Origin: Phycisphaerales bacterium
GTDB taxonomy: Bacteria; Planctomycetota; Phycisphaerae; Phycisphaerales; UBA1924
Reading direction: 5' to 3'
NCBI GenBank assembly: GCA_029260345.1
Contig: JAJDDK010000005.1
Location: forward strand, 620,001-684,000
Length of the DNA: 64,000 nucleotides
Shown: piece after piece, positions 1 to 64,000 of the stretch
Numbering within the stretch: the first letter of the stretch is position 1
Layout: every line of letters starts with the position of its first letter
Made by a program: the position numbers and the translations under genes
The notes under the pieces: generated by a model
The model's input: the letters and a program-made list of their open reading frames with translations, nothing else
What the model was told of the DNA's origin: nothing
Database searches by the model: none

Positions 1-1872
1 ACGTTCGTCTCAATCATGCCGCTGGTTGCGATCGTGTTGCGCACGCAGGGGCCGTTCTGCAGCGCCAGGATTGTGTGGGTCGTTTCGACGGTGATGTGGC
101 TGTTCATGCAGCGATGGCTGATCGGCGTAACGGTGGTGGGGTGGCCGCTGCTGGCGATGTATTTGGCGCTGTACCCGGCGGTGTTTGTGTGGATTGGGGC
201 GCGGCTGGCGCGGCGCTGGCCGACGTCGCATTTTCGATTGGCCATTGGACTGACCGTTCTGTGGGTGGGTCTCGAAACATTACGCGGCGAGTTCATGCTG
301 ACGGGGTACGCATGGTTTTTGCTTGCGCACCCATTGATCGGAACGCCTTTGGCTCCCTTTGCGTCGGTGACAGGTGTTTACGGTGTTTCGCTCTTGGTGG
401 CGTTGCCGCAAATTATTCTGATGGTTGCGTTCGTGCGGCGTCGTACGGTTGGAGCGATGCTCATCACCGCGGCGTATACGGGCGCCTATCTCATTCTCGT
501 GGTCTTTCTTGGAATGGCGCTTTTCTTCGTCAATGCACCACCAATCGATGTGGAAGAGCACGAGGGTGAACTGTCCGAGGCGCATATCAGCATTCGGGCG
601 CCGAAACTGGATGTCGCAGTCGTCCAAACCAACGTCCCACAAAGCAACAAAGTCGGCTGGCCAATTGAGCAGCGACTCGCAGATTTCGAGCACATGCGCG
701 AGCTCACGCTGGAGGCGGCAAACCGAACCGCAACCGTAAGGGAGCGGCTTCCAGAATCAGACGATGAAACGAGCGCACACGGGCGAGGCGGCCGTGCCAC
801 CGATTTCTCTCCGGATCTCATTATCTGGCCGGAAACCATGTTCCCCGGCGACACGCTGTCGGCGCAGGCTATCGATGAGATGCGCCGCGTCGGTCTCGGC
901 TATTCCGGCGGGATCGATGCTGACTACTTCAACAATGAACTCGCCGCGCTTCAGCAGTTGGTCGACACGCCGATGTTGATCGGCGCCGTCGGATATGACG
1001 AACTGGAAATTCGGCCCGACGCCAATGGCGCCGTCGAGTTTGTTCATGCAGGCAAATACAACAGCACCTTCTTGGTTGAAGATGGCGTCGCCATCGAAAC
1101 GCGCTATGACAAACTCCATCTCACGCCGTTTGGCGAAGTGATGCCGATCATCAGCCATTTCGAGTGGCTGGAAAATGCGCTGCTTGCGATTGGCGCCGGG
1201 GGGATGTCGTTTGATTTGGATGCGGGCTCAAGGCCGGTGGTGTTTGAGCTTCCAGTCAGAGCCCCGAGCGCAAGCGAGGGGTCGCAGAAAACTGAGATTT
1301 CTGAACTGACCTCGGATGATCGAGCTGCCCCCACAAACGAGGGAGGCACTGCTCACAGAGCAGTGGCACACGATGTGGTTCGCATCGTCACGCCGATTTG
1401 TTTCGAAGCCGCGACGCCTCGCGTCTGCCGGCGTCTGGTCTTCGCAGACGGCGAGCGTCAGGCCGATCTCATGGTCAACCTCACCAACGATGGCTGGTTC
1501 GGCGACCGCCGCGCCGGGCATGCGCAGCATTTGCAGGTTGCTCGCTGGCGCTGCATCGAATTGCGGACGCCGATGGTCCGGGCGGCGAACACGGGCATCT
1601 CCGCGAGCATAGATACCTTCGGGCAGGTTCAAGACCGGGGCCCCGATAACCGAGTGAAAGACTGGAACGTGGACGGCGTCATGCGGACGCACGTCTGGCT
1701 GCCGGGCGGACCGCCCACGTTTTATGCCCGGTACGGCGACATTGTCGGCTGGGGATGCGTGCTGATGAGCGTGATCACGGGGATCGTCGCTTTGCGGCCG
1801 CGAAAGATTGAACCAACTTTGCAGACCGATCAGGAGCGCACGGATGCAGCGAATCACGAAGATCAGCAGTAG
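1..1872 (+). CDS. lnt: Apolipoprotein N-acyltransferase, 5' end cut by window edge
   Basis: Transfers the third acyl chain from phospholipid to the N-terminal cysteine of lipoproteins in the cytoplasmic membrane. Counting from the ATG at 16, hydrophobic segments fill residues 15-170, followed by a carbon-nitrogen hydrolase domain. The expected triad is visible: Glu273 in IIWPET, Lys366 in YDKLHLTPFGE and Cys462 in TPICFE, then NLTNDGWFGD. The frame is open back to base 1 and the first helices expected for Lnt are missing, so the true start probably lies upstream. Residues about 413-450 are a low-complexity insertion between strands of the hydrolase domain that matches repeat sequences elsewhere in the window. 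The 3' end overlaps the next gene, which itself encodes a likely lipoprotein. Confidence 0.9.
   Translation, partial: TFVSIMPLVAIVLRTQGPFCSARIVWVVSTVMWLFMQRWLIGVTVVGWPLLAMYLALYPAVFVWIGARLARRWPTSHFRLAIGLTVLWVGLETLRGEFMLTGYAWFLLAHPLIGTPLAPFASVTGVYGVSLLVALPQIILMVAFVRRRTVGAMLITAAYTGAYLILVVFLGMALFFVNAPPIDVEEHEGELSEAHISIRAPKLDVAVVQTNVPQSNKVGWPIEQRLADFEHMRELTLEAANRTATVRERLPESDDETSAHGRGGRATDFSPDLIIWPETMFPGDTLSAQAIDEMRRVGLGYSGGIDADYFNNELAALQQLVDTPMLIGAVGYDELEIRPDANGAVEFVHAGKYNSTFLVEDGVAIETRYDKLHLTPFGEVMPIISHFEWLENALLAIGAGGMSFDLDAGSRPVVFELPVRAPSASEGSQKTEISELTSDDRAAPTNEGGTAHRAVAHDVVRIVTPICFEAATPRVCRRLVFADGERQADLMVNLTNDGWFGDRRAGHAQHLQVARWRCIELRTPMVRAANTGISASIDTFGQVQDRGPDNRVKDWNVDGVMRTHVWLPGGPPTFYARYGDIVGWGCVLMSVITGIVALRPRKIEPTLQTDQERTDAANHEDQQ
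1255..1370 (+). repeat. Repeat-derived insertion inside lnt
   Basis: The segment starting near 1258 (CAGAGCCCCGAGCGCAAGCG...) matches the sequences just after the stop codons at 57595 and 63664. Downstream, 1347-1365 is an 8-bp perfect inverted repeat (CACTGCTC, 3-nt loop, GAGCAGTG), typical of a second repeat type. The two together add roughly 38 in-frame codons to lnt, at a point where the family has no conserved sequence. That the elements were inserted is inferred from these matches. Confidence 0.6.
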
Positions 1873-2953
1873 AGCCGGAGTTCCGGTGGTCCTCACGGGG
1901 TGCCTGTTGGCAGGCGCGGGCGCGGCTTTTCAGGGCTGCTCCTCGTCGCCTCGCCCGACGCAATCTCAAAGCGGCGCTTCCCGCGCGCAAACGACACTTG
2001 TGCTTGACGCCACGACGCGCACGTCTATGCGCGATGAAGCGATCGGCATTTTGATGGACGCCGCGCTCAGCACGGAGCCGCTTCTGCGAGCCAACGCCAT
2101 TGAAGGATTGCAGGGGGCGCCGTCGCAGGTGGAGAGCGTCGCTCGAGCCGGGCTTCGCGATGAGAATCTCGGCGTTCGGTTTGTCGCGGCGATGACCATT
2201 GGTGAACTAAAGCTGCGCAGTTCACTCGTGTTCGTTGAGCCGCTTCTGAATGACCCTTCAAAAATCGTGCAGGCCGCCGCGATCTACGCGTTGCGGCACA
2301 ATGGGCAGAAAGTTGACCCATCGGTGCTCGCGTCAATGCTTGAAAGCCGCGACCCTACGGAGCGCGCGCAAGCCGCGTTCATTCTTGGGGAGCTTGGCGA
2401 CGCCAGTGCGGTGGGCATGTTGCGCTCTGCGGCGCGGCGGTCGTCACCGTTGGCATCGTTGATCGCGGATCGCCTTGTGCGTCTGCAGATCGCCGAGGCG
2501 CTCGTCAAACTTGGTGATCTGGAAGCGATTGAGACGATTCGAGCCGCGCTGTATCCGAGTCGCCCGGAAGACCTGGAAGCGACGGCGCTGGCGGTGCAGA
2601 TCATCGGGAACGTGAACGATCGGCGATCCATTGATCAATTGGTGTATCTGACGGCGCGCGAAGGCCCGGAAAAGATGCCGGCGGAAATCCGCATGGCGGC
2701 GGCGATTTCGCTGGCCAAACTGGGCAACCGTCGCGGCGCCTTCATCGGGGATGAGTACTGGCAGGACGAGAACCCCGCGATCCGCTCACAGGCGGCCTTC
2801 GTGCTCGGTGAAACGGTCGATTCGGGCAATGCGGACAAGCTGCGGCAACTCATGGGTGACCCAGTGGGGTACGTGAAAGTCGCCGCGGCGTCAGCCACGC
2901 TTGGGGCGATTGACAGGGGTCCCCAGACCGCCTCTGTTGACACTCAACGCTGA
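1844..2953 (+). CDS. HEAT-repeat lipoprotein
   Basis: Predicted exported lipoprotein of about 369 residues. The N-terminus has a basic start, a hydrophobic stretch (about residues 12-29) and two candidate lipidation cysteines: Cys20 in LTGC and Cys32 in FQGC followed by a Ser/Pro linker. The rest is alpha-helical repeats with the pattern of HEAT/PBS-lyase units (LRANAIEGL, VRFVAAMTIGEL, VQAAAIYALRHNG, ERAQAAFILGELGD, IRMAAAISLAKLG, IRSQAAFVLGE). Such repeats bind protein partners; no catalytic motif is seen. The ATG at 1844 is preferred over 1808 because it gives a proper signal sequence. It overlaps lnt by 29 bp, so the two are probably co-transcribed. Partner unknown. Confidence 0.75.
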   Translation: MQRITKISSRAGVPVVLTGCLLAGAGAAFQGCSSSPRPTQSQSGASRAQTTLVLDATTRTSMRDEAIGILMDAALSTEPLLRANAIEGLQGAPSQVESVARAGLRDENLGVRFVAAMTIGELKLRSSLVFVEPLLNDPSKIVQAAAIYALRHNGQKVDPSVLASMLESRDPTERAQAAFILGELGDASAVGMLRSAARRSSPLASLIADRLVRLQIAEALVKLGDLEAIETIRAALYPSRPEDLEATALAVQIIGNVNDRRSIDQLVYLTAREGPEKMPAEIRMAAAISLAKLGNRRGAFIGDEYWQDENPAIRSQAAFVLGETVDSGNADKLRQLMGDPVGYVKVAAASATLGAIDRGPQTASVDTQR

Positions 2954-3131
2954 TCCGGATACCTGTTTGGTTGCCGGAGAGGGCTTTTCTCGCGCCGGTG
3001 GCGGTGAACGCGCGGATTCGCGGGATCCATCCCGATGATGATGCGTACACCATCGTCGTGGAGGCCCGCGGCGTTCGGCGCGGTGGTCGACTCACAACTC
3101 CCGAGGGCTCCATCAGACAGGGGTACCGACG

Positions 3132-3962
3132 TTGCACGCTGTAACGAAGATTCTGGTCGTATTCGCCGTTGTTCTCAGTCTCTTGCTGTCCGCCCTGACG
3201 GTGGCCTACAGCGCCAACGCTGAGCGCATCAAGAGCCAGTACACCGATATTCAGGCCCGCGCTAACAGTTATCAGGCTGAACTTCAGCGCGAGCAGAGCA
3301 AGCTCGGCGAAGATCGCGCGCGGCTCCAGTCTGAGATTGACGCGGTCAACGCGCAACTCAACGACACACTCACCGAGAAGGCGTCGTTGCAGCAAGAGTC
3401 CACGCGACTCCTCGCTGATCTGAAGCAGGCGCAGGTCGAGCTTCAGGGCGTGCAGGCACGCATCGATCAGCTCGCTGCGATGAGTCAGACGCAGGCGATG
3501 CTCATCACCAATTATCGTGATGAACTCTCCGGCCTCCGCGAGGACGAACTTCGCTCGAAGCAGCGTGAGATTCAGCTCGCCGATCAGATCAACGACCTTG
3601 GCGGTCAGCTTGAAGTGGCGATCGAAACGAATCGTGCTTTGCAGGAGCAGCTTGCTGAATTGCAGCAGGCCGCCGGCGGCACAGCGCTCGCCTCAGGCGG
3701 CAATCGCACCGGCATTGGCCTGCCGATTCGCGCTCGCGTGACCAACGTGCAGCAGGCGCCAAACGGCAAGCTGATGGCTGAGATCGACGCCGGGACGAAC
3801 GATCGTCTTGGCCCGAACATGGAATTGACGATCGTGCAGGACGGCAAGTTTGCCGGTGTCCTGACGCTCAAGAACGTCGAACTGAATGAGGCCGTCGGCG
3901 AGATCTCGCTGAATTCTGGCCGTGCCATTCAGACCGGCGCCATTGTTTCCACCGTTCGCTGA
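3132..3962 (+). CDS. Membrane-anchored coiled-coil protein with MreC-like C-terminal domain
   Basis: Begins with TTG, preceded by a purine-rich GACAGGGG. Residues 5-27 form a signal anchor or uncleaved signal peptide. Residues about 30-185 are a long Gln/Glu/Leu-rich coiled coil (repeated A-L-Q-E blocks), then an Ala/Gly linker. Residues about 198-276 look like a small beta-domain with GTNDRLGPNMEL and FAGVLTLKNVELNEAVGEI, which resembles the G-x-x-x-G-M...G-V-V-x-V pattern of MreC beta-domains. The gene precedes a small membrane protein and mreBCD on the same strand, so a role in envelope or shape organisation is inferred. It could equally be an unrelated periplasmic coiled-coil scaffold. 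Confidence 0.7.
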   Translation: MHAVTKILVVFAVVLSLLLSALTVAYSANAERIKSQYTDIQARANSYQAELQREQSKLGEDRARLQSEIDAVNAQLNDTLTEKASLQQESTRLLADLKQAQVELQGVQARIDQLAAMSQTQAMLITNYRDELSGLREDELRSKQREIQLADQINDLGGQLEVAIETNRALQEQLAELQQAAGGTALASGGNRTGIGLPIRARVTNVQQAPNGKLMAEIDAGTNDRLGPNMELTIVQDGKFAGVLTLKNVELNEAVGEISLNSGRAIQTGAIVSTVR

Positions 3963-3992
3963 ACCACTGAATTTTCGGGAGCGGCGCACGCC

Positions 3993-4208
3993 ATGAGCCA
4001 GCTTGGAATGAATCTGCCGGGGTCGCAGCGAAATCGCGGCGCCTCGATGAACATCTACACCGGACTCTTGTTCCTTGCCGTGGTGTGCCTTGGGGCCGCA
4101 ACGGCGATGGTGTGGATGGCGGGCATGAGTCTGGCGCCGGAAGAAGGCCCGCTCGGCGCCTTCAAAGTGCACGATGCGGACTCCTCCAGTCTTCAGTTTC
4201 CGAACTGA
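3993..4208 (+). CDS. Small single-pass membrane protein
   Basis: A 71-residue protein between the coiled-coil gene and mreB. The N-terminal 18 residues are polar, residues about 20-45 form one hydrophobic helix (IYTGLLFLAVVCLGAA), and the tail is polar and acidic. It is 30 bp downstream of the preceding gene and co-oriented with it. The internal ATG at 4047 (MNIYTG) would give a 53-residue form and could be the real start. No enzyme motif is present; function unknown. A plausible coding call because of the coherent membrane topology and the conserved strand of its neighbours. Confidence 0.65.
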   Translation: MSQLGMNLPGSQRNRGASMNIYTGLLFLAVVCLGAATAMVWMAGMSLAPEEGPLGAFKVHDADSSSLQFPN

Positions 4209-4373
4209 ATCGCCCCTTTTCTTGTGCTTGGGAGGCCAACCACTGGCTTCCTCAACCGGAAATAGCCGATAATCTTTTAGCCGAAACGCTTTGCGGACCG
4301 ATTTTCGCCCGGTTCGTTGTCATACTGCGCTCGCCGCAGCCCCTTCTGACGCTCCGGCCGGAGAGACTTCCAC

Positions 4374-5423
4374 GTGTACGAACGTCTGCGTAGCTGGTTT
4401 AGTGTCGATATGGGGATTGACCTCGGCACTTGCAACACGCTGGTGGCCGTTCGAGGCGAGGGCATCGTGCTGAACGAGCCCAGCGTGGTCGCCGTGAAGA
4501 AGGGGACCAACGAAGTCCTCAACAACGGCAATGCCGTCGGCTGGATGGCGAAGGAAATGCTTGGCAAGACGCCGGGCTCGATCACGGCCGTGCGTCCGCT
4601 CAAGGACGGCGTGATCAGCGACTTCGAAATCACAGAAGCGATGCTCTCTTACTTCATCCGCAAGGTGAATGGAAAGAGCTTCCGATTCCTCGGCCCGCGC
4701 GTGGTGATTTCGATTCCGTCGGGCATCACCGAAGTTGAAAAGCGCGCCGTGCTCGACAGCGCCGAACGCGCTGGCGCTTCACGCATCTACTTGCTCGAAG
4801 AACCGGTGGCCGCCGCAATCGGCGCCGGTCTGCCTTTCGTTGAGCCGACCGCCTCCATGATCGTGGACATCGGCGGCGGCACAACCGAAGTCGCCATCAT
4901 GTCGCTGGCGGACATCGCGGTGTGCGAATCCGTGCGCGTCGCGGGTGATGATCTTGACGAAGCGATCATCAGCCACATGAAGAAGACGTACAACATGATG
5001 ATCGGCGAGCAGTCCGCCGAACGCATCAAGATCGAAATTGGCTCCGCGGCGCCCGTGGGCGAAGAGACCACGATGGAAGTGCGCGGCCGCGACATGGTCT
5101 CCGGCTTGCCTCGCAAAATGATTCTTTCCAGCGAAGAAGTGCGTGAAGCGCTCCAGGAGCCGGTCCAGGCCATTGTTGAAGCGGTGACGCGCACACTGGA
5201 GCGCGCCGAGCCGGAACTCGCGGCGGACCTTGTGGAAAACGGCATCACTCTCGCCGGCGGCGGCGCGCTGCTGCGCGGCATCGACACTGTGCTCTCCAGC
5301 GCCACCGGGCTGGACGTCGTCATTGCCGAAGACCCGCTCACCTGCGTTGCTCGCGGCACGGCCATCTTCCTCGAGAACATCGAGAAGCTGAAGGACAACC
5401 TTCAGAGCGATATGGACGTGTGA
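4374..5423 (+). CDS. mreB: Rod shape-determining protein MreB (actin homologue)
   Basis: 349 residues, the usual length for MreB, which polymerises under the membrane to direct lateral peptidoglycan synthesis. The actin-family nucleotide-binding elements are visible: phosphate 1 loop GIDLGTCNT near residues 14-22, RPLKDGVISDFE, the VVISIPSGITEVEKRAV segment, phosphate 2 DIGGGTTEVA, and the adenosine motif LAGGGALLRGID. The start is a GTG at 4374. mreC and mreD follow on the same strand. A short inverted repeat (GAGCCAC...GTGGCTC, 5431-5452) lies in the 86-bp gap before mreC and may tune expression. Confidence 0.97.
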   Translation: MYERLRSWFSVDMGIDLGTCNTLVAVRGEGIVLNEPSVVAVKKGTNEVLNNGNAVGWMAKEMLGKTPGSITAVRPLKDGVISDFEITEAMLSYFIRKVNGKSFRFLGPRVVISIPSGITEVEKRAVLDSAERAGASRIYLLEEPVAAAIGAGLPFVEPTASMIVDIGGGTTEVAIMSLADIAVCESVRVAGDDLDEAIISHMKKTYNMMIGEQSAERIKIEIGSAAPVGEETTMEVRGRDMVSGLPRKMILSSEEVREALQEPVQAIVEAVTRTLERAEPELAADLVENGITLAGGGALLRGIDTVLSSATGLDVVIAEDPLTCVARGTAIFLENIEKLKDNLQSDMDV

Positions 5424-5509
5424 TTCTGTTGAGCCACACAATCTCGTGGCTCTCTCGCTTCGCGAGCGAACCACGGCGCCTATAGCCTCGAACCCGTACC
5501 ATCACTGTT

Positions 5510-6367
5510 ATGAGCACGCATCGCGACTCCGGCGGACGAGCGCTCCCCATCGCGATTTTGCTTTGCGCGATTCTCGCTCTGCTGCCGACCCAATGGTCGC
5601 GCTGGACCGCCTGGATCGCCGACCCCGTTGAATTCGTCGTGCAGCCCATCGCGCATCCTGTCATGAGGCTGACGCGCACACTGCTCCCCACCCGTGACGA
5701 ATACAGCGCCGAGAGTCCCGCCATGCAGGAAGTGCGGCGGCTCTACGACGAGCAAACACTCGCCCTGCGTCAGTCCGAACTCCAGATCGAACAGCTCCGC
5801 CGCCAGATTCGTGACTTGCAATCCGGCGTCCCGGTCGCGCCTGAAGCGCGCGTGCGCCAGCTCTGGGCGCCGGTCACGGCGCGATCAAGCAACCTCAGCG
5901 ACGGAACGATCCGAATCGGCGCCGGTTCATCGGCGGACGTGCAACCGAAAGTTTCCGTCGCCACGGCGCGCGGCGTGCATCTGGTCGGGCGCGTGATTGA
6001 TGTGCAGACGCGCACCAGTTGGGTCTTGCCGTTCAATCATCCCAAAGCAGGACACATCGAAGGTGTCGTGCTGACCGGGCCGACGCTCGAAGGCAGCTTT
6101 GGGTGCCAATTGCTCGGTCGTGCCGATGGCCAGCTTGGGGGCGATCTCGTCGGCGACGCCGTTGGAATAGAGCCGGGGCAGATCGTGCGATTGCGCGATG
6201 AGACGTGGCCTGCCGCCGCGCAGATGCTCGTGCTCGGGCGCATCACGAGTGTGGATCGCAAAGAGAATGGCCGGCTCGTGATTGTGGTTGAGCCACAGAT
6301 CCCGCCCGATCGCGTGAGTGAAGTCGTGCTGCGCATTCCGGAAAGTGCGCAGGAGGGCGCTTCATGA
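5510..6367 (+). CDS. mreC: Cell shape-determining protein MreC
   Basis: 285 residues. Membrane-anchored periplasmic scaffold linking MreB to the elongation synthases. Residues about 12-36 form the anchor helix, residues about 65-105 a coiled coil (LYDEQTLALRQSELQIEQLRRQIRDL), and the rest two beta-rich subdomains (VARGVHLVGRVIDVQTRTS-type segment and the IEPGQIVRLRD...VLGRITSVD segment). The sequence is divergent from model MreC proteins, and identity rests partly on position between mreB and mreD. It overlaps mreD by 4 bp (ATGA), implying translational coupling. Confidence 0.85.
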   Translation: MSTHRDSGGRALPIAILLCAILALLPTQWSRWTAWIADPVEFVVQPIAHPVMRLTRTLLPTRDEYSAESPAMQEVRRLYDEQTLALRQSELQIEQLRRQIRDLQSGVPVAPEARVRQLWAPVTARSSNLSDGTIRIGAGSSADVQPKVSVATARGVHLVGRVIDVQTRTSWVLPFNHPKAGHIEGVVLTGPTLEGSFGCQLLGRADGQLGGDLVGDAVGIEPGQIVRLRDETWPAAAQMLVLGRITSVDRKENGRLVIVVEPQIPPDRVSEVVLRIPESAQEGAS

Positions 6368-6966
6368 ACTGGCTTGTCTTTTTCATTGGCGCCTGGCTGA
6401 CGATGGGGCTGGAGCTTGGCCTCCGCGATGGATTGTCGCTGGGGCCGACCGGCGCCGCGCCGAGCTTTGCGATGATCTATCTCGTGTTCATCGCGCTGTC
6501 GTCGCCGCGCCGCACGGCGGTGTGGGCGGGGCTGGTGATTGGAATTTTGTTGGATCTGACTCGCGCGATGCCGGCGGCGGATGGCGTCGCCATTGTGCGC
6601 GCGATCGGGCCGATGGCCGTCGGCTGCGCGCTCGCGGCATACACCGCCACTATCGTGCGCAGCTCGCTCTACCATCGAAACCCAATCGCCGCGCCGATGG
6701 TGGTTGTCCTTGCAACTTTTCTCGCACAATTAGTCGCGCTGGCGCTTCTGACGATGCGCTCGTGGTACGACCCGGCCTTAGCGCAAAGCGCCTCGCGCGA
6801 ACTCCTGCGCGCTGTGATCATTTCCGGCTACACCGCGCTCGTCGCCTTTGGCCTCGGCATTATTTTGCGCCCATTGCTGCCGGCGTTTGCGTCGCTCTTC
6901 ATGTTTGATGCGACGCCATCCGCATGGCGCTGGGGCCCGCCTCGACGACACACCGGATCGCGCTGA
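6364..6966 (+). CDS. mreD: Rod shape-determining protein MreD
   Basis: 200 residues and largely hydrophobic, with about five or six membrane segments, as expected for MreD, the integral membrane partner of MreC. Sequence conservation in this family is low, so the call relies on length, topology and its place directly after mreC with a 4-bp overlap. The C-terminal tail is basic (PPRRHTGSR). The gene ends 44 bp before a convergent hydrolase gene. Confidence 0.8.
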   Translation: MNWLVFFIGAWLTMGLELGLRDGLSLGPTGAAPSFAMIYLVFIALSSPRRTAVWAGLVIGILLDLTRAMPAADGVAIVRAIGPMAVGCALAAYTATIVRSSLYHRNPIAAPMVVVLATFLAQLVALALLTMRSWYDPALAQSASRELLRAVIISGYTALVAFGLGIILRPLLPAFASLFMFDATPSAWRWGPPRRHTGSR

Positions 6967-7010
6967 AAAACACGGCGCCTCAGCGCCCAATCAAATGCGC
7001 CAATTTCCAG

Positions 7011-7682
7011 TTACCCGTACGACCACAACTCTCCCGGTTTCATCACCCGAACGGTGACGCCGCTGGGTTTGAACGACGCCGGATCCTGTTCGATCGGGGG
7101 CCACGTGTTGTAGTGAATCGGGATGGCGACTTTGGGTTTGATGAACTCCGCGGCACGCGCTGCAAGCTCCGGCCCCATCGTGAATCGGTCGCCGATCGGG
7201 ATCATCGCGATGTCCGGTTTGTAGATTTCACCGATCAGCTTCATGTCGCTGAAGAGCCCGGTGTCTCCGCAGTGATAGATCGTGACGCCGCCGATGTTCA
7301 GGATCACGCCGCACGGCATGCCCATGTACCGATCTTCGAAGCTTGACGAGTGGAATGCTTGCGTCAGCGCGATGAAGCCAAAGTCGGTCATCACCTTGCC
7401 GCCGGGGTTCATCGGCTGGGCTTTCTCGATGCCGTGCTCGCCGAGGTAATTGCAGATTTCAAATGCGGCGAACACTTGCGCGCCATTCATCTTCGCAATG
7501 GCGACCGTGTCGCCGATGTGATCGGCATGCCCGTGCGAAAGTGCGATGTGCCCGCACTTCACATCCTGCGGCTTGGTGACGGCGAGTGGGTTGCCAGTGA
7601 GGAAAGGGTCGATCGCGACCGCGTGACTGCCGCCGGAAACGACAAATCCGGAGTGGCCGAGAAAAGTGAGTTCGATAGGCAT
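7011..7682 (-). CDS. UPF0173-type metal-dependent hydrolase (metallo-beta-lactamase fold)
   Basis: 223 residues from the ATG at 7682, which starts exactly at the conserved MPIELTFLGHSGF opening; the frame extends further upstream but that part looks non-coding. The zinc-binding motif SHGHADH is at residues 49-55, with further ligands in AFHSSS, YHCGDTG and PIHYNTWP near the C-terminus. The family hydrolyses unidentified ester or phosphoester substrates in the cytoplasm. Transcribed convergently to mreD and divergently from the next gene. Confidence 0.9.
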   Translation of the reverse strand: MPIELTFLGHSGFVVSGGSHAVAIDPFLTGNPLAVTKPQDVKCGHIALSHGHADHIGDTVAIAKMNGAQVFAAFEICNYLGEHGIEKAQPMNPGGKVMTDFGFIALTQAFHSSSFEDRYMGMPCGVILNIGGVTIYHCGDTGLFSDMKLIGEIYKPDIAMIPIGDRFTMGPELAARAAEFIKPKVAIPIHYNTWPPIEQDPASFKPSGVTVRVMKPGELWSYG

Positions 7683-7787
7683 AATGATCTCTCCCGAAGC
7701 TCGGGCCTGAGGATTCGAATGGGAATATCCTAGTGAAGACTGCGTCGAACTGGCAGGCCGCCGGCCGCATCGTACTTGAGGTGTGAA

Positions 7788-8759
7788 ATGACTCGATGGG
7801 CAACGCTTCTTCACGTGCTGATTTCGTCAACGCTCCTCGCGGCGCCGCTCACAACGCCGAACGAGGCGCTGACGCTCGAACTCGGACAGGTCGAAGAAGT
7901 GCTCGTATTGGACTATGGCGATGAGCCTCGCTTCGATTTGAAATTCGCCGTTCAGAAAGGGACAACGCAACGATTGCAGATGACAACGTCGATGAGTCAG
8001 GTCCAATCCATCGATGGGATTGAAATTCCGCAAGCGGCGATTCCCGAAACGCTGGCGGAGATGACGATCGAAGTTGTGGAGGTGAAAGACGATGGTTCTT
8101 TCACGTATGAAATGAAGGTCGACGACATCCGTGCTTTGCCCAACGATGAACTTCCGCCGTTTCAGCTCGAATTCATCAATGCACAGATGGCTCCAGTTTC
8201 GAAGATGCGAGTATCCATGACGGTGACATCGAAGGGTCGGTTGATCGACAGCACGGTGGAGTTGCCAGACGATCTACCTCCGACTTCCATCGCATTGATG
8301 GAGCAGATGGCGAAGTCATTCGATCAATTGGTTTTTCCATTTCCCGATAAACCGGTCGGGGTCGGCGCCCAGTGGAGCACGAAAGGCGTCATCCAGATCT
8401 TTGGCGCCATTCAGCAGAATCGGCTCTTCACGTTGGAATCGTTCGATGGCAAGGTCGCCACCATTGCCGTCCAGGCATCTTTTTCACTGGACGAGGAACA
8501 GGTGATCGAGTTGCCTGACTTACCCGAAGGATTCGTCGCATCCATGGCGCAGTTGGATGGGGAGGGCGCTTCGAGAATGAGACAAGTCCTTTCTGAGCCG
8601 ACGCCGTCCGTCCTTGATGCAAGCACAACCAGCGAGAATGAGATCGTGGTGTCGAACGGCGATTTTGAGCAACGAGTGCTAACCATCGCGGATGTTGAAC
8701 TTCGCATTGGCTCGGCGCCATCGAATACCGATGAGAAACCAGTTCCGCAGGACCGGTAA
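7788..8759 (+). CDS. Secreted hypothetical protein (DUF6263-like)
   Basis: Begins with a clear signal peptide (TLLHVLISSTLLAAPLT). The remaining 300 residues are beta-rich and acidic, with patterns such as LDYGDEPRFDLKFAVQKGTTQRLQMTTSM and PFPDKPVGVGAQWSTKG that recall planctomycete exported proteins of the DUF6263 type. No catalytic residues are recognised. The ATG at 7788 (MTRWATLL) is preferred over 7776 because it gives a standard signal peptide. Faces divergently from the UPF0173 gene, about 105 bp away. Function unknown. Confidence 0.7.
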   Translation: MTRWATLLHVLISSTLLAAPLTTPNEALTLELGQVEEVLVLDYGDEPRFDLKFAVQKGTTQRLQMTTSMSQVQSIDGIEIPQAAIPETLAEMTIEVVEVKDDGSFTYEMKVDDIRALPNDELPPFQLEFINAQMAPVSKMRVSMTVTSKGRLIDSTVELPDDLPPTSIALMEQMAKSFDQLVFPFPDKPVGVGAQWSTKGVIQIFGAIQQNRLFTLESFDGKVATIAVQASFSLDEEQVIELPDLPEGFVASMAQLDGEGASRMRQVLSEPTPSVLDASTTSENEIVVSNGDFEQRVLTIADVELRIGSAPSNTDEKPVPQDR

Positions 8760-8794
8760 ACACGACGGCCGCTCAAGGGGCGATGAGATTGCGC

Positions 8795-10120
8795 TTAGCG
8801 AGGCGCCAAGGAGCGCTTCCGAATCGCCGAAGCGATTGTGATCTCGGGCGTTGACGCTTGAGAAACGCTGTTGCAAATGATGTTGGCAACTGATTCTGAC
8901 CAGCGTGACCAATTCAACGTGTTCGCGGCGCGCCGTCGCGCCGCTTCGCCCATGGTGTTGTGCCGGACCGGGTCATCCACCAATGCCTCGATCGCATTGG
9001 CGTAATCAAATTTGGACGAGCTGATCGGCAGCACGACGCCAGTCTGCTCGTGCTGCACCACTTCGGGCAAGCCGCCCGCATCAGAGACAATGGAAGGCAC
9101 GCCGAATGCCGCCGCTTCACACGGAGCGATGCCAAATGCTTCGCCGGTTGAGGTGAGTAGCAACACGTGCGAAGCCGCATATTCGGCAGCCTGTCGAGCG
9201 CGGTCCGCCGGGCTTGTGTGGTCGAGCCGTCCGACATACTCGACGAACGACGATGACCGAGACCGAGCCGTTGGCGTTCCGATCAACCTCATCGTCGCTT
9301 TCCACCCGCGATCGCGCAACGCCTCAACGACATCAACACAGAAGTCCACGCGCTTTCGTTCAGGATCGGAGGCGACCACACACAGCCGCAGTGACTTGCG
9401 CGAGGGTGGGGGGCGCTCGATTGAAGCGCCCTCGCGGTCGAGGTCCACCGGTGTGATGTTGGCGCCCATCGGCGCGACGAACGCACGGCGCGGCTCAACG
9501 CCGTAGAGGTCAATCGCGGATCGGCGGGCCACTTCCGTCGCGAAGCATGTGAAATCAGCACGATCCAGCGCTGTCTGCTCAAGACTGTCGCACGCGCGCT
9601 TGTACGCGCGGCTCCGGCGCATGTAGACGGGGTACGTCGTCGTGATGAGACGGGCCGTCGTGTCGCTGAAATACACAATCGGAAGCCGCGTTGTGAGCGC
9701 ACCAAGCACACGTGACACACAACAGCCGAAGACGACGTCTACATCAGCCGCGTGAATCGCACGATCAATTTCAGAGACACGTTCGCGTCCTTTGGTGACG
9801 TGTCGTTTGACGGCTGCAGTCGGGACGATTTCATCACGAAGTCGATTGGCGCGCTGGCGCAGACGCTTCATCTGCTTGCGCACCGCGCCATGCCCGCAGA
9901 TCACCTCCACCGCGGCGTGCGGCAGCACGGTGCGAGGCTTCGGACCAACAATCGGAACCACATTCAGCCCCGTTTCACGCAGCGCGTGCTCCATCGCCCA
10001 TGGCATGCCGGACAATTCACGCTGCGATCGTTCGCCGAACGGCCACAGAAACGCGACGCGAATGGGCGGCGCTGATCGGGTTGGAGACGGGAGCCCCGCC
10101 GACTCAGTCATAGAGTCCAT
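8795..10120 (-). CDS. Glycosyltransferase family 4 (GT-B fold)
   Basis: About 440 residues. The N-terminal Rossmann-like half starts at IRVAFLWPFGE. The C-terminal half carries the donor-binding region with the E-x7-E signature (EAFGIAPCE) followed by GVPSIVSDAGGLPEVV, diagnostic of GT4 enzymes that transfer sugars from nucleotide donors. A basic, Arg-rich segment (KQMKRLRQRANRLRDEI) follows the first strand region. Acceptor and donor are not predictable, since no polysaccharide cluster surrounds it. The start is uncertain among ATGs at 10162, 10120 and 10111; 10120 has GGATAG just upstream. Confidence 0.85.
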   Translation of the reverse strand: MDSMTESAGLPSPTRSAPPIRVAFLWPFGERSQRELSGMPWAMEHALRETGLNVVPIVGPKPRTVLPHAAVEVICGHGAVRKQMKRLRQRANRLRDEIVPTAAVKRHVTKGRERVSEIDRAIHAADVDVVFGCCVSRVLGALTTRLPIVYFSDTTARLITTTYPVYMRRSRAYKRACDSLEQTALDRADFTCFATEVARRSAIDLYGVEPRRAFVAPMGANITPVDLDREGASIERPPPSRKSLRLCVVASDPERKRVDFCVDVVEALRDRGWKATMRLIGTPTARSRSSSFVEYVGRLDHTSPADRARQAAEYAASHVLLLTSTGEAFGIAPCEAAAFGVPSIVSDAGGLPEVVQHEQTGVVLPISSSKFDYANAIEALVDDPVRHNTMGEAARRRAANTLNWSRWSESVANIICNSVSQASTPEITIASAIRKRSLAPR

Positions 10121-10212
10121 GCTATCCGATGATCCGCGACACTCCGGATCAATGGAGGACACGGCGGCGCAGATTGCGTCCGATAGTCAAAGCTCACTTG
10201 TCCGGGCGTGTC

Positions 10213-11055
10213 TCAGCGCGTGGCGCCGGCGGGCTGATTCAGCAGCATCTCCGCGTAGTCGTTCATCGCATCGCGAAGCTGCTCGAAATCCTCCAGCACA
10301 TACAGAATCGGCTGGTAGTGATCAATCTCGAACTCGGTGTTGCAGACGCGCTCCATGTCGAAGGGGCGGCGTTCCACTTCGCTGCTTTCGAGCGAGTGGT
10401 GCCCTTCGCCTTCACTGGAGATCAGGCCCGAACCATACAGCTTGATGCGCCCATCTTCGCGGATGAGACCGAATTCGACGGTGAACCAGAACAGCCGCGC
10501 GAGACGCTCGGTGTGGTACGGGTCATCCGTGTGCAGCGCGGCTTTGCCGTACGTCTGCAAAAAGTCCGCAAAGACCGGATCGGCGTGCAGCGGCACATGC
10601 CCAAAAACATCGTGAATGATGTCCGGCTCGGGCAGGTAGTCCATGCTCGTCTTGGGGCGCACGGCGATCGTGGTGGGGAACTGCCGCTGCGCAAGGAAAG
10701 CGAAGAAGGATTTCGCAGGGAGGTAGCCCGGCACGCCGCGCGATTGCCAGCCGGTCATGCGGGCGAGGTTCGCGTTGACTTCCTTGAGGTCCGGCACGCG
10801 GTCGGGGCGCAAGTTGATGATCTTCAGCCCAGACAGGAAGACGTTGGAGGCCTCCGTCGGAAGCTGCTTCATGCGCTTCTCGTAGAGAATGCGCCAGACT
10901 TCGTGATCCTCTTCGGTGTAGCGATCCCAGTGCTGGGTGATGACCATCGAATCGATGTCGATCTTGCTGGCAGGCAGACCGTCGCTGGCCTCGGCGGCCT
11001 TGAGCGCACGCTGGGCTTCGTCAGAATCGATCACGGAATGCTTCAAGCTGGACAT
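10213..11055 (-). CDS. phhA: Phenylalanine 4-monooxygenase (aromatic amino acid hydroxylase)
   Basis: 280 residues, matching bacterial monomeric PhhA. Uses tetrahydropterin and O2 to hydroxylate phenylalanine to tyrosine in the cytoplasm. The iron facial triad is visible: His148 and His153 in IIHDVFGHVP and Glu194 in WFTVEFGL. The substrate-pocket region (FQTYGKAA-like LQTYGKAALHTDD, and YGSGLISSEGE) is also present. The start at 11055 has a strong GGAGG six bases upstream. No pterin carbinolamine dehydratase gene is adjacent. The exact aromatic substrate is assumed from family. Confidence 0.92.
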   Translation of the reverse strand: MSSLKHSVIDSDEAQRALKAAEASDGLPASKIDIDSMVITQHWDRYTEEDHEVWRILYEKRMKQLPTEASNVFLSGLKIINLRPDRVPDLKEVNANLARMTGWQSRGVPGYLPAKSFFAFLAQRQFPTTIAVRPKTSMDYLPEPDIIHDVFGHVPLHADPVFADFLQTYGKAALHTDDPYHTERLARLFWFTVEFGLIREDGRIKLYGSGLISSEGEGHHSLESSEVERRPFDMERVCNTEFEIDHYQPILYVLEDFEQLRDAMNDYAEMLLNQPAGATR

Positions 11056-11215
11056 GACGGGCCTCCGAGAGGGCGAGTCAAAAAGGGTGCGAATCGCTCG
11101 AAGTATAGGCGGTGGGGGGAAGGCATCAGGAGCCAGTGGCCAGGCCCCAGTGGTTGAGAGTCAGAAGCAGAACGAAGCGCCAATCGAACAGTCAATGCTC
11201 AACTCGTGACAGCGT

Positions 11216-11243
11216 CCTACTGGTCCCTGGTCCCCGGTCCCTA
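11216..11243. repeat. GGTCCC-rich intergenic repeat
   Basis: The segment ACTGGTCCCTGGTCCCCGG plus TCCCT just after purE recurs at 22856-22885 (inverted) and 23301-23333. In all three places it lies in an intergenic gap, so it is a dispersed short repeat and not part of a gene. The 192-bp gap between phhA and purE holds no coding frame that I can support. Confidence 0.5.
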
Positions 11244-11247
11244 CCTC

Positions 11248-11742
11248 CTAATCATGCGGATCCATCACCGACTTCGCCGTCTGATCCGTGCGGAACTTCA
11301 CGAGCTTCTCGCGCAGGTCCGCATCGGAAAGCGCGAGCATGGAGACGGCGCTGATCGCCGCGTTGATCGCGCCGGCGGAGCCGATGGCGTACGTCGCCAC
11401 GGGGATGCCCTTGGGCATCTGCGCGGTCGAGAGCAGTGAATCCAGCCCGTCCAGCGACCAGCCCTTCATCGGCACGCCGAGGACAGGCAGGTGCGTGTGG
11501 GCGGCGCACACCCCCGCCAGGTGCGCGGCGCCGCCAGCCGCAGCGATGATGATCTTCATGCCGCGAGACTCAGCGTTCGTGCAGAAATCGACCACGGCCT
11601 CGGGCGAGCGGTGCGCGCTCATCACCTTGGCGACGTTCGGCACGCCGAAGGAGTCCAGCGTTTCGACACAGCGCTTCATCGTGGGCCAGTCGGAATTGCT
11701 GCCCATGAGAACGCCGACAACGGGGTTTTTGGTGTCGCTCAT
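11248..11742 (-). CDS. purE: N5-carboxyaminoimidazole ribonucleotide mutase (PurE class I)
   Basis: 164 residues. Catalyses the N5-CAIR to CAIR step in purine synthesis. The phosphate and nucleotide-binding motifs GSNSDWPTM and SAHRSPE are near the N-terminus and IIAAAGGAAHLAG in the middle, all hallmarks of PurE. The partner purK is not next to it. The upstream gap (11743-11883) before the zinc-ribbon gene has no clear promoter and no strong ribosome site. Confidence 0.95.
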   Translation of the reverse strand: MSDTKNPVVGVLMGSNSDWPTMKRCVETLDSFGVPNVAKVMSAHRSPEAVVDFCTNAESRGMKIIIAAAGGAAHLAGVCAAHTHLPVLGVPMKGWSLDGLDSLLSTAQMPKGIPVATYAIGSAGAINAAISAVSMLALSDADLREKLVKFRTDQTAKSVMDPHD

Positions 11743-11883
11743 GCGCCCAAGAATAACGAATCGAAAAGCGAGCCGTGCCGTCCCCGGCCCGGCAGTCGCA
11801 CGTCGCCAAATGCGCCGGCAGCGTGGGGGGAAGAACGCGGAGGAAGACGGAGGGGGAGGAGGATGGTGTGCGGAATCAAGGCA

Positions 11884-12429
11884 CTACGTGTGGGTCCCTT
11901 CGTCATAGTTGGCGCCGCACTCGGGGCATACGTCGCCTGGGATTCCCATTAGGTCGTAGTCGCATTCAACACAGCGAAACAGGTTTGGTTCAATGACTTC
12001 CTTTGGAATCACAAACCTAATCAAGAGTCCAAAGCCAGCGTAACCGGCGACAATGGCGATCGGAATCAATGGAGGGTAAAAGATCGCGCACAACGTGCTG
12101 CAGGCGCCCATTCCGATTGAGAGCGTCAGAACCGCAAACTCCGTCCATCGGTTTCTGAGAATGAAATACGTGACAGGCGAGAGAATCGCTCCCGCTCCGG
12201 CGCTGGCGAGGACAGCGTCCCACCGCGAAAATGCGGGCAACTGCGCATGAATAACGAATGCCGGAATGAGAAATGCGCACATTCCAGCAACTGTGCATGT
12301 GATAAAAGTATGGAATCGCTCAAATGCTCTGGTCTTTGTAAATGCAAACTCTGGCGGAACCGCGACTTGGGGGTCACGTGGATCGTCACCACGTGGTGGT
12401 CCGTACGGATTCGTCTTGTTCGAATTCAC
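11884..12429 (-). CDS. Membrane protein with C-terminal zinc ribbon
   Basis: 181 residues. A polar, Pro-rich N-terminus is followed by four hydrophobic segments (about residues 45-150), then a zinc ribbon at the extreme C-terminus: C-V-E-C-DYDLMG...CPECG. The GTG start overlaps the stop of the upstream helicase gene by 4 bp (GTGA), so it is probably translationally coupled to it. The terminal motif is shared with the products at 20080-20841, 20838-21572 and 55367-55870. Function unknown; the ribbon would face the cytoplasm if the helix count is even. Confidence 0.75.
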   Translation of the reverse strand: MNSNKTNPYGPPRGDDPRDPQVAVPPEFAFTKTRAFERFHTFITCTVAGMCAFLIPAFVIHAQLPAFSRWDAVLASAGAGAILSPVTYFILRNRWTEFAVLTLSIGMGACSTLCAIFYPPLIPIAIVAGYAGFGLLIRFVIPKEVIEPNLFRCVECDYDLMGIPGDVCPECGANYDEGTHT

Positions 12430-15400
12430 AGCGCCAGCAACTCACACAACCCCTTACACCCATACTGCCCCGTACCGCGCTCATACTCGCCGGACATCAT
12501 GCCTTCCGCGGCCTTATTGATCTGCTTGAGCGTCTTGTCGAGGCGCAAGTCGGCGAGGGAGATCACGCCGCGCTTGGCTTCGGAGAGCACCCAGTATTCC
12601 GCGACGCCTTCGAGGGGCTGATCTTCAGCGATTTCGTAGTACTTGCGCAGCGCCAGCGCGTACAGGCAAAACTGAAGATCGTTGTCCTTTGGCTCAAGCA
12701 GTTTCTTTGAGCCGTAGCCGGTTTTGTAGTCGATGAGGCGGAATCCGCCGTCACTCATGCGATCAATACGGTCAATCTTGGCAATGCAATCGTGGGCGCC
12801 GCTGTCAAGGGCAAGTTTGAAACTGACGGAACGCTCGATCTCAAGGATCTCATCTTGGTCAGAATGCAAAATCTCAAGCGCGGCTCTGAGCTGTTCACGC
12901 AATTGCGCCAGATCCGCTTCGGTCGGGGGTTCGCCTTGTGAGCGTTCGGTGTAGAGATGTGTCGCAATGTTGATCGCCCGATCAATGGTCGGGACAGCCT
13001 CCCCAAGCGACTCCGCTTCACGCGTCTCAAGGAAAAACTTTTCGAGTGCGGTGTGGATGACATCGCCAACGGCAAGACTGCGCGTTTTCGGCTCATCCAA
13101 ACCAAGCATGTGCTTGATGTACCAGCAGCGCGGGCAGCCTTCGTAATCAGTGATGCGTGTGTACGACAATTGCAGCGGCGCCCGCGGCGGCACGAACACG
13201 CCACTGGCCTTTGAGACCTTCGCGGCCAGCTCCTGAATCAGCGCTTGATCATCCTTGGACAATCCATTGAGCACGTCCGGCGCTTCGCCATTGTCGCGCA
13301 GGTGGGCCAGAGCCGCGAGCCGCCGTCCGGCGGATTCGAGGTCATGCGCAATGGATTCGAGCTCAGGGGCGCTGAGGCCGGCGCGATCGGCGCGGTGCAG
13401 CGCCGCCGCAGCTCGTTGTTTCACCAAATTGATCTCACGACGGATGCGGGCGCGATCGGCGGGTGTTTCGTTGTCGAGTGCATCCTCGGCGCCGGGGGCC
13501 GTCATTTCCGCGCGATCAAACCAGGTGTCTGCGTTTGAAGTGGGGCGCGCTGGTGTGGCTAAGCCGGTGAGTTCATCGAAATAGTCGCCTTCACGCGCTT
13601 CGCGTTTGTGCGACTTCGCCAGCATCACCAATCGACGCTCGGCGCGCGTGCAGACGACGTAAAAGAGTCGCCGCTCTTCATCGGCATTGTTCGTCGGGGC
13701 GCGACCTGTGAGGGCTTCAGGAAGCACAATTGCATCATCATTCTTGCGCGGCATGGGAAAGCCCCACGGGCTGCGCACGCGAGCCGCGAAGACCGTATCA
13801 AACTCCAACCCCTTTGCGGCGTGAGCCGTCAAGAGCGCAACCGCGTCTCCGGCCGTCTCGTCATCTTCATCAGCATGACGATCGAGGCGCGAATCGGATG
13901 GCAGATCGAAAGCCTGCTCATGTTGATCAAGCTGGTCGTAGTGGCGCAAAAAGGCGCCGAGATCACCGGGTGACTCCAGCCGGTCCTGTTTGTCCAGCGC
14001 AAAGCGAAGCGCGGCAAGCACCGCCTGCACGCGCTTGGCTCGCATTTGGGGGTCGAGCGATTCGACATCCACAAGCCGCGCGAGTTCGACGATGCGCCGC
14101 ACCGTCTCGGCGGCGGACTTCTCCGTATTGAAGGTCGCAAGTTCTTCGTAACGAGCCGCGAGGTCGAGGAGAGCGGCGTCACCGTCCGCTGCGGCGCGCA
14201 AGAATTCCTTGAATGGCTGGCCGGATTTCTTGAATGACTTCACCAGGCCTGAGAGCCGCGACGGATCCGTGAGCACGGGTGGTCGGGCGAGCAATCGCTG
14301 GGCGCTGGCGCTGTCATAGGGATCGACCAGCACGCGCATCCACGCGAGCAGGTCCTGCACGGCGGCGTCCTGCAATGGCGAGGTCTGAATCCGCCGATTG
14401 ATCGGGATGTCATACGACTCCAGTTCCAGCGCGATGTCGTCGAGCATCTTGCGCGCGCGAGCGATCACGGCGTAACTGGACCACGGGCGATGTGATTCTT
14501 TCTGATCTGCGAGAAGCATGGCCGCGATAGCCGCACCGTGGTGGCTGTCGTCGGTGAGCGTGACGCCCTCGACCACGCCAGGCGAAGCGGCGCCGCCCTC
14601 ATGTGCGGGCTCAACCACTTTGTCCGGCTCAAAGCGGCTTTCGGCGCGGCGGATGATGTCGTTGCCCGCCGCGATAATCTCGCTGCCGCTGCGGTAATTT
14701 TCAGTGAGTGTGACGACGCGATGCTTGGGCCAGCGTTCGCGGAAGCGGCGGAACGCTTGGTCGTCGGCGCCGCGGAAGGCGAAGATGGCCTGATCGTCAT
14801 CACCAACAACGCAGAGATCCGGCGGGCGTGACTCACGATGGGGCGCGAGCTCCGCGAGCAGTTCGATTTGCGCCGGCGACCAGTCCTGAAACTCATCGAC
14901 GACGATGTGCCGGTATTCGTGATGGATGATGGTGCGGGCCCGGGCGCTTTCGCGAAGGATGCGTGCCGGGAGGTTGATGAAGTCGTCGAAGGTGAGCAAG
15001 CCGCGTTTCAGTCGCTCGTCTTCGAATTGCGCGTACACATTCGCAAGCGCTTCGTACTCGAGGCGCTGTGTCTCGCGGGCGGCGCGTTCGAGGTCGTCGA
15101 TGTCGAGCGCCGTGTCATTCAACGCGGCTTGCTGCTCATCACACCACACGGCGAGCGCGCCGGGTGAGACGCCGTCCGTCGCGCACTGATCGATGAATGC
15201 TGATGCATCATCGGCAGCTCGGTTGAGTCCTGCGCCAGCGCGATCGCGGAAATAGCGATGACTCGGGAGAATCTCGTGCAGCAGACGCCGCCGCTCGGCG
15301 GAATCCATCAGACGTGTGCTGGTGGGCAGGCCGATCATGTCGCCGTAGCGATGCACAATCTTCGCGCCGAATGCATGGCAGGTCATCGCGTTGATGCGCT

Positions 15401-15689
15401 GCGCTTTGGCGGCGCCGACGAGTTTGTCCAGTCGCTCGCGCAACTCCTGAGCGCTCTTGATCGTGAACGCCAGCGCCAGCACATTCTCGGGATCCACGCC
15501 GAGGCCGCCGTCATCGCGAGGGGCCACGAGCCGCGCGACGCGCGTCACAATCACGCGCGTCTTGCCCGCGCCGGGGCCGGCAAGCACTACGAGCGGGCCG
15601 CCATCGTGATGGACGGCTTCGTGCTGATGCGCGTTGAGTTTGGCGAAGGATTCGGCAACGGCGGACGCGGCGTCTGGCGGCGTAGTCAT
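12426..15689 (-). CDS. UvrD/Rep-type DNA helicase fused to a RecB-like nuclease
   Basis: 1087 residues. Superfamily 1A helicase with Walker A AGPGAGKT at residues 37-44, DEFQD motif II, GDDDQAIFAFRGAD motif III, LTENYRSG motif IV and LLTAHAAKGLEFD motif V. The last 250 residues form a PD-(D/E)XK nuclease (IAKIDRIDRM...FRLIDYKTG, then Q in DNDLQFCLYAL). This is the architecture of AddA-like or long UvrD-like repair helicases. Cysteine pairs flank the nuclease (EGCPRCWY and the terminal GCKGLCEL), which may bind an iron-sulfur cluster. No addB partner is adjacent. Likely acts in double-strand break processing or recombination. Confidence 0.93.
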   Translation of the reverse strand: MTTPPDAASAVAESFAKLNAHQHEAVHHDGGPLVVLAGPGAGKTRVIVTRVARLVAPRDDGGLGVDPENVLALAFTIKSAQELRERLDKLVGAAKAQRINAMTCHAFGAKIVHRYGDMIGLPTSTRLMDSAERRRLLHEILPSHRYFRDRAGAGLNRAADDASAFIDQCATDGVSPGALAVWCDEQQAALNDTALDIDDLERAARETQRLEYEALANVYAQFEDERLKRGLLTFDDFINLPARILRESARARTIIHHEYRHIVVDEFQDWSPAQIELLAELAPHRESRPPDLCVVGDDDQAIFAFRGADDQAFRRFRERWPKHRVVTLTENYRSGSEIIAAGNDIIRRAESRFEPDKVVEPAHEGGAASPGVVEGVTLTDDSHHGAAIAAMLLADQKESHRPWSSYAVIARARKMLDDIALELESYDIPINRRIQTSPLQDAAVQDLLAWMRVLVDPYDSASAQRLLARPPVLTDPSRLSGLVKSFKKSGQPFKEFLRAAADGDAALLDLAARYEELATFNTEKSAAETVRRIVELARLVDVESLDPQMRAKRVQAVLAALRFALDKQDRLESPGDLGAFLRHYDQLDQHEQAFDLPSDSRLDRHADEDDETAGDAVALLTAHAAKGLEFDTVFAARVRSPWGFPMPRKNDDAIVLPEALTGRAPTNNADEERRLFYVVCTRAERRLVMLAKSHKREAREGDYFDELTGLATPARPTSNADTWFDRAEMTAPGAEDALDNETPADRARIRREINLVKQRAAAALHRADRAGLSAPELESIAHDLESAGRRLAALAHLRDNGEAPDVLNGLSKDDQALIQELAAKVSKASGVFVPPRAPLQLSYTRITDYEGCPRCWYIKHMLGLDEPKTRSLAVGDVIHTALEKFFLETREAESLGEAVPTIDRAINIATHLYTERSQGEPPTEADLAQLREQLRAALEILHSDQDEILEIERSVSFKLALDSGAHDCIAKIDRIDRMSDGGFRLIDYKTGYGSKKLLEPKDNDLQFCLYALALRKYYEIAEDQPLEGVAEYWVLSEAKRGVISLADLRLDKTLKQINKAAEGMMSGEYERGTGQYGCKGLCELLAL

Positions 15690-15728
15690 TGGGCCAGTGT
15701 ATCCGCCCCACTCGACTGATCGAATTGA

Positions 15729-16535
15729 TCAGACGGTGAATGAGTCCGTCGAATTCAGGTGCGGCAAGCGCGCCAGCCGCGGCAGGCGGCGCTTGTCACG
15801 CGCCTTGAGGCGGTCCGCGATCACAATCAATCGGTCCGCATCATCACGCAAGACGGCGCGGCAGCGGCCAGCTTCAACGGCATGGAGCACATCAATGAAA
15901 CGATCACTCGTCGATGAGAGCATCGTCGCCACCACACCGATTTGCGGCCAGACGTGCGCATCGCTCCCGCCGACGATTGGCAGATCGAGCCGCGCCGCAA
16001 GTTCATGAACTGCCGCGACAGAATTCGGATCGGTGAATCGACCGTTGATCTCAACGGCGTGCGAAAGACTGCTGAAGAGTTCTTCCGGAAGGCGGTCAAA
16101 TGATTTGTCATCGCGCACCGGATGCGCCGCGATGCGAATGGCGTTGAGCTGAAGCGCGGCGACGCGATCGGCCAGTTCATACCCGCTGGGGTGATAGCCT
16201 TCGGTCAGTCGATGTTCGAACGCTTCATCGAGGCGGCGCAGTTCATCCAGCGGCGCAATGAAAGAAATGTCGACGTGTTCTTCGAGCGTCACTTCCATGC
16301 CGGGGTAGAAACGGGCGCCGCCGATTTCGAAGCGACCATGCCGGTAGGGGTGTTCGCGGAGCAGGTAGTTGTACATCTCCCAGAAGCCGCGCCCGTGGGC
16401 GTGTTCGGTGATTGCGGCGCCGTGAAGTTTTCGTTCGTTGAGAGCCGCGGCGGCGCGTTCGACATCAACGGGTCGAAACGCGGTGCGCTTGGCGATCTTT
16501 AAGTGCGTGTGCAGATCGAGTCGGAGGTCGAGCAT
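15729..16535 (-). CDS. PHP-domain metal-dependent phosphoesterase
   Basis: 268 residues. The polymerase and histidinol phosphatase (PHP) motifs are visible: DLHTH at residues 7-11, AITEHAHG, PGMEVTLEEHVD, IAAHPVR and GGSDAHVWP. These bind the metal centre of a phosphoesterase. The substrate cannot be told from sequence; relatives cleave phospho-nucleosides, RNA ends or histidinol phosphate. It lies 39 bp downstream of the helicase gene's start on the same strand and divergently from the phosphatase gene at 16757. Confidence 0.85.
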   Translation of the reverse strand: MLDLRLDLHTHLKIAKRTAFRPVDVERAAAALNERKLHGAAITEHAHGRGFWEMYNYLLREHPYRHGRFEIGGARFYPGMEVTLEEHVDISFIAPLDELRRLDEAFEHRLTEGYHPSGYELADRVAALQLNAIRIAAHPVRDDKSFDRLPEELFSSLSHAVEINGRFTDPNSVAAVHELAARLDLPIVGGSDAHVWPQIGVVATMLSSTSDRFIDVLHAVEAGRCRAVLRDDADRLIVIADRLKARDKRRLPRLARLPHLNSTDSFTV

Positions 16536-16756
16536 GCAGCTGTTCTCGCGTGCAAGAGGAGTGGCACGTGTTGCATCAAGATGCGTGGTGTCGAGCGGGC
16601 CCCATCCTTGGGGCGGACCTCCGTCACGCGAAATCGAGACTTCACTCGTCCGCCGCTCGATGACCTCATGATACGCCGCGATCGCGAATCGTCACGCATT
16701 CTTTTGAGAGAAAATGACGAGTTGCGAAGATCGAACGAGGCGTGAGAATCCGGGGC

Positions 16757-17248
16757 ATGAACACCAATGATCAGCCCATAAGTGTTTTGTTCGTCTGCCT
16801 CGGCAACATTTGCCGCTCGCCGCTGGCGGAGGGCGTGTTTCTACATCTGCTGGAAGAGCGTGGGCTTGCGGATCGGTTCATCGTGGATTCGTGCGGCACG
16901 GGGGGCTGGCATGTGGGGTCGCCGGCGGATTCGCGGTCGATCGCGGTCGCAAAGAAATATGGAATTGAGCTGCCGAGTGTGGGTCGAAAGCTGGACCCGT
17001 GGGAGGACTTCGAGCGGCATCAGTGGATCATCGCGATGGACCGTCAGAATGTGAAGGATTTGCTGACGGAGGGCGCGGCGAAGGATCGCGTGCGGCTGCT
17101 GCGCAGTTTTGATCCGGCGATGGCGGGCGCAAAGGAGAAGGAACTTGATGTGCCGGATCCGTACTGGGATGAAGATGATGGATTTGAGATTGTGTACAGC
17201 ATGATCCGCGCGGCGTGCGAGGGGATACTGGATGAGTTGTCAAAGTGA
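16757..17248 (+). CDS. Low molecular weight protein tyrosine phosphatase
   Basis: 163 residues from the ATG at 16757, which has GGGG five bases upstream; a GTG at 16742 would add five residues. The active-site P-loop C-x5-R-S is Cys14-LGNIC-Arg20-Ser, and the general acid aspartate lies in VPDPYWDEDD. The family dephosphorylates phosphotyrosine (or arginine) proteins, and in bacteria often regulates exopolysaccharide export kinases. No tyrosine kinase gene is near, so its partner is unknown. Confidence 0.92.
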   Translation: MNTNDQPISVLFVCLGNICRSPLAEGVFLHLLEERGLADRFIVDSCGTGGWHVGSPADSRSIAVAKKYGIELPSVGRKLDPWEDFERHQWIIAMDRQNVKDLLTEGAAKDRVRLLRSFDPAMAGAKEKELDVPDPYWDEDDGFEIVYSMIRAACEGILDELSK

Positions 17249-17278
17249 TTCAATACTTCAATTGATTGAACTTGTGCG

Positions 17279-17347
17279 CCTCCCCTCCCGCCCCGCGGGA
17301 GGGGCAGGGGGAGGGTTCCGAAAGAGCTCCGACGCCCCTTTGGGGCG
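17279..17347. repeat. G/C-rich palindromic repeats between phosphatase and mutL
   Basis: Contains CCTCCCGCCCCGCGGGAGG followed by GGCAGGGGGAGGG, the same core as the element at 19273-19344 and 26399-26440, then a small hairpin CGCCCC-TTT-GGGGCG at 17333-17347. Sits in the convergent gap between the phosphatase and mutL and may act as a bidirectional terminator, although it has no T-tract. Confidence 0.6.
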
Positions 17348-17359
17348 ACTAAGAATCGA

Positions 17360-19252
17360 TCAGCTCCGCCCGAAGCGCCGCTCAAGATCACGAAGCGACA
17401 AACGAATCGTCGTCGGTCTTCCATGCGGGCACGAGCTTGATCGCTCCACACGCTCGCGCAAGGCGAGCACTTCGGCGAGTTCATCGTCCGTGAGTTTGTC
17501 GCCCGCCTTGATCGCGGCTTTGCACGCCATCATGTCAACGATCTCGTGCAAGGCCTCTTCATCAGAGGCCTTCGCATCGCGCGTCGTCTGTGCTTCAAGC
17601 AATTCGCTTAAAAATGCGCCGGGCTCAACTTTTCGATTGAAAAGCAAAGTTGGAAAGGCGTGAATCGCGACCGCCGCGGGGCCGATGGGTTCGGCCTCAA
17701 TGCCAAGCTGCTCAAGCAGGCTGGTCAACGACTCCAGCGCATCAATCTGCGCCCGCGTCACCTTCGCCGTCGCCGGCGTCAGTAGACGCTGGCTTTCAAG
17801 TGTTCCTTCCTGAAACCGCCCCATGATCTTTTCGAACATCACGCGCTCATGCAGCGCATGCTGATCGATAATGATGACGCCCTGATCGTCCTGCGTGATG
17901 AGATACGAATCGTGAATTTGCAAAACGCGATCGGCCGAGCGCGCCGGCGCGAGAAACGGCGATTCATCTTCCGGCGGCGCCGAGCGTTCCACGGCGCTGC
18001 GCAACGCGTCGATGTCAATATCGGCGCCGGCTTCGGTGAGGTGCGTTTTGATGGTTTGCGCGAACTCCGCCGCATTGAAGCGGGGGGGCGGGGACCAGCC
18101 TCCGGCGGTGACATGCACCGACGGCAATTCATCGCGCCGGCGCACATCCTCCCAGTGCGGCGTCAAATCCGCCTCTCGCAGCGCCCGCTTCACCGCGTGA
18201 TACACCGCCGAATGCACACGACCGGAATCGCGGAAACGCACCTCGGCTTTGGCGGGATGCACGTTTACATCCACCAGCGCCGGGTCCATTTCGATCAGCA
18301 GCACAGCCACCGGCTTGCGGCTCGGATCGACCAAGCCCCGATACGCCTCGCCCAGCGCATGCTGAATCGTGCGATCGCGCACCGGGCGCCCGTTGACAAA
18401 GAGATGCTGACCCTTGGTGGTTGGCTTGGCGATAGTGGGGGCGCCGATGAGACCCCACACGGTGACGCCCGGCGCATCGAGGCCATCGCCGTTCGCTTCG
18501 AGCAGATGCTCGGCGAGTTCATCACCAAGAATCGCTATCGCGCGGCTCCTCGGGTCCTGCTCCGGCGGCACATCAATCAACGTGCGCCCGTCGCAGATGA
18601 GTTCGAAGCCGAGGTTTGGCTGGGCCAGCGCAAGGTCTTTGACGATTTGCGCACAATGGCCTTGTTCGGTGCCTGCGGTGCGCAGGAACTTGCGGCGAGC
18701 TGGTGTATTGAAGAACAAATTACGCACGGAGACGACGGTGCCGGGTGCGCCGGCGTCCGGCTGAATCGCGCTGATGGCATCACCCGCGGCGTCGATGCGC
18801 GAAGCGCCCTCGGCATCTCGCGTGCGCGAACGGATCGACACCCGCGCGACGGAAGCGATGGAAGCGAGCGCTTCGCCTCGGAAACCCATGGTGGGGATGG
18901 CTTCAAGATCTTCGGCGCGTTCGATCTTGCTCGTCGCGTGCGGCGCCAAGGCCAGCGGCAGATCATCCGGCTCAATACCCGCGCCGTCATCGCTGATGCG
19001 CACGAGTTCGACGCCGCCCTGCTCGAGTTCGATGCGAATGCGCGTGGCGCCCGCATCAATCGCGTTGTCGATGAGTTCCTTGACGACTGATGCGGGGCGC
19101 TCAACGACTTCGCCGGCGGCGATCTGATTGACGAGAAGGGGAGGGAGCGAACGAATCCGCGCGCGCGTCGGCACGACGGGCGTCTCACCCGTGTGGCGCG
19201 CGTTGTTGTGCGCGCCCGCCGCAATCCGTTGCTCCAGCGTTCCTCGCGTCAT
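17360..19252 (-). CDS. mutL: DNA mismatch repair endonuclease MutL
   Basis: About 630 residues. N-terminal GHKL ATPase with VNQIAAGEVV, ELIDNAIDAGA, DDGAGI and GFRGEALASI. The C-terminal endonuclease half has DQHALHERVMFE, which fits the DQHA-x2-E-x4-E metal motif, plus ACKAAIKAGDKL and CPHGRP. It is therefore a nicking MutL of the kind found in bacteria without MutH. The start at 19252 (ATG) is preferred over the GTG at 19276. The first 30 residues before RIRSLPPLL are not family-like, and residues around TGETPVVPT look repeat-derived. mutS is not in the window. Confidence 0.95.
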   Translation of the reverse strand: MTRGTLEQRIAAGAHNNARHTGETPVVPTRARIRSLPPLLVNQIAAGEVVERPASVVKELIDNAIDAGATRIRIELEQGGVELVRISDDGAGIEPDDLPLALAPHATSKIERAEDLEAIPTMGFRGEALASIASVARVSIRSRTRDAEGASRIDAAGDAISAIQPDAGAPGTVVSVRNLFFNTPARRKFLRTAGTEQGHCAQIVKDLALAQPNLGFELICDGRTLIDVPPEQDPRSRAIAILGDELAEHLLEANGDGLDAPGVTVWGLIGAPTIAKPTTKGQHLFVNGRPVRDRTIQHALGEAYRGLVDPSRKPVAVLLIEMDPALVDVNVHPAKAEVRFRDSGRVHSAVYHAVKRALREADLTPHWEDVRRRDELPSVHVTAGGWSPPPRFNAAEFAQTIKTHLTEAGADIDIDALRSAVERSAPPEDESPFLAPARSADRVLQIHDSYLITQDDQGVIIIDQHALHERVMFEKIMGRFQEGTLESQRLLTPATAKVTRAQIDALESLTSLLEQLGIEAEPIGPAAVAIHAFPTLLFNRKVEPGAFLSELLEAQTTRDAKASDEEALHEIVDMMACKAAIKAGDKLTDDELAEVLALRERVERSSSCPHGRPTTIRLSLRDLERRFGRS

Positions 19253-19272
19253 GCGTGGATGATTGTAGGTTC

Positions 19273-19427
19273 CCACCCCTCCCGCCTCGCGGGAGGGGGC
19301 AGGGGGAGGGCTACTGAGCTACTCCCTTCTACATGTCTCTTCAGACTGTTCACGTTCGAGACTTGAAGAAGAGGAAGTCGGAGTAGCCCCCTCCTCAGTC
19401 CTCCCCCGCGAGGCGGGGGAGGAGGAA
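19273..19427. repeat. Composite inverted repeat (MITE-like, two arms)
   Basis: Left arm from 19273 (CCTCCCGCCTCGCGGGAGG, then AGGGGGAGGGCTACTGAGC, then CTTCTACATGTCTC) is followed by CTGTTCACG and a right arm (GAGACTTGAAG...GGAGTAGCCCCCTCCT, then CTCCCCCGCGAGGCGGGGGAGG). The right arm is an imperfect reverse complement of the left, so the 155-bp unit could fold as one long hairpin. Right arms alone recur at 23174-23254 and 26318-26393, and a full unit at 26399-26552. No transposase is encoded. Confidence 0.7.
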
Positions 19428-19523
19428 GACCGTCAATAGCCGTGGAAAACGTGTCGGCGCCTGTCGGCAACGCAAAGTGTTCATTTGCGAATCCATCGGA
19501 GTGAACTTGTCGAATTCACCCCT

Positions 19524-20114
19524 ATGAGCAGCCCCACGATCCGCAAACGACGATTCAGCCCACGAATAATCACCGGGGCCGCCGCGATCATCGCAGTGTG
19601 CGCCGTCTTCCTCTCGAAAGGCTGCGCCGTGACGTATGACAACCGAAATCCGGTTTCCGAACCGTTCCCCAGCGTCGTCGGCAAGAGTCTTGAGAAGGAG
19701 GACGTGCGGCTGCCGCAGGATCTCGCTGGCGCCCCCGCCGTGCTGCTCGTTGGCTACGTCCAGCGCACGCAGTTCGACATCGACCGCTGGCTCATGGGCC
19801 TGATTCAGGCGGACGTGCGCGCCAAGATCCTCGAAATCCCCACCATCCCTGGTCTCGTGCCGACGATGATCAGCGGCTGGATCGACGACGGCATGCGAAG
19901 CGGCATCCCCGAGGAGGACTGGGCGGTGGTCGTCACGCTGTATGGCAAGAGCGCCAAACCAGTCGCAAAGTTCACCGGCAATCAGCGCGGCGCCAACGCG
20001 CGCGTGCTCGTTCTCGATGCGAATGGCGAAGTCGTCTGGTTCAGTGATCGCGGCTACTCCGCAACGCAGGCGCTGGAGGTCAAGCGCGTGACGGAGGCGT
20101 TGATGGGGGAGTGA
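19524..20114 (+). CDS. Exported or membrane-anchored protein, weakly ATP10/thioredoxin-like
   Basis: 196 residues from the ATG at 19524. A basic start and a hydrophobic stretch (ITGAAAIIAVCAVFLSKGC) give a signal anchor or lipoprotein-like signal; the cysteine context SKGC is a poor lipobox. The mature part (VVGKSLEKEDVRLPQDLAGAPAVLLVGYVQRTQFDIDRW, split here for description) has the layout of ATP10-type thioredoxin-fold proteins, with no CxxC. It ends with VLDANGEVVWFSDRGY, a typical last strand. The match is by eye and weak. The 3' end overlaps the convergent gene by 35 bp. Confidence 0.65.
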   Translation: MSSPTIRKRRFSPRIITGAAAIIAVCAVFLSKGCAVTYDNRNPVSEPFPSVVGKSLEKEDVRLPQDLAGAPAVLLVGYVQRTQFDIDRWLMGLIQADVRAKILEIPTIPGLVPTMISGWIDDGMRSGIPEEDWAVVVTLYGKSAKPVAKFTGNQRGANARVLVLDANGEVVWFSDRGYSATQALEVKRVTEALMGE

Positions 20115-20841
20115 GGAGAGCGGCGCCGCACTCGGGGCAACTTTCGATCGAGCCTTGAAGGTCATAGCCGCACTTTGTGCAAAGGCCTCGCCGTCGTCGG
20201 CGCCAGCGTCGGAATGCGCCTGGCGTCGTAATGAGCAGCAACCACGCGGCGCCGTTCACCGCCGCATTCGCGGCAAACCCAAGCGACAGGATGCGCGTCG
20301 GTAGCAAAAATTCTCGCTTGCCGTCCGGATTCAGAAAACTCGGCGTCCACGCCGGGGGCCATGACATGAGGTGTTTGTCGTCACGTGTGCCAGTCGTTGC
20401 GGGAACATTCGGCAGATACGTCCATCGGCGTTCACCGGCAAAACAGCGGAACGGAAAGCCGCAAGACACTGCGTAGTAGCCTGCGGATCGACGCTCGGTG
20501 CGCTGCGCAGTGAACCATGTGTCCAGATCGGACGACATCCATTGCGGCGTGCGGTCCAGCTTCTCAAACTGGATACGTTGGATGTGGTTGATCAGCGTGC
20601 CGGCAGGCCGCGCGTCGGCTCGTTCGACGCCGAAGCCGTCGTTGATCACTTGGAGCGCATGTTCCGGCGTTGAGAGTTGACGTATGGGAAGAGGCGAACG
20701 TTGCGCGATCGCTCCGCCGCTGATGGCGATCAGAAAGCACTGGGAAATGAAAATGGTCGTCGCGATTCCAAGGGTGAGGGCGACGACCGTCCTTATCACC
20801 CAATGGGAAACGATGAGATGGCGTTTGTGCCGGCGAATCAT
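20080..20841 (-). CDS. Membrane protein with C-terminal zinc ribbon (paralogue 1)
   Basis: 253 residues. One N-terminal membrane segment (residues about 13-40), a soluble region with CGFPFRCFAGERRW, a second membrane segment near residues 195-220, a basic RRWRRRRRG patch, and a terminal ribbon C-T-K-C-GYDLQG...CPECGAALL. The ATG overlaps the stop of the preceding gene by 4 bp (ATGA). It is a sequence relative of that gene: both have two helices, a PFRC motif before RSEAW or AGERRW, and the same ribbon. Its 3' end overlaps the convergent gene at 19524-20114 by 35 bp. Function unknown. Confidence 0.75.
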   Translation of the reverse strand: MIRRHKRHLIVSHWVIRTVVALTLGIATTIFISQCFLIAISGGAIAQRSPLPIRQLSTPEHALQVINDGFGVERADARPAGTLINHIQRIQFEKLDRTPQWMSSDLDTWFTAQRTERRSAGYYAVSCGFPFRCFAGERRWTYLPNVPATTGTRDDKHLMSWPPAWTPSFLNPDGKREFLLPTRILSLGFAANAAVNGAAWLLLITTPGAFRRWRRRRRGLCTKCGYDLQGSIESCPECGAALLTPPSTPPSRA

Positions 20842-21572
20842 TTTCGATTGAGCGATTCATGGTGGACGAGTGTGGCGCCGCACTCGGGGCAGCAGTTGTC
20901 ATGAACGCCGTGAAGGTCGTAGCCGCATCTTGCGCACAGGCCGCGGTGTGATCGTCGCCAGCAACGCAGGCCGCGCGGGGCGGCGAGGAGGAGAAACCAG
21001 CCGGCGGCGTAAATCGATGTGTTCGCGGTCATGCCGATTGGCTGCACGCCGGTTGGCAGGGTTCGTTGAAACCCATTGGCGCCTGTCCTATTCGCGGTGG
21101 GCTCGAGAAACCATGGGATATTCAATTCAAAAGACTTGAGGCGCTCCATTCGGACTGCGGACGGCGTGTCACGTTGCGTTCTACTAATAATTGACCACGC
21201 TTCGCTTCGCATGCAACGAAAAGGCGCACCGACTACGTTCGCGCTAAACAGCGACACTTCGTCGCGACTCATGAATTCGTAGAAGCGTTTGTACTGAGGT
21301 TCCATCCAATGAGGAATGGTTGAAAGCATACGCGGCTTGTCAGTCAATTCAGTTCGGCCACAATGGTTTCGGAACGTGCTTGCGCGAAAAATCGTCACGC
21401 CGCACCCATCCATAACGGTCATCGAGATGATTCTGTCTGAGTATCGACTGAATTGCGGTGTCGAGCCGATGAGCTTTGGGGTCCCGTAAATCACAAGGCC
21501 CCACGCGACGCCGACGCTCGTGGCAGCGCCAAGCACAAGACAGATCAGAATCCGAACCACATGCCGCGCCAT
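20838..21572 (-). CDS. Membrane protein with C-terminal zinc ribbon (paralogue 2)
   Basis: About 244 residues from the ATG at 21572, chosen because GGAGG sits six bases upstream; upstream in-frame codons run into intergenic repeat sequence. N-terminal helix (VVRILICLVLGAATSVGVAWGL), a soluble domain with PFRCMRSEAW, a second helix (IYAAGWFLLLAAP), an Arg-rich stretch and a terminal ribbon C-A-R-C-GYDLHG...CCPECGATL. Arranged head-to-tail with its paralogue and coupled through a 4-bp overlap, which suggests tandem duplication. No known function. Confidence 0.75.
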   Translation of the reverse strand: MARHVVRILICLVLGAATSVGVAWGLVIYGTPKLIGSTPQFSRYSDRIISMTVMDGCGVTIFRASTFRNHCGRTELTDKPRMLSTIPHWMEPQYKRFYEFMSRDEVSLFSANVVGAPFRCMRSEAWSIISRTQRDTPSAVRMERLKSFELNIPWFLEPTANRTGANGFQRTLPTGVQPIGMTANTSIYAAGWFLLLAAPRGLRCWRRSHRGLCARCGYDLHGVHDNCCPECGATLVHHESLNRK

Positions 21573-21639
21573 GTGTGGCCTCCGCTTTCTACTGGTACGA
21601 CGCATCGGTCGCCGGGTTCCCGCGGCTTTGGGATTGGCT

Positions 21640-21953
21640 CCCCCTCTCCTCCTGGGAGAGGGTGGCCGAGCAGAGCGAGGTCGGGTGAGGGCCGGAATTT
21701 CTTCCTTCATTTCACTGTCGTCTTTACGGTTGTCCGATGCGGCCCTCATCCGTCAACGCTGACGCGTTGCCACCTTCTCCCAGAGGGAGAAGGATTTCTT
21801 CCCTCTCCCCTTGGGAGAGGGTGGCTGAGCGAAGCGAGGTCGGGTGAGGGCCGAATAAGTCCTTTTCAACACACCACAGATGATTTGGTAAACCGAAGCG
21901 GCCCTCATCCGTCAACGCTGGCGCGTTGCCACCTTCTCCCAGAGGGAGAAGGG
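21640..21953. repeat. Two tandem inverted-pair repeats (CTCTCCC/GGGAGAGG family)
   Basis: Unit 1 is 21640-21793 and unit 2 is 21799-21953. Each has a right-facing element (CCCTCTCC...GGGAGAGGGTGGC...GCGAGGTCGGGTGAGGGCC), a spacer of about 46 bases unlike the other's, and an inverted element (GGCCCTCATCCGTCAACGCT...CCACCTTCTCCCAGAGGGAG). The two units are near copies outside their spacers. Single copies occur at 26109-26164, 26241-26281 and 57756-57812. They fill the gap between the zinc-ribbon gene and the YhhQ-family gene; no coding frame is supported there. Confidence 0.7.
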
Positions 21954-21958
21954 CTTCA

Positions 21959-22004
21959 GAACCCCCTCCTCGGTCCTCCCCCGCGGGGCGGGGGAGGAGG
22001 GGGG
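21959..22004. repeat. CCCCGCGGGGCGGGGG repeat arm
   Basis: CCCCCTCCTCGGTCCTCCCC followed by CGCGGGGCGGGGGAGGAGG. Same core as the right arm of the composite element at 19384-19427. It ends 18 bases before the start of the YhhQ-family gene, so it must be transcribed in that gene's leader or lie within its promoter. Confidence 0.6.
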
Positions 22005-22021
22005 ACGTATTCTCTACGTCT

Positions 22022-22846
22022 ATGCGCACACCTCTCCCCTCTGAACAGCACGAGTACGCCGATCTTCCGAAGCTGAGTGAAGCCGCGCTGCACAATCGGC
22101 GCGAGTGGGTGTTTCTTGTGTTTGCGGGTTTGTTCCTTGGCTCGTTGACGATGCTGAACATTCTCGGCATCACGCGGTTTCTGAATCTTGCGTTCTTCAT
22201 CGAGGGGTCGGATCAGTGGAAGTACAAGATCGCGATTGCGATTGGTGTGCTGCCGTATCCGATCACGTTTCTATGTACGGATTTCATCTCGGAGCTCTAC
22301 GGCCGCAAGCGCGCCAATCAGGTGGTGATGGTGGGGTTCATGCTCAACCTTTGGGTCGTGCTGATTCTTTGGCTCGGCGGCGTGTGGCCGGGGTTTGAGC
22401 CGGTCGGCGCCGAAAAGACCGGCGTCTTCTTTGAAGTGCGCAAGCTCGCATTCGGCGCCGTCGCGGCGTCCATGTTTGCGTATCTCGCGGCGCAGCTCAT
22501 TGACGTGCATGTGTTTCACTTCTGGAAGCGACTCACCAACGGTAAACATCTCTGGCTGCGCAACAACGGGTCCACACTGATCAGCCAGCTTGTGGACACG
22601 GTGTGTGTGATTTTGATCACGCACTTTTATGCGAAGGCGCTGCCGGTGCTTGAGGATGCGGCTCTTGTGCCGCAGTTGCTGGCGTTTATTGCGACGGGGT
22701 ATGTGTTCAAGGTGCTGATGGCGGCGCTGGATACGGGGCCGTTTTATGCGGGGGCGCACTGGCTGTGCCGCTGGCTGCGGCTGCCGCCCCCGACGGCGCC
22801 GATTGAGCCGGTCGCTGCCGCGGCCGTTGAAGCTGGAGTTGGGTGA
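22022..22846 (+). CDS. Queuosine precursor transporter, YhhQ/DUF165 family
   Basis: 274 residues from the ATG at 22022 (MRTPLPSEQHEYADL). Six or so membrane helices and the family hallmark YPITFLCTDFISELYGRKRAN, then AYLAAQLIDVHVFHFWK, and RNNGSTLISQLVDTV near the centre. Members import queuosine precursors (preQ0/preQ1) for tRNA modification. Upstream in-frame codons are repeat sequence and not part of the protein. No queuosine biosynthesis gene is adjacent, so salvage is inferred from family only. Confidence 0.88.
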   Translation: MRTPLPSEQHEYADLPKLSEAALHNRREWVFLVFAGLFLGSLTMLNILGITRFLNLAFFIEGSDQWKYKIAIAIGVLPYPITFLCTDFISELYGRKRANQVVMVGFMLNLWVVLILWLGGVWPGFEPVGAEKTGVFFEVRKLAFGAVAASMFAYLAAQLIDVHVFHFWKRLTNGKHLWLRNNGSTLISQLVDTVCVILITHFYAKALPVLEDAALVPQLLAFIATGYVFKVLMAALDTGPFYAGAHWLCRWLRLPPPTAPIEPVAAAAVEAGVG

Positions 22847-22854
22847 GGGTGGAC

Positions 22855-23165
22855 GGGACTGGGGACCAGGGACCGGGCACCAGTTGAGAGACGTCCCAAA
22901 GGGACGATGGATTGTTGCCACGAGTGAAGTGGAGGCGAAGCCAAAGCGCAACTCGTGGAGTGCGTTCAATAGGAATGCAAACCCCGAAGGGGTGAAGGAA
23001 GGAACTGTCGCGCCGCGTTTTGCGAATGGATTCCTGCGCCTCTACGGGGCTGGAATAATTTTTTTTTGCTGCGCTCCACGAGTTGCGCTCGCTCGCAGGC
23101 GAGTGCTCGCTCCACTCGTGGCAACAATCGGAATGCCCCTTCGGGGCTGCTTGGCCGCGCGGTGA
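22855..23165. repeat. Long inverted repeat region between the YhhQ-family gene and hit
   Basis: After a GGTCCC-type repeat (22856-22885, inverted), the left arm 22892-22970 contains GATTGTTGCCACGAGTG and AAGCGCAACTCGTGGAG. A right arm at about 23069-23150 holds the reverse complement (CTCCACGAGTTGCGCT and CACTCGTGGCAACAATC), with CCCCGAAGGGG and CCCCTTCGGGG hairpins in or beside the arms. The same left-arm type recurs at about 63825-63880. No coding frame is supported here; a run of nine T lies near 23057. Confidence 0.6.
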
Positions 23166-23173
23166 TTGACGCG

Positions 23174-23254
23174 CTGTTCACGTTCGAGACTTGAAGTAGA
23201 GATAGCCGGAGTAGCCCCCTCCTGTGTCCTCCCCCGCGGGGCGGGGGAGGGGGC
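23174..23254. repeat. Solo right arm of the composite repeat
   Basis: CTGTTCACGTTCGAGACTTG then AGATAGCCGGAGTAGCCCCC and CCCCCGCGGGGCGGGGGAGG. Nearly the same as 19345-19427. It lacks the left arm, which shows that the two halves of the composite element can occur separately. Confidence 0.65.
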
Positions 23255-23300
23255 AAACTGCGCCTCACACATTCGAAAGTTCGTTGATCGAATCCGCGGC

Positions 23301-23356
23301 CACTGGTCCCAGGTGGCTGGTCCCCGGTCCCTGACCCCCACCCCCACCCCCACCCC
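23301..23356. repeat. GGTCCC repeat and C-run tract upstream of hit
   Basis: CACTGGTCCCAGGTGGCTGG followed by TCCCCGGTCCCTG is a copy of the 11216-11243 repeat. It runs into four C-tracts (three CCCCCA units and CCCC, 23335-23356), which on the minus strand form a G-quadruplex-type motif with 1-nt loops, 12 bases before the hit start codon. Confidence 0.55.
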
Positions 23357-23368
23357 TACACTCCCCAC

Positions 23369-23797
23369 ATGCCCGACACCATCTTCAGCAAGATCATCGC
23401 CGGTGAGATTCCCTGCCATCGTGTGTACGAAGACGAATTCGTCCTCGCATTCCTTGACATCAATCCGCTCGCGGCGGGGCACACGCTTGTCATTCCGAAA
23501 GAATCCGTTGCGACGGTTGGTGAACTCTCTGACGAGTCCGCCGCGGCGGTGGGGCGGGTGTTGCCGCGGATATGCCGCGCGGTGATGAAGGCGACGCGCA
23601 CGAACGCGTACAACATCCTTCAGAACAACGGCGCCGATGCGCATCAGGAAGTGATGCACGTTCACTTTCACATCATCCCGAAGTACGCCGACCGGCCCAG
23701 CGGGCAGGATGGGCTCGGCATCGGATGGCGGCCGGGGAAATTGGATTCGGATGTTGGTGTGGAGATGGCGAAGCGGATTGCAGCGGAGATTGGCTGA
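23369..23797 (+). CDS. HIT family nucleotide hydrolase/transferase
   Basis: 142 residues, standard for a histidine triad protein. The catalytic H-x-H-x-H-x-x triad is HVHFHIIP, preceded by NNGADAHQEVMH. The N-terminus (IFSKIIAGEIPCHRVYEDE) is the usual opening of Hint-like purine nucleoside phosphoramidases. Substrate probably an AMP-lysine or AMP-amide. The gene is preceded by a repeat tract with no clear -35/-10. A small membrane protein gene follows 9 bp later. Confidence 0.92.
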   Translation: MPDTIFSKIIAGEIPCHRVYEDEFVLAFLDINPLAAGHTLVIPKESVATVGELSDESAAAVGRVLPRICRAVMKATRTNAYNILQNNGADAHQEVMHVHFHIIPKYADRPSGQDGLGIGWRPGKLDSDVGVEMAKRIAAEIG

Positions 23798-23806
23798 GAG
23801 ATCGCG

Positions 23807-24061
23807 ATGATGGACTATGCCGAACCGAAGCTGAATAAGCCGCGCAAGAACGAGGCGAAGGAACTCTTCAAATCGCCCGGAAAACTCGCCGTCGCAGTGC
23901 TTATGACGTGTTGCGGATTAGCTATTGGCGCGCTTTCGGTAGACGCAGTGACCGCAGGCTTCAGTCCTTCAACACAACTGCAACTTCGGATTATTGGAGC
24001 GGTGATTGGTTCTCAATTTGCGACATGGTTGGCCGTCAAATGGCTTGTGAAGCGCGGCTGA
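23807..24061 (+). CDS. Small two-helix membrane protein
   Basis: 84 residues. A basic, Lys-rich N-terminus (residues 1-27) is followed by two hydrophobic segments (AVAVLMTCCGLAIGALSV and LRIIGAVIGSQFATWLAVKWL) and a basic tail. It starts 9 bp after the hit stop codon, so it may be co-transcribed with it. Its stop abuts the convergent SnoaL-like gene with no gap. No known family recognised. Confidence 0.6.
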   Translation: MMDYAEPKLNKPRKNEAKELFKSPGKLAVAVLMTCCGLAIGALSVDAVTAGFSPSTQLQLRIIGAVIGSQFATWLAVKWLVKRG

Positions 24062-24502
24062 TCACTGTTGGTCGCTGAGCTTCGGCCGCGCCGGCAAACC
24101 AACAGACTCCAAGAACACATTCAACCTGTCCCGCTCACCCGGCAAATCAATGTGCTTGATGTGCGCGACCAGTCCACTCGCTCGATCAACCGTGATCCGC
24201 TGTTCGCACTCATGCCGGTGCGTGACGCCGTTCTTCGTGAGAATGTCGCCGTACCGAATAGTCGCAATCGAGTCGTCGTCCGGATCAGCTCGCACGGCGG
24301 AGTCGTAGCCGACCTCATCAAATGTCTTGACCGCGTCCTGATGCGCGGCGTCGTAGCTCGCCATGATCGCGTCGCGGCCGATCATCTCTGAGCCGCGGAA
24401 GTCGTAGACGCATTGCGGCGCCAGCAGTTGCACTGCGGCGCTGTGGTCCGCCGCGTCGAGAAGCTGGGCAAGTTTCGTCGTGATGTCGACCGGATCGTGC
24501 AT
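24062..24502 (-). CDS. SnoaL-like/NTF2-fold protein
   Basis: 146 residues from the ATG at 24502, which has GAGGAG at the right distance. The layout matches the SnoaL-like NTF2 fold: an N-terminal helix pair (ITTKLAQLLDAADHSAAVQLL), YDFRGSEMIGRDAIMASYDAAHQ, then a beta-sheet with THRHECEQRITVD. Such proteins bind small hydrophobic ligands or act as isomerases or hydrolases, and the specific role cannot be inferred. Divergent from the YifB gene, with 67 bp between the starts. Confidence 0.75.
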   Translation of the reverse strand: MHDPVDITTKLAQLLDAADHSAAVQLLAPQCVYDFRGSEMIGRDAIMASYDAAHQDAVKTFDEVGYDSAVRADPDDDSIATIRYGDILTKNGVTHRHECEQRITVDRASGLVAHIKHIDLPGERDRLNVFLESVGLPARPKLSDQQ

Positions 24503-24569
24503 TTGTGGCTCCTCTCGCGACGAAGGTGGATGCGGGCCAATGGCGCCGCATTTCGCTACCCTACGCCCC

Positions 24570-26108
24570 ATGCTTGCCAAGGTGCAAAGCTATGTGCTGA
24601 CCGGCATTGACGCGTCTCCGTGTGAAGTGGAGATCGATGTCGATCCCACCGGCATTGCGCAGGAGCGCATTGTCGGGTTGCCGGACGCCGCGGTGAAGGA
24701 ATCGCTGGAGCGTGTGCGCTCGGCGATCGGCAACAGCGGCTATGCGTTCCCGCTCGGGAAAGTGCTTGTCAATCTGGCGCCGGCGGATGTGCGCAAGGAA
24801 GGGCCGGTCTATGACCTGCCGATTGCGCTGGGGTTGATGATTTCGTCGGGGTCGCTGCGCGCGGGCGCGGATGCAGCAATTGATCTGCGCCGGACACTGG
24901 TCGCGGGGGAAGTCGCGCTGGACGGGCGACTGCGCCCGATCAAGGGCGCGCTGTCCATGGCGCTGCTGGCGCGAGAGCGTGAAATTCAGTCTGTCATTGT
25001 TCCGGCGGAGAACGCGGCGGAAGCGGCGGTCGTCGAAGGCGTCGAAGTGCACAGCGCAGCGACGCTGGCAGAAATAGTTGGGAAGATCACGGGTGAATTG
25101 AGCGCTGAGCCGCACCCGGCGGTGAATGTGTCGTCGCTGCTTGAACAGACTGAAGCGCTTGTTGATTTTGCGGACATCAAAGGGCAGGAAGGCGTGAAGC
25201 GTGCAGCGACGGTCGCGGCCGCGGGTTCGCACAACATGCTGATGCTTGGCCCCGCGGGAACAGGCAAGACGATGGTGGCGAAGGCGCTGCCGGGGATCCT
25301 GCCGCGATTGTCAGTCGGTGAAGCGCTTGAAGTGACGCGAATCTATTCCGCCGCGGGGATGTTGACAGCAGAGATGACTGGCGGCGTTGGCGTGATGACG
25401 CGCCGGCCGGTGCGCAGTCCGCATCACACGGCAAGTGTGCCGGCGATTGTGGGCGGCGGGAAGGTGCCGCGACCGGGCGAGATCACGCTGGCGCATCATG
25501 GTGTGCTGTTCTTGGATGAATTGCCGGAGTTTCCGCGCGATGCGCTGGAGACGATGCGCCAGCCATTGGAAGATGGGTGCGTGACGATTGCGCGGGCGCA
25601 CTCGACGGTGCGCTTTCCCGCGCAGGTGATGCTGATCGCCGCGATGAACCCGACGCCCAAGGGCGACATGCCGACAAACCAGCACAGCCGGCGCGAGATG
25701 GATCGGTATCTGTCGCGCTTGTCCGGGCCGCTGGTGGACCGTGTGGATATTCATGTGGAAGCGCCTGCGGTGCCGTGGAAGCAGTTATCGCAGGCGGGCA
25801 CGCGCGGCGAATCCACGGAGGTGCTGCGGGCGCGCGTGTTGAGCGCGCGGTCGTTTTCGCATCATCGGCAGGGGGAAAAGCCGAACGCACGGCTGACCGG
25901 GCGGGAGCTTGATCAACTCGCGCTCATGGATGACGACGCAAAGGAATTGCTTGGTCAGGCGATGAGGGAATTGGGATTGTCAGCGCGGGCGTATGACAAG
26001 ATCCGGCGCGTGGCGCGCACGATCGCGGACATGGCGGAGTCGGAGCGGTTGCAGAATGCGCATGTTGCGGAGGCGGTGCAGTATCGGTTGCTGGATCGGA
26101 AGGTCTGA
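24570..26108 (+). CDS. YifB/ComM family Mg-chelatase-like AAA+ ATPase
   Basis: 512 residues from the ATG at 24570 (MLAKVQSYVLTGID). N-terminal Lon-protease-like fold domain with EIDVDPTGIAQERIVGLPDAAVKES, then an AAA+ domain with Walker A GPAGTGKTMVAKALPGILP and Walker B LFLDELPEFPRDALE, then a C-terminal helical domain with NPTPKGDMP and DRVDIHVEAP. ComM relatives are branch-migration helicases for integrating DNA during natural transformation. No competence genes are near except pilT far downstream. Confidence 0.93.
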   Translation: MLAKVQSYVLTGIDASPCEVEIDVDPTGIAQERIVGLPDAAVKESLERVRSAIGNSGYAFPLGKVLVNLAPADVRKEGPVYDLPIALGLMISSGSLRAGADAAIDLRRTLVAGEVALDGRLRPIKGALSMALLAREREIQSVIVPAENAAEAAVVEGVEVHSAATLAEIVGKITGELSAEPHPAVNVSSLLEQTEALVDFADIKGQEGVKRAATVAAAGSHNMLMLGPAGTGKTMVAKALPGILPRLSVGEALEVTRIYSAAGMLTAEMTGGVGVMTRRPVRSPHHTASVPAIVGGGKVPRPGEITLAHHGVLFLDELPEFPRDALETMRQPLEDGCVTIARAHSTVRFPAQVMLIAAMNPTPKGDMPTNQHSRREMDRYLSRLSGPLVDRVDIHVEAPAVPWKQLSQAGTRGESTEVLRARVLSARSFSHHRQGEKPNARLTGRELDQLALMDDDAKELLGQAMRELGLSARAYDKIRRVARTIADMAESERLQNAHVAEAVQYRLLDRKV

Positions 26109-26281
26109 CCCCTCTCCTTCGGGAGAGGGTGGCATCCCGACGAAGTCGGGATGACGTGTGAGGGCTCTTTGTCTATTGCTTCTACTGGTTTCAATTGTTG
26201 CTGTGCGCTGACCACATTTGAGGCGTATAGGAGGGAGTAGATGTGGAGCCCTCACCTGGCCTCTCCCAGGGGGAGAGGGAT
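26109..26281. repeat. GGGAGAGG-family repeats after the yifB-type gene
   Basis: Copy at 26109-26164 (CCCCTCTCCTTCGGGAGAGG, with an extra ATCCCGAC...GTCGGGAT hairpin replacing the usual middle) and an inverted copy at 26241-26281. They start directly after the stop codon and may act as terminator or mRNA-stabilising hairpins. Nothing else is seen in this gap. Confidence 0.6.
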
Positions 26282-26317
26282 TGGCTGCATGCGCTTCAGC
26301 ACATTCTTTGTCTTGCG

Positions 26318-26552
26318 GCGCTGTTCACATATGAGGCTTGTAGAAGGGAGTAGCCCCCTCCTGTGTCCTCCCCCGCGGGGCGGGGGAGGAGGGAGCGGCC
26401 TCCCCTCCCGCCTTGCGGGAGGGGGTAGGGGGAGGGCTATTGATCTACATCCCTCCTACAAGTCTCGTTGCGCTGTTCACGTATTAGTCATGTAGAAGCG
26501 ATAGCCAAAGTAGCCCCCTCCTGTGTCCTCCTCCGCGGGGCGAGGGAAGGGG
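26318..26552. repeat. Solo right arm plus full composite inverted repeat
   Basis: Right arm 26318-26393, then a full unit with left arm 26399-26469 (CCTCCCGCCTTGCGGGAGG...CTACAAGTCTC) and right arm 26470-26552 (TGTTCACGTATTAGTCATG...CCCCCTCCTGTGTCCTCC). The spacing and arm content are the same as in 19273-19427, with sequence drift. From 26553 to 26673 no further structure is seen. Confidence 0.7.
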
Positions 26553-26673
26553 CGCCGCAAATTCACATCTCGAATATTCGTCGTTCACTGAGTTTTCACG
26601 ACTGGTTCATTCGTTGCCGCAAGAGTTTCAACAGATGTATTGATTTGGGAACCGGCCATCAAGGGAGTCCGCC

Positions 26674-26922
26674 ATGCCCGGCAAACGAATGAACTCGATC
26701 AAGAACCGCGACAAGTACGAAACACTGCGCGATCATGGGATGAGCAAGGAAAAGGCGGCGCGCATTGCGAATACGCCGAACGCGAGCCGTCGCGGCGGCA
26801 AAGCGCCGAGCTACGAAGACATGACCAAGGATGAGGTGTACCAGCGCGCTAGAAAGGTGGGCGTCGAAGGGCGATCGAAGATGTCGAAGAAGGAACTGAT
26901 TCACGCGCTGCGCGAGAATTGA
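26674..26922 (+). CDS. Small basic DUF7218/Rho-N-like protein
   Basis: 82 residues, very rich in Lys/Arg. The N-terminal half (NRDKYETLRDHGMSKEKAARIANT) and the C-terminal half (VYQRARKVGVEGRSKMSKKELIHALREN) are helical, the latter resembling the Rho N-terminal or SAP-like fold that binds nucleic acid. GGGAG lies just upstream of the ATG. It is isolated between a repeat region and a convergent gene, and a nucleic-acid-binding role is inferred. Confidence 0.75.
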   Translation: MPGKRMNSIKNRDKYETLRDHGMSKEKAARIANTPNASRRGGKAPSYEDMTKDEVYQRARKVGVEGRSKMSKKELIHALREN

Positions 26923-26942
26923 TCAGTCCCACTCTCGCAAAA

Positions 26943-27236
26943 TCAGGCGCGATTTTTCTTCACATACACTGTCTTGTACGTCGTCCCGCCGCCCGTAAGT
27001 GACCCGAGATCGAAGATCACGGCGATGATCAGCAGCACGAGGTAGATGCCGGCGACGCCGCCTTGATGTTGTGCGAGCGCATACGCCAGCATGGTGTACG
27101 GCATGAACAGGAAGCCGAGGAACGGCAGTAGCACTTGGTTGTTGTACGCCTGCCCGATCCAGTCGCTGAAGATCACCAGCAGCACGATCACGACGCGCGG
27201 CATCATGAGTGCAAGCAGAGCAACGAGACATGGCAT
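26943..27236 (-). CDS. Small membrane protein of unknown function
   Basis: 97 residues with three hydrophobic segments (VALLALMMPRVVIVLLVIF, PFLGFLFMPYTMLAYAL, IYLVLLIIAVIFDLG) and a basic C-terminal tail (VYVKKNRA). No catalytic motif. It lies 29 bp downstream of pgpA on the same strand and may belong to the phospholipid operon. Confidence 0.7.
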   Translation of the reverse strand: MPCLVALLALMMPRVVIVLLVIFSDWIGQAYNNQVLLPFLGFLFMPYTMLAYALAQHQGGVAGIYLVLLIIAVIFDLGSLTGGGTTYKTVYVKKNRA

Positions 27237-27265
27237 GGCGGATCCTCCCGAGGATTGTTCGCAAG

Positions 27266-27757
27266 TCAGGCGATCAGATTCCAGCCGATCAGGATGAAGC
27301 CGAGCGCCAAGGCGCCGGCGAGAATGTCGTCCATCAGCACGCCCCAGCCGGAAGGCAGATTTTGGGCGGCGCCGATTAGCCCCGGTTTGAGAATGTCGAA
27401 GAGCCGAAAGAAAGCGAATGACAGCACGATAAACACGGCGGCCATCGCGGGGTCGGTGAAGGCGATGGCGGGCGCGGCCAGCGCGGCGAGCGCCTGACCG
27501 GCGACTTCATCCAGCACCATCATGCGCGGGTCTTTGTGATCGAAGCGGCGCTCGCTCCACGGCGTCAAGGCAAGGCAGAGAATGCTGGCGATGACGGCGA
27601 TCGCGGCCGCGACGATGGTGTAGGTCATGCGATCCACATGCAGTGCAAGCAGCGCGAACAGCACGACCGCAGCGGGAAGGGATCCCCAAGTGCCCGGCGC
27701 CTTTTTGATCAGGCCGAGTCCGCCGACGGTGACGGTGAGTAGTTTGAGTCGCTCCAC
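27266..27757 (-). CDS. pgpA: Phosphatidylglycerophosphatase A
   Basis: 163 residues. Removes the phosphate from phosphatidylglycerophosphate to give phosphatidylglycerol. The family pattern is visible: GGLGLIKKAPGTWGSLPA, then DPRMMVLDEVAGQALA, then FRLFDILKPG and GVLMDDILAG. Four hydrophobic segments. The start is a GTG overlapping the pgsA stop by one base (TAGTG), with GGAG upstream. A longer open frame runs upstream through pgsA but is out of frame with it. The pair pgsA-pgpA gives the complete two-step route from CDP-diacylglycerol to PG. Confidence 0.9.
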   Translation of the reverse strand: MERLKLLTVTVGGLGLIKKAPGTWGSLPAAVVLFALLALHVDRMTYTIVAAAIAVIASILCLALTPWSERRFDHKDPRMMVLDEVAGQALAALAAPAIAFTDPAMAAVFIVLSFAFFRLFDILKPGLIGAAQNLPSGWGVLMDDILAGALALGFILIGWNLIA

Positions 27758-28422
27758 TAGCGCGCTCCGTTTCGTGCGCCGGCGGCTTTCATCGCTTGCG
27801 ACAAATACGGCCAGCCAGAAATGACGGTCACAACGACGGTGAGGATGACGGTGAGTTGCATGGCGCCGCGCACCCAGAGTCTGGGGTCGAGCGTGTGATC
27901 CTTCGGGCCCAACCACAGCAAAATCAAAATCAGCGGCACTGCGACGGACTGCAAAACCATTTTCGCTTTGCCCGCCCAGTTGGCGCCGAAGGAGACGCCG
28001 GAGCTTTCCATAACGCTGCGGATGCTCGTGACGAGAAGTTCGCGCGCCAAGAGCACGACCGGAACCCACGCTTCCACGCCCGCGACGTTTTTGCCGTTGA
28101 TGTCCGCGAAGCCCGTTCCGGCCAGCATGATGAACGATCCGAGCACGAGCACTTTGTCGGCGAACGGATCCATCACGCGGCCAAAGGTGCTGACGACGTT
28201 CCATTTACGGGCCAGATGCCCGTCAGCGGCGTCGGTGAGCGCGGCGATGATGAAAAGCGCCGCAGAGACCGGCAGCGCCCACTCGTTGTGCCGCGGGTGG
28301 TTGTAAAGCGCGAGGCAGATGATCACGAGGGCGGTGAGGACCAGCCGCGCCATGGTGAGCAGATTTGGCAGCGCGGCCTGGAACGGAGTCGGTGAATTGT
28401 GGTCGGGGTGATCCGCTTGCAT
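27757..28422 (-). CDS. pgsA: CDP-diacylglycerol-glycerol-3-phosphate phosphatidyltransferase
   Basis: 221 residues with about five membrane helices. The CDP-alcohol phosphotransferase signature D-x2-D-G-x2-A-R-x8-G-x3-D-x3-D is DAADGHLARKWNVVSTFGRVMDPFAD, which is nearly perfect. Catalyses the committed step of phosphatidylglycerol synthesis. Starts at the ATG at 28422; the open frame extends upstream but without motif support. Overlaps pgpA by one base. Divergent from nuoJ with about 160 bp between. Confidence 0.93.
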   Translation of the reverse strand: MQADHPDHNSPTPFQAALPNLLTMARLVLTALVIICLALYNHPRHNEWALPVSAALFIIAALTDAADGHLARKWNVVSTFGRVMDPFADKVLVLGSFIMLAGTGFADINGKNVAGVEAWVPVVLLARELLVTSIRSVMESSGVSFGANWAGKAKMVLQSVAVPLILILLWLGPKDHTLDPRLWVRGAMQLTVILTVVVTVISGWPYLSQAMKAAGARNGAR

Positions 28423-28468
28423 TGTGGGAATTGATCCTACCAGTGTTTGAACAAAGGACTCGTCCCGG

Positions 28469-28497
28469 TTGCTGGGCATGGCGCAGGCATCTATTCT
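28469..28497 (+). promoter_or_regulatory. Candidate promoter for nuoJKLMN
   Basis: TTGCTG (28469-28474) and TATTCT (28492-28497) are separated by 17 bases in the divergent gap before nuoJ. The hexamers match the sigma-70 consensus only partly, and no other element is better placed. Weak, by-eye call. Confidence 0.3.
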
Positions 28498-28581
28498 GCC
28501 CGCCGCACGCGGTCGGCGAGGTGTGTAAGACACGTCGGCGATCGTTCCTCCAGCCCTTTCGGACGCGGGAGCCCGGCGGCC

Positions 28582-29781
28582 TTGGACCCGATCCTGAACC
28601 CCATCATCTTGTACGCGGGCCTCGCGCTCGGCGCTATTGGTGTTGCGATCGCGATGCCGCGCAAGGGGACGAACCCGCAGGTGATCGGGGCGCTCTTGGC
28701 GGGCGCGGGCGTTGGCGCAGTGTTGATCGCACTGGCTGTGGTCGGGCTTCGGTCGGGCGAGGGCGCGGCGAACATCTTCTTTTACGTCTTTGCCGCGATC
28801 GGGCTGGGCTCGGCGCTGCGGGTGATCACTCACCAGCGCCCCGTGTACGCCGCCCTGTACTTCGTTCTGACGATTCTGAGCTCGGCTGGGTTGTTCCTGC
28901 TGCTCGCGGCGGAGTTCATGACATTCGCCCTGATCATCATTTATGCCGGGGCAATTCTGATCACGTACCTCTTTGTGATCATGCTGGCGACGCAGGCGCC
29001 CTCGGAAGAGGCGATTGAAGCGTTGAGCGATTACGACGCCCAGAGCCGCGAGCCGGTGATTTCGACGGTGGTCGGGTTCGCCCTGCTGGCGGCGCTGGTG
29101 GGGATGCTTGGGTACGGCGTGCCGCAACTGGCGACGCCTACGAATGCGAATCCGCGGCTGGCGCTGGAGCGGATGCCGGGCAAGGTGCAGACGTTTCTTG
29201 AGGAAGCAGGCATCGCTAATGATGTGATGCCAGCGGCGCACATGAAGGTTTTTCCGCATCCACCGCGTAATTCGCCGCAAGAGGTGAAGGACGCGGCGAA
29301 TCGACGGAACAATGAATGGCGTCAGGAGCACTCGGGCTACTTCGTCACGTTGGCGCCGTCCGCGGCGTACGCCGGCAATATTCAGCTCACGATCAAAGAG
29401 CCTGAGCAATTTCAGGCACGAATCAACGCGGCCAGAGCAATCGAGAACGGAGTAAATCCGTCTGAAGAGGCAGGGATTGTCAATCCGCTGCCCGCCAGCA
29501 CGCTCGCCTTGATTGTCACGGATGTCACCCCCGAGCCAAACTCGGATCTTCACTCCGTCGCCATGTGGATTCCGCTGAGCGTTCAGCCAGAGAATCTGGA
29601 AACCGTTGGTCTGGCGCTGGTTGGAGAGCATCCTTTATCGCTCGAGCTTGCGGGTGTGATCCTGCTGCTCGCGATGGTGGGCGCCGTGGTGCTGGCGCGG
29701 AAGCAAACTGAAGTCGAAGAAGAACGCAAGGCGGCGCAGGCGTCGCAGTTACGTTTCGGTGCGGAAGGGGGCGCGGCGTGA
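28582..29781 (+). CDS. nuoJ: NADH-quinone oxidoreductase subunit J, with large insertion
   Basis: 399 residues from the TTG at 28582 (MDPILNPII); typical NuoJ has 160-200. Conserved core is FVLTILSSAGLFLLLAAEFMTFALIIIYAGAILITYLFVIML, read at residues about 94-135. Membrane helices flank a hydrophilic insertion at about 183-340 (PGKVQTFLEEAGIAND... to PLSVQPENLE), then a last helix SLELAGVILLLAMVGAVVLAR. An N-terminal extra helix is also seen. NuoJ is part of the proton-pumping arm of complex I. The nuoK start overlaps the stop by 4 bp. The 5' end is uncertain. Confidence 0.85.
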   Translation: MDPILNPIILYAGLALGAIGVAIAMPRKGTNPQVIGALLAGAGVGAVLIALAVVGLRSGEGAANIFFYVFAAIGLGSALRVITHQRPVYAALYFVLTILSSAGLFLLLAAEFMTFALIIIYAGAILITYLFVIMLATQAPSEEAIEALSDYDAQSREPVISTVVGFALLAALVGMLGYGVPQLATPTNANPRLALERMPGKVQTFLEEAGIANDVMPAAHMKVFPHPPRNSPQEVKDAANRRNNEWRQEHSGYFVTLAPSAAYAGNIQLTIKEPEQFQARINAARAIENGVNPSEEAGIVNPLPASTLALIVTDVTPEPNSDLHSVAMWIPLSVQPENLETVGLALVGEHPLSLELAGVILLLAMVGAVVLARKQTEVEEERKAAQASQLRFGAEGGAA

Positions 29782-30131
29782 TCGACACCGCACTCTTCGC
29801 ACAAGCCGCGTTCCCAGAACTCATGGGCGGCATCACGCTGTACCACTATTTGTTCGTGTCCGCTGCGATGTTTGGGCTTGGCGTGATCGGATTCCTCGCG
29901 CGACGCAATCTCATCATCATGTTCCTCTGCACGGAGCTGATGTTTCAGGGCGCGGGCATCGCGCTGATCGCATTCAGCCGCTACTGGATGAACGCGACGG
30001 GGCAAGTGTTTGTGATCTTTGTGCTCACGATCGCCGCGGCTGAAGCGGCATTGGCGCTGGGCCTCGTGGTGTACCTGTTCCGACGTCGTCACACGCTGGA
30101 TGCGCAGGCCTGGGCGGAGCTTTCCGGATGA
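29778..30131 (+). CDS. nuoK: NADH-quinone oxidoreductase subunit K
   Basis: 117 residues, GTG start overlapping nuoJ by 4 bp. Three helices with the family's conserved glutamates: LIIMFLCTELMFQG and IAAAEAALALGLVVYLF. These sit in the antiporter-like channel of complex I. N-terminal extension of about 20 residues (IDTALFAQAAFPELMGG) compared with typical NuoK. Confidence 0.93.
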   Translation: MIDTALFAQAAFPELMGGITLYHYLFVSAAMFGLGVIGFLARRNLIIMFLCTELMFQGAGIALIAFSRYWMNATGQVFVIFVLTIAAAEAALALGLVVYLFRRRHTLDAQAWAELSG

Positions 30132-32320
30132 TCAGTGTGATGCAGACCATCCCGGCGACGCTCGCTTCGCATGCCCCGGCCGCGGCGGGCGCTGCTCACG
30201 CGCCGACGGCGCCGGGAGATTCCAGTGCGATCTGGTTGATCTTGATTCCGCTGCTGCCGCTGGTGTCGTCCATCCTGTGCGGCATCTACCGCGCCTGGGG
30301 CGTGACCAGCAAGCTGCCGGGCTACACGACAGTGCTGGCGCTGGCGGTGTCGTTCATCGTCACGCTCACCGGGTATCTGTCCTTCGGCGGCGCCGGCGTG
30401 CAGATCGTGCACGGCTTCCAGTGGCTCAATATCAGTTGGGGTGAAGCGCACGGACAATCGCTGACGGCGAATTTCAGTCTGTACATCGACTCACTGACGT
30501 GGCTGTGGATGTTGTTCGTGACGGGCCTCGCGACGCTGATCGCGCTGTATTCCACGGAATACATGTCGGAGGATCAGAAGAACGGCGGCTACGCGCGCTA
30601 CTTCTCGTTCTTCAGCCTGTTCGTGTTTGCGATGTCGTGCCTTGTGATGGGCGACAATCTGCTGCTTCTGTATCTCGGCTGGGAAGGCGTCGGCCTCTGT
30701 TCGTACCTGCTCATTGGGTACTACTACACCAAGCCTGCGGCTGTGGCCGCGGCGAAGAAGGCGTTCATCGTCAACCGCATCGGCGATCTTGGCCTGGCGC
30801 TGGGCATGATGCTCGCGTTCGTCGAGTTTGGTTCGCTGGAGTTTTCCGAGATTTTCGCCCGCGTCGCTGAAATTCAGGCGACGGTCGCTGCGGGCGGGCA
30901 TGTTTCGTGGCAAATTGAGGCGATCCCGCTGCTGCTGATGGTCGGCGCGTTCGGCAAGAGCGCGCAGCTACCGCTGTATGTGTGGTTGCCGGACGCGATG
31001 GAAGGCCCGACGCCGGTGTCCGCGCTGATTCACGCCGCGACGATGGTGACGGCGGGCGTGTATCTGATCGCGCGCTTCCTTCCGCTCTTTGCGCTGAATC
31101 CGACATCGCTGGCGATTGTCGCCTGGGTTGGTGGCTTGACGGCGCTGCTTGCGGCGACGATCGGCATGTCGCAGTTCGACATCAAGCGCGTGATGGCGTA
31201 CTCGACGGTGTCTCAGCTTGGGTACATGTTCCTCGGGCTTGGTGTGCTGACGGCGACTGGCGCCGCATATCACGTCTTTACGCATGCGTTCTTCAAAGCA
31301 ACGCTCTTCTTGTCCTGCGGCGCTGTGATGCACGGTTTTGCAGGTCAGCTTGATCTGCGAAAGCTCTCAGGTCTGCGCAAGCTCAAGGGCTGGGGCATCG
31401 TGACTTTGGCGATGCTCGTTGGCTGCCTGTGTCTGGCCGGATTCCCGTTCACATCAGGCTTCTTCAGCAAGGACATGATTCTTGCCGAGGCATTCGTCAC
31501 GCAGGGGCCGGGGTATCAAGCACTGGGCATTCTGGCGCTGATTACGGCAGGGATGACGGCGTACTACTCGTTCCGCGTGTTCTTCCGCGTGTTCTGCGGG
31601 CCGGTGGAATTCCATCCGAGCGATGACCATCACGGGGACTCTGAAGAAGAACATGAAGCGCACGAAGACGCTGAAGGTCATCACGGATTTCATCCGCACG
31701 CGCCGGGCTGGGCGATCAACCTCGTATTGATGGTGCTGATCGTCGGCTCGCTTGCAGCGGCGATTCCGTATTTCGTCGACAAGGAAAATCACGGCTGGGT
31801 TGGGGGTTTGGTGCATGACTCGACGGCGGGTCACCTTGTGCTGCCGACGGTGGCGCACGGGGCGGAAGACGCCGCGCACGGCGCAGAGGCCGTGGCTCAT
31901 GGAGAAGGTTTCTGGTCTGATCCGCACAAGTGGATGTACTACGTCTCCGGCACAATTGGATTCATTGGGATCGGTTTGGCGTGGCTCATTCACATGACGC
32001 GACGGACCGAAGCCGCGACGGCGCCGATTGCAGATGGTCTGAAGAACGCGATGCGCCCGGTTTCCACGTGGTGCGAGCGCAAGTGGTACGTGGATGAGTT
32101 CTACGACATCATCTTCCGCTATCCGCTGAAGATTTTGAGCCACCTGTTCTATCTGCTGGATCAACTGCTGGTGGATGGGCTGGTGAACTTTGCCGGCGCT
32201 GTGCCACGCATGCTTGGGCGTTCGCTGCGGCCGAGTCAGAACGGACTTCTTCAGAGTTACGCGGTCGGCATGGGCGGCGGCGTGGCGGTCATCCTCTTCA
32301 TCGTCTGGATTCTGCTGTGA
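30128..32320 (+). CDS. nuoL: NADH-quinone oxidoreductase subunit L
   Basis: 730 residues. Large antiporter-like subunit with YFSFFSLFVFAMSCLVMGDNLLLLYLGWEGVGLCSYLL, QLPLYVWLPDAMEGPTPVSALIHAATMVTAGVYL and HAFFKATLFLSCGAVMHGFAGQLDLRKL, plus the lateral helix near the C-terminus. It carries two His/Glu-rich stretches (around residue 500, HHGDSEEEHEAHEDAEGHH; and around 580, AHGAEDAAHGAEAVAHG). Overlaps nuoK by 4 bp and nuoM by 4 bp. Confidence 0.96.
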   Translation: MISVMQTIPATLASHAPAAAGAAHAPTAPGDSSAIWLILIPLLPLVSSILCGIYRAWGVTSKLPGYTTVLALAVSFIVTLTGYLSFGGAGVQIVHGFQWLNISWGEAHGQSLTANFSLYIDSLTWLWMLFVTGLATLIALYSTEYMSEDQKNGGYARYFSFFSLFVFAMSCLVMGDNLLLLYLGWEGVGLCSYLLIGYYYTKPAAVAAAKKAFIVNRIGDLGLALGMMLAFVEFGSLEFSEIFARVAEIQATVAAGGHVSWQIEAIPLLLMVGAFGKSAQLPLYVWLPDAMEGPTPVSALIHAATMVTAGVYLIARFLPLFALNPTSLAIVAWVGGLTALLAATIGMSQFDIKRVMAYSTVSQLGYMFLGLGVLTATGAAYHVFTHAFFKATLFLSCGAVMHGFAGQLDLRKLSGLRKLKGWGIVTLAMLVGCLCLAGFPFTSGFFSKDMILAEAFVTQGPGYQALGILALITAGMTAYYSFRVFFRVFCGPVEFHPSDDHHGDSEEEHEAHEDAEGHHGFHPHAPGWAINLVLMVLIVGSLAAAIPYFVDKENHGWVGGLVHDSTAGHLVLPTVAHGAEDAAHGAEAVAHGEGFWSDPHKWMYYVSGTIGFIGIGLAWLIHMTRRTEAATAPIADGLKNAMRPVSTWCERKWYVDEFYDIIFRYPLKILSHLFYLLDQLLVDGLVNFAGAVPRMLGRSLRPSQNGLLQSYAVGMGGGVAVILFIVWILL

Positions 32321-33960
32321 CGCTGCTCGTCCTCATCTTGATTCCGCTGGCCGGGGCGCTCGTCGTCGGGCTGAGCCCCGAGCGACAGGCGAAATGGATC
32401 GCGCTGGCGTGGACGAGCCTGGCGCTTGGCGCTGCGATCTTCGCGGCGTTCATGTTTGATTGGGCCAATCCCGGTGTGATTCAGTTCTCGCCGAAGAACC
32501 ATGCGTCAGGCGACCTCACTCCTCTGCTGCCGCTGGTTCCGAGTCTTGGGATTTCTATCTCGCTCGGCGCTGACAGCGTCTCGATGTTCCTGATTCTGCT
32601 GACCACGCTGCTCGGCCCGCTGTGCGTGCTGGGTTCGTTTACGGCGATCACGGAGCGCGTCAAGACGTTCTACGTGTGGCTGCTGATCCTGCAGGCCGCG
32701 ATGACGGGTGTGTTTGCCGCTCGCGATCTCATTCTGTTTTACGTGTGCTTTGAGTTCACGCTGGCGCCGATGTTTGTGCTGATCAGTCTCTATGGCAGCA
32801 CGAACCGGCGGTATGCGGCGATCAAGTTCTTTCTTTACACCTTCACCGGTTCGATGATCGCGCTGGCGGGTCTGGTGTATGTCGCTTGGGTGTATTCGAC
32901 GATCCACAACGGCGCGTGGTCGTTTGATATCGCGGACATGCAGCACGCGGCCCTGACGATGTCGCGCACGGAGCAAACGTGGGTGTTGTTCGCGCTGCTG
33001 GCCGGGTTTGCCGTGAAGGTGCCGCTCTTCCCGGTGCACACATGGCTGCCTCTCGCGCACACCGAAGCGCCGACCGCGGGTTCAGTGCTGCTGGCGGGCG
33101 TTTTGTTGAAACTCGGCACCTACGGCATTTTCCGATTCGTACTGCCGTTCGTGCCGCTGGCTGTGGCGGAGTATGCATCGCTGATCGCAATCATCTCGAT
33201 CATCGGCATTCTGTATGCGGGCTTCATCTGCTGGGTGCAGACGGATGTCAAGAAGCTCGTTGCGTATTCGTCCGTGAGCCACCTTGGCTTCTGCGTGCTT
33301 GGACTCGTCGCGCTGAATATGGTCGGCGGCGCCGGGTCGGTCATGTATATGATCAACCACGGCCTTTCGACGGGCGCGCTCTTCTTCTGCATCGGCATGA
33401 TGTACGAGCGCTACCACACGCGATCAATGAACGAAGTCGGCGGCCTCGCGCGGCGGATGCCGGTGTGGTCGTTCTTCATGGTGTTCTTCACGATGGCGAG
33501 CGTCGGTTTGCCGGGCCTCAATGGTTTTGTTGGCGAATTCATGGCGCTGCTGGGCACTTTCCAGAGCGGCGCACGCACCATTGGCGCTGGTGGAACGCAC
33601 GGACCGCTCGGGCCGTGGTTCGCGGCGGTCGCCGCCACCGGCATGATCGTCGCCGCGATGTATTTGCTGTACATGGTCGGTCGCGTGGTCTTTGGTCCGT
33701 TGAAAGAGCCGGATCACCATCATGCGCATGAAACACTGCCTGCGGATCTGAACGCGCGCGAGATCACTGTGCTGGCGCCGCTGGCGGTGCTGTGTGTGGT
33801 GCTTGGTGTGTATCCGTCGCCGATGCTGCGAGCCCTTGAAGCGCCGGTGGCGACGACGATCGCCGCGGCTCGAGAGGCGAGCAGCCGCATGGCGCCCGTC
33901 CCGATGGATTCCGGCCACGCGGAAGTCGCGCTGATTCATGACGGGGAGGCCTCGCGATGA
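32317..33960 (+). CDS. nuoM: NADH-quinone oxidoreductase subunit M
   Basis: 547 residues, GTG start. Antiporter-like subunit with FEFTLAPMFVLISLYG, KVPLFPVHTWLPLAHTEAPTAGSVLLAGVLLKLGTYG, KKLVAYSSVSHLGF and the MINHGLSTGALFFCIGMMYERYHTR pattern, all characteristic of NuoM. Fourteen or so helices. It ends with an ATGA overlap with nuoN. Confidence 0.96.
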   Translation: MTLLVLILIPLAGALVVGLSPERQAKWIALAWTSLALGAAIFAAFMFDWANPGVIQFSPKNHASGDLTPLLPLVPSLGISISLGADSVSMFLILLTTLLGPLCVLGSFTAITERVKTFYVWLLILQAAMTGVFAARDLILFYVCFEFTLAPMFVLISLYGSTNRRYAAIKFFLYTFTGSMIALAGLVYVAWVYSTIHNGAWSFDIADMQHAALTMSRTEQTWVLFALLAGFAVKVPLFPVHTWLPLAHTEAPTAGSVLLAGVLLKLGTYGIFRFVLPFVPLAVAEYASLIAIISIIGILYAGFICWVQTDVKKLVAYSSVSHLGFCVLGLVALNMVGGAGSVMYMINHGLSTGALFFCIGMMYERYHTRSMNEVGGLARRMPVWSFFMVFFTMASVGLPGLNGFVGEFMALLGTFQSGARTIGAGGTHGPLGPWFAAVAATGMIVAAMYLLYMVGRVVFGPLKEPDHHHAHETLPADLNAREITVLAPLAVLCVVLGVYPSPMLRALEAPVATTIAAAREASSRMAPVPMDSGHAEVALIHDGEASR

Positions 33961-35546
33961 TTGAGAAACTCGCGCAGCTTCACCCGGAGATCGCGCTGTT
34001 CGCCGCGACTTGCATCGTGATGGTGCTGGGATTGGCGAAGTCATCGTTCTGGCGCGGCATGAGCGTGTGGGTGACGGGCCTTGGCCTCGTTGCCGCGCTG
34101 GTGCTTTCGTTTTTCTCGCCGCAGACGGACGGCATGCTGCCGAATTCATTGCCGTATCTGAAAGCGATGATTGCGGCGATTGGCCTGATGATCCTGCCGC
34201 TGATGGGCGGCACAGTGGATCGCTGGTACGAGCGCACGGTTGGCCGCGGCGCTTCGTTTGATCCGCTTCGTGTGACGCGCGGCGAGTTCTATGCGTTCTA
34301 CTTGTTGTCGCTGATGGGCGTGATGTTGTGCGTCACCGCCGATGATTTGATCTGGTTGTTTCTCGCGCTCGAACTGACGAGCCTGCCGACGTACATCATG
34401 GTGGCGATGAGCACGCCGCGATTGCGGTCGCAGGAAGCGGGCGTGAAGTACTTCTTCCTTGGAGCGCTCTCAGCGGCGACGTTCCTGTACGGCTTTGCGA
34501 TGCTGTACGGCGCGACTGGGACGACGCAGCTTCAGGACATTGCGATTCACTTCCGTACGGAAGGCATGGGACTGATCGGCACGCTCGGACTCGTGATGGC
34601 GCTGATCGGTGTGTCGTTCAAAATCGCTGCGGCGCCGATGCACTTCTACACGCCTGATGTGTACCAGGGCGCGGCTTCACCCGTTTCCGCGTTCCTCGCA
34701 TTTGCCCCGAAGGCGGCGGGCTTTGTGGTGATGATCCAGCTGCTCTCAACCGTCGGCTGGGGCTGGGGCGAGCATGGCATCGCGCTGCCGGAAGCGCTGC
34801 GCATCACGCTCTGGGTGATCGCGGCGATCACGATGACGTTTGGCAATGTGCTGGCGCTCTTGCAGTCCAACGCGAAACGGATGCTGGCGTATTCGTCCAT
34901 TGCGCACTCCGGCTACATGCTGGTTGGATTGCTGGTGGGGCCGGGGCAAGGGCCGATCGCCGGCAATGGCCTTGGCGCGGCGATGTTTTATCTGCTGTGC
35001 TACGGCGTGATGAACCTCGGCGCCTTTGCGGTGCTGGCGTGCCTTGAGAAGCGCGACGAGCATGGTGAGCTTGTTGAGATTGAAACGGTCGAGGATTTGC
35101 GCGGCTTGCATGCAGCGCGCCCCGGTTTGGCATGGGCGATGACGCTGTGCGCTTTATCGCTACTGGGCATGCCGCCGCTTCTTGGTTTCTGGGGCAAGCT
35201 TGGACTCTTCACGAGCGGCATCAGCGCCGGCGAGATCGGCCTTGTGGTCATCATGGGTCTGAACAGCGCGGTTGCGGCGTTCTACTATCTGCGACTCGTT
35301 CGAGCCGTCATGCTCGATACGCGCGATGAAGACATGGATCGCCCGGCGCTGACGGACATGTTTGGTCGTCGCGTCGCAGCGGGACTTTCCGCGGTAGGTG
35401 TTCTGGTTGTCGTGATCTGGGCGGGCCAGTTGCAGGCCGCGAGCGATCATGCGACGGAAGTGAATCCACGCATTCGGCAGTTCAATGAACGCGTCGTGGA
35501 AGCCGAGGAAACGCCGGTCATCGAATCAATCGCGCGAAACGATTGA
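33957..35546 (+). CDS. nuoN: NADH-quinone oxidoreductase subunit N
   Basis: 529 residues. Third antiporter-like subunit, with FLALELTSLPTYIMVAM, SQEAGVKYFFLGALSAATFLYG, KIAAAPMHFYTPDVYQGAASPVSAFLAFAPKAAGF and KRMLAYSSIAHSGYMLVG. It is the last nuo gene present; subunits A-I are not in the window. The gap to the next (convergent) gene is only 33 bp and has no clear terminator. Confidence 0.96.
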   Translation: MIEKLAQLHPEIALFAATCIVMVLGLAKSSFWRGMSVWVTGLGLVAALVLSFFSPQTDGMLPNSLPYLKAMIAAIGLMILPLMGGTVDRWYERTVGRGASFDPLRVTRGEFYAFYLLSLMGVMLCVTADDLIWLFLALELTSLPTYIMVAMSTPRLRSQEAGVKYFFLGALSAATFLYGFAMLYGATGTTQLQDIAIHFRTEGMGLIGTLGLVMALIGVSFKIAAAPMHFYTPDVYQGAASPVSAFLAFAPKAAGFVVMIQLLSTVGWGWGEHGIALPEALRITLWVIAAITMTFGNVLALLQSNAKRMLAYSSIAHSGYMLVGLLVGPGQGPIAGNGLGAAMFYLLCYGVMNLGAFAVLACLEKRDEHGELVEIETVEDLRGLHAARPGLAWAMTLCALSLLGMPPLLGFWGKLGLFTSGISAGEIGLVVIMGLNSAVAAFYYLRLVRAVMLDTRDEDMDRPALTDMFGRRVAAGLSAVGVLVVVIWAGQLQAASDHATEVNPRIRQFNERVVEAEETPVIESIARND

Positions 35547-35579
35547 TCCTGCTGAACGAGTTTCTTTCTCACAACTGAG

Positions 35580-36356
35580 TTAGTTGCCTTGCGCTGCGGG
35601 CTTGGCTTTCGACGGGTCGGCTTTGTTTGCCGCTTCGTTGAGGCCTTTGAATCCGCCGGACTGTTGCAGCACAAACCCGACCATCGCAACGACGCCGGTG
35701 ACGATCGGCAGGATGCGCGGCCCTTCGTTGAGCGCTTCAACCAAACCCTCGTTCATGCCGTCCACCTTCAGCAGCGCGGAAAGCACACCGGTGGTGAGCA
35801 GCACCGCGCCAAGGATGGACGTGAACAGAATGATCACGAGGCGGAACGCGACGAACGCGAGCATGCCGAGCACAATGAGCCCGATGATCGAACCGAACAT
35901 GTGCTGCGATGAATCACCGGTGACGGTCGTCCAGATATTGGCGCCGACAAAAGCGCCGGCGAGTCCGGCCATCAGTGCGGCGGTGTAGCGCATCAGTGGA
36001 AGCGCCAGCACGGCGATCAGCAATCCACCTGCAACTCCAGTCAGTGCGCCGTGCGCGCCAACTTCGGGGCCGGCGGCAAGTCCTGCGGTGATGCCGCCGA
36101 TGGCGGCCAGCGCGAGGATCAATCCCTTGTGCCAGCGGTACCCGTTCAGCACGCACATGCCGCCAATGAAAATAAAGACGGCGGACCAGATCAGATTGAG
36201 TTGCTGGAGCGGTTCAACCACTTCGTGCGGTTGAGATAGAAGATCGATGTTGCCGCGAAGCGATTCCGCCAGTTTGACAATCGTTGGGTTGGCAAAATCA
36301 ACGGCGTTGGAACCCGCACCGGAATCCTGTGCGAGCAGTATCTGCGCTCCAAACAT
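35580..36356 (-). CDS. Multi-spanning membrane protein, paralogous to upstream neighbour
   Basis: About 258 residues from the ATG at 36356, preceded by AAGGCGAGG at a good distance; a GTG at 36380 overlaps the upstream stop by 4 bp and would add eight residues. Six or seven glycine- and alanine-rich helices (VFIFIGGMCVLNGYRW, LALAAIGGITAGLAAG, GLIVLGMLAFVAFRLVIILF). The glycine-rich small-residue pattern recalls DUF4203/TMEM198-like proteins, but I cannot confirm it. Function unknown. Convergent to nuoN. Confidence 0.7.
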   Translation of the reverse strand: MFGAQILLAQDSGAGSNAVDFANPTIVKLAESLRGNIDLLSQPHEVVEPLQQLNLIWSAVFIFIGGMCVLNGYRWHKGLILALAAIGGITAGLAAGPEVGAHGALTGVAGGLLIAVLALPLMRYTAALMAGLAGAFVGANIWTTVTGDSSQHMFGSIIGLIVLGMLAFVAFRLVIILFTSILGAVLLTTGVLSALLKVDGMNEGLVEALNEGPRILPIVTGVVAMVGFVLQQSGGFKGLNEAANKADPSKAKPAAQGN

Positions 36357-36376
36357 GAAAACCTCGCCTTCTTGCG

Positions 36377-37357
36377 TCACTCTGCGCGAGAAGACTTATC
36401 GGTTTTCGGCTTGAGAACGGTCCACTGAAGAGCCAGACCAATTGCCGCGATGATCAGCCACAGGGCAAGCCACCCGCGCGCTGAATCAGGCAACGATGCG
36501 GCGCCGGGCACGGAAAAATCACGAAGCAGCTTCGCGCCAACTGGCGTCCAAATGCCTGCTCCGATGAAGGCGGAGCCGACGGCCGCAACGCGCTTCGGGA
36601 ACGAAAGTCCGAGAAGAAACCCAGCGAGGCCTCCCAGGACTGCCGCGACGCCAAGAACCAGTCGTTGATCCCCCGGCAGGTTTCCCCACATCGCGCGGGC
36701 TTCAGCGGCGAGTTCGGCGATGAATGCGCGCGTGCGTTCAGCGGCGGATCGAACGATCGCAGCAGCGGCATCGACCGCTGCATCAACGGCTTCATCTTCC
36801 AAATCAGTTGTTTCGTTATCGGACGACTTGGCGCCGCCGTTGGTTCCGAAGATCGTGTCGAGCGCGAAATCCAAAGAGCTGTCACTCGCGGGTTCGGCGT
36901 TCGGCCCGGATCCATCTTCGCGCGGCACGCCGGTCAAGAACATGGACTCTCCGGTCAAGGGCGTCCCGGCGCTATCCGCAACGGCTGGGCCTAACCACAT
37001 CACGGCCGCGGCGATCAACGGCGCAAGCACGCCGCCCGTGGTTCCCAGCGCCGTCGCCATCGACAGTCGAAACAGCAACAGTCCTGCAAGAACGCCTCCA
37101 ACAGCGCCAACCGCGATTCCTACGTATGGCGAGATATCCAGCCCGATCATCGCGGGCACGAACAGCCCAGCCGCGGCGCCGGCGACCCCAAAAAGGAATC
37201 CGTACATGGGCCGCACCAGCCGCCCGCCGAACGCCCACATCAAGAGGCCGCTCACCAGTACAGCGCCGACGATCAGCAATCCCGCTGGCGGGAGCGACCG
37301 AAAGCTGGTGTCGGCCAGTTCGCCGAGGTCCGAGATTGGCGTCGAAAGGCTGAGCAT
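36377..37357 (-). CDS. Multi-spanning membrane protein with acidic linker
   Basis: About 326 residues from the ATG at 37357 (MLSLSTPISDLG); earlier in-frame starts at 37480 or 37393 (GTG) cannot be ruled out. Helical blocks at the N-terminus (LLIVGAVLVSGLLMWAFGG; VAGAAAGLFVPAMIG; AVGAVGGVLAGLLLFRL) and C-terminus (LVLGVAAVLGGLAGFLLGL) flank a long acidic, Asp/Glu-rich linker (SSDNETTDLEDEAVDAAVDAA...). Similar Gly-rich helical units link it to the following gene, which starts 21 bp later. Function unknown. Confidence 0.7.
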   Translation of the reverse strand: MLSLSTPISDLGELADTSFRSLPPAGLLIVGAVLVSGLLMWAFGGRLVRPMYGFLFGVAGAAAGLFVPAMIGLDISPYVGIAVGAVGGVLAGLLLFRLSMATALGTTGGVLAPLIAAAVMWLGPAVADSAGTPLTGESMFLTGVPREDGSGPNAEPASDSSLDFALDTIFGTNGGAKSSDNETTDLEDEAVDAAVDAAAAIVRSAAERTRAFIAELAAEARAMWGNLPGDQRLVLGVAAVLGGLAGFLLGLSFPKRVAAVGSAFIGAGIWTPVGAKLLRDFSVPGAASLPDSARGWLALWLIIAAIGLALQWTVLKPKTDKSSRAE

Positions 37358-37513
37358 GGGGGTCTGAAGCCGCGAGCGCGGCGTTTCCTTCACATGATTC
37401 GGCTTTCCCAGGGCAATGTTTCCACAACCGAGCGGGATGGCCCACTGGAAGGATGCCACACGGCTGGCGTTCCGCCACATCTATCGGGGTGGCCTTGGAC
37501 GCAAAGGGAGCCG

Positions 37514-38683
37514 ATGATGTCCGATTGTATGGATCAGGCGAACGAGCAGAACTCGAAGGATAGCGCCGCGGGCCAGCCCCCTGAGCCGCAGGAGCTTCAG
37601 GACCTGCGCGTGCGCATTGACGATGTGGACCGGCGCCTGGTCGAACTGCTGAACGAACGCGCCCAGATCATCGTCGAGGTCGGGCAGCTCAAACGCTCCA
37701 CCGGCACGCCGATCTACGCGCCGCACCGCGAAGCGGCGGTGCTGAAGCGCGCGATCGCTTCGAACAAAGGACCGCTCCCGGATCGCACGATCGAAGGCGT
37801 GTATCGCGAACTGATGAGCGGTTCGTTTGCGCTGGAGCAGCCGCTGCGCATTGGCTACCTCGGCCCGGCGGGGTCGTTCAGTCATCAGGCGGCGGTGGCG
37901 CAGTTTGGGTCATCGGTTTCGTTTGAAGATCTGCACGCGATCGAGGGCGTGTTCACGGAAGTGCAGCGCGGCCATGTGGACTACGGCCTCGTGCCAATTG
38001 AAAACTCCACCGGCGGCGGCATTGTCGAAGCGCTGGATGCGTTTCGCGATGTGGCGGATCAGGTGTTCGTGTACGCGGAGATTCAACTCACGATTCGGCA
38101 CGCGCTCTTGGCGAATTGCGAGCCGAAGGATGTCAAGCGGATTTATTCAAAGCCGGAAGTGTTCCCGCAGTGCCGCAAGTGGTTGAGTGTGCAATACCCA
38201 GCGGCGGAGCTGGTGCCGGCGCCGAGTACGAGCCGCGCCGTGATGATGGCCCGCGACGAGCAGGCGGCAGATGCGAACGCGGGCGTCGCGGCGATTGCGT
38301 CCACACTGGCCGGGCAGATCTACGGCGTGAACCCGATCTTCGAAGACATCGAGGACAACCCGAACAATCTCACGCGCTTCTTCGTGATCTCGCGCCAAAA
38401 GGCGGAGCCATCGGGCGACGACAAGACGTCGATTATGTTCACGACGGAAGACAAACCCGGCGCGCTGGTGCGCGTGCTGAGCATTTTCGACCGCGCCGGC
38501 GTGAACCTGACGCACATTGATAAACGCCCCAGCGGTCGCGAGAATTGGCGCTATACGTTTTTCATTGATGCGGTGGGGCACCAGAAGGACGAGCCGCTGA
38601 AGGGCGCAATCAACTTTGCGCGCGGGGATTGCGAAACGCTGCATGTGCTTGGGAGTTACCCGCGGGCGCGGCGGATTTTGTAA
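37514..38683 (+). CDS. pheA: Bifunctional chorismate mutase/prephenate dehydratase
   Basis: 389 residues from the ATG at 37514, with AAGGGAG just upstream. N-terminal AroQ-type chorismate mutase (LRVRIDDVDRRLVELLNERAQIIVEV...IYAPHREAAVL), then the prephenate dehydratase domain (RIGYLGPAGSFSHQAA, VPIENSTGGGIVEALDAF, NNLTRFFVIS with the catalytic threonine), and a C-terminal ACT domain (KPGALVRVLSIFDRAGVNLTHIDKRPS) for phenylalanine feedback. Makes phenylpyruvate from chorismate. With phhA in the same window it can set phenylalanine flux in both directions. Divergent from the membrane protein gene upstream. Confidence 0.96.
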   Translation: MMSDCMDQANEQNSKDSAAGQPPEPQELQDLRVRIDDVDRRLVELLNERAQIIVEVGQLKRSTGTPIYAPHREAAVLKRAIASNKGPLPDRTIEGVYRELMSGSFALEQPLRIGYLGPAGSFSHQAAVAQFGSSVSFEDLHAIEGVFTEVQRGHVDYGLVPIENSTGGGIVEALDAFRDVADQVFVYAEIQLTIRHALLANCEPKDVKRIYSKPEVFPQCRKWLSVQYPAAELVPAPSTSRAVMMARDEQAADANAGVAAIASTLAGQIYGVNPIFEDIEDNPNNLTRFFVISRQKAEPSGDDKTSIMFTTEDKPGALVRVLSIFDRAGVNLTHIDKRPSGRENWRYTFFIDAVGHQKDEPLKGAINFARGDCETLHVLGSYPRARRIL

Positions 38684-38716
38684 TTCATTATTGAGCGCGT
38701 TTGTGATTGTCGTAGA

Positions 38717-39253
38717 ATGACTTCCATGAGTATGGCCTTGTATCTGCGATTTCGACGGTATTGCTGGCCGGTCGCGCGGTGGCTTGGGTGCCTGGCCGCC
38801 GCAGCGGCACTGGTGCTTGGACTCGTTCAGATGACCATTTTGGCGATCGCAGGACCGCCATCAATCGTGAGATTTCATGGTTTCGAATCCGTGATGTGGT
38901 GGTCAGTGAACGAGCCAGTTCGCTCAACGGATTTTATTTATTCGTTTGTGCTTCAGGCGATCATTGTCGCGACAGGAGTCGCCTTTCTTTTTCAGCGATG
39001 GCGGGTGACACGCGCCCTCTTCGTGCTTGGATTCGCTGCTTTCTATGTGTTTGCATGTCACTTCAGAATTCAAGACTTTCCAATTGCAGTTTTCAATCTT
39101 GGTGTTTGGCTGAATCCCGGTGATTTGTTTGCAGTTTTATTTCTGTGGGTGACCTGGAATGAAATGACGTGCCGCATGCGCGGCGTGATCGATCCATCAG
39201 TGCCTGCCCTTTTGAAACCTGAGCTGCGCGTAGCAAATGCCGTTACGGGCTAG
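38717..39253 (+). CDS. Hypothetical membrane protein
   Basis: 178 residues. Basic N-terminus and four hydrophobic segments (LGCLAAAAALVLGLVQMTIL, FIYSFVLQAIIVATGVAFLF, ALFVLGFAAFYVFACHF, DLFAVLFLWVTW). The base composition is less GC-rich than in neighbouring genes. No family recognised. Start may be the second ATG nine bases later (MSMALYLRF). Located 33 bp after pheA, no terminator between. Confidence 0.6.
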   Translation: MTSMSMALYLRFRRYCWPVARWLGCLAAAAALVLGLVQMTILAIAGPPSIVRFHGFESVMWWSVNEPVRSTDFIYSFVLQAIIVATGVAFLFQRWRVTRALFVLGFAAFYVFACHFRIQDFPIAVFNLGVWLNPGDLFAVLFLWVTWNEMTCRMRGVIDPSVPALLKPELRVANAVTG

Positions 39254-39359
39254 ATCTCAATTCGATCATGTGTCGAGTGTCGATGGGCGCGCACCGACGT
39301 CTGAATCACCACGCAATGCCGTGATTTTCAGTTGAGCGAATCTGCGGGACAGTTCGAAA

Positions 39360-39677
39360 TCAGCCCTGCGGGCGCTGTTGCGAGCGGGGCTGCTCGAGGT
39401 TGATTTCGCCGAAGCGTTCTTCGTAGGCGTTGATCGCCTGGTTGAGTGAGCTGGCGAGTCGTTTGGCGCCGGCCCAGTTCAGGATGACGCGGCTGTTCGC
39501 GTAGAAGACCATTGTTGGGGTTTGTCCCTGGCCGCCCTGCATGGGGAGGTTGAGGCCGAAGTCGAGGACGACTTCATCCATCGCGGTGTTGGTGCGGATG
39601 GTGTTGGCGTAGGCGCTGGTCATCTTGGATTCATCAACGCGGATCTGCACCTGCTGCTGTTGCGGCTGGTCGGCCAT
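39360..39677 (-). CDS. DUF3467 family protein
   Basis: 105 residues from the ATG at 39677, which has GGAGAGAAG upstream. After a Gln-rich start the family pattern VQIRVDESKMTSAYANTIRTNTAMDEVVLDFGLN is clear, followed by VILNWAGAKRLASSLNQAINAYEERFGEI. DUF3467 proteins are small soluble beta/alpha proteins of unknown role. A glutamine-rich N-terminus and QQRPQG tail are the only oddities. tRNA-Leu lies just upstream on the same strand. Confidence 0.88.
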   Translation of the reverse strand: MADQPQQQQVQIRVDESKMTSAYANTIRTNTAMDEVVLDFGLNLPMQGGQGQTPTMVFYANSRVILNWAGAKRLASSLNQAINAYEERFGEINLEQPRSQQRPQG

Positions 39678-39721
39678 GGTCTTCTCTCCTCGCGTGGTCT
39701 GGTAGGTCTTCATGATTGCAA

Positions 39722-39804
39722 TGCCGGAGGTGGGACTTGAACCCACACGCCCTTGCGGGCAATGGATTTTGAATCCATCGCGTCTGCCATTCCGCCACTC
39801 CGGC
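39722..39804 (-). tRNA. tRNA-Leu (anticodon CAA)
   Basis: Read on the minus strand it begins GCCGGAG and ends CTCCGGCA, giving a perfect 7-bp acceptor stem. The anticodon stem ATGGA/TCCAT closes the loop TTCAAAA, so the anticodon is CAA (Leu). A long variable arm (GCCCGCAAGGGC type) fits leucine class II tRNAs, and the T-loop GGGTTCAAGTCCC is present. CCA is not encoded. Confidence 0.93.
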
Positions 39805-40206
39805 GCTCGAAAACGCAGGCGGGACATCGTATCGATTTTGGTGTCGGTGTCGCGGCGGGTGGAATAGAAAGTCGTAAGTGTTTTCGTGTCAGGTGATTAG
39901 CAATTAGATGGCTTGAAATTGGAATTTGTGTTGCGCATTGACGTGCGGCTCCGCCTTGAGAGTTGGTGGAGGTGGTCTGCAAGGCTCAGACCCACTCCAC
40001 GATCATCGGCGCGGCGCCAAGGCCGCGTCCGTCGCCGGTGGCTTTTGACTTGCACCCACTTCCATTGAGGCATGCTCTGCGCGGCCCGCATCGAGGGGCG
40101 ATGCGCGGCCGCGGCAAGTTTTCAGGCCGCCTCAAAGCCGTTCTTGACTCCATGGCCGCATCAGCAACTCGTGATGGCGATTATACTTACGTTATAGGAC
40201 ATGTTA
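39805..40206. other. Gene-free stretch upstream of the beta-helix cassette
   Basis: Together with the region to 40417 this gap is 613 bp. Reading frames within it show no protein-like features. It has locally AT-rich patches near 39880-39920 and 40180-40200 (TTATACTTACGTTATAGG), unusual for this genome and possibly promoter-related. I see no RNA gene. Confidence 0.4.
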
Positions 40207-40250
40207 GGGGTCATTTGCTCCGGGTTTTTCACTTCGGTTTGAATGACCCC
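40207..40250. promoter_or_regulatory. 9-bp inverted repeat upstream of the first beta-helix gene
   Basis: GGGGTCATT (40207-40215) and AATGACCCC (40242-40250) are perfect inverted repeats separated by 26 bases. A TATGAT hexamer (40256-40261) follows at once, so this may be an operator over a promoter, or a stem-loop in the leader. By-eye inference. Confidence 0.4.
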
Positions 40251-40417
40251 TTTGATATGATCTGGTGTCTTGGGGCAGTGACTACCGGTTTTGCAAGGGG
40301 TGTGTGTCGATCCGCCTTTGGCCGGCGAAAACCTGCGTGAATTCATCGCAGCGTTGTTGCGGCGATGGGAGAAAAGACGCGCTGGGTCACGCCCGGTTCT
40401 TCAGGGAGATTGGCGCC

Positions 40418-41716
40418 ATGAATCGATTCGCTGTGGTTGCGCTCGGAGTTGGGGTGCTCGGTGTTTGGTCGAATGCGCTGGGCGCTCCGTTGACGCCGCC
40501 GCCCGGGGCCGTGAGCGCTACAGGATCCACGCAGATTTTCTCGGTTCCGTTCACGATTACGCAGCCGGGCGCTTATCGCCTCGGACGCAATGTCGCGATG
40601 TCGTCGTCGACGAATGGCATTGTCATTCAGTCGAGCAATGTGACGCTTGATCTTGGCGGTCACACGCTTGATGGCGCCAACATCGGGATTGAAGGGATCG
40701 TACTTGACGGCGCCCTGAGCAATGTGACCATTCAAAATGGTGTGATCGCAAATTGGCTCAACGCGGGTGTGTATTCAGGCGGCGACGATGACATCAATGT
40801 CACGTGCAAGGAACTTGAAATCAGCAACATTGGTTTTGGCGGGATCGAATTCTTCAACTCGCAGGTCAATGTTCGAAATTGTGCGATCCGCACCGGCAAT
40901 CCGGGCATCGCTGTCGGCCAGGGCAGCATTGTGGAGAACTCGCACATCGGGTCAACGGTGGGCGCCGGCATTTTCGCGGGAATCGGCTCGGTCATCTCGA
41001 ATTCGACCGTGCACACAGCCGGCGGCGACGGCATTTTTACCGGCACGAATTGCCTGGTGAAGGGTGTGACGGTCACACTCGGCGCCTTGAGGGGCGTCAC
41101 GCTTGGCGACAACAGCGTGATGGTGGAGAGCGCCGTGCACCAGTCGGGCGTGCTCGCGGCCGCGGCTTCGTCGGAAGATCAAATCATCATGCGCAACCCG
41201 CGCACCGGCGAAGTGGTCGAGATTCATTCACTGGCGCTACTTGAGCCAACGGTGGTCAGCCAGCGCGGGGGCGAGGCGACGCCAAACCTCACGTATGCGC
41301 TTCTGACGGCCGAAGGCGGCGCCGGCATGGGCGTCGCGGCTGGTTTGCGCTGCCGCATTGAGGATTGCGTCATCAGCAATGGCGCGGCGGCCGGTGTCGT
41401 GCTTGGTGACGGCGGCTACATCAGCGACACGATCGTGACGAACAATTTTGGCGCCGGCATCGTGACCGGGTTCTTTGGATCCGTGGTGCGATGCAATGTG
41501 GTGGCGAATTTTGGTGACGGCATTGTCGTGAACGGCGAGGACAATCTCATCGACGGTAACTCCATTTCCGTCAATCTCAATGGGATCGTGTTGAACGACA
41601 ACTTCAACCGTGTCGTGCACAACGACCTCTCCTTGAATTCGATCATTGACAATGCAGGCAATACGTTGCCGCCGCTCAGCGATGTGACCAATTCCTGGAC
41701 GAACTTCTCCGACTGA
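40418..41716 (+). CDS. Secreted right-handed parallel beta-helix protein (cassette copy 1)
   Basis: 432 residues from the ATG at 40418, preceded by AGGGAG. A signal peptide (VVALGVGVLGVWSNALGA) is followed by PLTPPPGAV...TITQPGAYRLGRNV and then many short repeats with Asn ladders (GIVIQSSNVTLDLGGHTLDG, GIEGIVLDGALSNVTIQNGVI, GIFAGIGSVISNSTVHTAGG, GIVTGFFGSVVRCNVVANFGDGIVV). This is the pectate-lyase-like NosD/beta-helix fold, used for carbohydrate binding or cleavage. Catalytic residues not identified. It lacks the dockerin repeats of its neighbour. Confidence 0.85.
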   Translation: MNRFAVVALGVGVLGVWSNALGAPLTPPPGAVSATGSTQIFSVPFTITQPGAYRLGRNVAMSSSTNGIVIQSSNVTLDLGGHTLDGANIGIEGIVLDGALSNVTIQNGVIANWLNAGVYSGGDDDINVTCKELEISNIGFGGIEFFNSQVNVRNCAIRTGNPGIAVGQGSIVENSHIGSTVGAGIFAGIGSVISNSTVHTAGGDGIFTGTNCLVKGVTVTLGALRGVTLGDNSVMVESAVHQSGVLAAAASSEDQIIMRNPRTGEVVEIHSLALLEPTVVSQRGGEATPNLTYALLTAEGGAGMGVAAGLRCRIEDCVISNGAAAGVVLGDGGYISDTIVTNNFGAGIVTGFFGSVVRCNVVANFGDGIVVNGEDNLIDGNSISVNLNGIVLNDNFNRVVHNDLSLNSIIDNAGNTLPPLSDVTNSWTNFSD

Positions 41717-41783
41717 TCGTGCGAATAGGAATCCGATTCGACGGTTTTCTGGGTCGAACAGACGCCGCACAAAGGAGATCATC

Positions 41784-42422
41784 ATGCGATCAGTCTTGAT
41801 TCTTGGGGCCGCGTTCGCGATCACAAGTCCCGCGCTCGCCCAGTCCAACATCAGCCCGACGAATAAACATGCGTGGGGCGAGAACATTGGCTGGACGAAC
41901 TGGCGCGACGGCAACGGCGGAACGCAGGGCGCGGTGATTGGGATTCGGTTCGCTTCGGGTTTTATCTGGAGCGAGAACGTGGGCTGGATCAATCTCGGGG
42001 ACGGCACACCCGTCAACGGGACCAACTACAGCAATGCAAACGGCGCTGATTCGGGCGTGAATGTGCTTCCCAGCGGATTCCTGAGCGGATTCGCATGGGG
42101 TGAGAACATCGGCTGGGTGAATTTCGGCACGCAGCCATCAATCGGCGCCAATGGCGCTCGTGTCGATGGCGGCCGGCTCGCCGGTTTTGCGTGGTCGGAA
42201 AACGCCGGGTGGATCAATCTGGATTCCGCGGTCAGTGGGAAGTTTGTCGGATTGAACTGCGCGGCGGACTTCAACAACGACGGGGTGGTGAACGGAGCTG
42301 ACCTTGCGACGCTGCTCGCAAACTGGTTGGCGCCGGGCGGGCTGCCGGACCTCAACGGGGACGGCGTGGTCAATGGCGCTGACCTCGCGCAGCTGCTCGC
42401 CAATTGGGGAGTGTGTCCGTAA
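41784..42422 (+). CDS. Secreted WxENxGW-repeat protein with C-terminal dockerin-like repeats (cassette copy 1)
   Basis: 212 residues, AAAGGAG upstream of the ATG. Signal peptide (ILGAAFAITSPALAQ), then four W-[GS]-E-N-x-G-W motifs (WGENIGW, WSENVGW, WGENIGW, WSENAGW), each followed by T/I/V-N. A cysteine-bounded tail has two calcium-binding motifs, DFNNDGVVNGADLATLLANW and DLNGDGVVNGADLAQLLANW, matching the type I dockerin loop D-x-N-x-D-G. These repeats are common on planctomycete secreted proteins, likely for surface anchoring or sorting. The product of 44238-44876 is nearly the same. Confidence 0.85.
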   Translation: MRSVLILGAAFAITSPALAQSNISPTNKHAWGENIGWTNWRDGNGGTQGAVIGIRFASGFIWSENVGWINLGDGTPVNGTNYSNANGADSGVNVLPSGFLSGFAWGENIGWVNFGTQPSIGANGARVDGGRLAGFAWSENAGWINLDSAVSGKFVGLNCAADFNNDGVVNGADLATLLANWLAPGGLPDLNGDGVVNGADLAQLLANWGVCP

Positions 42423-42487
42423 ACGGTCGGGAGAGAGAGAAGAGGTCGGGAGAGAGACAACGCGAGCAATTGCGTTGGGAGTTGAAT

Positions 42488-42530
42488 GAACGCCGCGCGT
42501 CCGAAGGGACATGCGGCGTTCGTTCGCTTT
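42488..42530 (+). terminator. Intrinsic terminator after cassette copy 1
   Basis: A 9-bp perfect stem (GAACGCCGC, 42488-42496; GCGGCGTTC, 42513-42521), with a 16-base loop, is followed by GTTCGCTTTTG. It lies 66 bases after the stop codon. The T-tract is interrupted, so termination strength is uncertain. Confidence 0.6.
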
Positions 42531-42851
42531 TGATGAGGTGACAAGCGTGCAATGAGTTCATGCAAGACGCTGACTTGTCCCGCAGGTCCGCCGCAGAGCC
42601 TCTGAGTGTTCGAATTCGCTTGCGAAGCGTGCATGTCTCACGAGGGATGGCAGTTTCTTGGAATAGTCCGCCCGATTGAGGCGCCGGCGTCGTTCACCTT
42701 CGCAGGAGCGCTGGGACTCGCCGCGCGGACTGTGTGTTTGTCCGGACGCGTGGCCACGGCATGGGGTTTCTTCGCCAGTCGCAGCGAGGGTCGTTGCGGT
42801 GTTGCAAAGAGAGGGCTTCGAGGGGCCCGAGAGATCAACAGAGGGGTTTCT
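42531..42851. other. Leader region of cassette copy 2
   Basis: About 320 bp between the terminator and the second beta-helix gene. An open frame runs in phase with the gene back to 42606, but only from 42852 is there a signal peptide and a ribosome site. No promoter hexamers are convincing. Confidence 0.4.
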
Positions 42852-44192
42852 ATGAAAACGTTCGCTATCGTCGCGTCCGCCGGTTGCCTGTGTGCTGTTT
42901 CCGCCGTCACCAGCGCTGAGCCGCTGAATCCGCCGGCGGGTCCGGTCGCCGGAACCGGCGCCACGCAGATATTCCAGCTTCCATTCACAATTACTCAGCC
43001 GGGTTCGTATCGCCTGGCTCGTGATGTCACGTCGCCCGGCGGCAATGGCATCACGATCACCGCGAGCAATGTGACGCTCGATCTCGGCGGCCACACGATG
43101 AATGGCAGCGGCGACGGCGTTGAAGGCATTTTGTTGAGTGGCAATCTCGAAGGCGTCACGATTCAGAACGGAACGATCACGAACTGGGTCAATGCCGCAA
43201 TCTTTGATGGGTTCAGCGCGGACACTGGTGTGGTCGTGCGTGAGATTCGCGCCACGAATTTGGGTCTTGAGGGCATCCGACTGAGTGCCTCTGACGCGCT
43301 CATTATTGAATGTGTGGTGACGAACGCGGTTGGTCCCGGCGCTTTCGGCGCCGCGCCCGAGGGCGGTGCTTTGTCCGGCCAGGGGATTTGGGTTGGCAAC
43401 AACAGTCGCATCATTGACTGCAAGGTCGTCAACGCCGGCGATGAGGGCATTCTCGCCGGCATCAACGCGGTCATCACAGGCTGCATCGTCGATGGCGCGA
43501 CGTTTCTCGAAGGGGCTGCCGGCATCGCCGCCGGCAACAACGCCATCATCGAGAATTGCGTCGTGACGAATAGCTCGTCAGGCGGATTCGCGGTTGGTCA
43601 GGAGTCGAACCTCAGCAACTGCACGGCGACGAACAACTTCGGAGTCGTTGCGGTCTCCGGCGGTACGGTGGATCGCCGCACCGGTGAGATCGTTCCGCTG
43701 TATGAGCCAGCGCCGTCGACGATTGATGCGCGCACGGGTCAGCCGATCATGGATGTTTCCTATGCGCTATTGACGGCAGAAGGCGGGGGCGCTGCGGAAG
43801 GCTTTGTGGTCGGCGATGGCAGTCGCATCAAGAATTGCATCGCGGACAGTAATTCCGGAACCGGATTCTTTCTGTCGAACGAGAGCTATATCACGGAGTG
43901 CGTCTCGAACGCCAATGGCGTCGATGGCATCCGCGTCGCTGATGACAACGTGGTCAATGACAATCGCGCCTCCTCGAACAGTGGCAATGGCTTCGTGATC
44001 GGCAGCAACGGCAATCATGTTGAAGGAAATTATGCCTCCGACAACTCCGCCGATGGGTTCCAGATTAATGACAGCTTCGTCGTCTTCATTCGCAACCACG
44101 TGGAACTCGACAACATCAATAATGTCAACGGCGCACCACTCGTTGGCCCGATCAACGATTTGACCAGCCCGAGCTCAAACTGGTCTCAGTGA
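42852..44192 (+). CDS. Secreted right-handed parallel beta-helix protein (cassette copy 2)
   Basis: 446 residues. Signal peptide (IVASAGCLCAVSAVTSA), then PLNPPAGPVAG...TITQPGSYRLARDV, matching copy 1. Beta-helix rungs follow (GITITASNVTLDLGGHTMNG, GIWVGNNSRIIDCKVVNAGDEGI, GNNAIIENCVVTNSS, NYASDNSADGFQINDSF). An insertion with acidic, less repetitive sequence (RRTGEIVPLYEPAPSTIDARTGQPIMDVSYALL) corresponds to RNPRTGEVVEIHSLALLEP in copy 1, so the pair shares a non-helix domain too. Substrate unknown. Confidence 0.85.
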   Translation: MKTFAIVASAGCLCAVSAVTSAEPLNPPAGPVAGTGATQIFQLPFTITQPGSYRLARDVTSPGGNGITITASNVTLDLGGHTMNGSGDGVEGILLSGNLEGVTIQNGTITNWVNAAIFDGFSADTGVVVREIRATNLGLEGIRLSASDALIIECVVTNAVGPGAFGAAPEGGALSGQGIWVGNNSRIIDCKVVNAGDEGILAGINAVITGCIVDGATFLEGAAGIAAGNNAIIENCVVTNSSSGGFAVGQESNLSNCTATNNFGVVAVSGGTVDRRTGEIVPLYEPAPSTIDARTGQPIMDVSYALLTAEGGGAAEGFVVGDGSRIKNCIADSNSGTGFFLSNESYITECVSNANGVDGIRVADDNVVNDNRASSNSGNGFVIGSNGNHVEGNYASDNSADGFQINDSFVVFIRNHVELDNINNVNGAPLVGPINDLTSPSSNWSQ

Positions 44193-44237
44193 TTGATTTT
44201 TCCCTCTGAATCTGCACAATTAGAAAAGGAGATTCTC

Positions 44238-44876
44238 ATGAAATCGATCCTGACCATCGCGGCGGTGCTTGCCGTCGCGGCCCCGAGCCTTGCCCAGTCC
44301 AACATCGACCCCGTCGACAAACGCGCCTGGGGTGAGAACATCGGCTGGACGAACTGGCGCGATGCGAACAATGGCGCCCAAGGCGTCGTGATCGGCACTC
44401 GTTTCGCTTCGGGGTTTGTCTGGGGCGAGAACGTTGGCTGGATCAATCTCGGCGACGGGACGCCCTCCAACGGGACGGCCTACAGCAACGTGAATGGCGC
44501 CGATTCCGGTGTGAACGTTCTCCCCAACGGTTTCCTGCAAGGATTCGCGTGGGGCGAGAACATCGGCTGGGTGAACTTCGGCACGCAGCCGTTCGTTGGG
44601 AATGACGGCGCTCGCGTTGAGGGCGGCCGATTGACAGGCTTCGCCTGGGCGGAGAACGTCGGCTGGATCAATCTTGATTCCGCCGAGAGCGGCAAGTTTG
44701 TCGGACTGAACTGCCTGGCGGACTTCAACAACGACGGCATCGTGAACGGCGCCGACCTCGCAACGCTGCTTGCGAATTGGCTCGCTCCCGGCGGTCTGCC
44801 GGACCTGAATGGCGACGGCGTTGTGAACGGCGCCGATCTGGCGCAACTGCTCGCCAATTGGGGGCCATGCCCGTAA
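44238..44876 (+). CDS. Secreted WxENxGW-repeat protein with C-terminal dockerin-like repeats (cassette copy 2)
   Basis: 212 residues, exactly the length of the copy 1 product, and by eye about four-fifths identical to it, including the terminal DFNNDG and DLNGDG repeats. Signal peptide (LTIAAVLAVAAPSLAQ) and AAAAGGAG upstream of the ATG. Four WxENxGW motifs in the same places. The gene lies 45 bp after the second beta-helix gene, as copy 1 does (67 bp), so this is a tandem duplication of a two-gene unit. A good terminator follows. Confidence 0.85.
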   Translation: MKSILTIAAVLAVAAPSLAQSNIDPVDKRAWGENIGWTNWRDANNGAQGVVIGTRFASGFVWGENVGWINLGDGTPSNGTAYSNVNGADSGVNVLPNGFLQGFAWGENIGWVNFGTQPFVGNDGARVEGGRLTGFAWAENVGWINLDSAESGKFVGLNCLADFNNDGIVNGADLATLLANWLAPGGLPDLNGDGVVNGADLAQLLANWGPCP

Positions 44877-44910
44877 GGGCGACGTTTCGAAGTCTTTGAG
44901 CGTTCAATTC

Positions 44911-44950
44911 CAAGACCTCCGCATGAATTTCCTGCGGGGGTCTTGTTTCA
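44911..44950 (+). terminator. Intrinsic terminator after cassette copy 2
   Basis: CAAGACCTCCGCA (44911-44923) pairs with TGCGGGGGTCTTG (44933-44945), a 13-bp stem with one T-G wobble and a 9-base loop, followed by TTTCATT. Strong candidate terminator between the cassette and the sigma factor gene. Confidence 0.8.
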
Positions 44951-44988
44951 TTCTGACTCTGGCGCCATCAAAGGCGTAGGATCGGTTC

Positions 44989-45798
44989 ATGGGCAATGGA
45001 AACGCACTCGCTGAACTTTCCGCCGCGGAAGCGGTGCCGCAACTTGTCGAGCAGTACGGTGATCGCATGTACGCGCTGGCGCGGCGGATGAGCGCTTCAG
45101 AGGCGGATGCGCACGATCTGGTGCAGGAGACCTTTCTTCGCGCGTTTGAGAAGTGGGACCAGTTCGAAGGCCGCGCTGATCCGGGAACGTGGCTGCACAC
45201 GATTCTGGTGCGGCTGTTTTCGAAGTCGCTGAAGAAGAAGCAGACGCGAGCCGCGCACGGCTCGATGGTGCCCTTTGGTGATCGGGTGCTTGATTTGCCC
45301 GGTGATGGCGACAGCCCGCTTGAAGGTCAGATTCGAGCGGAGGCAAAAGAAGTGGTCGATGAAGCGATTTCGCAGTTGCCGGTCGAGATGCGCATTCCGC
45401 TAGTGCTGCGTGAGATTGCGGAACTGCCCTACAGCGACGTCGCGGCAATTCTCGGTTTGAAGGAGCCGACGGTGCGCACGCGCGTGCATCGGGGGCGACT
45501 CTTGCTTCGAGAAGCGATGTTGGAAGGGTTGCCAACCAAAAAAGCGCCTCCCGCGACGGCAAGCAAGAAGTTGTGCATGGATTTGCTGGCGGCGAAGCAG
45601 GCAGCGTTTGACAACGGCGTTGCATTCCCGGTCGCTGATGAATGGTGCGAGCGCTGCAAACTGGTGTTTCGTGATCTCGATGTGACCGCGTCGTTGTGTC
45701 ATTCGCTCGGTGAGGCAGAGCTTCCAGAGGATCTCAAGGCAGAAGTCATGATGGCTGCCGCGAAGAATGGCGCCAAAGAGAATTCCTCAAAACACTGA
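44989..45798 (+). CDS. ECF-type RNA polymerase sigma factor with extra C-terminal Cys domain
   Basis: 269 residues; core ECF factors have about 190. Region 2 spans about residues 20-80 (AHDLVQETFLRAFEKWDQFEGRADPGTWLHTI) and region 4 about 125-180 (LPVEMRIPLVLREIAELPYSDVAAILGLKEPTVRTRVHRGR). Residues 180-269 add a domain with Cys196, Cys220, Cys223 and Cys237 (WCERC), which may bind zinc like an anti-sigma ZAS domain. It follows the beta-helix cassette and a terminator and precedes the YeeE pair; no separate anti-sigma gene is seen. Confidence 0.88.
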   Translation: MGNGNALAELSAAEAVPQLVEQYGDRMYALARRMSASEADAHDLVQETFLRAFEKWDQFEGRADPGTWLHTILVRLFSKSLKKKQTRAAHGSMVPFGDRVLDLPGDGDSPLEGQIRAEAKEVVDEAISQLPVEMRIPLVLREIAELPYSDVAAILGLKEPTVRTRVHRGRLLLREAMLEGLPTKKAPPATASKKLCMDLLAAKQAAFDNGVAFPVADEWCERCKLVFRDLDVTASLCHSLGEAELPEDLKAEVMMAAAKNGAKENSSKH

Positions 45799-45900
45799 AA
45801 CAGACGCCAACCGGCGGACCTCTAATTGTGTGGATGAGGCTTTCGCTGTCCGGGCGTGATGGGCGCCTGGTGGTGGAGGCGCCGCCACAGGAGAAATCAC

Positions 45901-46446
45901 ATGAAGAACCCGGCGAAAATCGGGCGCTGGTCACCGTATGTGGTCGGGGTGGGGATCGGTGCGCTGTCGTGGATCACATTCGGATTGATGGACAAAGCGC
46001 TGGGCGTTTCGACGAGTTTCGTCGGAACGGCTGGCGCCATCGAAAGCCTCGTGGCGGCTGACCATGTCCAAGACAATGCGTATTTTGCGAAGTATCTGGT
46101 TGGCTCGCCGCTGATCAACTGGCAATTCGCACTGGTGATCGCGCTGGCGATTGGCGCTTTTGTTGCGGGGTGGCTGGGGAGAAGCCGCCAGAGCCGCGCT
46201 GTTCCTGAAGTATGGGAAGCGCGGTTCGGCTCAAGCAAGGCGAAGCGATTCGCGTTCGCATTCCTTGGCGGCGCCATCCTGCTTTTCGGCGCGCGCATGG
46301 CCGGTGGATGCACAAGCGGGCATGGAATTTCGGGCGGCTTGCAACTCGCTGTTTCAAGCTGGGTGTTTCTGATCGCGATGTTCGCGTCAGGCGTCGCTGC
46401 GGCGATGCTGATCTACCGCACGGGCAAGGGGGCGTCCCATGTTTGA
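45901..46446 (+). CDS. YeeE/YedE family transporter, N-terminal half
   Basis: 181 residues from the ATG at 45901 (AGGAGAAAT upstream). Four or five helices with the family signature GARMAGGCTSGHGISGG near residues 133-149, the conserved cysteine being part of a thiosulfate/sulfur uptake path in characterised YeeE (TsuA). The second half is encoded by the next gene, which starts inside this one (8-bp overlap). Here the usual 350-residue protein is split in two. Confidence 0.88.
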   Translation: MKNPAKIGRWSPYVVGVGIGALSWITFGLMDKALGVSTSFVGTAGAIESLVAADHVQDNAYFAKYLVGSPLINWQFALVIALAIGAFVAGWLGRSRQSRAVPEVWEARFGSSKAKRFAFAFLGGAILLFGARMAGGCTSGHGISGGLQLAVSSWVFLIAMFASGVAAAMLIYRTGKGASHV

Positions 46447-47026
46447 CACACCGATTTTCGACACACCGATGCAATTGTTCATGGGCGCCATCGCCGGATT
46501 CATCTTCGGATTCCTGCTTCAGAAGGGTGGCGTGACGCGATTCAACGTGATCGTCAACCAGTTTCTGCTGCGCGACTTCACGGTGGCGAAGGTGATGGGC
46601 ACAGCGATCGTCGTGGGCGGCGTCGGCATCTACGCGATGCTCCAGCTCGGCTGGATTGATGCGCTGCACGTGAAGGCGGCGCATCTGCTTGGCAACGCAG
46701 CTGGCGGCGTGATCTTCGGTTTTGGCATGGCGCTTCTGGGTTACTGCCCGGGAACGGCGATCGGCGCTGCGGCGGACGGCGCCAAGGACGCGTGGTTCGG
46801 CATACTCGGCGGGTTGTTCGGCGCCGCAATTTATGCGGAAGCGAGTCCGTGGATCAACGCCAACATCATGACGATCGGGGCGCTCGGCAAAGAGACGATT
46901 TCCACTGAGACCGGTCTTTCTCCGTGGTGGTTCATGGTCGGGCTGGCGATTCTCGCCGCCGGAGGATTCTGGGCGCTTGAGCGATGGGAGCATGGGCGCG
47001 CTGCGCGCCAATCACTCGCGATCTAA
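46439..47026 (+). CDS. YeeE/YedE family transporter, C-terminal half
   Basis: 195 residues. Helices with FGFLLQKGGVTRFNVIVNQFLLRD and the second family signature FGMALLGYCPGTAIGAAADG, holding the second conserved cysteine. Partner of the preceding gene; both have short hydrophilic links. Ends 22 bp before the convergent nitrilase gene. A small sulfur-carrier (TusA/YeeD) gene usually paired with YeeE is not seen. Confidence 0.88.
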   Translation: MFDTPIFDTPMQLFMGAIAGFIFGFLLQKGGVTRFNVIVNQFLLRDFTVAKVMGTAIVVGGVGIYAMLQLGWIDALHVKAAHLLGNAAGGVIFGFGMALLGYCPGTAIGAAADGAKDAWFGILGGLFGAAIYAEASPWINANIMTIGALGKETISTETGLSPWWFMVGLAILAAGGFWALERWEHGRAARQSLAI

Positions 47027-47047
47027 TCGAACAACATTCTTCGCAAA

Positions 47048-47890
47048 TCACACGCGCGCCGGGCTCGGCTTCTCAAGCCGGGCCCATGCTTTTGCGTAGA
47101 GATCGCTGCGCACCGACAGATAGCCGGGATAGTCAATGCGGGCTTTCTCGACCGCTTTGCGCTCAAGCGAGACGACACCGACGGGGTCGGTTGTTTCGAG
47201 CAGCACTTGGCCATTGGGCGCGACGGCAATGGACGGGCCAGCCATGAGCACGCCGTCCTCGGGCGCGGGGCGGTTCACGCTCAACACGTACAAGCCGCTG
47301 GTGAGCGCGTTGGCGATAAAGACCGGGCGCCACTTTTGGTACGTGATTGCTTCCGTCGCGCGCGGCGCCACGACGGCCAGCGCGCCCTGGGCGCCGAGCA
47401 GGTGGCAGCCTTCCGGGCGATTGATGTCCGAACAGATCTGTATGCCGAACGGGAAACCGAGCTGATCAAACGGGCGCGGCGCCTCGATGCCTGGGTCGTA
47501 GTGATAAATCTCCCAGAATCCCGGCTCATCGGGAATGTGCAGTTTGCAATACGTGCCGTGGAAAGCGCCCTTGGAATCGAAGAAGAGCGCGGTGTTGTAG
47601 CGTGCGCCGGTGTCTGGTGACTTCACGATGGCGCCGCCGACGACGGCGATGCCGACTTGTTTCGCACAGCGGGCAAGCATCTGATGGCGCGGGCCTTCCG
47701 GCGCTTCGGCGTCCTCGTCGCGCGCATTCTTGGTCGAAGGCGCCCACGGGTTTAGTGGGATCTCCGGCAGGACGGCAAGCTCGGCGCCCAGCGATTTGGC
47801 CTCGGAAAGGCGATCGCGCAGACGCGGCTCGTGAGAGGCGTCCGGGAAGACGTCGCTGATCAGCGCCACAGAGAGTTTTTCCTTGCTCAT
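47048..47890 (-). CDS. Carbon-nitrogen hydrolase (nitrilase superfamily)
   Basis: 280 residues, the length of N-carbamoylputrescine amidase-like enzymes. Triad visible: Glu43 in LPEIPL, Lys116 in YCKLHIPDE and Cys153 in IQICSDINRPE. The region before it (GFWEIYHYDPG) resembles amidases that act on linear amides. The exact substrate cannot be told. Convergent with the YeeE pair and divergent from pilT. Confidence 0.9.
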   Translation of the reverse strand: MSKEKLSVALISDVFPDASHEPRLRDRLSEAKSLGAELAVLPEIPLNPWAPSTKNARDEDAEAPEGPRHQMLARCAKQVGIAVVGGAIVKSPDTGARYNTALFFDSKGAFHGTYCKLHIPDEPGFWEIYHYDPGIEAPRPFDQLGFPFGIQICSDINRPEGCHLLGAQGALAVVAPRATEAITYQKWRPVFIANALTSGLYVLSVNRPAPEDGVLMAGPSIAVAPNGQVLLETTDPVGVVSLERKAVEKARIDYPGYLSVRSDLYAKAWARLEKPSPARV

Positions 47891-48074
47891 AGGGATGAAA
47901 GAGTAGCCACCGCGCGGTCTATGCGTGCATCGGCGGGCTCGGAATCGGGGCGGAACTGTTGCCTGGGGTTCAGGATTTGTTCGTGACGGCGCCGCAAGAG
48001 CGTGATAGGCTCGACTTGGCGGGCCGCGCCCTTGTGAGGGCTGTCATGGCGGCGTGCCGGAAAGGGCGTCCTCT

Positions 48075-49301
48075 ATGGCCCATTACATCTCCATTAAGCA
48101 GCTCCTGTTCAACATGGGGCAGTACGGCGCCTCCGACCTTCACATCAAGGTTGGGCTGCCGCCGACGTTCCGCATCAACGGCCGGCTGAAGCCACTTGGC
48201 CTGCCGCCGCTGACGCCGGGCGATGCGGAAAAGCTGTTGATGGAGATCATTCCGGAAACGCTCAAGAAGAAGTTTGAAGAGAAAGGTGACATCGACTTTT
48301 CGACGTTCCTCGATACGAAGACCATTATTGCCAAGAGCAAGGGATTGCACCTTGACGAGGGTGAGAATGGTCAGCCTGAAGAGGACCCTACGGCCGGCGC
48401 CAGTTCTGTCGATCGGTTCCGTTGCAATGTGTATCGCGCCGGCGGCGGCATGCATGGCGCGATTCGACGCATTAATCCGGACATCCCAACCTTTGATTCG
48501 CTGAAGCTGCCGCCGATCTATGACAAGATCGCGTCGGAGTCGCACGAAGGACTGGTGCTGGTGGTCGGCGTGACGGGGTCGGGTAAGTCCACCACGCTCG
48601 CGTGCATGCTGGAGCGCATCAATTCGGTGCGCTCGGAAAACATCATCACGATTGAAGACCCGGTGGAATTCCACTTCACGCCGAAGAAGTCGATCATCAG
48701 CCAGCGCGAGATCGGGATTGATGTGCCGTCGTACTCGGAAGCGTTGCGCTTTGTGGTGCGTCAGGACCCCGATGTGATTTTCATCGGCGAATTGCGCGAT
48801 CACGACACGGTGCTGGCGGCGATTCAGGCGGCGGAGACGGGCCACCTCGTGTTTGCGTCCATGCACACGGCGGACACGATGCAGGCGTTCAGCCGCATTA
48901 TTGAGTTCTTCCCGCAATCGGAGCGCGAATTCATTCGCTCGGCGCTGTCGAATTCCATTCAGGCGGTGTGCGCGCAGCGACTGCTGCCGGCGAACAAGGA
49001 TTCCACCGGCGGCTCGGGTGTGGTTCCCGCGACGGAAGTGTTGCTCGCGAACGCCGTCGTGCGCGAGACGATTCGCGAGGGCGAAGATGCGGACATCCCG
49101 GCGATCATCAATAGTTCAACTTCAGACGGGATGCGCAGCTTCACGAAGAGCCTTGCCGAACTCGTCGAAAAGGACTGGGTGACCATGGCGACGGCGATGG
49201 AGTACGCCCCGAACCGCGAGGCGCTTTCCAGCATTCTCAAGGGCGTCGAGGTCCGAGCGAGCACGCTCACCGGGCGGATCAAGTCCGGCGGGAAGCACTG
49301 A
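48075..49301 (+). CDS. pilT: Type IV pilus retraction ATPase PilT-like
   Basis: 408 residues. N-terminal PAS-like domain begins GASDLHIKVGLPPTFRINGRL, followed by the RecA-like ATPase with Walker A GVTGSGKST at 165-173, Asp box ITIEDPVEF, Walker B VIFIGELRD and His box ASMHTADT. The C-terminal retraction motif AVVRETIREG resembles the AIRNLIRE motif of PilT. An insertion of about 33 residues (residues 80-113) lies between the N-domain strands. No pilB, pilC or pilin genes are adjacent, so orphan position is notable. It may serve twitching or another secretion-pilus machine. Confidence 0.9.
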   Translation: MAHYISIKQLLFNMGQYGASDLHIKVGLPPTFRINGRLKPLGLPPLTPGDAEKLLMEIIPETLKKKFEEKGDIDFSTFLDTKTIIAKSKGLHLDEGENGQPEEDPTAGASSVDRFRCNVYRAGGGMHGAIRRINPDIPTFDSLKLPPIYDKIASESHEGLVLVVGVTGSGKSTTLACMLERINSVRSENIITIEDPVEFHFTPKKSIISQREIGIDVPSYSEALRFVVRQDPDVIFIGELRDHDTVLAAIQAAETGHLVFASMHTADTMQAFSRIIEFFPQSEREFIRSALSNSIQAVCAQRLLPANKDSTGGSGVVPATEVLLANAVVRETIREGEDADIPAIINSSTSDGMRSFTKSLAELVEKDWVTMATAMEYAPNREALSSILKGVEVRASTLTGRIKSGGKH

Positions 49302-49302
49302 T

Positions 49303-50361
49303 TCAGAACGGATAGATCACAAACTCATCGTGCACTTCGATGTGCGGGTTGTTCTGCATCGCTTCCAAACCGGAGACGAGTTCGTCGAGGATGGCGGGCG
49401 CCAGTTCGAGCGGGTGTTCGTTCGGGTGCTGCGTTGAGCCAAGCTGAAACTGCTGGCCCGGCACGTTGGACATCTCGACATGTGTGCCGACGATCCATTC
49501 GATCGGATTGCTCACGACGAAGGTCTGAAGGCGCTGCATACTCGTGAAGTATTGCGAGAAGCTCGAGATATAGAGCCTTCCCGGATAAATCGAGTCGCCG
49601 GTGAGGAGCAGCCCCGTGGCTCGGTCATGAATCGCAATGTGCGCGGCCTGGTGACCGGGGATCGGGATGACGTCCACGATGCGATCGCCGAGGTCGTATT
49701 CGACGATCTGTGTCGGCCAGCTTGTAATCCCGAAGAAGGACGACACGGCGCTCGTGGAGAGGCCAACGACGGTGGTGTTGGGTTGGCCATTGAACTGGCT
49801 GTCGCCCGCTACATGATCGCCGTGGGCGTGACTGTGCCCGACGATGAGGTCAATGGTTTCCTTGTCGTTGTCGATCAGCCACTGGTCAATGACGTCGTAC
49901 ACCGCGTTTGCGATGGCGATGCCGCCGGCGCCGGTGTCTTCCATCAGCACTTTGTCTTCGCCGAAGAGCAGGTAGATGAAGGGCGCTTCGAAATTGGTGC
50001 AAAGTGACTGGCGCAGAATGAAGGTGTCGTCGTTGAACTGGTGTATTTGAATCGCGGGGTCGCCGCCGCAGTTTGTGCCGTCGATCCAGTGTTCGGGGAA
50101 TGAGCCGCACGCGCCGCCGGTGTCGCCCCACAAGGCAAGCAATGCAGCAAGGTCAATGCCATTGACGGCGCCGTCACCATTGAGGTCGGCCGGGCCGGAA
50201 TTGTTGTTCCACTGGGCGAGGATTCCGGCGAGGTCGGAACCGTTGACGACGCCATCGCCGTTGAGATCGGCGGGCGATTCGCATGCGGCGTGCGCTGGGG
50301 CGCCTGCCAGGAGGGCGACGCTGAATGCGGCGGTCAGAGCCATTCGAATCGATGAAATCAC
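49303..50361 (-). CDS. Secreted metallo-beta-lactamase-fold protein with N-terminal dockerin-like repeats
   Basis: 352 residues from the GTG at 50361 (GCGAGG upstream); an ATG at 50343 would start at MALTAAFSVALL. A signal peptide is followed at once by two DLNGDGVVNGSDLAGILAQW and DLNGDGAVNGIDLAALLALW repeats, then the hydrolase domain with HSHAHGDH (zinc ligands), IPGHQAAHIAI and LLTGDSIYPG. In other planctomycete proteins the repeats are at the C-terminus, so this order is unusual. Exported hydrolase of unknown substrate. Convergent to pilT. Confidence 0.85.
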   Translation of the reverse strand: MISSIRMALTAAFSVALLAGAPAHAACESPADLNGDGVVNGSDLAGILAQWNNNSGPADLNGDGAVNGIDLAALLALWGDTGGACGSFPEHWIDGTNCGGDPAIQIHQFNDDTFILRQSLCTNFEAPFIYLLFGEDKVLMEDTGAGGIAIANAVYDVIDQWLIDNDKETIDLIVGHSHAHGDHVAGDSQFNGQPNTTVVGLSTSAVSSFFGITSWPTQIVEYDLGDRIVDVIPIPGHQAAHIAIHDRATGLLLTGDSIYPGRLYISSFSQYFTSMQRLQTFVVSNPIEWIVGTHVEMSNVPGQQFQLGSTQHPNEHPLELAPAILDELVSGLEAMQNNPHIEVHDEFVIYPF

Positions 50362-50453
50362 ACGAAGCCTCGCTTTCGCAGTTCTGGTTGGTTTGAACGT
50401 ATCCGCGAGGAGTGATGAGCCGCAAGGATTGTGTCGAGAAATGCGGCTCAAAA

Positions 50454-51767
50454 TCAGGAGGCGTCCAGCCGGACAGCGTCCATCAATTCGGAAGCGACGC
50501 CATCGGCGAAGAGGAATCCCTGTTCGGTGAGACGCCAGCGATCGACTTCGATTTGCAGATGGCCCTGCCCTTGGAGGCGCTGGGCGGCGGCTTGCAGCTT
50601 TGGAGCTGAATTGAGCGCTTCGGCTTGTTTGAGGAGGTCGGATGCCGGAAGACCTTCCGCAAGACGGATACCCATCATGAGGCGTTCGGTAAAGGTGCGC
50701 CGGGGGTCGGGCAATTCGAGATCGATCACCGGGCTTGCGGCGGTCGCGTTGACTCCATCCATCCAATCCGAAAGTCGCGGCACATTCTTCCAGCGAGCGC
50801 CGGCGGGAATCCCCGTTGTTTCGTCGCGTGTCACCACGTGCCCCGATGCGGACGGGCCGGCGGCGAGCCATGAATCGTTTCGCCAGTATGCGAGATTGTG
50901 CTGTGATTGGGCGCTGCCAGAGCCATTCGAAATGCGCTTTGCAAAATTGCTGACTTCATATCGGTCAAAACCAGCGCGATTCAACGTTTCGTTGACCAAG
51001 GTCTGCATTTCGGCGCAGAGATCTTCATCGATGGGAGTGAAATCGCCGCGCTCAACGCGCTTGGTCATGGCGGTGTTGGGCTCGTAAGTGAGGCAATACG
51101 CGCTGACATGTTCGACGCCGGGGTCGAGCGCCAGCGCCGTGTCGAGATCCGTCGCGACGTCGGCGAGGGTCTGGCCGGGGATAGCGTAGATCAGGTCAAC
51201 TGAACGGCGTTCGATGCCGGCGTCGGCGGCGAGCTGGAGCGCACGCTGGACATTGCGCGGCTCGTGCCAGCGTTCGAGAGTCTTGAGGTGGACCAAGTTG
51301 AACGATTGGGCGCCGACGGAGACGCGGTTGACGGCGCCGCCGGCGAGGATGGTCATGAGTTCAGGGGAAACGGTCTCGGGATTGCATTCGACGGTGAATT
51401 CGCCCTCGCCGCGCCGGATGGCGTCAAGCTTGAAATGGTCGTCGAGCGTGGCGAGCAGGCAGCGCCAGAGGTCGGGGCGCAGCAGGCTGGGCGTGCCGCC
51501 TCCGATAAAGACGGTGTTCAGGCCGCTTGCCGCATCTGCGTGCGGCGCCAGGGCGGCGAGTTCGCGCTGGAGCGATGCAACGAATGCCTCTTGCCTGTCT
51601 TGCGAATCGACGAAGCTATAGAAATCGCAGTAGTGGCACTTGTGGAAACAGAACGGGACGTGGATGTAAAGGGATTTGGCCGGTTCATGGGGCAAATCCA
51701 GTGCTTCGGCGGCGGAGTGCCGTTGAGTCGAGGAGAGGATCGGGATAGGCTCAATGTGCGTCGCCAT
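50454..51767 (-). CDS. hemW: Radical SAM heme chaperone HemW/coproporphyrinogen oxidase-like
   Basis: 437 residues. Radical SAM iron-sulfur cluster motif C-x3-C-x2-C at Cys40, Cys44 and Cys47 (PFCFHKCHYCDF), then FIGGGTPSLL, ECNPETVS, NRVSVGAQSFN and HNLAYWRNDSWLAAGPSASG. These match HemW, which hands heme to membrane proteins; the cysteine pattern is unlike HemN's longer form. Length is typical. Divergent from the FHA gene, with starts 29 bp apart. Confidence 0.92.
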   Translation of the reverse strand: MATHIEPIPILSSTQRHSAAEALDLPHEPAKSLYIHVPFCFHKCHYCDFYSFVDSQDRQEAFVASLQRELAALAPHADAASGLNTVFIGGGTPSLLRPDLWRCLLATLDDHFKLDAIRRGEGEFTVECNPETVSPELMTILAGGAVNRVSVGAQSFNLVHLKTLERWHEPRNVQRALQLAADAGIERRSVDLIYAIPGQTLADVATDLDTALALDPGVEHVSAYCLTYEPNTAMTKRVERGDFTPIDEDLCAEMQTLVNETLNRAGFDRYEVSNFAKRISNGSGSAQSQHNLAYWRNDSWLAAGPSASGHVVTRDETTGIPAGARWKNVPRLSDWMDGVNATAASPVIDLELPDPRRTFTERLMMGIRLAEGLPASDLLKQAEALNSAPKLQAAAQRLQGQGHLQIEVDRWRLTEQGFLFADGVASELMDAVRLDAS

Positions 51768-51796
51768 GAGTGGCTCGGGATAGAATAGGATCGTTG

Positions 51797-52354
51797 ATGG
51801 CCGGGCCGCGCTCGGTCGGTCAGGATTGCGAAGCAGAGAAAGGCGCCCGACGCGTGGACATTCGTCTGATTCGATTTAAAGAGGATGGTGAGTCGCGCGA
51901 CTTTCGTGTCACCAATGATCGATGCCTGATCGGTCGGCAGGCGACATGTGATCTGCCGATTCCGCTCTCCAGCGTATCGCGCGAGCATTGCGAAATTTTC
52001 GCTCGCGACGGCGCCGTCTACATGAAAGACCTCGGTTCGCGGAACGGCACGTTTCGCAATGAGGAGCGCGTCGAGGGAGAAGTGCAGCTTGAACCCGGCG
52101 ATCGCGTCGCCATCGGGCCGATTATTTTCACCGTGCAGATTGACGGTGACCCGGCCGAAGTCGAGCCGCCGCTGATGGAGGCGCCGACACTGACGACGGC
52201 CAAGCCGCAGTCAAGCTCGGGCAGCGCCAGCGCCAAGGGTGGCGGCGACGACAGCGCCTCGGAGCTTTCCGATTTGATCAAACAGATGCAGTCGGAAGAC
52301 TCGAGCGTTTTTGATCTGGATATGTATCTCGACGAGGATGACGACGAGTCCTGA
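51797..52354 (+). CDS. FHA-domain protein
   Basis: 185 residues from the ATG at 51797 (AGGAT upstream); a GTG at 51854 (VDIRLIRF) is an alternative start directly at the domain. The forkhead-associated domain spans about residues 20-110 with CLIGRQATCDLPIPLSSVSREHCEIF and MKDLGSRNGTF, the phosphothreonine-binding loops. The C-terminal third is low-complexity Ser/Gly then acidic (DLDMYLDEDDDES). Binds phosphothreonine partners, so a link to Ser/Thr kinase signalling is inferred. A small zinc-ribbon gene is convergent, 16 bp away. Confidence 0.9.
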   Translation: MAGPRSVGQDCEAEKGARRVDIRLIRFKEDGESRDFRVTNDRCLIGRQATCDLPIPLSSVSREHCEIFARDGAVYMKDLGSRNGTFRNEERVEGEVQLEPGDRVAIGPIIFTVQIDGDPAEVEPPLMEAPTLTTAKPQSSSGSASAKGGGDDSASELSDLIKQMQSEDSSVFDLDMYLDEDDDES

Positions 52355-52370
52355 CGCGGCGGCGCTGAAC

Positions 52371-52580
52371 TCAGGTCGTTTCGACGTCCACATCCGTTTC
52401 AGAAACGGGCGGTTGCGGCGTCGGTTTGGGCGCGGGTCCCGCCTTGGCGATTGTGGGAATGCGAATGCTGGAGCCGCACCCGCGGCAGCGCACGGTGCGT
52501 CCTCGGGCTTCCCCCGGCACGGACAGCACGCGCCGGCACATCAAATTCGGGCACATAATTCGGATGGTCTTCGTGGACAT
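52371..52580 (-). CDS. Small zinc-ribbon protein
   Basis: 69 residues from the ATG at 52580 with GGAGA upstream. Two cysteine pairs (C-PNLM-C and CRGC) separated by an RVLSVPGEARGRTVR linker make a zinc ribbon of the type seen in many planctomycete regulatory proteins. The rest is Pro-rich, with a Thr/Val tail. The open frame continues upstream (to 52709) but only this start has a ribosome site. Function unknown. Confidence 0.75.
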   Translation of the reverse strand: MSTKTIRIMCPNLMCRRVLSVPGEARGRTVRCRGCGSSIRIPTIAKAGPAPKPTPQPPVSETDVDVETT

Positions 52581-52672
52581 CGGATCGTCTCCACCAGCAC
52601 GGCTTCGGTTCTCTATCGGCGTCTGACGAGGCCGCGATAAGCGAAGTTGACCGCGATGGGGGTGAGGCGTGA

Positions 52673-54100
<1,428 letters not shown>

Positions 54101-54170
54101 ATTGAGTGGATGACCGTTGAGGAACGGCGCGAAGCGAACCGATAGGGGAGAAGCCGCGCCGCGGCGTTCC

Positions 54171-55472
54171 ATGAGCGCACAGGAAAAAGACATCTCGAAG
54201 GGCCCGGTTCAACCCCAGCGCCACCGTATTGGACTGCGCCGGCGCGTCATTGACAGCGCCGGGTTGTTTTCACGCGGTCTCGCCATGGGCGCCGCCGATA
54301 TCGTGCCGGGCGTCAGCGGCGGAACAATTGCGCTCATCAGCGGTGTGTATGAACGATTGATCGACGCCTTGGGTTCGTTGTCCCCGGCGTTTCTGGCGCC
54401 GTTGTTTCGGGGCAAAGTGAAAGAGTCCGCGTCGCGGTTCTTTGAGATGCACTGGCAGGTGCTAATCCCGCTCTTTGCGGGGGTGATGATCGCCGTGGTG
54501 GCGATGAGCCGCGTGATTCCATCGCTGATGGAGGATCACCCGGGCGCCACCTACGCATTCTTCTTCGGGCTGATTGCGGCGGCGGTGTGGGCGCCGTTTG
54601 CGCGTATGAAGACGCGATCGGCGACGCATGTTGTTGTCGCAGTTGTCGCGGCGGTGGGGGCGTGGCTGTTCGTCGGCTTGCAGCCACAAGGCGTGGATTT
54701 ACGTGTGGTGCGGCATGATGCGGGCGCGATCACGGTGGTGTACGACGCCAAGATTCGGAGTCACGCGGATATCGAGGCAATGCGGGATGTTGGCGTCAGC
54801 GCCATTGGAGCGATGCCGACGCGCCTGGCTGTCGTGGACGAGAAGGGTGTTCTTGACGAACTGGAGGCGCCGTTCGATGAGTTTGAAGTCATCGCGTTTG
54901 ATGATTCCGATGGGTTGAAGGAATGGGCGATTGAATCGGGCGAGCCGCTGGTTGTGCTTGAAGCGCGGCGGGCGTCAGTGCCGTGGATCTTCGTGTGCGG
55001 TGTGATCGCCATCAGTGCGATGATTCTGCCAGGCATCAGCGGCGCTTTCTTGCTGCTTTTTCTGGGGCAATATCACGCCGTGTTGTCGTCAATTCATGGC
55101 GTGATTGATCCGGTTCTGGCGGCGGTCTTCGGCGCCGAGGCTGCGGCGCCTGAAATGGCGCCCCAAAGCTGGCTTGAGAACGCAACATTTCTTGGCGTTT
55201 TCAATCTGGGTGTGCTGATCGGGATTGTTTCCTTCAGCCGCGTGGTGCGGTGGCTGCTGAATCACGCGCATGATGCGACGATGGCGGCGTTGACCGGGCT
55301 CATGATCGGCGCGCTTCGGCAACCGGCGGGTGAAGTCGTGCAGGCGGGCGCCGGCGCCGCAGAAAATTATTGGGTCGTGATCGGCGTGTCCGTCGCGGGC
55401 GGCGCGGCTTTGGTCACGGCGCTCAACTTGCTGGATTCGCGTTTGCGATCACGGCGATTGTCGGCAAGTTGA
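54171..55472 (+). CDS. DUF368 membrane protein (polyprenyl-phosphate transporter family)
   Basis: 433 residues from the ATG at 54171. Two copies of the family motif: AADIVPGVSGGTIALISGVYERL near the start and MILPGISGAFLLLFLGQYHAVL in the second half. About eight helices. Members flip undecaprenyl phosphate back across the membrane. Between the halves is a soluble insertion (about residues 185-275, HADIEAMRDVGVSAIGAMPT...FEVIAFDDSDGLKEWAIE) not typical of DUF368 and of unknown role. Its 3' end overlaps the next, convergent gene by 106 bp. Confidence 0.88.
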   Translation: MSAQEKDISKGPVQPQRHRIGLRRRVIDSAGLFSRGLAMGAADIVPGVSGGTIALISGVYERLIDALGSLSPAFLAPLFRGKVKESASRFFEMHWQVLIPLFAGVMIAVVAMSRVIPSLMEDHPGATYAFFFGLIAAAVWAPFARMKTRSATHVVVAVVAAVGAWLFVGLQPQGVDLRVVRHDAGAITVVYDAKIRSHADIEAMRDVGVSAIGAMPTRLAVVDEKGVLDELEAPFDEFEVIAFDDSDGLKEWAIESGEPLVVLEARRASVPWIFVCGVIAISAMILPGISGAFLLLFLGQYHAVLSSIHGVIDPVLAAVFGAEAAAPEMAPQSWLENATFLGVFNLGVLIGIVSFSRVVRWLLNHAHDATMAALTGLMIGALRQPAGEVVQAGAGAAENYWVVIGVSVAGGAALVTALNLLDSRLRSRRLSAS

Positions 55473-55870
55473 ATCGCGAGTGAGCCTTCGGGGGCCACTG
55501 GTAGGATTGGTCTCGCCCGTTGAGGCTTTGGTGTGTCTTCGGTGAGTTCGGCGCCGCATTCGGGACAGGTGCGTGCGCTCAAGCCGCGCATGTCGTATTC
55601 GCAGACGACGCATACATGCGATGGTTTTGAACGCGGCTGGAATGACAGCAACAGAGCGATAAACACGATGATGCCGGCGAACAACGACGCGAGCGTGACA
55701 AGCCAACTGGCGTCTTCGTCAAAAACTGTTCGCACAAGCCAAACATCAAAGTGCGCCGACAGCACGATCGGCGGCGCCGCGAGCAATACCGCCGCAAAAG
55801 CGGGCCAGCGCCGGCGAAAGCGCCATGCGATGGTCCAGACGGCAATGGCATAGAGAACGACGAAAATCAC
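55367..55870 (-). CDS. Membrane protein with internal zinc ribbon
   Basis: 167 residues, GTG start. Two or three helices at the N-terminus (VVLYAIAVWTIAWRF, AFAAVLLAAPPIVL, LVTLASLFAGIIVFIALLL), then the ribbon C-V-V-C-EYDMRG...CPECGAEL, then a long polar tail rich in Pro, Arg and Thr. Same motif as the products at 11884-12429, 20080-20841 and 20838-21572, but here it is followed by 60 residues. The tail overlaps the 3' end of the DUF368 gene antisense by 106 bp. Function unknown. Confidence 0.7.
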   Translation of the reverse strand: MIFVVLYAIAVWTIAWRFRRRWPAFAAVLLAAPPIVLSAHFDVWLVRTVFDEDASWLVTLASLFAGIIVFIALLLSFQPRSKPSHVCVVCEYDMRGLSARTCPECGAELTEDTPKPQRARPILPVAPEGSLAIQLADNRRDRKRESSKLSAVTKAAPPATDTPITTQ

Positions 55871-56029
55871 AATTGATTCTAGGAGTACGAGAAACGCCCC
55901 TCAGCCGAAAGCCGCATTTGTCGACCGTTTTCCTGGATGACGGTTGTTCGGGGGTTCAGCCCGGCGGTACAAATGAGACCAGCGCGAACTCCTTCGGGGC
56001 GTGCCCGCGCGGAAAAAGGGAGCAGAGTG

Positions 56030-57595
56030 ATGAGCCAAGTGATCGGACGCCTTTTGATTGTCTCCGGGTTCGTGCTTTCCGCGAACTGTGTTGCATCAGC
56101 ATCCTGGACTTCGGACGCCGCGATGAACACGGTGATCACAGCGACGGCCGGTGATCAAGTGCAGCCGAAGATTGTTCCAACAGATGACGGCGGGGCATAC
56201 ATCTCGTGGTTTGATTCGCTTGGCAATGGCTTTGATGTGTACGTGATGCGTCTGGATGCGAATGGCGATCCCGTGTGGGCGAACCCAACGCTGGTGGCCG
56301 ATCGTTCATTCAGTTCCACGCAGGATTATGGACTGTCAATTGACTCGTCAGGGAGTGCGCTGCTCGCATTCCGTGATGATCGTTTGAGCCCGCTTCAGAT
56401 CACCGCGAATCGTGTCGCGCCGGACGGCACGCTGACGTGGGGCGTGATGGGCGTGCAGGTGAGCAGTGGCTCGGCGTTCTTTGCGTCGCCGAGGGTTGCG
56501 GGCGGCAGCGATGGGTCGGTGTACGTCGCGTGGACGGAAGACACAACGGCCCGCATCACCAGTCTTGATTCGAGCGGATTGGAACAATGGACGGACACGC
56601 TGACCGATCCGACAGGGCAGAGCTTCAGCCCGAGCGATCTGCAAGCGTCCGATGCGCCGGGTGAGTCCGGCGAAGTGGTGATGCTGATTGCGCGGCAGGG
56701 TAATTTTGCGGTGCCGCGTCACCTCTACGGTCAGAAATTTGATTCCGCAGGCAATCGGTTGTGGGGGATGAACTCGACGGCGATTTTCACGAGCGGGTCG
56801 CTGCAATTTGGCAATTTCCCGACGTGTGTGCCGGACGGCGCCGGCGGCATGGTGGTGGGGTGGTACAGCAGTTCGCCGAGTTTGCAGTGCTGGGTGCAGC
56901 GGATTGATGCGACGGGCAGCGCTGAATTGCCGGTCAATGGTTTGCCGGTGTCAACCAATGCGGCACGGCTGCGCGTGAGTCCGAGTGTGGCCTACGACGC
57001 CGCGACCGGATCGATTTATTCAACGTGGACGGAGCTGAACGGGGCGCAATCGCAGTTTGGCGTGTTCGCGCAGCGTGTGATGAATGGCGCGCGACAGTGG
57101 ACGGACGATGGCGCTGTGATTGAGCCCGTTGGCGCTACGGAATTCACGCAGGCGCGAACGCTGGTGTATCCCGATGGCAATCCCGGGTCGTTCTATGTGC
57201 GCACGATCGCGTTCGACAATCAGGCGATTGACGGCGCGAAGCTCAATGCGGGGGATGGTTCAAACGTGTGGTCAGCGGATGTATCGACGGCGACGTCGGG
57301 CAAGTCGCGCATGGCGGGCGCGATCACGGGCGGGCAGGCGGTGCTGGTGTGGACGGACACGCGCGATGATGCGGGCGATCTGTATGCGCAGAATGTGCGT
57401 GAAGATGGCGCGCTGGGCGGCGGAATCCCCGCTGATTTAAATGGTGATGGGTTTGTCAACGGTTCAGATCTTGCGTCGCTGCTTGCGGCGTGGGGGCCGT
57501 GCATGGATGTGAACAACTGCCCGGCGGATCTGAACGGTGATGGCGTGGTGAATGGGTCCGATCTGGCTGGGCTGCTGGCGGTGTGGACGGGGTGA
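56030..57595 (+). CDS. Secreted beta-propeller-like protein with C-terminal dockerin-like repeats
   Basis: 521 residues from the ATG at 56030, with AAAGGGAGCAGAG upstream. Signal peptide (RLLIVSGFVLSANCVASA). The main domain has regular blade-like repeats (DGGAYISWFDSLGNGFDVYVMRLDANGD, GSVYVAWTEDTTARITSLDSSG, GGMVVGWYSSSPSLQCWVQRID, GSIYSTWTELNGAQSQFGVFAQRV), suggesting a beta-propeller. The end has PADLNGDGFVNGSDLASLLAAWG and PADLNGDGVVNGSDLAGLLAVW. Lectin-like or structural role inferred. The stop is followed immediately by a dispersed repeat. Confidence 0.83.
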   Translation: MSQVIGRLLIVSGFVLSANCVASASWTSDAAMNTVITATAGDQVQPKIVPTDDGGAYISWFDSLGNGFDVYVMRLDANGDPVWANPTLVADRSFSSTQDYGLSIDSSGSALLAFRDDRLSPLQITANRVAPDGTLTWGVMGVQVSSGSAFFASPRVAGGSDGSVYVAWTEDTTARITSLDSSGLEQWTDTLTDPTGQSFSPSDLQASDAPGESGEVVMLIARQGNFAVPRHLYGQKFDSAGNRLWGMNSTAIFTSGSLQFGNFPTCVPDGAGGMVVGWYSSSPSLQCWVQRIDATGSAELPVNGLPVSTNAARLRVSPSVAYDAATGSIYSTWTELNGAQSQFGVFAQRVMNGARQWTDDGAVIEPVGATEFTQARTLVYPDGNPGSFYVRTIAFDNQAIDGAKLNAGDGSNVWSADVSTATSGKSRMAGAITGGQAVLVWTDTRDDAGDLYAQNVREDGALGGGIPADLNGDGFVNGSDLASLLAAWGPCMDVNNCPADLNGDGVVNGSDLAGLLAVWTG

Positions 57596-57597
57596 TC

Positions 57598-57812
57598 AGA
57601 GCCGCGAGCGCAAGCGAGTGGTCACATATGCGCGTTTGTAGTGCCTGCGAAGGTCTGAGTTGGGGCGTTTGTTGATGCTCAACCATGCCCACGCGGACGT
57701 GGGCATGCCACCCGACGAACTCGTTTCGTTTCATTTGCCGATTACGTGTGCCGAGGGTGCCCCTCACCCGGCGGCGCTGCGCTTCGCCGACCTCTCCCGA
57801 GGGAGAGGTGGG
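57598..57812. repeat. Three repeat types in gap before DUF444 gene
   Basis: First, AGAGCCGCGAGCGCAAGCGA directly after the stop codon. Second, a perfect palindrome CATGCCCACG-CGGA-CGTGGGCATG at 57684-57707. Third, 57756-57812, a copy of the GGGAGAGG family (CCCTCACCCGGCGGCGCTGC...CTCTCCCGAGGGAGAGG). The first two recur in the same order and spacing after the dockerin gene ending at 63664. Confidence 0.7.
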
Positions 57813-57813
57813 A

Positions 57814-58941
57814 TCATTTGCCGGGAGTGAAGAACGTGCGCAACGAATCCATGATGTCGTCGCGGTCATTGACGCGGCTGGTGATCAGCTCCGGGCCGTC
57901 GTCGTGCTTCACGCTCGTGCATCGCCCATCGGGAAACGCTTCCTGCAAAACATTGATGAAGTGACCACTGCCGTAAGCGCTGGCGACCTGGCAATAGCCG
58001 AACATGTTGCAGGCGGGGAGCAGTGACTCGTTGAGGAGTTTCACCGCGGTGCGATTGTCGGATTCCGACGAGTTGTCGCCGTCGGAGAAGTGAAACAGGT
58101 AGATGTTCCAGTCGTTCGGATCGTAATTGCGCTGAAGCAATTCCAGACATGTCGCGTAGGCGCTTGAGATGCGCGTGCCGCCGTCTTCGCGGATGGAATA
58201 GAACGTATCCTTGTCCACTTCCTTAGCGCGCACGTCGTGCACGATGTAGCGGCTTTCAACGCCTTCGTAATTGCGGCGCAGCCACGTGTCGATCCAGAAC
58301 GCTTCGAGGCGCACGAGTTCTTTCTGCTCGCCGCCCATCGAGCCGGAGACGTCCATCATGTAAACGATCACCGCGTTTGATTGCGGCGCCTTCACCTCTT
58401 CCCAGCTTCGGTAGCGCATGTCGCGCTTGATGGGAATGATGACGGGATCGTCGGGGTCGTAGTCGCCGCTGAGGAGTTGGCGCTTGAGCGCTTCTCGATA
58501 ACTGCGCTTGAAGTGTCGAAGGGATTCGGGGCCGGTCTGGCGTACGCCGCTGTATTTGTCGCGGATCGTGGTGAGGCGGTGACTGCCTTTGGGCTTGATG
58601 CGCGGCAGTTGCAATTCCTCTCCGAGAATGTCGGCGAGCTCTTCCAGCGAAACATCGACTTCAAGAACGTGCTTGCCCGGTTCATCGCCGCCGGGGGTCT
58701 GGCCGGCGCCTTGCTGACCGGCTGAGTCGCCCTCTTCGCCTTCACCCATCCCGACGCCGGGCGAATTTTCGCCGTAGCGGAATGTGGGGGAGTCGATGCC
58801 GTGGACGGGGACGGAGACGAGGCGCCGCCCCTCTTTGCCGAGGAAGTCTTCGCGGCTCAGGAATCGTCGCAAGTCCTTGCGGATCTTGCCTTTGACGATT
58901 TGACGGAAACGCTGATGATCTTGTTCGATGCGGGCGGCCAT
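57814..58941 (-). CDS. DUF444/YeaH-YhbH family protein
   Basis: 375 residues with GGAGG well placed before the ATG. N-terminal helical region (IEQDHQRFRQIVKGKIRKDLRRFLSRED), a Gly-rich hinge (GVGMGEGEEGDSAGQQGAGQ), an ELADILGEELQLPRIKPKG segment, and a von Willebrand A-like domain with MIDAS motif MDVSGSMGG and FSDGDNSSESDNRT. The family is usually co-located with prkA and spoVR in stress/nutrient response; neither is here. Cytoplasmic, with unknown biochemical role. Confidence 0.9.
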   Translation of the reverse strand: MAARIEQDHQRFRQIVKGKIRKDLRRFLSREDFLGKEGRRLVSVPVHGIDSPTFRYGENSPGVGMGEGEEGDSAGQQGAGQTPGGDEPGKHVLEVDVSLEELADILGEELQLPRIKPKGSHRLTTIRDKYSGVRQTGPESLRHFKRSYREALKRQLLSGDYDPDDPVIIPIKRDMRYRSWEEVKAPQSNAVIVYMMDVSGSMGGEQKELVRLEAFWIDTWLRRNYEGVESRYIVHDVRAKEVDKDTFYSIREDGGTRISSAYATCLELLQRNYDPNDWNIYLFHFSDGDNSSESDNRTAVKLLNESLLPACNMFGYCQVASAYGSGHFINVLQEAFPDGRCTSVKHDDGPELITSRVNDRDDIMDSLRTFFTPGK

Positions 58942-59067
58942 TCTGCCTCCGTGCTGCCGGCCCCGGCGTCCGGTTCATCTTAGGATCGGTCAGGGGGCGT
59001 CGGCGCGTGAGAAGGAGGGGGAAGGCCGCGGCTGCGATATTGGTGAAGATGGGTACGATCGCGGCCA

Positions 59068-59352
59068 ATGGCGGGCTATTCCAAAGATTCTGACGACAGC
59101 GGGAGCGAGCTTTGGCGCCTGAGCGGGCTCGGGATGGAATTCGCGTCCGCAATCGCGGTTGGCGGTCTGGCCGGCTGGCTCTTTGATCGTTGGCAGGGCA
59201 CGCAGCCGAATGGCGTTCTCGTGGGTCTGGTCGTGGGCATTGTCGGCGGGGGATTCAACCTCATTCGCCAAGCCATGGCGGCGAACAAGCGAGCCACGGA
59301 GCGTTTTCGCCGCAAGCATCCTGATGGGCTGAATAAGGAAGAGGATGACTGA
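59068..59352 (+). CDS. AtpZ/AtpI-like F0 assembly protein
   Basis: 94 residues. Polar N-terminus, then two helices (MEFASAIAVGGLAGWLFDRW and GVLVGLVVGIVGGGFNLIRQAM) separated by QGTQPNG, and a basic tail. This matches AtpZ/AtpI, which help assemble the c-ring or carry Mg2+. First gene of the F0 operon and overlaps the next gene by 8 bp. Confidence 0.85.
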   Translation: MAGYSKDSDDSGSELWRLSGLGMEFASAIAVGGLAGWLFDRWQGTQPNGVLVGLVVGIVGGGFNLIRQAMAANKRATERFRRKHPDGLNKEEDD

Positions 59353-59878
59353 GAGCTCCACCCAGTATCGCTCACCCGTGGATGCGGGGCCGGTTGTTGC
59401 GATCCCGGGAGGGAGGCTGGCGCTCTCCGCACTGGGCGGAATCCTGCTCGTGACGGTGGTCGCCGCCTTCATTGCCTGGAGTGTGCGGCAAGGGCCGGGA
59501 GCGCTTTCGGCGGTGGTCGGAGCGGGCGGCGCGGTGCTGGCGCATGGCGTTGCCGCGCTCATCGAGCAGCCTTGGAAACCGCGACCTTTGGGGCGGTGGG
59601 CATTCGCGATCATGCACGTTAGTTTGGCGTCGATCCTCGTCGTGCTGGCGTGGATTGGATTGCTATACTCGGCCCCCCAAATCGACTCGGCGAGCCTTGC
59701 GCTCTCCGCGTCAGGGGCATGGTTCGGCGGTTTGCTCGCCAAAGTTGCGGCTTTCGGCTCGTTCGCGAAAGCTGTGGAGAGCAATCCAACGAGGTTTGTA
59801 CGCAACGCGACGCCGCACGGAGCGGCGGAAGAGGAAACGCGACACGATGTTTCTGCCGACGATTCTCGCAGCCAGTGA
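59345..59878 (+). CDS. Membrane protein in atp operon (ATP synthase I-like)
   Basis: 177 residues with four helices (LALSALGGILLVTVVAAFIAW, ALSAVVGAGGAVLAHGVAALI, WAFAIMHVSLASILVVLAWIGLLY, GAWFGGLLAKVAAFGSF). Its position between the AtpZ-like gene and atpB, and the four-helix layout, fit the variable AtpI type. Its 3' end overlaps atpB by 32 bp. No catalytic motif; sequence conservation low, so the name is inferred from context. Confidence 0.7.
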   Translation: MTESSTQYRSPVDAGPVVAIPGGRLALSALGGILLVTVVAAFIAWSVRQGPGALSAVVGAGGAVLAHGVAALIEQPWKPRPLGRWAFAIMHVSLASILVVLAWIGLLYSAPQIDSASLALSASGAWFGGLLAKVAAFGSFAKAVESNPTRFVRNATPHGAAEEETRHDVSADDSRSQ

Positions 59879-60716
59879 CCCGATCAGCCACGTCGTGGAC
59901 AAGCCGCTCTTTGGCGGTTTCACCATGCATGTGGTCACGATGTTGGTCGCTTCGCTGCTGACCGTTTGGGTGTTGAACATCGCGGCCAAGCGCATCGCGA
60001 CCGGCAGCGAAAGTCAGGGTCACGATCGCTACGTCACCAAAGGCTCGTTCGCGCAGATGATCGAAGTGATCGTGCTCTATCTGCGCGACTCGGTCATTCG
60101 GCCTCAGCTTGGCAAGGACACGAACAAGTTTCTGCCCTATCTGCTGACGCTCTTCTTCTTCATTCTGTTCAACAATCTGCTCGGCCTTGTTCCTTTGGTG
60201 GATCTGCAGCATCTCTTCGGGATGCACACCACATTCATCGGCGGCACGGCGACGGGCAACCTCGCGGTGACGGGGGCGCTGGCGACCATCGCCTTCTTCG
60301 TCATCAACATCAGCGGCATGATTTATCTCGGTCCGAAGCATTACTTCTTGCATCTGACCGGCGGGGTGCCACTGACGCTCGGCATGATTCCGGTGATCCT
60401 GATCATGGTCCCGGTTGAGATCATGGGCATGTTCATCAAGCCGGCGGCGCTGGCCATTCGTTTGTTCGCCAACATGACGGCCGGGCACGTGCTGCTGGCC
60501 GTGCTGATGGGATTCACCGCAGCGGGCCTCGAAGCGATCGGGCCGGTCGGCGGCGCGCCGATCACGCTGATCTCGCTGGTCGCGGCGGTGGGCATCATGT
60601 TCCTGGAGATTTTCGTCGCCTTCCTGCAGGCATTCATCTTTATGTTCCTGACCGCGCTCTTTATCGCGCAGCTCAGGCATCATCCGGATGATCACGCCGA
60701 ACACGCGCATGCGTGA
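59847..60716 (+). CDS. atpB: ATP synthase subunit a (F0)
   Basis: 289 residues from the ATG at 59847. Six helices. The essential stator arginine is in LAIRLFANMTAGHVLLAVL, and the region FLQAFIFMFLTALFIAQL carries the last helix. N-terminal HVVDKPLFGGFTMHVVTM and DLQHLFGMHTTFIGGTATGNLAVTGALA are typical of the family. Forms the proton half-channels with the c-ring. Start chosen inside the previous gene because upstream frame is non-family. C-terminus is His-rich (HHPDDHAEHAHA). Confidence 0.95.
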   Translation: MFLPTILAASDPISHVVDKPLFGGFTMHVVTMLVASLLTVWVLNIAAKRIATGSESQGHDRYVTKGSFAQMIEVIVLYLRDSVIRPQLGKDTNKFLPYLLTLFFFILFNNLLGLVPLVDLQHLFGMHTTFIGGTATGNLAVTGALATIAFFVINISGMIYLGPKHYFLHLTGGVPLTLGMIPVILIMVPVEIMGMFIKPAALAIRLFANMTAGHVLLAVLMGFTAAGLEAIGPVGGAPITLISLVAAVGIMFLEIFVAFLQAFIFMFLTALFIAQLRHHPDDHAEHAHA

Positions 60717-60748
60717 GGCGGGCGACTGACTCGCGACACCTGTTCGGT

Positions 60749-60768
60749 CGGCGCCTCGGTTGGCGCCG
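60749..60768 (+). other. Stem-loop between atpB and atpE
   Basis: CGGCGCC-TCGGTT-GGCGCCG, a perfect 7-bp stem with a 6-base loop, 77 bases before the atpE start. No T-tract follows, so it is not a simple terminator; it may stabilise or process the mRNA to favour atpE translation. Confidence 0.5.
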
Positions 60769-60844
60769 GTCGGGATTGAATCTGGATTTCACGACGCAAC
60801 AGCCGCCCAATGCGAGGCGGCACAACGTAGGACTCGGAGGATCG

Positions 60845-61174
60845 ATGAACCTGAAGAAGCTGATGTGCTACACCGGGGCGGCTGCCATTGTCACGCTCCT
60901 TTTCGCGGACACGGCCCTGGCCCAGGATGGCACGGGCACTGAAGCCCTCGCCCTCGCCGGCAAGGCGGTCGGTGGTGGTTTGGCGGCTGGTCTGGCTGTT
61001 CTTGGTGGTGGCCCGGGCATCGGCCGCGTCGGCGGTTCGGCCGTCGAAGCCATGGCCCGTCAGCCCGAGGCGTCCGGCACGATCGGCACGAACATGCTGA
61101 TTGCTGCGGCTCTTATCGAAGGCGCGACGCTCTTTGCAGTCGTCGTCGGCTTCTTGGGTGTGACCGCCTCCTGA
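60845..61174 (+). CDS. atpE: ATP synthase subunit c (F0), with N-terminal signal sequence
   Basis: 109 residues; mature c subunits have 75-90. Starts with a signal-like sequence (LKKLMCYTGAAAIVTLLFADTALAQ) before the two helices: GKAVGGGLAAGLAVLGGGPGIGRVGG and MLIAAALIEGATLFAVVVGFLG. The ion-binding Glu lies in ALIEGATLF; the position of the Na+-liganding Gln is Arg (GIGR), so H+ is the likely ion. The loop carries ARQPEASG. CGGAGG precedes the ATG. Two-helix c-subunits with a cleaved signal are known in some bacteria. Confidence 0.93.
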   Translation: MNLKKLMCYTGAAAIVTLLFADTALAQDGTGTEALALAGKAVGGGLAAGLAVLGGGPGIGRVGGSAVEAMARQPEASGTIGTNMLIAAALIEGATLFAVVVGFLGVTAS

Positions 61175-61298
61175 TCGCGCTGCTCGACGAGAGCGCGAAT
61201 TGTTGAATGACTTCTTGCGCGCAGGCGCTCGGACGGGCCCGGTTCATGGGAACGCTTCGAGCGCTTGCGCGAATTCCCTTCTGCTCGGGTGAACCCGC

Positions 61299-61922
61299 AT
61301 GCGCAGCGACACCACATTGAATCGAATTCTCGGCGCGGCTTTCGTGCTGGCGACCCCTGTATTGGCTTTCGCCGCCGACCCGGTTGACGCGCACGGCGCT
61401 GCGGCCCACGGCGAAGCCGCCGCCCCGAATCCGATGAATTTCAGCATCGTCCCGTACATCTCGGCGCTGGTCGTGTTTGGCTTGGCGTTCTTTGTGCTGA
61501 GCCGCACCGCATGGCCCAAGATCATCAAGGGTCTTGAGGATCGCGAGGAGAAGATCAAGGGCGACATCGCCGATGCGGAGCGCACGCGCAAGCAGGCGGA
61601 GCGCGCCCTTCAGGAGTACGAGAAGGCGCTGTCCGAGGCGCGCGGTGAAGCGGCGAAGATGCTGGAAGAGGCGAAAGCCGATCAGCAGAAGATCGCAGCG
61701 GAGTTGCGGGCGCGGACCGAGTCCGAATTGAACGCGATGCGTGAATCTGCGAAGCGCGACATCGAAGCCGCGAAGAAGGCGGCGATTACTGATGTGTATG
61801 CCCATATGGCGGACACGGCGACAGGAATCGCGTCCAAGATTCTGCAGCGTGAATTGAGCGCCGACGATCAGCGCCAGCTCGTCGAGGATTCGCTCGGCCA
61901 GCTCGCGGCGGTTCGCAACTAA
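61299..61922 (+). CDS. atpF: ATP synthase subunit b (F0)
   Basis: 207 residues. N-terminal signal-like stretch (ILGAAFVLATPVLAFA) with an Ala/His-rich linker, then one membrane helix (IVPYISALVVFGLAFFVLSRTAWP) and a long charged coiled coil (LEDREEKIKGDIADAERTRKQAERALQEYEKAL, and so on), as expected for the peripheral stalk. The double hydrophobic N-terminus is longer than typical. Starts 124 bp after atpE; no terminator seen between. Confidence 0.92.
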   Translation: MRSDTTLNRILGAAFVLATPVLAFAADPVDAHGAAAHGEAAAPNPMNFSIVPYISALVVFGLAFFVLSRTAWPKIIKGLEDREEKIKGDIADAERTRKQAERALQEYEKALSEARGEAAKMLEEAKADQQKIAAELRARTESELNAMRESAKRDIEAAKKAAITDVYAHMADTATGIASKILQRELSADDQRQLVEDSLGQLAAVRN

Positions 61923-61951
61923 GTGCTTTTTCTGCCTGAGTGAGATCAGTC

Positions 61952-62560
61952 ATGCCCGTTCACGAATCACAAGTTGACGCCGTTTCCCGCGTGTACGCGC
62001 AGAGCCTATTCGAACTTGCGGAAACGCAGGGCGGCCAGGCGACGATCGAAGAGATCGCGGACGAGCTTGAGACCATCGTCGAACTGGCTCGCAGCGACAA
62101 GGCATTCGGTGAGTTTCTCTCATCACGCATTCTCGCGGTGGAAGCTCGGCGCGAATCACTGAATAAAATCTTCAGTGGACGCGTCAGCCCACTCACGTTT
62201 AACTTCCTGCTCGTGCTGAACGAGAAGGATCGCCTGAGCCGCATTGCGGACATTGTCGCGGGCTACGACCTACTCCTGCAGGAGAAGTTCGGGCGGGTCG
62301 AAGTGGATGTGTACACAGCGGCGCCGATTGATCGCGCCCAACTTGATTCGATCAAGAATCGTTTGCAGGCGTCGCTGGGCAAAGAGCCGGTCCTCCATGC
62401 GTATACGGACGCCGCGATGCTCGGCGGGTTGAAACTGCAGGTGGGTGATCAACTCATCGACGCGAGTGTTTCGACGCGTCTGCGCCGCATGAAGGACAAA
62501 CTGGCGACCGAAGGCGCGGCGAAGATTCGCGGCGCATCGGAGCGCTTCCTGAGCGAGTAA
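61952..62560 (+). CDS. atpH: ATP synthase subunit delta (F1)
   Basis: 202 residues. N-terminal six-helix domain (SRVYAQSLFELAETQGGQATIEEIADELETI) and C-terminal part with FNFLLVLNEKDRLSRIADIVAGYDLLLQEKFGRVEVDVYTA and LKLQVGDQLIDASVSTRLRRMKDKL, both typical of AtpH. Connects the b stalk to the F1 crown. The last gene of the operon; a strong terminator follows, so atpA/G/D/C must be elsewhere. Confidence 0.95.
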   Translation: MPVHESQVDAVSRVYAQSLFELAETQGGQATIEEIADELETIVELARSDKAFGEFLSSRILAVEARRESLNKIFSGRVSPLTFNFLLVLNEKDRLSRIADIVAGYDLLLQEKFGRVEVDVYTAAPIDRAQLDSIKNRLQASLGKEPVLHAYTDAAMLGGLKLQVGDQLIDASVSTRLRRMKDKLATEGAAKIRGASERFLSE

Positions 62561-62588
62561 ATTGCGACTGATTGGGATGTTTTCGATG

Positions 62589-62625
62589 GGTCGGGAAGAA
62601 TCTCCCGGCCCTTTTCGTTTTTGAT
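62589..62625 (+). terminator. Intrinsic terminator after atpH
   Basis: Stem GGGTCGGGA (62589-62597) with TCCCGGCCC (62604-62612), one T-G wobble, 6-base loop AGAATC, then TTTTCGTTTTTG. A textbook Rho-independent terminator at 29 bases past the stop codon. Confidence 0.9.
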
Positions 62626-62704
62626 TCGGGATCGCCGCGCTTGGCGGATAGCATCTGATGTCTGGTTGAAAAGTGACCTGAGTGAGCCCAAAGAAAGACG
62701 AGCG

Positions 62705-63664
62705 ATGATCAATCGAACGATGTGGATGCGCCTTGCGGCAGGGGTGATGATTAGTGCAGTCGCCTGCAGCGCAACGGCGGATGAGGCGCCGACCGAGGGC
62801 GCCATCAACCCACTCGGCATTTATTACAACCAGTTCACGGGAGGTTTCTCGGGGACGGAATGGTTTCAAACGATTCCGACCGCGACGCCGAATGTGTATT
62901 TGCTCACGGACATTTTCGGCGGCGGGTTCAGCGCGATAATCACCGCGGGGGGACAAATCACGCTCAGCGGCGGCGCCGGCGGCGGGTCGTACAGCGACGC
63001 TGACAACTATGTGATCATGCCGAATCTCGGCGGCACGGTGTTCACGTTTGACAACAATCGGGCGCCGATGACGACGACGGAGTTTCCGTTGCAGTTGCCG
63101 CAAGGCGGCGCAATTGCGGGCGACCCAGCGCTGGGTGGTGTGTACACGAGCCTTGGGCAGTCGATCAATCCGATGACGGGCGCGGTGGTTGGGCAGTTCA
63201 CGGAAAACCTGAACGTAACGATCACGGGTAATTCGATTCGCTTCACCGATCCCGGCGGACTGTATTTTCAGGGCGTATTCATCGAGCCGGGCAGCGCTGC
63301 ATTCCGCGTGGTCGTGCCGGCGCCGAGCAATGCACTGTTTCAGGGGTTTGCAGGCTCGGCGACGAATACGAATCTGAACATCCTTGGTGAATTGCACTAC
63401 ACCGGCGGAAATGCGTTTGTGGCGACGATTCTGACGCAGACGCGCACGGCCTTGGGTTCGCAGACACAGATGATGTTCCGGTTTGATGCACAGCGCCTCA
63501 TGGCGCTGCCGGGTGACTTCAATGGCGATGGATCGGTAGACGGCAACGATCTTGCATCGCTGCTGGCGAGCTGGGGTCAGCCGTTTTCGACGGCGGATTT
63601 GAATTTTGACGGTGTTGTGAATGGTTCAGATCTGGCGACGCTGCTGGCGAACTGGACGGGGTAA
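62705..63664 (+). CDS. Secreted protein with C-terminal dockerin-like repeats
   Basis: 319 residues from the ATG at 62705 (AAAGAAAGACGAG upstream). Signal peptide (MRLAAGVMISAVACSATA). The body is beta-rich, with Gly/Ser/Thr-rich strands (IFGGGFSAIITAGGQITLSGGAGGGSYSDADNYVIMPNLGG) and no recognised catalytic motif. The C-terminus has DFNGDGSVDGNDLASLLASWG and DLNFDGVVNGSDLATLLANW; the second has Phe in place of Gly in the loop. Same type of tail as the other secreted proteins in this window. Confidence 0.8.
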   Translation: MINRTMWMRLAAGVMISAVACSATADEAPTEGAINPLGIYYNQFTGGFSGTEWFQTIPTATPNVYLLTDIFGGGFSAIITAGGQITLSGGAGGGSYSDADNYVIMPNLGGTVFTFDNNRAPMTTTEFPLQLPQGGAIAGDPALGGVYTSLGQSINPMTGAVVGQFTENLNVTITGNSIRFTDPGGLYFQGVFIEPGSAAFRVVVPAPSNALFQGFAGSATNTNLNILGELHYTGGNAFVATILTQTRTALGSQTQMMFRFDAQRLMALPGDFNGDGSVDGNDLASLLASWGQPFSTADLNFDGVVNGSDLATLLANWTG

Positions 63665-63665
63665 C

Positions 63666-63940
63666 CAGAGCCGCGAGCGCGAGCGAGCGGTCGGGTGTGT
63701 GTATTTGCGATTTTAATAATGGGCTGGGCGCAGGCGTGGGCTTGCGCTGAACCATGCCCACGCGGCGTGGGCATGCCACCCGGACACAACTGTCACATGA
63801 GGCCGCCTTGCGTGAGGTCTCAAACGCCCCGAAGGGGCGCCAGATTGTTGCCACGAGTGAAGCGAAGCGCAACTCGTGGAAAAAGTCCGCCTCACGCCTC
63901 TCTTTCATTTCTTCCCATCCCGCCCCGAAGGGGCGGAGGA
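63666..63940. repeat. Repeat cluster at window end
   Basis: AGAGCCGCGAGCGCGAGCGA (63668 onward), palindrome CATGCCCACG-CGG-CGTGGGCATG (63753-63775), then CCCCGAAGGGGC and GATTGTTGCCACGAGTGAAG...AAGCGCAACTCGTGG (about 63826-63880), and a further GCCCCGAAGGGGC near 63923. No coding frame is supported between 63665 and the window end. Confidence 0.65.
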
Positions 63941-64000
63941 AAACCACTCACACAAACACATACTTCTCGTCATATTCAACCCCACTCCGTTCCAACAATT

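Follow-up and report, generated by a model that had tools for sequence, protein, structure and literature searches.

The window analysed here, a 64,000-nucleotide stretch of the genome of a Phycisphaerales bacterium, contains two tandem units, each pairing a gene for a secreted beta-helix (BH) protein with a gene for a secreted protein carrying four WxENxGW motifs, here called WX. Judged from the sequences of relatives, what the partners of WX have in common is a leader located just after the signal peptide rather than the beta-helix itself, and the genetic link between this leader and WX is strong. We propose that WX, secreted and held at the surface, acts as an adaptor for leader-bearing "passenger" proteins, a model to which we give an even chance.

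Organization of the two units

The bh1-wx1 and bh2-wx2 pairs occupy positions 40418-44876 on the plus strand as two tandem bicistronic units. The earlier note had described them as two cassettes of a secreted beta-helix protein and a 212-residue protein with four WxENxGW motifs, and the open reading frames confirm this. The features are the following.

40418..41716, plus strand: bh1, open reading frame of 432 aa; secreted leader and predicted right-handed beta-helix protein
40481..40522, plus strand: leader of bh1, GAPLTPPPGAVSAT, from the translation; its position matches that of the leader in relatives
41684..41713, plus strand: tail of bh1, ending TNSWTNFSD, a divergent form of T[DN]PxANFxY-COOH, from C-terminus-anchored conservation
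41771..41779, plus strand: ribosome site of wx1, AAAGGAGAT, from the sequence
41784..42422, plus strand: wx1, open reading frame of 212 aa; signal peptide, WX domain with four WxENxGW motifs and C-terminal tag
41847..42242, plus strand: WX domain of wx1, from the alignment
42258..42422, plus strand: dockerin-like two-repeat tag of wx1, from Pfam Dockerin_1 and the tag search
42483..42526, plus strand: terminator-like hairpin 3' of wx1, stem of 15 + 4 bp followed by CTTTTG, fold z -5.4
42852..44192, plus strand: bh2, 446 aa from the ATG at 42852; secreted leader and right-handed beta-helix protein
42915..42956, plus strand: leader of bh2, AEPLNPPAGPVAGT, from the leader profile (E 1.2e-4 in its own genome)
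44160..44189, plus strand: tail of bh2, ending LTSPSSNWSQ, a divergent form of T[DN]PxANFxY-COOH, from C-terminus-anchored conservation and the model
44224..44234, plus strand: ribosome site of wx2, AAAAGGAGATT, from the sequence
44238..44876, plus strand: wx2, 212 aa; signal peptide, WX domain with four WxENxGW motifs and C-terminal tag
44301..44696, plus strand: WX domain of wx2, beta-hairpins, from the alignment and AF2 model
44712..44876, plus strand: dockerin-like tag of wx2, from Pfam Dockerin_1, the tag search and Foldseek
44911..44945, plus strand: terminator-like hairpin 3' of wx2 followed by TTTC, fold z -3.4

A good ribosome site precedes each wx gene. The hairpins 3' of wx1 and wx2 are stronger than 200 of 200 shuffles; they were detected by folding and are absent from the output of a consensus terminator scan. 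Folding found no hairpin of note in the bh-wx intergenic gaps. With a hairpin following both wx genes and nothing notable between bh and wx, the two genes of a pair seem to form a single bicistronic unit. The claim that each gene has its own ribosome site and terminator therefore stands for the wx ribosome sites, but a terminator is present per pair and not per gene. Directly after the wx2 terminator there is an open reading frame for an ECF-type sigma factor-like protein (44989-45798, plus strand).

A third bh-wx pair is located about 245 kb away in the same genome (G000:C5:414555-417131). The two WX proteins of the window are 82% identical, and the two BH proteins are 35-39% identical over their full length. 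The dS is close for both families, at 1.28 and 1.37, and near saturation, whereas dN is 0.12 for wx1/wx2 and 0.61 for bh1/bh2. Similar dS with unlike dN fits duplication of the whole unit, after which WX was conserved and BH diverged freely. A low dN in wx with a high dN in bh is also as expected for a fixed adaptor with varying passengers.

The beta-helix proteins

In the AF2 model of bh2 (pLDDT 81), a beta-helix spans approximately residues 38-420; confidence is low for the leader and over the final 19 residues. The sequence of bh2 matches PF13229 (Beta_helix) at 4.5e-17 (62.5 bits against a cut-off of 25.9). There is no Pfam match for bh1 itself; it is a clear homologue of bh2 (2e-69), and its parallel beta-helix fold is predicted by homology to bh2 only. 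Both proteins contain an insert that is not beta-helix and is marked by RTGE[IV]V ... YALLTAEGG, at about 41180-41330 in bh1 and 43650-43790 in bh2, where the bh2 model is of low confidence.

The BH proteins end in a motif, T-[DN]-P-x-A-N-F-x-Y-COOH, fixed to the stop codon. When conservation was anchored at the C-terminus over 93 BH proteins, the motif was present in 86 of them, and Asn was found at -4 in 89 (96%). The bh2 version falls in the low-confidence region of the model.

The WX protein

There are exactly four WxENxGW motifs per WX protein and none in bh1 or bh2. The AF2 model of wx2 has a mean pLDDT of 87, exceeding 90 across most of the WX domain, and consists of successive beta-hairpins around the motifs, followed by the two-helix tag. 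The WX domain has no PDB match by fold (Foldseek) or by profile, and Foldseek searches of PDB and viral structures with WX gave only matches to the dockerin part or at chance level. No family in Pfam, NCBIfam, PHROGs or PDB matches it beyond a weak similarity to ChW (PF07538), which weakly matches 2 of 25 WX domains with a best E of 0.003. ChW repeats resemble WX in being repeats with a conserved GW, but the similarity is not significant for most WX members and is a lead only. Neither an enzyme family nor a catalytic motif was found in the domain by Pfam, NCBIfam and profile searches, and the proteins of the window have no match to a CTERM-type motif (PEP-CTERM, IPTL-CTERM or GlyGly-CTERM).

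WX-like repeats also occur in other architectures without a clear leader, in genomes G277, G497 and G510. The WX-like repeat proteins of G277 (loci L244 and L245) adjoin very long open reading frames with "GPAVTGKTLDEIYAKTP", which resembles the second half of the leader described below.

A leader on partners of different folds

The leader has the consensus A-G-[PD]-L-x-P-P-x-G-P-V-x-x-T-x-[KH]-T-L-x-E-[VI], which as a peptide is written GPLNPPAGPVAPTYKTLTEVEPR. The leaders of bh1 and bh2 are without the KTLxEVEPR half, and that of bh1 scores poorly against the leader profile in its own genome (E 0.32). In loci that lack BH, the gene upstream of WX often has the leader on another fold. One such fold is the Hcp/TssD tail-tube domain (PF05638), which carries the leader in L102 (3e-28), L173 (2e-29) and the window's own genome (C6:269802, 5e-21). 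Hcp/TssD proteins with signal peptide and leader are seen at L102:7189-7884, L173:7162-7890 and L205:4758-5426, and in L102 and L173 they are adjacent to WX. The window's own genome encodes nine leader proteins, namely seven BH proteins, one with the Hcp domain and one without an assigned domain.

We considered the beta-helix as the defining conserved partner of WX and rejected it because leader genes with other folds replace it. The BH C-terminal motif was likewise rejected as a general partner signal; it is absent from the Hcp-like and other passengers and so cannot be the common element. The suggestion that the anchored partner might bind the beta-helix protein thus retains good genetic support, from co-conservation and from the tag on WX, but it had misdefined the partner, which is marked by the leader rather than the beta-helix. 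Leaders like these presumably also occur on hypothetical proteins of Verrucomicrobiota; if those are without WX, the link would not be obligatory there.

Pairing and co-occurrence of the leader and WX

A search of GTDB genomes with the WX-domain alignment yielded 80 loci, nearly all from metagenome-assembled genomes (MAGs) of Phycisphaerae; most of the genomes are MAGs, and one locus outside Planctomycetota is from Hydrogenedentota (L173). Two loci, L152 and L153, are in MAGs titled Cyanobacteria and Leptolyngbya, and have a Phycisphaerae-type cassette; these MAGs are probably mislabelled. Of the 79 WX genes with enough upstream sequence to be counted for pairing, 59 have BH directly upstream, all on the same strand and in runs of 1-7 BH genes. 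Co-conservation of the two genes had been set beforehand as a point on which the pairing would stand or fall, and these counts uphold it. By regular expression, a leader protein ends within 700 bp upstream of WX in 55 of the 80 cases, and there are 7 matches on the opposite strand or downstream across all loci.

The association extends to whole genomes. Using a leader profile that was built from WX-adjacent genes, so that its reach into WX-free lineages is limited and unlike leaders there could be missed, leader genes were detected in 13/13 WX genomes versus 0/11 WX-free genomes of the same family, in 21/25 versus 0/173 among 198 genomes of the class, and in 11/14 versus 0/329 among 343 genomes of the phylum. 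Fisher tests that ignore relatedness give 4e-7, 1e-24 and 2e-18, respectively. Four genomes of the class that seemed to have WX without a leader (G096, G228, G171 and G203) were rejected as exceptions; a divergent leader gene adjoins WX in each locus. The possibility that BH and WX are ordinary neighbours, two unrelated families duplicated together by chance, has in its favor that the two are secreted families built of repeats and present in many copies in planctomycete genomes, but the same-strand adjacency and a genome-wide co-occurrence that holds even when the genes are non-adjacent refute it and leave it scarcely credible.

The numbers of the two genes can be very unequal. Genome G022 carries two WX genes, neither of them adjacent to its leader genes, which number about 83, so the relation is many-to-one and, if functional in that genome, would operate in trans. 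Leader genes away from WX are also found in G016, G004, G007 and G019. Many of the leader/beta-helix genes of G022 lie in runs (L211-L217; C14:8001-72000, C23 and C6), with about 28 on one 60-kb stretch.

The dockerin-like tag

The dockerin-like repeats that had been noted on both WX proteins are borne out as a duplicated calcium-loop module of dockerin type by Pfam Dockerin_1 scores of 29.4 bits for wx1 and 28.6 bits for wx2, against a cut-off of 22.9. Each tag is bounded by Cys159 and Cys211, and the tag in the wx2 model superposes on the type II dockerin 2y3n_B with a TM (target) of 0.83 and an rmsd of 1.2 A (Foldseek). Scores against NF041540 are 28.3 and 27.0 for the WX proteins of the window and 39.0 and 38.1 for those of relatives, with a cut-off of 29. 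The tag is on WX in nearly all loci. As had been noted for the window, the anchor repeats are missing from the partners: none of 96 leader proteins carries the tag.

At least 126 proteins of the window's own genome (G000) have a tag like that of WX. The tag sequence behaves as a genome-specific "dialect": tagged proteins within one genome share it, and it differs from the tags of sister genera. The WX tag of G020 used as a query found 151 copies in G020 (60-88% identical among the matches listed, query excluded), 56 in G008, 6 and 3 in two other genomes, and none in the remaining 37, G000 included. The reciprocal query with the G000 tag found none in G020. These differences between genomes suggest coevolution with a tag receptor. 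In two genomes, a different tail replaces the tag on WX, a V/IPTxSxWG sorting tail of CTERM type, in L159 (IPTL_CTERM, 20.7 bits against a cut-off of 20.5) and, read from the sequence, in L255 (L255:4778-5374). This swap suggests that the job of the tag is envelope attachment.

Proposed function of WX and its alternatives

In the adaptor model, the passengers, here two beta-helix proteins, would be exported by the Sec pathway, and cleavage by signal peptidase would expose their N-terminal leader. WX, encoded in the same operon or at another place in the genome, would also be exported and would be held at the envelope via its C-terminal dockerin-like tag, which is common to more than 100 other proteins of the genome. 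By capturing the leaders, the Trp-rich hairpin domain of WX would then display passengers that have no tag and differ in fold. Support for this model comes from the operon-like pairs, the shared leader, the tag present on WX only, the genome-wide co-occurrence, and the presence of many passengers for few WX proteins. Going beyond these observations, we infer from the sequences that leader and WX may touch directly, that WX probably resides at the envelope, and that display may be the purpose.

The main rival casts WX as a factor dedicated to the export or maturation of leader proteins, a periplasmic chaperone or leader-peptidase helper, and not as their final anchor. It accounts for the many-to-one ratio about as well as an adaptor does: two WX proteins for about 83 passengers in G022, acting in trans, also fit a chaperone or processing role, as do the leader genes distant from WX in the four other genomes, and the position of the leader is precisely that expected of a signal for processing or for a chaperone. 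Against it, WX itself bears the general tag of its genome, which in L159 and L255 gives way to an IPTL-type sorting tail, and the WX domain has no signature of an enzyme. On this evidence, we consider it unlikely, though deserving of serious attention.

A second alternative, in line with the glycan-binding or adhesion system suggested in the earlier note, is that one envelope polysaccharide or matrix is bound by WX and by BH alike, the two being co-expressed but not in direct contact. Repeats rich in Trp are often involved in carbohydrate binding. By profile, BH matches mannuronan C5-epimerases (2pyg, 2e-13), and the bh2 model has Foldseek matches to AlgG/AlgE, NosD and lyases. BH thus resembles AlgE4/AlgG, NosD and PL6 lyases in having a right-handed parallel beta-helix by fold and profile similarity, but the identity in the fold matches is only about 10-14%. 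Alginate-epimerase-like and polysaccharide-binding activities are candidate roles for BH. Since sharing a polysaccharide accounts neither for a short leader that is also on Hcp-like and unassigned domains nor for the absence of leader genes from the WX-free genomes searched, we regard it as improbable as an explanation of the pairing.

Finally, the dockerin itself might be the functional joint of a cohesin-dockerin assembly like a cellulosome, with the BH pairing incidental. The tag scores above the Dockerin_1 cut-off and its model overlays a type II dockerin, and a cohesin-based "planctosome" has been proposed for Nemodlikiaceae (PMC6461901). WX shares with such assemblies a C-terminal dockerin-like module and the logic of an adaptor, but the passengers lack a dockerin, and the candidate joint is between the leader and the WX domain. 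Cohesin (PF00963) has no match in the window's own genome and is present in only 5 of 61 relatives. Cohesin was therefore rejected as the partner of the tag, and there is no support for dockerin binding of the kind that builds cellulosomes. With the tag also varying by genome, and with the BH-WX pairing kept in the two genomes that have an IPTL-type tail, we think an assembly of this type very unlikely.

Relation to known systems

The logic of the adaptor model has precedents. In the PEP-CTERM/EpsH (PMC1569441) and GlyGly-CTERM/rhombosortase (PMC3237569) systems, a short tag is found on many unlike exported proteins, and the partner gene occurs in the same genomes in a many-to-one relation recognized by phylogenetic profile. 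The leader and WX similarly share a phylogenetic profile, and the likeness is one of logic, not of membership. The CTERM tags are C-terminal and include a membrane helix, and a membrane protease-like enzyme processes them, whereas the leader stands at the N-terminus of the mature protein and its partner is a soluble Trp-repeat protein without an enzyme signature. The GC-type dockerin-anchored proteins of NF041540 likewise have a two-repeat C-terminal tag, here on more than 100 proteins per genome; compared by name, that family covers the tag only, and not the genome-specific tags or the pairing of WX with the leader. The Hcp-like passengers resemble Hcp/TssD of the type VI secretion system in their PF05638 domain, with matches down to 2e-29, but are distinguished by a signal peptide and leader and, in two cases, by pairing with WX. 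Searches of the open-licence literature for WxENxGW, GC-type dockerin and Phycisphaerae dockerin returned nothing on the BH-WX pair, and it is in the sense of not being found there that we call the leader-WX system undescribed.

Significance

Planctomycetes export many proteins of unknown role, and little is settled about how these are sorted or held. With a short leader and one partner that co-occurs with it, planctomycete protein sorting becomes testable. Two layers can be separated: a genome-wide C-terminal tag that differs between genomes, and a leader-based layer served by WX. Somewhat short of an even chance, in our estimate, this may be a new display principle, in which a receptor of four WxENxGW hairpins would recognize a PPxGPV leader at the mature N-terminus of unrelated folds, with one or two receptors for up to about 80 passengers and a genome-specific dockerin-like tether carried by more than 100 proteins. 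If the direct binding is true, the leader and WX would constitute a small pair for protein display that is useful in practice in bacteria.
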